Below are positions 1 to 18,287 of a stretch of DNA of 18,287 bases, in pieces. The DNA is from Desulfuromonadales bacterium C00003068. GTDB taxonomy: Bacteria; Desulfobacterota; Desulfuromonadia; Desulfuromonadales; Desulfuromonadaceae. The translations under genes and the position numbers were made by a program. The stretch spans positions 1-18,287 of the forward strand of contig MAXR01000461.1 in assembly GCA_001751155.1 (NCBI GenBank), in the 5' to 3' direction. Under the pieces are notes generated by a model. That model saw nothing but the letters and a program-made list of their open reading frames with translations. It ran no database searches and had not been told where the DNA came from. Each line of letters begins with the position of its first letter. Within the stretch, counting starts at the first letter, position 1.

Positions 1-338
1 GTACTCCTGAACGAGAAAGTGTTTTTGATTTTACGTTTCCCTATATGACCATGCACGGCTCTATTGTCGTACGCAGAGACACCTCCAATATTCGATCAAT
101 GGTCGATCTTGTCGGTAAGCAGGTTGCGGTTATGGAGGGCGATAACGCCGAGGAGTTTTTACGTCGTGATCACCTCGATATTGAAATAGTAACAGTAGCA
201 ACTTTTGATCCAGCCTTGCTTGATCTGGCCGCTGGCGCTAACGATGCCGTCGTCATGCAGAAGTTGCTGGCAATCCAATTAATCAAAAAGCACAATATCC
301 GTAATCTTCAAATCGCCAGTTCACCTTTTTGGCTATGA
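1..338 (+). pseudogene. 3' fragment of a periplasmic-binding-protein-like (SBP_bac_3) sensor domain, cut off
   Basis: The frame is open from position 3, so the true start lies outside the window. The translation begins with a run resembling the family-3 solute-binding motif (FDFTFPY), followed by an IVVR strand, a D-L-V-G-K-x-V-A-V segment and a G-D-N-A-E-E-F-L helix. These are typical of the second lobe of amino-acid-binding-type domains used as extracytoplasmic sensors of histidine kinases. The frame stops at 336-338, just after NLQIASSP. In such sensors I would expect roughly 40 more residues (an x-F-x-V-x-K-G-D strand and a W-F/L-G end) and then a transmembrane helix; none is present. The next open frame, 11 nt on, begins inside a PAS domain, the module that usually follows in the same protein. 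I read this as the front part of one hybrid kinase gene with an internal deletion and frame change. The alternative is a simple truncated gene or an assembly join. Confidence 0.6.
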
Positions 339-348
339 TACAGATGAG

Positions 349-1764
349 ATGATTGGAAAAGATTTACATCAATTACTTGCCCCAAAACTGCTTCGCGAAA
401 AATATAAAGGCCCATTCTCAAGATTTGTTAAAACTGGCAAGGGCGATTCGCTCGGCAAGTCTGTTGAGCTTGAAGGTTTGCATAAAGATGGGCATCTTAT
501 CAACTTAGAGTTGTCTCTCTCTTCTTTTGCGCTTGCTGGTAACCAGCAATCTATGGCAATTATCCGTGATATTAGCTCTAGGAAAAAAGCAGAGGCCCAG
601 CGGTTGGAATTAGAGACCCAACTGCGCCAGAAATACAAGATGGAAGCTGTTGGGGTTATGGCGGGAGGTATGGCGCACAATTTCAATAATAACCTGTCTA
701 TTATTCTGGGCAATATCGAACTATCCAAATTGAAAATTGATGATCAAGTTGAGATAGCTGATTATCTCAATAACGCTAAAATTGCGGTGTTACGCTCACG
801 TGATCTGATCAAGCAGATTATGGCGTACAGTCGCCAAAATTATCCCGGTAAAAACTTACTTCAACCTGCCGTGGTGATTGATGAGACATTGCAACTGCTT
901 CTTGCCACCATACCTAGCACGATTAATTTGCAGCAGAATATCGGCAGTGAAAGTCGCGCCATCACTATCAATGGTGATTCCTCACAAATTCAGGAATGTT
1001 TGATCAATCTATGCAACAACGCCGTGCAGGCAATGGATGAAGTGGGCGATCTTACACTTTCACTGAGCAGCGCAGAACTGCTCCAGCAGGATATTCCTAT
1101 ACAATATGATGCGCATCCCGGTAGATACGTCAAAGTTAGTGTTGCAGATACGGGTTGTGGTATGAGTGCAGAAGTTATGGAGAAGATATTCGATCTTTTC
1201 TTTACCACTAAACCTGTAGATCAGGGGACGGGCGTTGGTCTGTCGACACTGCAAGGAATTGTTAAAGATCATGGTGGACTGATCCAGATCAAGAGCAAGT
1301 TGGGCGAAGGCACCACGTTTGAACTTTATTTTCCAAGAGAAAATTCAACCAACAATCTGTCCGAATCTCCCTCAGGTGACGAACGTCGGCCAACAGGGAC
1401 AGAAAGAATCCTCTTTGTTGATGATGAAGAACTGGTTGCTGCTCTGGCTGAGGAGATGCTTACTGAAATGGGCTATCAGGTCACAACTATGACAGAAAGC
1501 AGCGAAGCTCTGAAATTGTTTGCTGCCAATGCTGACAAATTCGACCTTATTATTACTGACCAGACAATGCCGAACCTTACAGGTAAGGAGTTGATTCAAG
1601 CCATCAGACAGATCTGCCCAGACATTCCGACAATAATCTGCACGGGTTACAGTACCAAGGTGGATGAAGATGAAGCGAAAAATTTCGGTGCCAATGCCTT
1701 TTTGATGAAGCCTTTTGATCTGACCGTTATGTTACAGGCTGTCAGGCAGGTATTGGACGAGTAG
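349..1764 (+). CDS. Hybrid sensor histidine kinase (partial PAS - HisKA - HATPase - receiver), probably the 3' part of a disrupted gene
   Basis: 471 residues from the first ATG. Residues 1-80 are the second half of a PAS domain. The codons upstream in this frame (331-348) still read as PAS sequence (GYDTDEMIG), so ATG 349 is probably not the original start, and it has no clear ribosome binding site. The HisKA H-box is at about 105-122, with phospho-accepting His110 in AGGMAHNFNN. The HATPase N-box is at about 217-229 (NLCNNAVQAM), G1 is DTGCGM at 267-272, and G2 is GTGVGLS at 293-299. A C-terminal receiver spans about 352-471 with acidic pair Asp358/Asp359, phosphorylation site Asp404, Thr432 and Lys454, all intact. 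The catalytic half therefore looks functional. It lacks any transmembrane segment or sensor domain of its own; those would have come from the fragment just upstream. As it stands it would be a soluble kinase, if it is translated. Its targets are unknown, and nothing links it to the chemotaxis genes beyond position. Confidence 0.8.
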   Translation: MIGKDLHQLLAPKLLREKYKGPFSRFVKTGKGDSLGKSVELEGLHKDGHLINLELSLSSFALAGNQQSMAIIRDISSRKKAEAQRLELETQLRQKYKMEAVGVMAGGMAHNFNNNLSIILGNIELSKLKIDDQVEIADYLNNAKIAVLRSRDLIKQIMAYSRQNYPGKNLLQPAVVIDETLQLLLATIPSTINLQQNIGSESRAITINGDSSQIQECLINLCNNAVQAMDEVGDLTLSLSSAELLQQDIPIQYDAHPGRYVKVSVADTGCGMSAEVMEKIFDLFFTTKPVDQGTGVGLSTLQGIVKDHGGLIQIKSKLGEGTTFELYFPRENSTNNLSESPSGDERRPTGTERILFVDDEELVAALAEEMLTEMGYQVTTMTESSEALKLFAANADKFDLIITDQTMPNLTGKELIQAIRQICPDIPTIICTGYSTKVDEDEAKNFGANAFLMKPFDLTVMLQAVRQVLDE

Positions 1765-1886
1765 AAGCATTAACTTCAGACTTGATGCTGAAAAAAATCA
1801 TGGAATCTTTATCTGAGATATTGAGACCAAAGGTCAGAATTGAAAGCTGGTGGGCACGACTCGGACACCCGTTGGTCTTAGACAAA

Positions 1887-1917
1887 AAATGGTTAGCTGA
1901 AAATCAGCTAACCATTT
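1887..1917 (-). terminator. Intrinsic terminator of the tRNA-Arg gene, possibly bidirectional
   Basis: A perfect 14-bp inverted repeat (1887-1900 with 1904-1917) encloses a 3-nt loop. Read on the minus strand it lies 8 nt past the CCA end of the tRNA and runs into a T-rich tract (complement of 1884-1889), as expected for a Rho-independent terminator. On the plus strand only three T residues follow the stem, so termination of the upstream kinase transcript here is possible but weaker. Confidence 0.8.
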
Positions 1918-1925
1918 GTATTTAT

Positions 1926-2002
1926 TGGTGCGCGATGCAAGATTCGAACCTGCGACCTTTGGCTTCGGAGGCCAATGCTCTATCCAGCTGAGCTAATCGC
2001 GC
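1926..2002 (-). tRNA. tRNA-Arg, anticodon CCG
   Basis: The 77 nt fold on the minus strand into a complete cloverleaf. The acceptor stem GCGCGAT pairs perfectly with ATCGCGC, the D stem is GCTC/GAGC, the anticodon stem is TTGGC/GCCAA around loop CTCCGAA (anticodon CCG, reading CGG arginine codons), and the T arm carries TTCGAAT. The discriminator is A and the CCA end is encoded in the DNA (complement of 1926-1928). The gene stands alone, with its own promoter and terminator. Confidence 0.95.
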
Positions 2003-2012
2003 ATGAATTACG

Positions 2013-2041
2013 TGTATAACTTAGAACGGGGTGAAAAGCAA
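2013..2041 (-). promoter_or_regulatory. Candidate sigma-70 promoter for tRNA-Arg
   Basis: On the minus strand a -35-like TTGCTT (complement of 2036-2041) and a -10-like TATACA (complement of 2013-2018) are separated by exactly 17 nt. The -10 ends 10 nt before the mature 5' end of the tRNA. The fit in spacing and position is good, but this is by eye only. Confidence 0.5.
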
Positions 2042-2069
2042 CTGCAAACTTGGTTGTCGTGTCGTGCAA

Positions 2070-3455
2070 TTAATCGAGGTCGGTCAGTGCTTTGTCTAGT
2101 TGCTTTTTCTTGATTTTTTCTAAAAGTGTCGTCCGTTTTAAGTTGAGTAGTTCTGCAGCTTCTTTTTTGTTGCCACCTGTTTGAACGAGTGCTTGCAGGA
2201 TAAGTCGATCTTCAAACTCACTGACACGCGAATTGAAATCTGTGGCACCGCTTTCACTTATTAATCCCGCTGTCGTCTCTTCCTTTTGATGATACAGGTA
2301 CTTTTCGGGAAGGTCTTTAGGGTGGACAATCTCACCCATATGAAGAATGGAGAATCTTTGGACTAGGTTTTCAAGTTCACGAACATTGCCTGGCCAAGGA
2401 TAACGTGTGAGATAGATAAGCGTTTGATCTGAATACGTGAACACGTTTCGTCTTTTATTGGTGCAAAACCGTTGCGTGAACGTATCAAGCAACAGACTGA
2501 TGTCGCCGCCACGTTGACGTAGTGGTGGAATGTGCAACGGAATGACATTTAAACGATAGTAAAGGTCTTCTCTGAATGTCCCTTTGGCGACTGCTTCATC
2601 TAGGTTGCGGTGTGTGGCTGCAACGATGCGTACATCGACTTTAATGCTCCTAACGCTACCAACTGGTTCAAACTCTTTCTCTTGAATGACACGTAGAAGT
2701 TTGGCCTGTAAAGATGGCTTCATATCGCCAATTTCATCAAGAAAAAGGGTGCCTCCGTGAGCGTGCTGAATGCGTCCTTTTTTGTTGTTTATCGCACCGG
2801 TAAATGCCCCTTTTTCGTAGCCAAAAAGTTCGCTTTCAAGAAGTTCTTCAGGAATTGCGGCACAGTTGAGGGGGACAAAATTATTTTGTTGCCTTGGGCT
2901 GTGGGTATGCAGTGCTTTAGCGACAAGCTCTTTGCCTGTACCACTCTCACCTTGGATAAGGATCGTACTATCTCCATCATCACCTAAACGTTGAATCAGG
3001 TTAAATAATTGACACATTGATTCCGATTGGCCAATGATATTTAGAAAGCCGTTTTCACGTTGTGCTCGTGGTGTGGCGCGTTCTTGAGTGAGGTGTTGCT
3101 GAAGCGCACGGTGAGAAATTTGTGCAACTTCTTGCTGTGTGTAGGGCGCATGGAGGAAAAAGTGTGCCCCAGATTGAAGAATCGTTTTCGTTGATATCGT
3201 GGTGTCTTCAGGAACGAGAAGAACAGAAACAATTGGTGATAACGTTCTGTTTAACTCGATGAAAAAATCTAGGTTTTCATGCCCGTTTTGAGGGAGTTGG
3301 AAAAATAGTACTGAGCATGGATGTTGATCAAGAGCATCACGTGCTTGCTCAACAGTTGAAACCTCGATGATGTTTGTCGTGGTATCGTTATTGAGGTCGC
3401 TGGCAAGCTTGGTTCTGGTTGCATCATTACTGTCGAACAAAAGGATGTGTGACAC
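2070..3455 (-). CDS. Sigma-54-dependent activator, FleQ/FlrA-like, with a degenerate receiver domain
   Basis: 461 residues with a GTG start (3453-3455); a GGAAG stretch lies about 5 nt upstream. Residues 1-125 keep a receiver-like pattern, but the phosphorylation site is Gln53 (FFQLP), the usual Lys is His102 and the acidic pair is eroded, so it should not be phosphorylated. The central AAA+ domain (about 138-372) is complete: Walker A GESGTGKE at 169-176, sigma-54 contact loop GAFTGA at 216-221, Walker B with D240-E241, and WPGNVRELENL at 354-364. A Fis-type helix-turn-helix closes the protein (about 420-452). Intact GAFTGA shows it can engage sigma-54. A dead receiver beside flagellar and chemotaxis genes is the pattern of the flagellar master regulators FleQ and FlrA. 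It is the last gene of the che operon, 66 nt past the preceding stop. I infer it drives the two sigma-54 promoters near 13.4-13.7 kb. Activity is probably set by a partner protein or nucleotide rather than by a kinase. Confidence 0.85.
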   Translation of the reverse strand: MSHILLFDSNDATRTKLASDLNNDTTTNIIEVSTVEQARDALDQHPCSVLFFQLPQNGHENLDFFIELNRTLSPIVSVLLVPEDTTISTKTILQSGAHFFLHAPYTQQEVAQISHRALQQHLTQERATPRAQRENGFLNIIGQSESMCQLFNLIQRLGDDGDSTILIQGESGTGKELVAKALHTHSPRQQNNFVPLNCAAIPEELLESELFGYEKGAFTGAINNKKGRIQHAHGGTLFLDEIGDMKPSLQAKLLRVIQEKEFEPVGSVRSIKVDVRIVAATHRNLDEAVAKGTFREDLYYRLNVIPLHIPPLRQRGGDISLLLDTFTQRFCTNKRRNVFTYSDQTLIYLTRYPWPGNVRELENLVQRFSILHMGEIVHPKDLPEKYLYHQKEETTAGLISESGATDFNSRVSEFEDRLILQALVQTGGNKKEAAELLNLKRTTLLEKIKKKQLDKALTDLD

Positions 3456-3521
3456 GGCTGCTTCCAGAAGTGAGGATTATGAGACAAATGAATGAAGTAG
3501 TCATTGTCGCTTTTTGTCGCA

Positions 3522-5300
3522 CTAATGGCAAGTTGTTTTCAAATTTGTTTTTGCTTTTTCGCAGATTTCATCATTTGTGGCCGGAGTAAGGATAATATCT
3601 GTCGCACCATAGCGAACCGCCTTGATAACATCTGATCGAGTCCATTGGGGGCCAGCAACAATAAGAGGGCTACCTTGGGGAAGCTCAGAGCGTACTTTAA
3701 TGATGGCAGCAAATCCTTTTTCATTCATACCTTCGACGATAAGGAATGCGCCAGTTAAGCTGTATTGGCGGAGCTCGTTAAAATTCTCATTACTACTCAG
3801 TTCGATCGTTTGGTGTTCTGTGGTGCTAATGCTTTCACTAAAGTGTGTTCGCAGTGATTGGTCGTCACACACCACCGCAACGATAGGTGGCAAGGGTTGC
3901 TCGGCTGCTTTGTTCGCTACTTTGTCTGTCGCCACACTTGCCGTTTGAGTTGTTTTCCCTTCTACGGGTGAAGGAGTATCTGTATCAGTCGCAGGTGCTC
4001 CCCATCCTGTTTCGACAGGTCGTGGTACCATGTGTAGCAGGTCTACAGGGCAGATGAAGGATACCTCGCTCAAGTCACGGGCATCGCAACTTAGCGTTCC
4101 TGTTACGACATAATATTCACCAGCTGGAAAGGGTGTTGGATCTTCTACTTTGACCTTGGTTGGTGTGAAAAGTTCCTGTTCACCTTTTTTGAGATGAACT
4201 TTGCGTGGGTACATCTCATCAAAGTTTTGGACTAATCCACCACTAATAATGTTAGCAACTTCACCGAAAGCATCTGCTTCATCTTCACCATATTCACCCG
4301 CTTTGATATGGTTGGCGATCTCTTCAGCGGGTAACATGATCATGGTACCTGCAAAGAAAATCGCATCTTTTAAATCTGTTAAAAAGTATGCAGTTCCTTC
4401 ACTGTCACCACTGACCAACATCTCAGTTGAGATTGTTTTTTTCCCAGGTTTGGCAAAGAACTCTTTTTTACTGGTGTAACGCCCAGTGATCCCTTCAATT
4501 TCAAGCTCTATGCCAAGCATGCCGCCGATCTCTTCGGCGCACTGCATCATGGCAGCATTTATGACGCGGTTAACGACCTCTTGCTCGACACGGTCCTCTT
4601 CTGGCTCTTGTGGAGGTGTCTCGATCGCATCATCATTGGCAACAACCTCTTCGGGGGTGCTGTCAGGTACAGGCTCTTCTTGATGGACTGGTGGTGCTTC
4701 ATTTACAGGGGCGGCGACGGGTTCTGTTTTGGTTTCTTCGCCGAGAATACTTGCTGGAATGATGACCTCTAACTTATTCAGGTCAAATCCCTCAATCTTC
4801 ATGCTACAGCAACTGTATACGTATTCGTTAGGAGGAAAGGGGGTGTCGCTATTGGGGTCGATTTGGCTGGGAACAAAATCGTCAACGGACGTACGTTTAA
4901 AGTGGAGATTGTCAGGATACATGTCTAGAAAGACAGCAGTGTAAACTCCCGAAATGATATTGGCTACTTCACCGTATGCATCAGCAGCTTCACCATCGAA
5001 CGTTCTTAGTTTACAATTTTCCTCAATTTGTTCTTGAGGAAGCATAATCAATGTGCCGCCAAGAATAACCGAATCTTTTAGATCGGTAATGATGAATGAA
5101 TCACCACTTTTATCGCCTGAAACGACCATTGTCGACAGTACTGAACGCCCGCGACTTATTGCAAACAGAGAGTCTTTGTTCAGGACTTCAAGACAGTGAT
5201 CAGTTAACTCAATCGGCGCACCTAGAAGGGCACCAATCTCTTCTGAGAGTTGATCTAGTATTGTGTTGAAAACTTGTTCAACAACCGCTGATACTGCCAC
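3522..5300 (-). CDS. Tandem CheX/CheC-like double-domain protein with C-terminal pseudo-receiver
   Basis: 592 residues with a GTG start, 7 nt after the preceding stop; a TAGGT-like site overlaps that stop. It has three parts. Domain A (about 1-188) and domain B (about 237-425) are clearly related copies: both hold SGD-x(2 to 3)-G, a TDLKD strand, GGT/AGT-x-I-M-L-P, and GEVANIISG. Each keeps the D-x3-E-x2-N motif of CheC/CheX/FliY phosphatases (D107-E111-N114 and D343-E347-N350), but the Pro seen 22 residues after the Asn in the three small neighbours is missing; instead MYP places a Pro 15 residues after it. An acidic, Pro-rich linker joins the two copies. After a Ser/Thr-rich linker, residues 470-588 look like a receiver: D479-D480 acidic pair, but Glu523 where the phospho-Asp should be, Ala549 for Thr/Ser and Thr572 for Lys. 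That receiver should be inert or locked on. No membrane segment is seen, so it is probably cytosolic and may act on CheY-P at the motor or receptor array. The function is inferred; I know of no characterised protein with this architecture. Confidence 0.75.
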   Translation of the reverse strand: MAVSAVVEQVFNTILDQLSEEIGALLGAPIELTDHCLEVLNKDSLFAISRGRSVLSTMVVSGDKSGDSFIITDLKDSVILGGTLIMLPQEQIEENCKLRTFDGEAADAYGEVANIISGVYTAVFLDMYPDNLHFKRTSVDDFVPSQIDPNSDTPFPPNEYVYSCCSMKIEGFDLNKLEVIIPASILGEETKTEPVAAPVNEAPPVHQEEPVPDSTPEEVVANDDAIETPPQEPEEDRVEQEVVNRVINAAMMQCAEEIGGMLGIELEIEGITGRYTSKKEFFAKPGKKTISTEMLVSGDSEGTAYFLTDLKDAIFFAGTMIMLPAEEIANHIKAGEYGEDEADAFGEVANIISGGLVQNFDEMYPRKVHLKKGEQELFTPTKVKVEDPTPFPAGEYYVVTGTLSCDARDLSEVSFICPVDLLHMVPRPVETGWGAPATDTDTPSPVEGKTTQTASVATDKVANKAAEQPLPPIVAVVCDDQSLRTHFSESISTTEHQTIELSSNENFNELRQYSLTGAFLIVEGMNEKGFAAIIKVRSELPQGSPLIVAGPQWTRSDVIKAVRYGATDIILTPATNDEICEKAKTNLKTTCH

Positions 5301-5307
5301 AATGTAC

Positions 5308-5775
5308 CTACTTGGGTGCTTTTAGTTTAAGTTCGACGAGGAATTCACCTTCATCAAGATAGAATGGTACGGTGGTCCACATTGCATCGTCCATTCCGCT
5401 GATACGATAAGATCGCCCTGCTAATATAGTTGGAACTGCAAGGCTAATATCAATTCCTTCCTCGGTGAAGCCATCCTTGATGCCGCCAAGAATCATATTG
5501 GCCATTTCGCCAACGGTGTCTTTTACGTCGGCGTCGACTTCATCAACGTCAACCCCAAGCAACGCACTTGTGATCGCAAAGGCAACATCCTGAGGGCAAT
5601 GGATGGTTAACATCCCCTGAACCTCACCGGCAAAGCCTAGCATTCCAGAAATGCTGCTTTGAAAGTTATAAACTTTTTCTGAAAGTGAGATTCCCGGTGT
5701 TAATGGCATCATAAGCATGGTGTCAAAAAGCAACTGAGTACTGTCTATGATTTGTTGTTGAAGATCTATATTCAC
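5308..5775 (-). CDS. CheX-family chemotaxis phosphatase-like protein (second of an adjacent pair)
   Basis: 155 residues with a GTG start; GGAG lies about 8 nt upstream. It is a single CheX-like domain with the active-site helix D86-x3-E90-x2-N93 followed by Pro115, matching or nearly matching the (D/S)x3Ex2N...P signature of CheC/CheX phosphatases. In that family the Glu and Asn contact the phosphorylated Asp of CheY and speed its hydrolysis. It is clearly paralogous to the next gene upstream: both share an N-terminal helix, a V-x-x-F-x-x-S-x-S-G-x-x-G strand, a Q-G-M-L-x-I-H segment and the same motif spacing. This implies a local duplication. One catalytic-type domain is present, whereas CheC has two. 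No membrane or secretion signal is seen. The substrate is presumably one of the two CheY proteins of this operon. Confidence 0.8.
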   Translation of the reverse strand: MNIDLQQQIIDSTQLLFDTMLMMPLTPGISLSEKVYNFQSSISGMLGFAGEVQGMLTIHCPQDVAFAITSALLGVDVDEVDADVKDTVGEMANMILGGIKDGFTEEGIDISLAVPTILAGRSYRISGMDDAMWTTVPFYLDEGEFLVELKLKAPK

Positions 5776-5842
5776 ATATTACTCCAGAAAACGGGGTTGT
5801 TGTTAATATCGCACAAATTGTTTCACGTATTAAAGTCGTTAA

Positions 5843-6301
5843 CTACCCGTTTTTTATCTGTAATTCAACAAGAAATTTACCCGCATCAATTGTGAATGGA
5901 ACAACCACCCATTCTGCATCAGCAACACAGTCCATGCTGTATTCGTCGCCGTGAATGCATGAAGGGATAGAGATAGTGACATCTTTGCCCGCAGCATCGA
6001 GCACCATCTTGATGTTTCCTGCTAGCATATTGGCAAGTTCGCCGATGGCGTCAGTAACATCATCATCAACCTCTTCGACATCCATACCAAGAAAGCTACT
6101 GGTGATCGCTTTAGCAACAGAGTCCGGTGTATGGATAGCTAACATTCCTTGGCAGGTTCCGGCTAGGCCAATCACACCTGAAACTGAGCATTTGAAGCTT
6201 GTAACGCTTTCGGCAAGAGGGTCACCAGCGGTGATGTCAAGCATGATCATTGTTTCAAAAATCTCTTTGGTCGCCTCTTTGATGTTTTCCAATAGATCCA
6301 A
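5843..6301 (-). CDS. CheX-family chemotaxis phosphatase-like protein (first of an adjacent pair)
   Basis: 152 residues. The start is TTG at 6299-6301, chosen because a strong GGAGGG lies about 6 nt upstream and no in-frame ATG or GTG gives as good a fit. It is a single CheX-like domain: QGMLAIH at 51-57, then the catalytic-type helix D84-x3-E88-x2-N91 and Pro113. It is paralogous to the following 155-residue gene, from which it is separated by 67 nt with no terminator visible. It follows a 167-nt gap holding a strong hairpin, so this may be the first gene of a separately controlled distal block. The predicted role is dephosphorylation of CheY-P. Alternatives are a CheY-P sink or a CheD-binding adaptor as described for CheC. 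Confidence 0.8.
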   Translation of the reverse strand: MDLLENIKEATKEIFETMIMLDITAGDPLAESVTSFKCSVSGVIGLAGTCQGMLAIHTPDSVAKAITSSFLGMDVEEVDDDVTDAIGELANMLAGNIKMVLDAAGKDVTISIPSCIHGDEYSMDCVADAEWVVVPFTIDAGKFLVELQIKNG

Positions 6302-6430
6302 AATGAACCCTCCACTTTATATTTAGTAATCAGCAGATTAATTAAATGATTAATAGCTCTTGCGACGAACTGGTTAGCTCGTAAATTGAGATGATTTTAT
6401 CGTATGAAATTCTGTTGATAGTGCTCAGAC

Positions 6431-6459
6431 TTTCGGCGCAGCACTGAGCTGCGCCGAAA
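6431..6459. terminator. Strong intercistronic hairpin (possible terminator or RNA-processing site)
   Basis: A perfect 12-bp inverted repeat (6431-6442 with 6448-6459), GC-rich in its centre, closes a 5-nt loop. It lies 9 nt past the stop of the cheY gene when read on the minus strand, between it and the distal cheX block. No U-tract follows on either strand, so it is not a classical intrinsic terminator. It could give partial termination, block 3' exonucleases to stabilise the upstream mRNA, or be a processing site. Confidence 0.6.
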
Positions 6460-6468
6460 AGATCGTAT

Positions 6469-6840
6469 CTACATAATACCACTAATCACTTCATTGATTT
6501 TGTCTGGAGTAAATGGCTTTTTAATGTTTCCCGCAGCGCCGAGCTCTTTCGCTTCGCCAATAATATCTGCACCACCCTCAGTGGTAATCATGACAACTGG
6601 AATGTTCTTGATTCCGTCAATTTCCCTCTTTTGACGAAGGAACTCAATGCCGTCCATGTTTGGCATGTTGATGTCACTTAGGATAAGGTCAACATTCTCA
6701 TTTTCAAGAAGATTGAGAGCTTCCTGACCATCGGCTGCTTCAAGGATTTCATCAAAATCTAGGCCAGCTTGACGTAATGCTCGTGAAACAATTTTTCTCA
6801 TGGTGCTAGAATCATCAATGACAAGTACTCGTTTACCCAT
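6469..6840 (-). CDS. cheY: CheY-type single-domain response regulator
   Basis: 123 residues from ATG at 6838-6840. The open frame extends 6 codons further to a TTG, but AAAGGA sits 9-12 nt before the ATG, so the ATG is preferred. It is a complete receiver with nothing attached: acidic pair Asp9/Asp10, phosphorylation site Asp56 (ILSDINMP), Thr86/Thr87 in VVMITTE, and Lys108-Pro109. All switch residues are intact. The length and the SSTMRKIV segment are typical of CheY, the diffusible protein that takes phosphate from CheA and binds the flagellar switch. It is one of two such proteins in this operon. Either could be the motor-binding CheY, the other acting as a phosphate sink; the sequence alone does not decide. 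A CheX-like gene lies directly upstream. Confidence 0.9.
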   Translation of the reverse strand: MGKRVLVIDDSSTMRKIVSRALRQAGLDFDEILEAADGQEALNLLENENVDLILSDINMPNMDGIEFLRQKREIDGIKNIPVVMITTEGGADIIGEAKELGAAGNIKKPFTPDKINEVISGIM

Positions 6841-6871
6841 GGGGTTGGTTCCTTTCAATAATAACGTTAGA

Positions 6872-7351
6872 TTAGTTGTTCAATAGTGAATTAAGGTTAT
6901 CCATTTCAGCTGCTTTAATTTCAACTGAGAGAGGGAGATCTTCGGCTGTGTAGTTAAATTTAAATTCAGATGTACTTTCTTCACCGTCAGCTAGCTCGGG
7001 AATACTGAGGGAAAAGTCGGATTCTGGAGGAAGAATCTCGGTCATAAATCGTCCTGCTAGGGTATTCAGGATTTCAGCAAGAAGATCGTTAATGAGTTGA
7101 TCCTTCAACTCATCTCTATCCATGGTATACATGGTTTCGGCAATCTGGTAAAGCAATTCCTTAGATACGTCTAAGCGCATCTCTAAAAGTTCAGGTTCCG
7201 TGATTAGAAGGTTAACTCCGAGCATCTGCTGTTTAAGGTTTGTTGCTTCTTCAATGGTACATTCTTCGATGCTTACAAAGGCCATATTCTCGAGAGTTTC
7301 TTCGAGAACAGTAGTGGTCTTTTGATGGAGAAATGTTGTTAAGTCGTTCAT
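6872..7351 (-). CDS. CheX-family chemotaxis phosphatase-like protein, coupled to the upstream cheY-like gene
   Basis: 159 residues from ATG 7349-7351. Two in-frame ATGs lie further up (7360 and 7366), but they overlap the previous gene. The chosen ATG starts 1 nt after that gene's stop and has GAGG 9 nt before it, inside the last codons of the previous gene, which suggests translational coupling. The protein is a CheX/CheC-type domain: the helix D89-x3-E93-x2-N96 is followed by Pro118, the same spacing as in the 152- and 155-residue paralogues. Elsewhere it is quite different from those two, so it is an older branch of the family. Its position between two cheY genes fits a CheY-P phosphatase role (inference). 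Confidence 0.78.
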   Translation of the reverse strand: MNDLTTFLHQKTTTVLEETLENMAFVSIEECTIEEATNLKQQMLGVNLLITEPELLEMRLDVSKELLYQIAETMYTMDRDELKDQLINDLLAEILNTLAGRFMTEILPPESDFSLSIPELADGEESTSEFKFNYTAEDLPLSVEIKAAEMDNLNSLLNN

Positions 7352-7352
7352 G

Positions 7353-7736
7353 TTAACCATCCTCATTGTTGATTAATGGTGCAAGGGCTTCACTGAGCAT
7401 TGCTGGATTGATCGGCTTATTGAGGACGCCAAAAGCTCCCATTTTAAGAAGTTTGTCCGTTTTTGCCTGATTTCCAGCGCTTGTTATAATGAGCACGGGT
7501 AGGTCAACCAGTTTCGGGCTGGCTTTTACCCATCTAAGCAGTGATTCGCCATCCATTATTGGCATATTTAAATCGCTAATAAGGAGATCTGCTGGTTCTT
7601 GCTTAACCAGCTTTAGCCCTTCTTTGCCGTTTTCTGCTTCAGCAAATTCGGCATCAGCGAGACCAATAATCTCAAGGCAGCGACAAATCATCATTCGTGC
7701 GGTACCTGAATCATCTGCTATTACGATGCGTTTCAT
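7353..7736 (-). CDS. CheY-like single-domain response regulator
   Basis: 127 residues from ATG, with AAAGGA 6-9 nt upstream. It is a lone receiver with acidic pair Asp8/Asp9, phosphorylation site Asp55 (LLISDLNMP), Thr85-Ser86 and Lys107-Pro108, all present, so it should accept phosphate from CheA or another kinase. It differs substantially from the second CheY of the operon, for example in MMICRCLEIIG after the acidic pair, so the two are not a recent duplication. It lies 12 nt past the HDOD gene stop and is followed 1 nt later by a CheX-like gene, forming a regulator/phosphatase pair. Which of the two CheY proteins turns the motor is not visible. Confidence 0.88.
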   Translation of the reverse strand: MKRIVIADDSGTARMMICRCLEIIGLADAEFAEAENGKEGLKLVKQEPADLLISDLNMPIMDGESLLRWVKASPKLVDLPVLIITSAGNQAKTDKLLKMGAFGVLNKPINPAMLSEALAPLINNEDG

Positions 7737-7748
7737 TTGGTGTCCTTT

Positions 7749-8612
7749 CTATGTGTCCGTCATGGCATTATGCATGGTGCCGAATGTCTCGTTGACTTCC
7801 AGCATAACAAGTGCCAGTTGTTCTGATGTTAGGTCAATAAAGTTAATGTAATTTTGGTCTAAATGGTATTGCAATGAATCTGAAGATTGACTGCCACACA
7901 TCATGGCGACAATGCAGCCAAGGTGGACAGCGTAAGCAAGATGCTGATATTCAGGTGGTGCTTCAGCTGGGCGATGGTGATAACGGATCGCACATTGTAG
8001 TGATTCAGGTAGCTCCCAGTTTCTTGCCAGTTCATATCCTGCTTCAGTGTGATCTATGCCAAGAATCTCTCGTTCTCCAGCAAGGTAGTCGGTGACTTCG
8101 TGGCCATCAATGCTGGTCAAAACATCATTCGCAGTTTGCTGTAAAAAATCAGATAAAACCGCTTTGCCGACCGCATGAAGAATTCCTGCTGTAAATGCTA
8201 AGTCTGGGCTAAGCGGTTGTTTTGACTGCTTTGCAATCTCTCTTGCTGCGATAGCCGTTCTAAGATCGTGGTTCCATAATTCACTTTTGGGGCCATCGTA
8301 GCCTTCTAGTTCCTTATGGAAAAGGGCTGAAGCGCTATCGCCAAGAGCAATCCCTGCTACCATCCGCTCGCCAAGGTAGCCAACAGCACGTTCAATGGTT
8401 GTTACTTCATGAACTAAGCCGTAGGCAACAGAGTTGACTATTTTCAGTACCCGAGCGGTGAGTGCCGCATCGCACTTTACAATATCAACGACTTCACTGA
8501 TGTCGTGATCAGAGTTTGCTGAAAGTTGCAGCAGCTGTGAGGCGCTTGGTGAAAGTAGGGGCACCTCTTTGATCGCTGCAATAATCTCTTCTTTGCTGGC
8601 TCGTTGTTTCAT
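7749..8612 (-). CDS. HDOD-domain signalling protein
   Basis: 287 residues from ATG 8610-8612, chosen because GAGGG lies about 7 nt upstream. The open frame runs 40 codons further up, but that part overlaps cheD and reads as its shadow. Most of the protein is an HDOD domain, starting with VPLLSPSASQLLQLS at 17-31, then the V-x-K-C-D-x-A-L-T-A-R-V-L-K-I-V-N-S helix typical of the family. HDOD is a relative of HD phosphohydrolases that has usually lost the metal-binding His-Asp pair. Here the equivalent site reads H146-A147-V-G-K, so no nuclease or phosphodiesterase activity is expected. HDOD proteins occur often in chemotaxis and c-di-GMP operons as scaffolds, but their exact role is poorly known. 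It sits 16 nt past cheD and is tightly packed in the operon. Confidence 0.85.
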   Translation of the reverse strand: MKQRASKEEIIAAIKEVPLLSPSASQLLQLSANSDHDISEVVDIVKCDAALTARVLKIVNSVAYGLVHEVTTIERAVGYLGERMVAGIALGDSASALFHKELEGYDGPKSELWNHDLRTAIAAREIAKQSKQPLSPDLAFTAGILHAVGKAVLSDFLQQTANDVLTSIDGHEVTDYLAGEREILGIDHTEAGYELARNWELPESLQCAIRYHHRPAEAPPEYQHLAYAVHLGCIVAMMCGSQSSDSLQYHLDQNYINFIDLTSEQLALVMLEVNETFGTMHNAMTDT

Positions 8613-8628
8613 CGTGATCCCTCTTATG

Positions 8629-9117
8629 CTAAATTTTCCAGTCGCTACGACCAGGTGATGAGAGTGTGATTTCTCCTGTTGTAACGGAAACCGAAACCGT
8701 GCGACTGTAGGTGGCTCCGAGGTCTTCAGCAACGGGACCGAGGGCGTATTTCCAAAGCGTTTTCTTTACAGCGAGTGCATTACGTTTGCCGATATTAAAT
8801 GTGTTATTGGGGTCCATGATTTTGGCTCCCCCCGCAAGTTTAACGATAAATCCGCGACCGCGTGGGTCGCAACCCATGCCAGCCATTTGCTTTATGAGTG
8901 CTGGAATACCGGTGTCGGCAAAGTATCCAGGGCGTGTCTTGACTTTATCAGGATTTATTTTCGACTCAGGTAGTGCAACGTGAACCATGCCGACGGTACG
9001 AGTTTTTGGGCACATCAGCACAACTGCAATGCACGATCCTAGGGCAAAAGTTTTAACAATATCTGCTTGGTCTTTGGAGGCCCCAAATTCTCCAACACCC
9101 AATATCAAGTTGCTCAT
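8629..9117 (-). CDS. cheD: Chemoreceptor glutamine deamidase CheD
   Basis: 162 residues, the usual CheD length. The catalytic residues are all visible: Thr23, Cys29 in ALGSCIAVVL and His46 in GMVHVALP, matching the Thr/Cys/His arrangement known for the family. The KLAGGAKI segment and the NIGKRNA turn are also typical. CheD deamidates specific glutamines on chemoreceptors and in Bacillus-type systems binds CheC, which couples it to CheY-P level. In this operon the CheX-like proteins are the only visible candidates for such a partner, which is an inference. ATG lies 5 nt after the cheB stop; AGGA is about 11 nt upstream, which is a weak spacing, so coupling to cheB translation is likely. Confidence 0.95.
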   Translation of the reverse strand: MSNLILGVGEFGASKDQADIVKTFALGSCIAVVLMCPKTRTVGMVHVALPESKINPDKVKTRPGYFADTGIPALIKQMAGMGCDPRGRGFIVKLAGGAKIMDPNNTFNIGKRNALAVKKTLWKYALGPVAEDLGATYSRTVSVSVTTGEITLSSPGRSDWKI

Positions 9118-9122
9118 AGGGT

Positions 9123-10178
9123 TTATTTTCCTGTTAGCAGTGAGATAACATTTGAAGCGATGTTGTCAATAGGAACAAGTTTTTCAGCCCCACCTTTTTC
9201 AAAGGCAACTTTTGGCATGCCAAAAACAACCGATGTTGCCTCATCTTGCGCAAGGTTTCGAGCTCCAGCTTTGTGCATGGCAAGCATCCCTTCTGCGCCA
9301 TCAGAACCCATCCCTGTCAGCATGACGCCGACAGCGTTTCGTCCGACCTGTTTTGCAGCGGAATTCATGACCACATCAACGGATGGGCAGTGTCCACTGA
9401 CTTTTTCGCCAGCATAACATTTGACCTGATAAATTCCACCCGAGCGAACTATTTCCATCTGCATCGCACCAGGGGCAACAAGTATTCGACCTTGTCGTAT
9501 TCGGTCTCCGGTCTCAGCTTCTTTCACCTCCATTGAGCAGAGTTGATTGAGTCGTTCTGAAAACATTTTGGTGAAACCTGGCGGCATATGTTGAACAATA
9601 ACCACTCCAGGGGAGTTTGATGGAAATTTGGTAATCACTTTTTTTATTGCTTCAGTTCCACCTGTGGATGCGCCGATAACAATAACCTTGTCCGTCGATT
9701 CGTCCAAGGCGTGATTTACTGCGGTGCTTGGTGCGCTACGTCGACTGATCGGTTTATTCTTCCAGTGCGAAACATTAGCATTCGAGGCTATTTTAACCTT
9801 CGCACGCAGCGCCATGAGCATAGCGTTGAGCCCCTGTGCAACATTGGTCGTTGGTTTGGTTACGAAATCAACTGCACCCGCTTCAAGTGCTTCCATGGTG
9901 ATCTGTTTCCCTTTTTGCGTTAGGGAGCTTACCATGACGATCGGAATAGGAAACTGAGGCATCAGCTTGCGTAAAAATTCGACACCGTCCATCCGCGGCA
10001 TTTCAACGTCTAGCGTTAACACGTCAGGCTTAAGCTGCACAATTTTATCTCGGGCAATATACGGATCAGCGGCAGTTCCGACAACAATAATATTTGGATC
10101 AAGCGACAGTCCATTGCTGAGGATTTGGCGCACGAGAGCTGAGTCATCAACGACGAGTACACGGATCTGTTTTGCCAT
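9123..10178 (-). CDS. cheB: Chemotaxis methylesterase/deamidase CheB
   Basis: 351 residues. The N-terminal receiver has acidic pair Asp11/Asp12, phosphorylation site Asp57 (LTLDVEMPRMDG) and Lys108-Pro109. The linker spans about 125-160. The C-terminal methylesterase has catalytic Ser171 (GASTGG), His197 (VQHMPPGFT) and Asp293 (GMGSDGAEG). It removes methyl groups from receptor glutamates when phosphorylated by CheA, opposing CheR. The ATG overlaps the cheR stop by 1 nt (TAATG), so the two opposing enzymes are translationally coupled. Length and motifs are canonical. Confidence 0.97.
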   Translation of the reverse strand: MAKQIRVLVVDDSALVRQILSNGLSLDPNIIVVGTAADPYIARDKIVQLKPDVLTLDVEMPRMDGVEFLRKLMPQFPIPIVMVSSLTQKGKQITMEALEAGAVDFVTKPTTNVAQGLNAMLMALRAKVKIASNANVSHWKNKPISRRSAPSTAVNHALDESTDKVIVIGASTGGTEAIKKVITKFPSNSPGVVIVQHMPPGFTKMFSERLNQLCSMEVKEAETGDRIRQGRILVAPGAMQMEIVRSGGIYQVKCYAGEKVSGHCPSVDVVMNSAAKQVGRNAVGVMLTGMGSDGAEGMLAMHKAGARNLAQDEATSVVFGMPKVAFEKGGAEKLVPIDNIASNVISLLTGK

Positions 10179-11038
10179 TATGCGTTTCCTTTCTGATATG
10201 CCGCAGGCATCAGGTATTTGAACAATTCGCTATCGCGGCCAAGGGTTTCAGAGTGGCCAATGAAGAAATAGCCGTCTGGTTCCATGCTGGCGTTAAATCT
10301 TTGTACCAGGGCATTACGTGTTTGTTGATCAAAATAGATCATAACATTTCGGCAAAAAACAATTTGAAACGGCTTCTTGAACGGAAATGTTTTGTTCATG
10401 AGGTTGAAACGCCGAAACGTAACTTCGTTGCGGATTTTGTCGCACACCTGCATTTGACCATTTGGCAACTTGTTGAAATATTTTCGTTGTAGCGTTTCGG
10501 GTAGTGATGCGACCTTGTCGGCACCGTAAATTCCGAGCTGGGCTTTTGATAAAGCCTGTTCCGAAATGTCGGTGGCTAAAATTCCGGCATCCCAATTACC
10601 GTACTGAGTTCCTAGATACTCGTGCATTAACATAAGTAGCGTGTAGGGCTCTTCACCTGTAGAGCAGCCCGCACACCAGATACGGATATCTTTGCGATTC
10701 TGTTTTTTTAACTTTTCACAGATCGCAGGAAGTGCGGTTTTCTGGAAATAGTCAAAATGGTCTTTTTCGCGATTAAAATACGTATAATTCGTTGAGACCA
10801 AATTAATTAAATCGCTTACAGCCTTACCGCTGTTGTCTTTTTTTAAATAGTCATAGTAGTTCTGAAATGTTCCGAGTTGCTTATCGCGGATCAGCTTTTG
10901 TAGGCGACCGACAAGCAATGATCGCTTCTCATCCGTTAAGTTTATTCCAAAACGATCATAAATTAATTGACGTAATGAATTGAACTCTTGATCAGAGATG
11001 GACATCATTGTTGAGTTTTGTGTTGCTGTTGTTGGCAT
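10178..11038 (-). CDS. cheR: Chemoreceptor methyltransferase CheR
   Basis: 286 residues from ATG 11036-11038, chosen because AGGGA lies about 6 nt before it. A longer reading starts 16 codons upstream and overlaps the end of cheA, but lacks a ribosome binding site. The N-terminal helical domain covers about 14-80. STNYTYFNRE at 82-91 replaces the common T-x-x-T-x-F-F-R-E motif. The SAM-binding motif is WCAGCSTGEEPYTL at 121-134, followed by ATDIS at 155-159 and FCRNVMIYFD at 228-237. It methylates receptor glutamates with S-adenosylmethionine. It lies 19 nt after the cheA stop and overlaps cheB by 1 nt. Confidence 0.96.
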   Translation of the reverse strand: MPTTATQNSTMMSISDQEFNSLRQLIYDRFGINLTDEKRSLLVGRLQKLIRDKQLGTFQNYYDYLKKDNSGKAVSDLINLVSTNYTYFNREKDHFDYFQKTALPAICEKLKKQNRKDIRIWCAGCSTGEEPYTLLMLMHEYLGTQYGNWDAGILATDISEQALSKAQLGIYGADKVASLPETLQRKYFNKLPNGQMQVCDKIRNEVTFRRFNLMNKTFPFKKPFQIVFCRNVMIYFDQQTRNALVQRFNASMEPDGYFFIGHSETLGRDSELFKYLMPAAYQKGNA

Positions 11039-11057
11039 AGAGTTCCCTAAAATTCTT

Positions 11058-13337
11058 TTATTTTCTCTCGACAAGATTGCCGACATCTAGGATCAGGCTA
11101 ACATCACCGTTGCCAAGGATTGTACAACCAGAACAGCCGCGTACATTGCCAACGTACTCAGAAAGTCCCTTGATGACCGTTTGTTGCTGGCCAAGAATCT
11201 CATCAACCATAAGGCAGACGCTACGATCTTGATACTCAAGGACAATAAGGATTCCATCCTCAAGTTTCGAATGGTCTGGCTGCACGTCAAGCATCTCATG
11301 AAGGCGCACAACGGGGAAGAAATTCTCGCGAACACGAACGAGCTCTTCAGAATCGGGTGTGATTGTGATGGCATCGGGTTGAGGGCGGAAGGCTTCTTTG
11401 ATTGACAGTATCGGTACGATGCAGCGTGCATCGCCAACACGAACAAGCATGCCATCGATGATCGCAAGGGTAAGCGGGATGCGCAGTTTAATGGTCGTTC
11501 CTTGTCCTGGAACACTGTCGACATCAACTTTGCCTTTGATTCGTTCAAGGTTTTGTTTTACCACGTCCATACCAACGCCTCGACCCGAAATGTCGGTTAT
11601 TTTCTCAGCAGTAGAAAAGCCTGGCTGGAAAATCATATTGTAGATCACGCGGTCACTCAGGTCGGAGCCGTCACCTTCAATCAAGCCGTTTTTAATCGCT
11701 TTTTCGAGGATTTTTTCCTTGTTTAAGCCGCGGCCATCGTCTTTTAGGGTGATCCAGACCTCGCCCTCTTCGTGGCAGGCATCTAGTTCGACTGTTCCCG
11801 TTTCACTTTTACCTGCCGCGAGACGCTCTTCTGGGGGCTCAAGACCATGATCCATAGAGTTTCTTAAAATATGAACCAGTGGGTCAGTGATGGTTTCGAC
11901 CACGGTTTTATCAACTTCCGTTGCTTCACCAGTGAGTTTTAAATCAACTTTTTTACCCGATTTTACCGACAGATCATGGACGAGGCGGATCATTCGGCGG
12001 AAAAGACCGGAAACAGGGATCATGCGAATGATCATCGCCATCTCTTGAAGTTCACGAACTAACTTGCCCATCTGTTGTGCGGCTTTGTTGAAGCTTTCAA
12101 GCTCGAGGCCGTCGAGGTCAGGGTTGTGGATCAGCATGTTTTCAGCAATAACCAGCTCGCCTATTAGGTTGATTAAGTTGTCAAGTTTATCGAGGTCAAC
12201 ACGAATATCTTGCTTTTTAACCTTAGCTGGTTTTGCTTTTGCTTTGGGTTTAGGCGCGGGTGTCGGTGGTTGCTTTTTGACTTCACTCTGTGAAGAGAGT
12301 GCTTGGTCTACTTGCTCGGCAGAAGCCTTGCCCATGTCGACAAGTACATCGCCGAGGGGCTTGCTTTGTTGTGCAAGAGCTTCATTGACACACTCTTGAC
12401 TAACGACCCCTTTTTCGACTAATACCTCACCGATCTTCGGAGCAGGAAGGGCTTTAAGTGCCTCAACGTGCGCAGCAAGCTCATCAATTTGGTCTTTACC
12501 GTTAGCACTCAGGGCGGCAACGCCCTCTTTAAGTGCGTCGACGGCATGGAGCAGCGTGTCGAATGGGTTTTGTGTTGCGAAAGAGCCACCACTCTTAACA
12601 ATGTCTAGAACGTTCTCAATCTGATGACTGAGTGCTTCAAGGTTGCCATAGCCAAAAAAACCACTGTTGCCCTTGAAACTATGGATGCTGCGAAAGATTG
12701 ACGCGACAAATTCAGGGCTTGCGGGCTCTTTCTCCCAAGAAAGAAGGCCTTGTTCTGAAGCTTCGAGAAGCTCGTCACCTTCTTGGATAAAGCGTTCGAC
12801 CATTTCATCCGTAATTTCAAGCATAAATTCGTCGGTCTTGTCCGGCTCAACGACCACATGCTCTGGATCAGCAGTTTCAGCTGCAATAGCTTCAGGCTCT
12901 GGAGTACTCTCCTCTTTGTCTTGACTTGGCTCTGGTTCTTCCATGGCAGTGTGAAACTGCGCCGCCATTGTTTTGCTCTCTTCGACCAGAGCTTCATCGT
13001 TAAAGGTTTCGTCAACGCAGTCAAGAGCTGCCTTCATGAAATCACACGATTCACATAACAGGGTTACATGCTCAGGAAGGAGAACGAGTTGGTCAGAGCG
13101 AACCATGTCGAGCAGGCTTTCTGCTGCGTGGGCAACGCCGGTAATATTGTTGAACTCGAGAAAGCCAGCACTACCCTTCATTGAGTGGAAGAGTCGAAAT
13201 ACCGCGTTGATTGTCTCGTTGTCAGTGTTCTGTCCAAGCTCAATGATCGTCGGTTCAAGTTGCTCGATCATGTCGCGGCTCTCTTGTGAAAACTCTTGGA
13301 TAATCTCTATTTGATCACTGCTTAGCTCGTCAGTCAT
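11058..13337 (-). CDS. cheA: Chemotaxis histidine kinase CheA with two Hpt domains and an MshEN-like insert
   Basis: 759 residues from ATG 13335-13337; the open frame reaches a TTG 11 codons earlier, which is less likely. Domain order: Hpt1 with phospho-His51 (FRLFHSMKGSAGF); an acidic linker (about 133-170); Hpt2 with His219 (FRSIHSFKGNSGF); two 24-residue repeats at 301-324 and 327-350 of the L-G-x-x-L-V-x-x-G...L-x-x-Q kind seen in MshEN domains; a Pro/Lys-rich linker (356-375); the dimerisation helices (about 378-445, LINLIGELVIAENML); and the HATPase with N-box around N493 (HILRNSMDHG), DDGRGL at 533-538 and GRGVGMDVV at 585-593. A CheW-like domain runs from about 620 to the end. No recognisable P2 (CheY-docking) domain is seen; the MshEN-like part occupies that place. 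CheA autophosphorylates in response to receptors and passes phosphate to CheY and CheB. It is the first gene of the operon. Confidence 0.96.
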   Translation of the reverse strand: MTDELSSDQIEIIQEFSQESRDMIEQLEPTIIELGQNTDNETINAVFRLFHSMKGSAGFLEFNNITGVAHAAESLLDMVRSDQLVLLPEHVTLLCESCDFMKAALDCVDETFNDEALVEESKTMAAQFHTAMEEPEPSQDKEESTPEPEAIAAETADPEHVVVEPDKTDEFMLEITDEMVERFIQEGDELLEASEQGLLSWEKEPASPEFVASIFRSIHSFKGNSGFFGYGNLEALSHQIENVLDIVKSGGSFATQNPFDTLLHAVDALKEGVAALSANGKDQIDELAAHVEALKALPAPKIGEVLVEKGVVSQECVNEALAQQSKPLGDVLVDMGKASAEQVDQALSSQSEVKKQPPTPAPKPKAKAKPAKVKKQDIRVDLDKLDNLINLIGELVIAENMLIHNPDLDGLELESFNKAAQQMGKLVRELQEMAMIIRMIPVSGLFRRMIRLVHDLSVKSGKKVDLKLTGEATEVDKTVVETITDPLVHILRNSMDHGLEPPEERLAAGKSETGTVELDACHEEGEVWITLKDDGRGLNKEKILEKAIKNGLIEGDGSDLSDRVIYNMIFQPGFSTAEKITDISGRGVGMDVVKQNLERIKGKVDVDSVPGQGTTIKLRIPLTLAIIDGMLVRVGDARCIVPILSIKEAFRPQPDAITITPDSEELVRVRENFFPVVRLHEMLDVQPDHSKLEDGILIVLEYQDRSVCLMVDEILGQQQTVIKGLSEYVGNVRGCSGCTILGNGDVSLILDVGNLVERK

Positions 13338-13438
13338 GGCTTCTTCGACTCTCCGTGGAAAGGGGTACAAAAATTGATAGCAGGTTTATTGTTTAAAAAT
13401 TTCTTATGCATTAAAGGGGTGGTTTGCTGGAAACTTAA

Positions 13439-13455
13439 AGCCTGTCCTGTTCCAA
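13439..13455 (-). promoter_or_regulatory. Candidate sigma-54 promoter for the cheA operon
   Basis: On the minus strand the sequence reads TTGGAAC-N5-AGGCT. GG and GC are separated by exactly 10 nt as sigma-54 requires, and the upstream element has one mismatch to TTGGCAC; the -12 element has GC followed by T but lacks the preferred TT. It would start transcription roughly 90 nt before the cheA ATG. It is a moderate match only. Confidence 0.4.
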
Positions 13456-13521
13456 TGTCACCTCTATTTTAATGATTTTTGTCAGTATAGTGTAAAACGG
13501 AAAAATTCTGAACTTGTTTTT

Positions 13522-13535
13522 CACTTAATTAAGTG
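13522..13535. repeat. 14-bp perfect palindrome, candidate activator site
   Basis: CACTTAATTAAGTG is its own reverse complement. It overlaps a second inverted repeat, TGTCA-N6-TGACA (13534-13549). It lies about 70 bp upstream of the cheA-facing sigma-54 element and about 110 bp upstream of the flagellar-facing one, distances typical for enhancer sites of sigma-54 activators. The half TTAAGTGT recurs at 13592-13599, 63 bp further on. Assignment to the operon's own activator is an inference. Confidence 0.4.
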
Positions 13536-13624
13536 TCAAATAAATGACATTGTTTGGTTGTTGCTTTCGTTTGCTTGACTTTTTGGTGTGGTTAAGTGTG
13601 GTGAGGAATCGTTATCTCGCATGT

Positions 13625-13640
13625 AGCGGGCACTCCCGCT
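13625..13640. repeat. Short inverted repeat abutting the flagellar sigma-54 promoter
   Basis: AGCGGG and CCCGCT form a perfect 6-bp inverted repeat around CACT, ending immediately before the -24 element at 13641. No T-run follows, so it is not a terminator. It may be an operator or simply chance. Confidence 0.3.
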
Positions 13641-13657
13641 CTGGCTCATTTATTGCA
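13641..13657 (+). promoter_or_regulatory. Candidate sigma-54 promoter for the TPR-flgB-flgC-fliE-fliF operon
   Basis: CTGGCTC-N5-TTGCA matches the sigma-54 consensus YTGGCAC-N5-TTGCW at all positions but one within the conserved blocks (T for A), with exactly 10 nt between GG and GC. Transcription would start near 13668, about 95 nt before the chosen start of the next gene. This is the best sigma-54 site I see in the window and fits control by the FleQ/FlrA-like activator at 2070-3455. Confidence 0.65.
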
Positions 13658-13762
13658 TGATAAGATTATTGTTGGCTTGTTTGTTAGTGTGAAAACGTGG
13701 TTGTTCTTGCGGTCAAGAAAGCACCGTGATTGCTAATTAATATGTTGAGGTGGAGTGTAGGT

Positions 13763-16180
13763 TTGAACGTAAAGACAGTTCTTGTGATTCTGTTACAGAT
13801 TGGATTGATCTGCATCGCATCCCCTCTTGTTGCTTGGGGCCAGGAACAGTGTGAACTGCTCTCGGTTGAAAAGCATGATGAGGTAAATATCAGCCGTTTG
13901 TCTCTACAGTTCAATCGCTTGCCAGAGTTTCAAGTGAAGACATCGGGGCAGCGGCTCGAAGTGATTTTACCTGAGACGCACGTTTCATCACAATTATCAT
14001 TGCCGCCGGAAGATGAGCGCCTTGTTCGGGTTTTGATCGGTCAAGCTCAAAAAAAAATGATGCTTTCATTTTTGTTGCGACGGCCACCATATTTTGTTAA
14101 CAGCGTTAAAGATGTTCAGGATCGTCGCCTGGTGATTGATTTGCATTGGCAAGATTCACAACGTGGCACACGTCCAGCTATCTCACGTAGTGTTCCAGGA
14201 CAAACATCGCTTCAGGGCGGCGGCGGGGTCGCTGGACGGGCAATTAGTTCGAAATATCATGGTGATTGGTTACGTTTTTTTGCCGAATACGAACGGCCAG
14301 TCACACTTAGTGCGCCGATCAATTACACTCTGGCACCGTTTCCGTGTCTTTCTTTGGTTGATGATGTGTCTGATGTCTTACCTTTAGATGTCGCGGCATT
14401 GGCGGATCAGGGCGAGTGGGACGAAGCGATCACGGCACTAGAGTACGTTGGTCTAGAGGCAGAACGAGGCGATGCTCCGTTGCGGTTGATGTTGGTTAAG
14501 GCTGATCTGCATCAGCGCGCAGGAAATTATAGAAAAGCGCGAAGGTTTTTAGATCGAATAACGGCCTTGCTTAAAGAACGGCAACAGCAGCTTGGCGCAT
14601 GTGTCTCCTTGCAGCGATTATATCTTGCTATCAATCAAGCTAATAGCCCTTTTGAGCTGTTGGCTGAATTAACACTGGCAGCTGATCGGCGCTACCCTAT
14701 TGTGATGCAAAAGTACATTGATCTGTTCCAGGCTGAGGTACTGATCTCGGCAGGTGATGTGAGGCAGGCCTTGCCAATCCTTGAGGGCGCATCAATTGAG
14801 GGGGTCGGCGAGTTGGACCCCATCTATCGTCAGAGGTTAGCGGATGTGGCCTATTTGCGTGGCAACTACAAGGGCGCAATTAATCAATACTCACCTCTGG
14901 TGGAGCAGTTGGATGAGCAGCCGTTTTCATTAGCAGGGTATGCAACAAGTCTTTATAGAGATAAGCAGTACGATGCCACGATTGCCGTAGCGAAAAAATT
15001 GCTCGAAACTTTAGAATCAGCTGACCATCGTGATTTAGTTCGTTATTTAATGGGCCTTGCCTTGATACGTCGTGGTGATGCTGGTGCTGGTTACGATTTG
15101 TTACATCAGGTTCTCCCTGGAACAACGGGGGCAATTTTAGCTCAAGGGAAAATTGCTGACTTGGGGATTCAAGCGGATGATTTTTTTAGTCGGCGTAGGT
15201 CTTTGAGCGAGTTTGAAACACTGATTGATGTGATGCCAACACGCAGTGGTCGTGCAGAAATGCAGTTTAAACACGCAGTTGCCATGTATCTTATGGGACA
15301 CAGGATGGCAGCGATCGCAGAGCTGCAACACTTCCTGAAGTCGGATCGTATGTCCGATCTTGTGCCACATGCTCAAGCTTTGCTGGTTGAAATTTTGCCT
15401 AGAGTGATACACGACCTCGTTGATAAGGGGAAGTATTTTAAAGCTTTGGTTTTAGTTGAACAAAATAGAGATCTTTTGGTTTCAAGTCAGAAGAATTTTT
15501 CATTTCTTGTTGAATTGGGCCAAGTTTTTTCTAAGCTTGAATTTTCAGAACGAGCACTTCGTTTGTATCTGTATCTGCTCGATGTCACAGCCGTTGGCGA
15601 ACGGCAAGAGCAAGTTTATATGCCATTGATGGCTGCCTTGGCTCAGCAACATGCTTTTCAACGCGTTATTGAATACGCAGGACGATATGGTGCACTTTAC
15701 CCCGATGGTGCGAGTCGAGCAGCGGTGTTTTTATTGAAGGTTCAAGCCTTACAGGCTTTAGATAGACAGGCTGAAGTACAACAGTTGTTGAGAGATCCAC
15801 AGCGGCCCCAATCTATCGAAATTAACCGACTTGCTGCAACGTTAGATTGGCAAGGAAATTTTGTTCAATCCGCAGCACAAAGCATTGCACGCGTCGTTGG
15901 AGATGATATTACACAGGCTGATGGTGCCGACGTGTTATTGCAGGCTGAGATCATGCTGAGTCAAGGAAAACTAAACAGTGCATTGAGCCGTTATCAACAT
16001 CTGAAATCGATCACTGAATACGCTGAACAAGCACAGTATCGCGAAGCAACTATTCTATTAAAGCAAGGGTTTAAAACGCGAGGATTAAATATTTTGGAGC
16101 AACTTGTCGAAAACAGTAATGATGGCCAGTGGCGAACCTTCGCGCAGGAAACTCTTGAAATAGAACGATTTAGTCGTTGA
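13763..16180 (+). CDS. Secreted AMIN-like/TPR repeat protein of unknown function leading the flagellar operon
   Basis: 805 residues from TTG 13763, chosen because GGAG lies 7 nt before it and it gives a clean signal peptide. An ATG at 13742 (812 residues) has no ribosome binding site but remains possible. Signal peptide: MNVK, a hydrophobic stretch about 5-23, and a likely cleavage after AWG at 26. Residues about 38-130 are beta-rich with two strands of the LPEFQV...RLEVILP and PPYFV...RRLVIDL kind, resembling AMIN domains that bind peptidoglycan in PilQ and AmiC. A Gly-rich linker lies near 150. From about 200 to the end it is helical with repeated TPR-like pairs, for example ALPILEGASIEG, RGNYKGAINQYSPLV, and EFSERALRLYLYLL near 580. 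It lacks a lipobox and an obvious membrane anchor after the signal. It ends 12 nt before flgB, so it is cotranscribed with rod genes. A role in anchoring or assembling the flagellum in the envelope is an inference; I do not recognise a named family. Confidence 0.7.
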   Translation: MNVKTVLVILLQIGLICIASPLVAWGQEQCELLSVEKHDEVNISRLSLQFNRLPEFQVKTSGQRLEVILPETHVSSQLSLPPEDERLVRVLIGQAQKKMMLSFLLRRPPYFVNSVKDVQDRRLVIDLHWQDSQRGTRPAISRSVPGQTSLQGGGGVAGRAISSKYHGDWLRFFAEYERPVTLSAPINYTLAPFPCLSLVDDVSDVLPLDVAALADQGEWDEAITALEYVGLEAERGDAPLRLMLVKADLHQRAGNYRKARRFLDRITALLKERQQQLGACVSLQRLYLAINQANSPFELLAELTLAADRRYPIVMQKYIDLFQAEVLISAGDVRQALPILEGASIEGVGELDPIYRQRLADVAYLRGNYKGAINQYSPLVEQLDEQPFSLAGYATSLYRDKQYDATIAVAKKLLETLESADHRDLVRYLMGLALIRRGDAGAGYDLLHQVLPGTTGAILAQGKIADLGIQADDFFSRRRSLSEFETLIDVMPTRSGRAEMQFKHAVAMYLMGHRMAAIAELQHFLKSDRMSDLVPHAQALLVEILPRVIHDLVDKGKYFKALVLVEQNRDLLVSSQKNFSFLVELGQVFSKLEFSERALRLYLYLLDVTAVGERQEQVYMPLMAALAQQHAFQRVIEYAGRYGALYPDGASRAAVFLLKVQALQALDRQAEVQQLLRDPQRPQSIEINRLAATLDWQGNFVQSAAQSIARVVGDDITQADGADVLLQAEIMLSQGKLNSALSRYQHLKSITEYAEQAQYREATILLKQGFKTRGLNILEQLVENSNDGQWRTFAQETLEIERFSR

Positions 16181-16192
16181 AAGGGATAAGTC

Positions 16193-16603
16193 ATGATAGG
16201 CAATGGTTTTGTTGATAAAACGGCTTTATTGCTAAAGAAATCACTTGATTTGCGCATGCAAAATCAACAAGTGATTGCTGGTAATGTTGCCAATGCACAG
16301 ACTCCTGGTTATAAAGCTCAGCGACTTGAGTTTGAAGGTGCATTACGCCAAGCCGTTGAGGGCCGCGGACAGGATGTTACCGTGACTCATCCGCAACATA
16401 TTTCGACTCATGGTGGATCTATTGGCCGAGTTGAAGCGACTGTGTCCGAAGTTGGTGGCGGTGGTGGTCTTGGTGATGGAAACACCGTGAGTGTTGATCA
16501 AGAGATGATTCTGTTAGCCCAAAATCAAATTATGTATGAGGCTTCGGCACAACTTCTAAGTAAAAAAATGAGTATTATAAAATACGTTGTTCAGGGCAAT
16601 TAA
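16193..16603 (+). CDS. flgB: Flagellar proximal rod protein FlgB
   Basis: 136 residues. An AAAGGGAT site lies about 6 nt before ATG. The N-terminal rod signature NVANAQTPGYKAQRL (about 31-45) and the C-terminal helix with SAQLLSKKMSIIKYVV are characteristic; a Gly-rich loop lies near residues 88-96. FlgB is among the first rod subunits placed on the MS ring together with FliE, exported by the flagellar type III apparatus without a cleaved signal. The order flgB-flgC-fliE-fliF is the usual one. Confidence 0.95.
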   Translation: MIGNGFVDKTALLLKKSLDLRMQNQQVIAGNVANAQTPGYKAQRLEFEGALRQAVEGRGQDVTVTHPQHISTHGGSIGRVEATVSEVGGGGGLGDGNTVSVDQEMILLAQNQIMYEASAQLLSKKMSIIKYVVQGN

Positions 16604-16615
16604 GGGGGCCAATAG

Positions 16616-17047
16616 ATGGGGATTTTCACGTCATTGAATATTAGTGCTTCGGCACTACAGGCCCAGCGAACGCGGCTTGATACCATTAGTTCTAATATGG
16701 CAAATGCTGAAACAACTCGCACCCCTGAGGGTGGACCATATAAGCGTAAAATGGTGGTATTCGAGAGTCAACAAATGTCCTTTGCCGAGCACTTGTCAAG
16801 TCGCTCCAATAAGGCGATTAATGGGGTGCGCGTCAGTCGGATTGCTGTCGATCAGCGTGAGCCAAAGTTGGTTTACGATCCGCAACATCCCGATGCTGAT
16901 GATCGGGGATACGTGTCGATGCCTGATATTGATATCCTGAAAGAAACCACCGATATGATGATGGCAACACGAGCCTATGAGGCAAACATTACCACTATTA
17001 AATCTGCCAAGCGGATGGCATTAAAAGCGTTGGAAATTGGGAAGTAG
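16616..17047 (+). CDS. flgC: Flagellar proximal rod protein FlgC
   Basis: 143 residues, 12 nt after flgB, with AAGGGGG about 8 nt before ATG. The N-terminal SALQAQRTRLDTISSNMANA (about 11-30) and the C-terminal TDMMMATRAYEANITTIK (about 111-128) helices are the paired ends that form the rod coiled coil. The length is typical. It polymerises next to FlgB in the proximal rod. Confidence 0.96.
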   Translation: MGIFTSLNISASALQAQRTRLDTISSNMANAETTRTPEGGPYKRKMVVFESQQMSFAEHLSSRSNKAINGVRVSRIAVDQREPKLVYDPQHPDADDRGYVSMPDIDILKETTDMMMATRAYEANITTIKSAKRMALKALEIGK

Positions 17048-17060
17048 AAAGGGGTAATCC

Positions 17061-17354
17061 ATGTCTGATATTTCAATAGATAGTCATCTTAAATCAATGA
17101 TGTCCTCGTTTGGCCAAGCTCAACCACCAACAGAAACTAATTTTGGTGATATGTTGACGCAGGCCATTTCAGAAACCAATGAAGCTCAACTTAACGCTGA
17201 TCAAGCAGCTACAGATTTGAGTACAGGACGTTCTGATAATCTCCATGAGGTGATGCTTGCAATGGAAGAAGCGGATATCTCAATGCGGATGCTGGTTCAG
17301 ATGCGAAATAAAGTTGTTGATGCATACCAAGAAATCATTCGAATGCAGGTGTGA
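17061..17354 (+). CDS. fliE: Flagellar hook-basal body protein FliE
   Basis: 97 residues, 13 nt after flgC, with AAAGGGG about 6 nt before ATG. The C-terminal half holds the family signature: ATDLSTGRSDNLHEVMLAM at about 53-71 followed by ADISMRMLVQMRNKVVDAYQ at about 74-93. FliE joins the MS ring to the rod and is an early export substrate. The ~69 nt that follow before fliF hold no terminator that I can see. Confidence 0.95.
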   Translation: MSDISIDSHLKSMMSSFGQAQPPTETNFGDMLTQAISETNEAQLNADQAATDLSTGRSDNLHEVMLAMEEADISMRMLVQMRNKVVDAYQEIIRMQV

Positions 17355-17423
17355 TGTGTGTTCGGTTTGTTTTGTTGTAATTATAGTAAACTGTAATGTG
17401 TGCTGGCGGGGATAAGGGGAGCC

Positions 17424-18287
17424 ATGGCTGAGTTAGAAAAAGGAAATATTCTTACCGTTTTGAGTGGTTGGCCGCTGTCGCGAAAAATCAGCCTTGCAGC
17501 GGTAGCCCTTTTTTCGTTGACCTTGTTTGCGTTGATTATTTTGCAGACACGACAATCTGATTACCAATTGTTGTTCGCAAATTTGCCACAGGGCGATGCC
17601 TCGTCGATCGTTGTCTGGTTAAAAGATAAAAAAATCCCTTACGAAATCGAAGGCGGCGGTAGTAGCATCTATGTCCCTGCAGATAAGGTGTATGAAACAC
17701 GGCTAGAACTTGCTGGATCAGGATTGCCACAAGGTGGTGGTGTTGGTTTTGAAATTTTCGATAAACAGAGTCTTGGAATTACTGATTTTGTGCAAAAGGT
17801 AAATTATTTAAGGGCGATGCAGGGGGAGCTTTCCCGCACGATCGCATCACTGTCACCTGTCGCTGCGGCCCGGGTGCATCTTGCCCTACCGCAAAAGAGA
17901 TTATTTAAGAGTCAGCAACAGGCTGTTACTGCATCTGTCATTATTAAATTAATGGCGGGAACAAATTTACGGGATTCACAAGTTCAGGGCATTGTAAATC
18001 TTGTCTCGGGTAGTGTTGAAGGTTTAGAGCCTGAACATGTCAATGTTGTCAATTCCTTGGGGAAAGTACTGTCTAAGCGCCCAGAGCAGGGATTAAGTGG
18101 ACCCATGACACCTGGAATGCTTGAGTACCAACAAGCTGTAGAGCGACAGATGGAACGTCGCGCTCAGGATATGCTTGATCGTGCGCTCGGTGTTTCGAAT
18201 TCATTGGTTAAAGTTACCGCAGTCCTTGATTTTGCTCAGGTTGAAAAGTTGGAAGAGTTGTACGATCCTAACAGTGCTGTGCCGAGA
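17424..18287 (+). CDS. fliF: Flagellar MS-ring protein FliF (5' part, runs off the window)
   Basis: 288 codons are present with no stop. ATG 17424 has AAGGGGA about 3-5 nt upstream. A cytoplasmic N-terminus (1-20) is followed by one transmembrane helix (about 22-41) and then the periplasmic ring-building region with YQLLFANL, VPADKVYETRLELAGSGLPQGGGVGFEIFD and VNYLRAMQGELSRTIASL, VAAARVHLALPQ. These are the conserved FliF segments. The remainder (second transmembrane helix and the FliG-binding tail) should follow beyond 18287, probably with fliG and fliH. Confidence 0.96.
   Translation, partial: MAELEKGNILTVLSGWPLSRKISLAAVALFSLTLFALIILQTRQSDYQLLFANLPQGDASSIVVWLKDKKIPYEIEGGGSSIYVPADKVYETRLELAGSGLPQGGGVGFEIFDKQSLGITDFVQKVNYLRAMQGELSRTIASLSPVAAARVHLALPQKRLFKSQQQAVTASVIIKLMAGTNLRDSQVQGIVNLVSGSVEGLEPEHVNVVNSLGKVLSKRPEQGLSGPMTPGMLEYQQAVERQMERRAQDMLDRALGVSNSLVKVTAVLDFAQVEKLEELYDPNSAVPR

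Follow-up and report, generated by a model that had tools for sequence, protein, structure and literature searches.

Removal of the chemotaxis signal at the flagellar motor is best known from bacteria with CheZ or FliY. In the CheC/CheX/FliY phosphatase superfamily, CheC has two E-x2-N half-sites, and both CheC and FliY carry the first half-site. Part of one study ties the CheC-family domain of FliY to the flagellum (PMC6946799). The cluster AOP6_0888-0878 of Desulfuromonas sp. AOP6 lies next to flagellar genes, carries cheA, cheW, cheB, cheR, cheC, cheD, and cheX, and is called a 'unique type' in a section of the paper reporting it; the main text of that paper contains none of the terms 'receiver domain', 'FliM', 'FliY', or 'tandem', and a fusion like the one analyzed here is not described in those words (PMC8235581). 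A portion of a Geobacter chemotaxis survey gives one cheX per genome and describes no such fusion (PMC2577667). In CheV4 of Vibrio cholerae, a CheY-like domain is fused to another Che domain and touches motility, and its receiver was examined for phosphorylation residues in part of a study of MotV, a regulator of polar motility (PMC8789113); CheV4 is a CheW–CheY hybrid without a phosphatase domain, unlike the protein reported here. We found no account of a CheX- or phosphatase-receiver fusion in the open-access papers searched, and our protein, a twin-phosphatase pseudo-receiver protein of the CheC/CheX/FliY kind, is apparently undescribed.

The window, an 18,287-nucleotide stretch of DNA from Desulfuromonadales bacterium C00003068, carries on its minus strand a row of genes in the order CheA-like (13370), CheR, CheB, CheD, HDOD-like, CheY, CheX, CheY, CheX, and CheX, which ends with the gene studied here and then a sigma-54 activator. 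On the opposite strand, the frames at 16193-18287 were read as flgB, flgC, fliE, and fliF; we take these flagellar names, as well as the HDOD and CheA/R/B/D names, from the translations. The AOP6 cluster is probably of the same type as this operon. The gene and its nearest chemotaxis neighbors are as follows.

3522..5300, minus strand: whole gene, 592 aa, with a GTG start at 5300 and a stop at 3522-3524
5308..5775, minus strand: second stand-alone CheX, directly upstream of the gene (Pfam CheX, 83 bits)
5843..6301, minus strand: stand-alone CheX, a constant neighbor (Pfam CheX, 93 bits)
6469..6858, minus strand: CheY of the operon, its Asp, Lys, and Thr all present; a homologue adjoins the gene in all 23 loci read

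The operon CheY, once phosphorylated, is the likely substrate of the protein. A third stand-alone CheX (6872-7366, minus strand) is more divergent (Pfam, 42 bits) and shares its first 14 bases with the end of the upstream cheY (7353-7736). The HDOD-like gene (7749-8615, minus strand) lies within the che operon, matches NCBIfam HDIG just below the cut-off, and has a homologue in the same place in 17 of 23 loci. The sigma-54 activator (2070-3455, minus strand) has an N-terminal degenerate receiver (Response_reg, E 0.031) with no Asp at the acceptor site; among the 19 relatives aligned (two more could not be cut out), several had the acceptor Asp with the Lys gone, and five had little or no receiver. 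On the plus strand, a substrate-binding-like fragment (3-338) is followed 10 bases on by a PAS-like/kinase/receiver frame (349-1764), and a stop or a frame change may have broken a single gene into these two frames.

Orthologues with 59-93% identity were present in all nine other same-genus genomes searched, three of which consist of only one or two contigs, so the 592-aa frame is no product of chance or of misassembly. No NCBIfam model matched the protein at its cut-off, and a PDB search with the sequence on its own gave weak matches (best E 0.15). The original prediction of a 592-residue chain with two related CheX/CheC-like domains, each with a D-x3-E-x2-N motif, was borne out, as both motifs were seen and the two copies (residues 6-186 against the second copy) were 36% identical. 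The part of the chain before the C-terminal domain was divided as follows.

4731..5300, minus strand: D1, first CheC/CheX/FliY-superfamily domain, residues 1-190, from its identity to D2 and column conservation
4959..4982, minus strand: D1 catalytic motif D107-x3-E111-x2-N114
4593..4730, minus strand: acidic Pro-rich linker, residues 191-236, with low pLDDT and differing in length among homologues
4026..4592, minus strand: D2, second phosphatase-like domain, residues 237-425, from the model and the Pfam CheX match
4251..4274, minus strand: D2 catalytic motif D343-x3-E347-x2-N350, from sequence alignment
3894..4025, minus strand: linker, residues 426-469, with pLDDT <50 over most of its length

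The Glu and Asn of the E-x2-N motif were retained in 76 of 78 domains from 47 proteins (the fragment L045 was left out of these counts), and both exceptions lay in one protein, L060; in the alignment of the other 76 domain rows, E347 and N350 were invariant. The first half-site was not conserved, as columns 245 and 248 varied.

Both a shared superfamily fold and one D/S-x3-E-x2-N site per domain, as in CheX, were found. For Pfam CheX (PF13690), the second copy and the full chain scored 26.9 bits and missed the gathering cut-off of 27, and of 17 separate domains, 15 matched at E ≤0.1, the best of them at 0.00045. In profile-profile comparison with four sets, the domain was nearest the operon-type CheX (E 9e-9, against 36 CheX rows from the loci), while CheC and FliY matched weakly (E 0.004-0.006) and FliM had a probability <3%. 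The D2 model, mostly at pLDDT 70-89 in ten-residue blocks, had the fold and length of FliM-middle/FliY/CheC, and Foldseek matched it to FliY (E 3.7e-11), CheC (E 5.6e-10), C-ring FliM (E 1.6e-8), and CheX (E 4.6e-8); CheX was not among the 50 VIA entries listed for this model, which does not count against it. As the fold matches FliM-middle/FliY/CheC and the profiles are nearest CheX, we assign the domain, from sequence and model, to the CheC/CheX/FliY superfamily as a putative one-live-site member rather than to CheX. The protein gave no PF01052 (SpoA/FliN) match at E ≤1.

FliY of Thermotoga and Bacillus is thus like D2 in fold and its best Foldseek match, but FliY has a FliN/SpoA domain, in whose place the window protein has a pseudo-receiver; the window protein also has two tandem phosphatase domains and, unlike FliY, no conserved first half-site. 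CheC differs in its two half-sites, against one conserved here, and in lacking the fused receiver fold. CheX shares the single E-x2-N site per domain, and the operon CheX is nearest by profile, whereas the window domains are longer (N-x29-P against about x21 in the operon CheX), tandem, and fused to a receiver fold. The tandem copies in one chain could possibly form a covalent pair.

The C-terminal domain and two of its positions are located as follows.

3525..3893, minus strand: pseudo-receiver with a (beta-alpha)5 fold, residues 470-592, from profile alignment, models, and structure matches
3738..3740, minus strand: Ile521, opposite the CheY phospho-Asp in the PDB profile alignment; V23 I10 G5 L3 A3 T2 S1 in 47 pseudo-receivers
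3732..3734, minus strand: Glu523, previously presumed to be phosphomimetic; Glu in 8 of 47, unconserved

Scanned whole, the chain gave no Pfam receiver match at E ≤1, and the isolated C-terminus scored 14.6 bits for Response_reg against a cut-off of 30.2. The model nonetheless had the (beta-alpha)5 fold over residues 470-592, in agreement with the receiver-like assignment of the original prediction. The full-chain model (4-row alignment) had a pLDDT of 46 and a pTM of 0.29 and was good in the pseudo-receiver only; the model of D2 with the pseudo-receiver (16 rows, with CheY rows left out because they were misaligned over the phosphatase part) had a pLDDT of 72 and a pTM of 0.49. In both models, the domains are usable, and the relative domain placement is not trustworthy at these pTM values.

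The phospho-Asp, acidic pair, Thr/Ser, and Lys of a response-regulator receiver were not found. The loss of the switch Thr and Lys noted earlier stood (G39 A7 S1 and T36 K6 I2 M2 S1 in the respective columns), with the Thr site moved from Ala549 to Gly550 by profile alignment to H. pylori CheY. The counterpart of the CheY phospho-Asp was Ile521 in that profile alignment, Gly524 by MAFFT, and a gap after Phe519 by hhalign, and position 523, which had been said to replace it, took that place in none of the three. Residues at 523 varied widely (E8 R8 K7 S5 D5 N4 A4 T2 G2 Q1 L1). We therefore rejected the proposed Asp-to-Glu phosphomimetic receiver, since Glu occurs in only 8 of 47 members and never falls on the acceptor site. 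L020, whose C-terminus leaves the family frame, was left out of this tally of 47; the set of pseudo-receivers and the equally large set of proteins readable for phosphatase domains (without L045) therefore each contain one member that the other lacks. The orthologue of genome G012 (L020/L047) leaves the family frame inside the pseudo-receiver, probably through a frame break.

Conservation of the pseudo-receiver peaked on β4-α4-β5.

3582..3653, minus strand: conserved β4-α4-β5 block, residues 550-573, in 47 pseudo-receivers
3636-3644, minus strand: W553-T554-R555; Trp553 in 47/47, Thr554 in 47/47, and Arg555 in 46/47

Within the block, Y564 (46/47), G565 (47/47), D568 (45/47), and P573 (47/47) were also kept. 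Conservation was low in β1 (0.45), α1 (0.32), and α2 (0.38), middling in β3 (0.58), and modest in α5 (0.48), although K582 of α5 was kept in 45 of 47. Part of one study describes an α4/α5 groove of CheY that holds the FliM peptide (PMC9126983), and the modest conservation of α5 counts against a full copy of this contact. L060 (genome G109) lost the Asn from both phosphatase motifs and retained the WTR triad; judged from its sequence, it is a possible natural, catalytically dead form, and a dead phosphatase with the triad kept would fit a docking role.

A search for the same architecture, proposed alongside the original prediction, found it to be widespread. The protein was present in 36 of 58 relatives, and FliM (PF02154) was present in exactly the same 36; three families (f5, f7, and f8) each had members with both and members with neither. 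Across 117 genomes of the class, with the best 17 candidates per genome scored, 86 of the 87 genomes with FliM and none of the 30 without it had the protein; in some of them, such as G486 and G501 (truncated at the end of a contig), only the phosphatase part passed E 1e-12. The sole FliM-positive exception, G507, was negative even with a nearer query, and its genus-mates G464, G477, and G486 have the protein; as G507 is in 420 contigs, its absence is perhaps an assembly gap. In the phylum, at least 20 of 395 genomes had a genuine match among the best 10 candidates scored per genome, all with FliM, which 240 of the 395 have. Most other FliM-positive members of the phylum appear to do without the protein, which means that it is not a general requirement of flagella. 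Seven of the 27 phylum-wide matches (L068-L074) were dropped as ordinary receivers, and no relative was found in the viral contigs scanned with the pseudo-receiver alignment.

Among the readable proteins, 31 of 47 had two phosphatase domains and a receiver fold and 16 of 47 had one domain and a receiver fold; in the phylum scan, one-domain forms occurred in the same-class families f22 and f24, which we take to be Geobacter-like, and two-domain forms in f38 and f121. In a domain tree of 60 rows (10 loci, mostly near-copies, and L060 were left out), the D1 copies did not form a clade (p-AU 5.6e-7), and at least five changes were forced by well supported branches. The domain was therefore apparently duplicated in tandem several times, or its copies were homogenised by gene conversion, and a joined phosphatase pair seems, on this phylogeny, to be favoured either way. 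In the neighborhood, judged by best match to the window proteins, all 23 loci had cheY and cheX immediately upstream of the gene, and 21 had the sigma-54 activator next to it. The cheA-cheR-cheB-cheD genes lay upstream in 17 loci; four (L089, L090, L093, and L094) had no cheA-like gene in the stretch examined, and L091/L092 had only a weakly CheA-like gene.

All 15 host genomes examined had two PF01052 genes; one was FliM, and the other was in every case a short FliN and not a protein the size of FliY. The EIDALL docking motif of FliM is called present in all motile bacteria in a passage of PMC9126983. This peptide was altered in 29 of 30 hosts, usually to EIAELL, while G412 kept EIDALL (the FliM of the window genome, split over two contigs, was left out of the 30). 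At the Asp of EIDALL, the host FliMs had Ala in 21, Ser in 3, Gly in 1, Glu in 4, and Asp in 1, whereas 30 FliMs from same-phylum relatives with no match among the best 10 candidates per genome had Asp in 28 and Asn in 2. In FastTree topology, the host FliMs fell on one side of a split; the peptide change thus represents one or a few events and is not independent proof, and common inheritance may be all that links the altered peptide to the gene. The host FliMs (L095-L114, L121, L123, L125, L126, and L128-L133) scored about 89-183 bits for PF02154, often >200 elsewhere in the phylum, and their match began later in the profile, so the whole host switch protein is divergent.

Several roles for the pseudo-receiver can be weighed against this evidence. 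As a decoy CheY, it could sit in or near the E-x2-N sites of its own chain until displaced by CheY-P, a self-gated phosphatase of the sort raised in the original prediction. The fusion of a receiver fold to phosphatase domains in the members read fits this, as does the invariant WTR triad at the β4-α4 loop, presumably the edge of the CheY surface approached by CheC-type phosphatases. Self-gating nevertheless predicts conservation of the active-site end, which was seen only at that loop and not in the rest of this end (β1-α1, α2, and β3). Two-site and one-site forms also carry the same single pseudo-receiver, and the domain placement in the models cannot be trusted on this point, and we judge this gating unlikely. 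Many response regulators pair through the α4-β5-α5 face, and pairing of two chains through it into a multivalent phosphatase would agree with conservation centred on α4-β5, with K582 in α5, and with the homodimeric function of CheX given in part of PMC8235581. Such pairing would be redundant where a single chain already carries two phosphatase domains, as is the case in many lineages and has apparently arisen several times; it leaves the Trp at the head of α4 unexplained and fits poorly with an α5 conservation of 0.48, and there is perhaps a one-in-five chance that it is the role.

The same CheY face also binds CheA-P2, and in E. coli, CheZ is kept at the array by short CheA. The pseudo-receiver could likewise keep the phosphatase at the receptor-kinase array by binding some Che protein, for instance a CheA P2-like domain, consistent with the upstream cheA-cheR-cheB-cheD genes in most loci; the loci without a cheA-like gene or with only a weak one, and the loss of the gene together with FliM, make this improbable. 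It is also very unlikely that the protein is a structural C-ring accessory, with tandem FliM-middle-like domains added to the switch ring in place of an enzyme. The near-universal E-x2-N motif, the CheX-like profile with negligible FliM probability, the absence of a SpoA/FliN domain from the protein, and the finding that the two PF01052 genes per genome are FliM and a short FliN all oppose it. The GGxG loop of FliM binds FliG, and in an alignment to FliY of a profile of 17 domain rows, no FliM-type GGxG was found at the corresponding place, where the family has LP-x-x-E.

The simplest account is that the protein reached a FliY-like role by another route, with a dead receiver serving as an adaptor through the α4-β5 part of the CheY output face. 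We hold its identity and its link to the flagellum with high confidence, and the twin domains probably have CheY-P phosphatase activity, as motif and model suggest. The acidic/amide helix (E111/N114 and E347/N350) would enter CheY-P from the same operon and speed its hydrolysis, as modelled on CheX, CheC, and FliY. With no conserved acceptor, Lys, or Thr and a variable position 523, the pseudo-receiver is neither switched nor phosphomimetic. W553, T554, R555, Y564, and D568 may instead form a fixed protein-binding face near the output-binding place of CheY. This face would anchor the phosphatase to a protein of the flagellum, for which the FliM with the altered N-terminal peptide is the likeliest candidate. 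We give roughly even chances to the whole of this reading, a flagellum-dedicated, FliY- or CheC-like CheY-P phosphatase with the pseudo-receiver as its fixed docking module, although three stand-alone CheX proteins are already encoded in the operon. Docking at the flagellar switch itself is a tentative proposal. For the earlier suggestion that the protein is kept at a site on the motor where CheY binds, there is circumstantial support from the co-occurrence with FliM, the flagellar context, the lack of FliY, the altered peptide, and the β4-α4-β5 face, and the modest α5 did not fit it. That the arrangement is class-wide, with the FliM peptide rewritten to EIAELL, no FliY, and a permanent CheY look-alike holding the twin phosphatase on the switch, is rather doubtful; if it is true, the CheY-P signal would be eliminated at the point of its readout.

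Among sediment and metal-reducing bacteria, a large group made up of Desulfuromonas and, by layout, Geobacter-like relatives shares this flagellum-linked protein, and the FliM docking peptide of its hosts departs from a motif claimed to be universal in motile bacteria. Should docking at the switch prove true, the pseudo-receiver would be a clear case of a receiver put to new use as a simple adaptor, and the pairing of W553-T554-R555 with the FliM peptide would offer a concrete handle on CheY-P removal at these motors.
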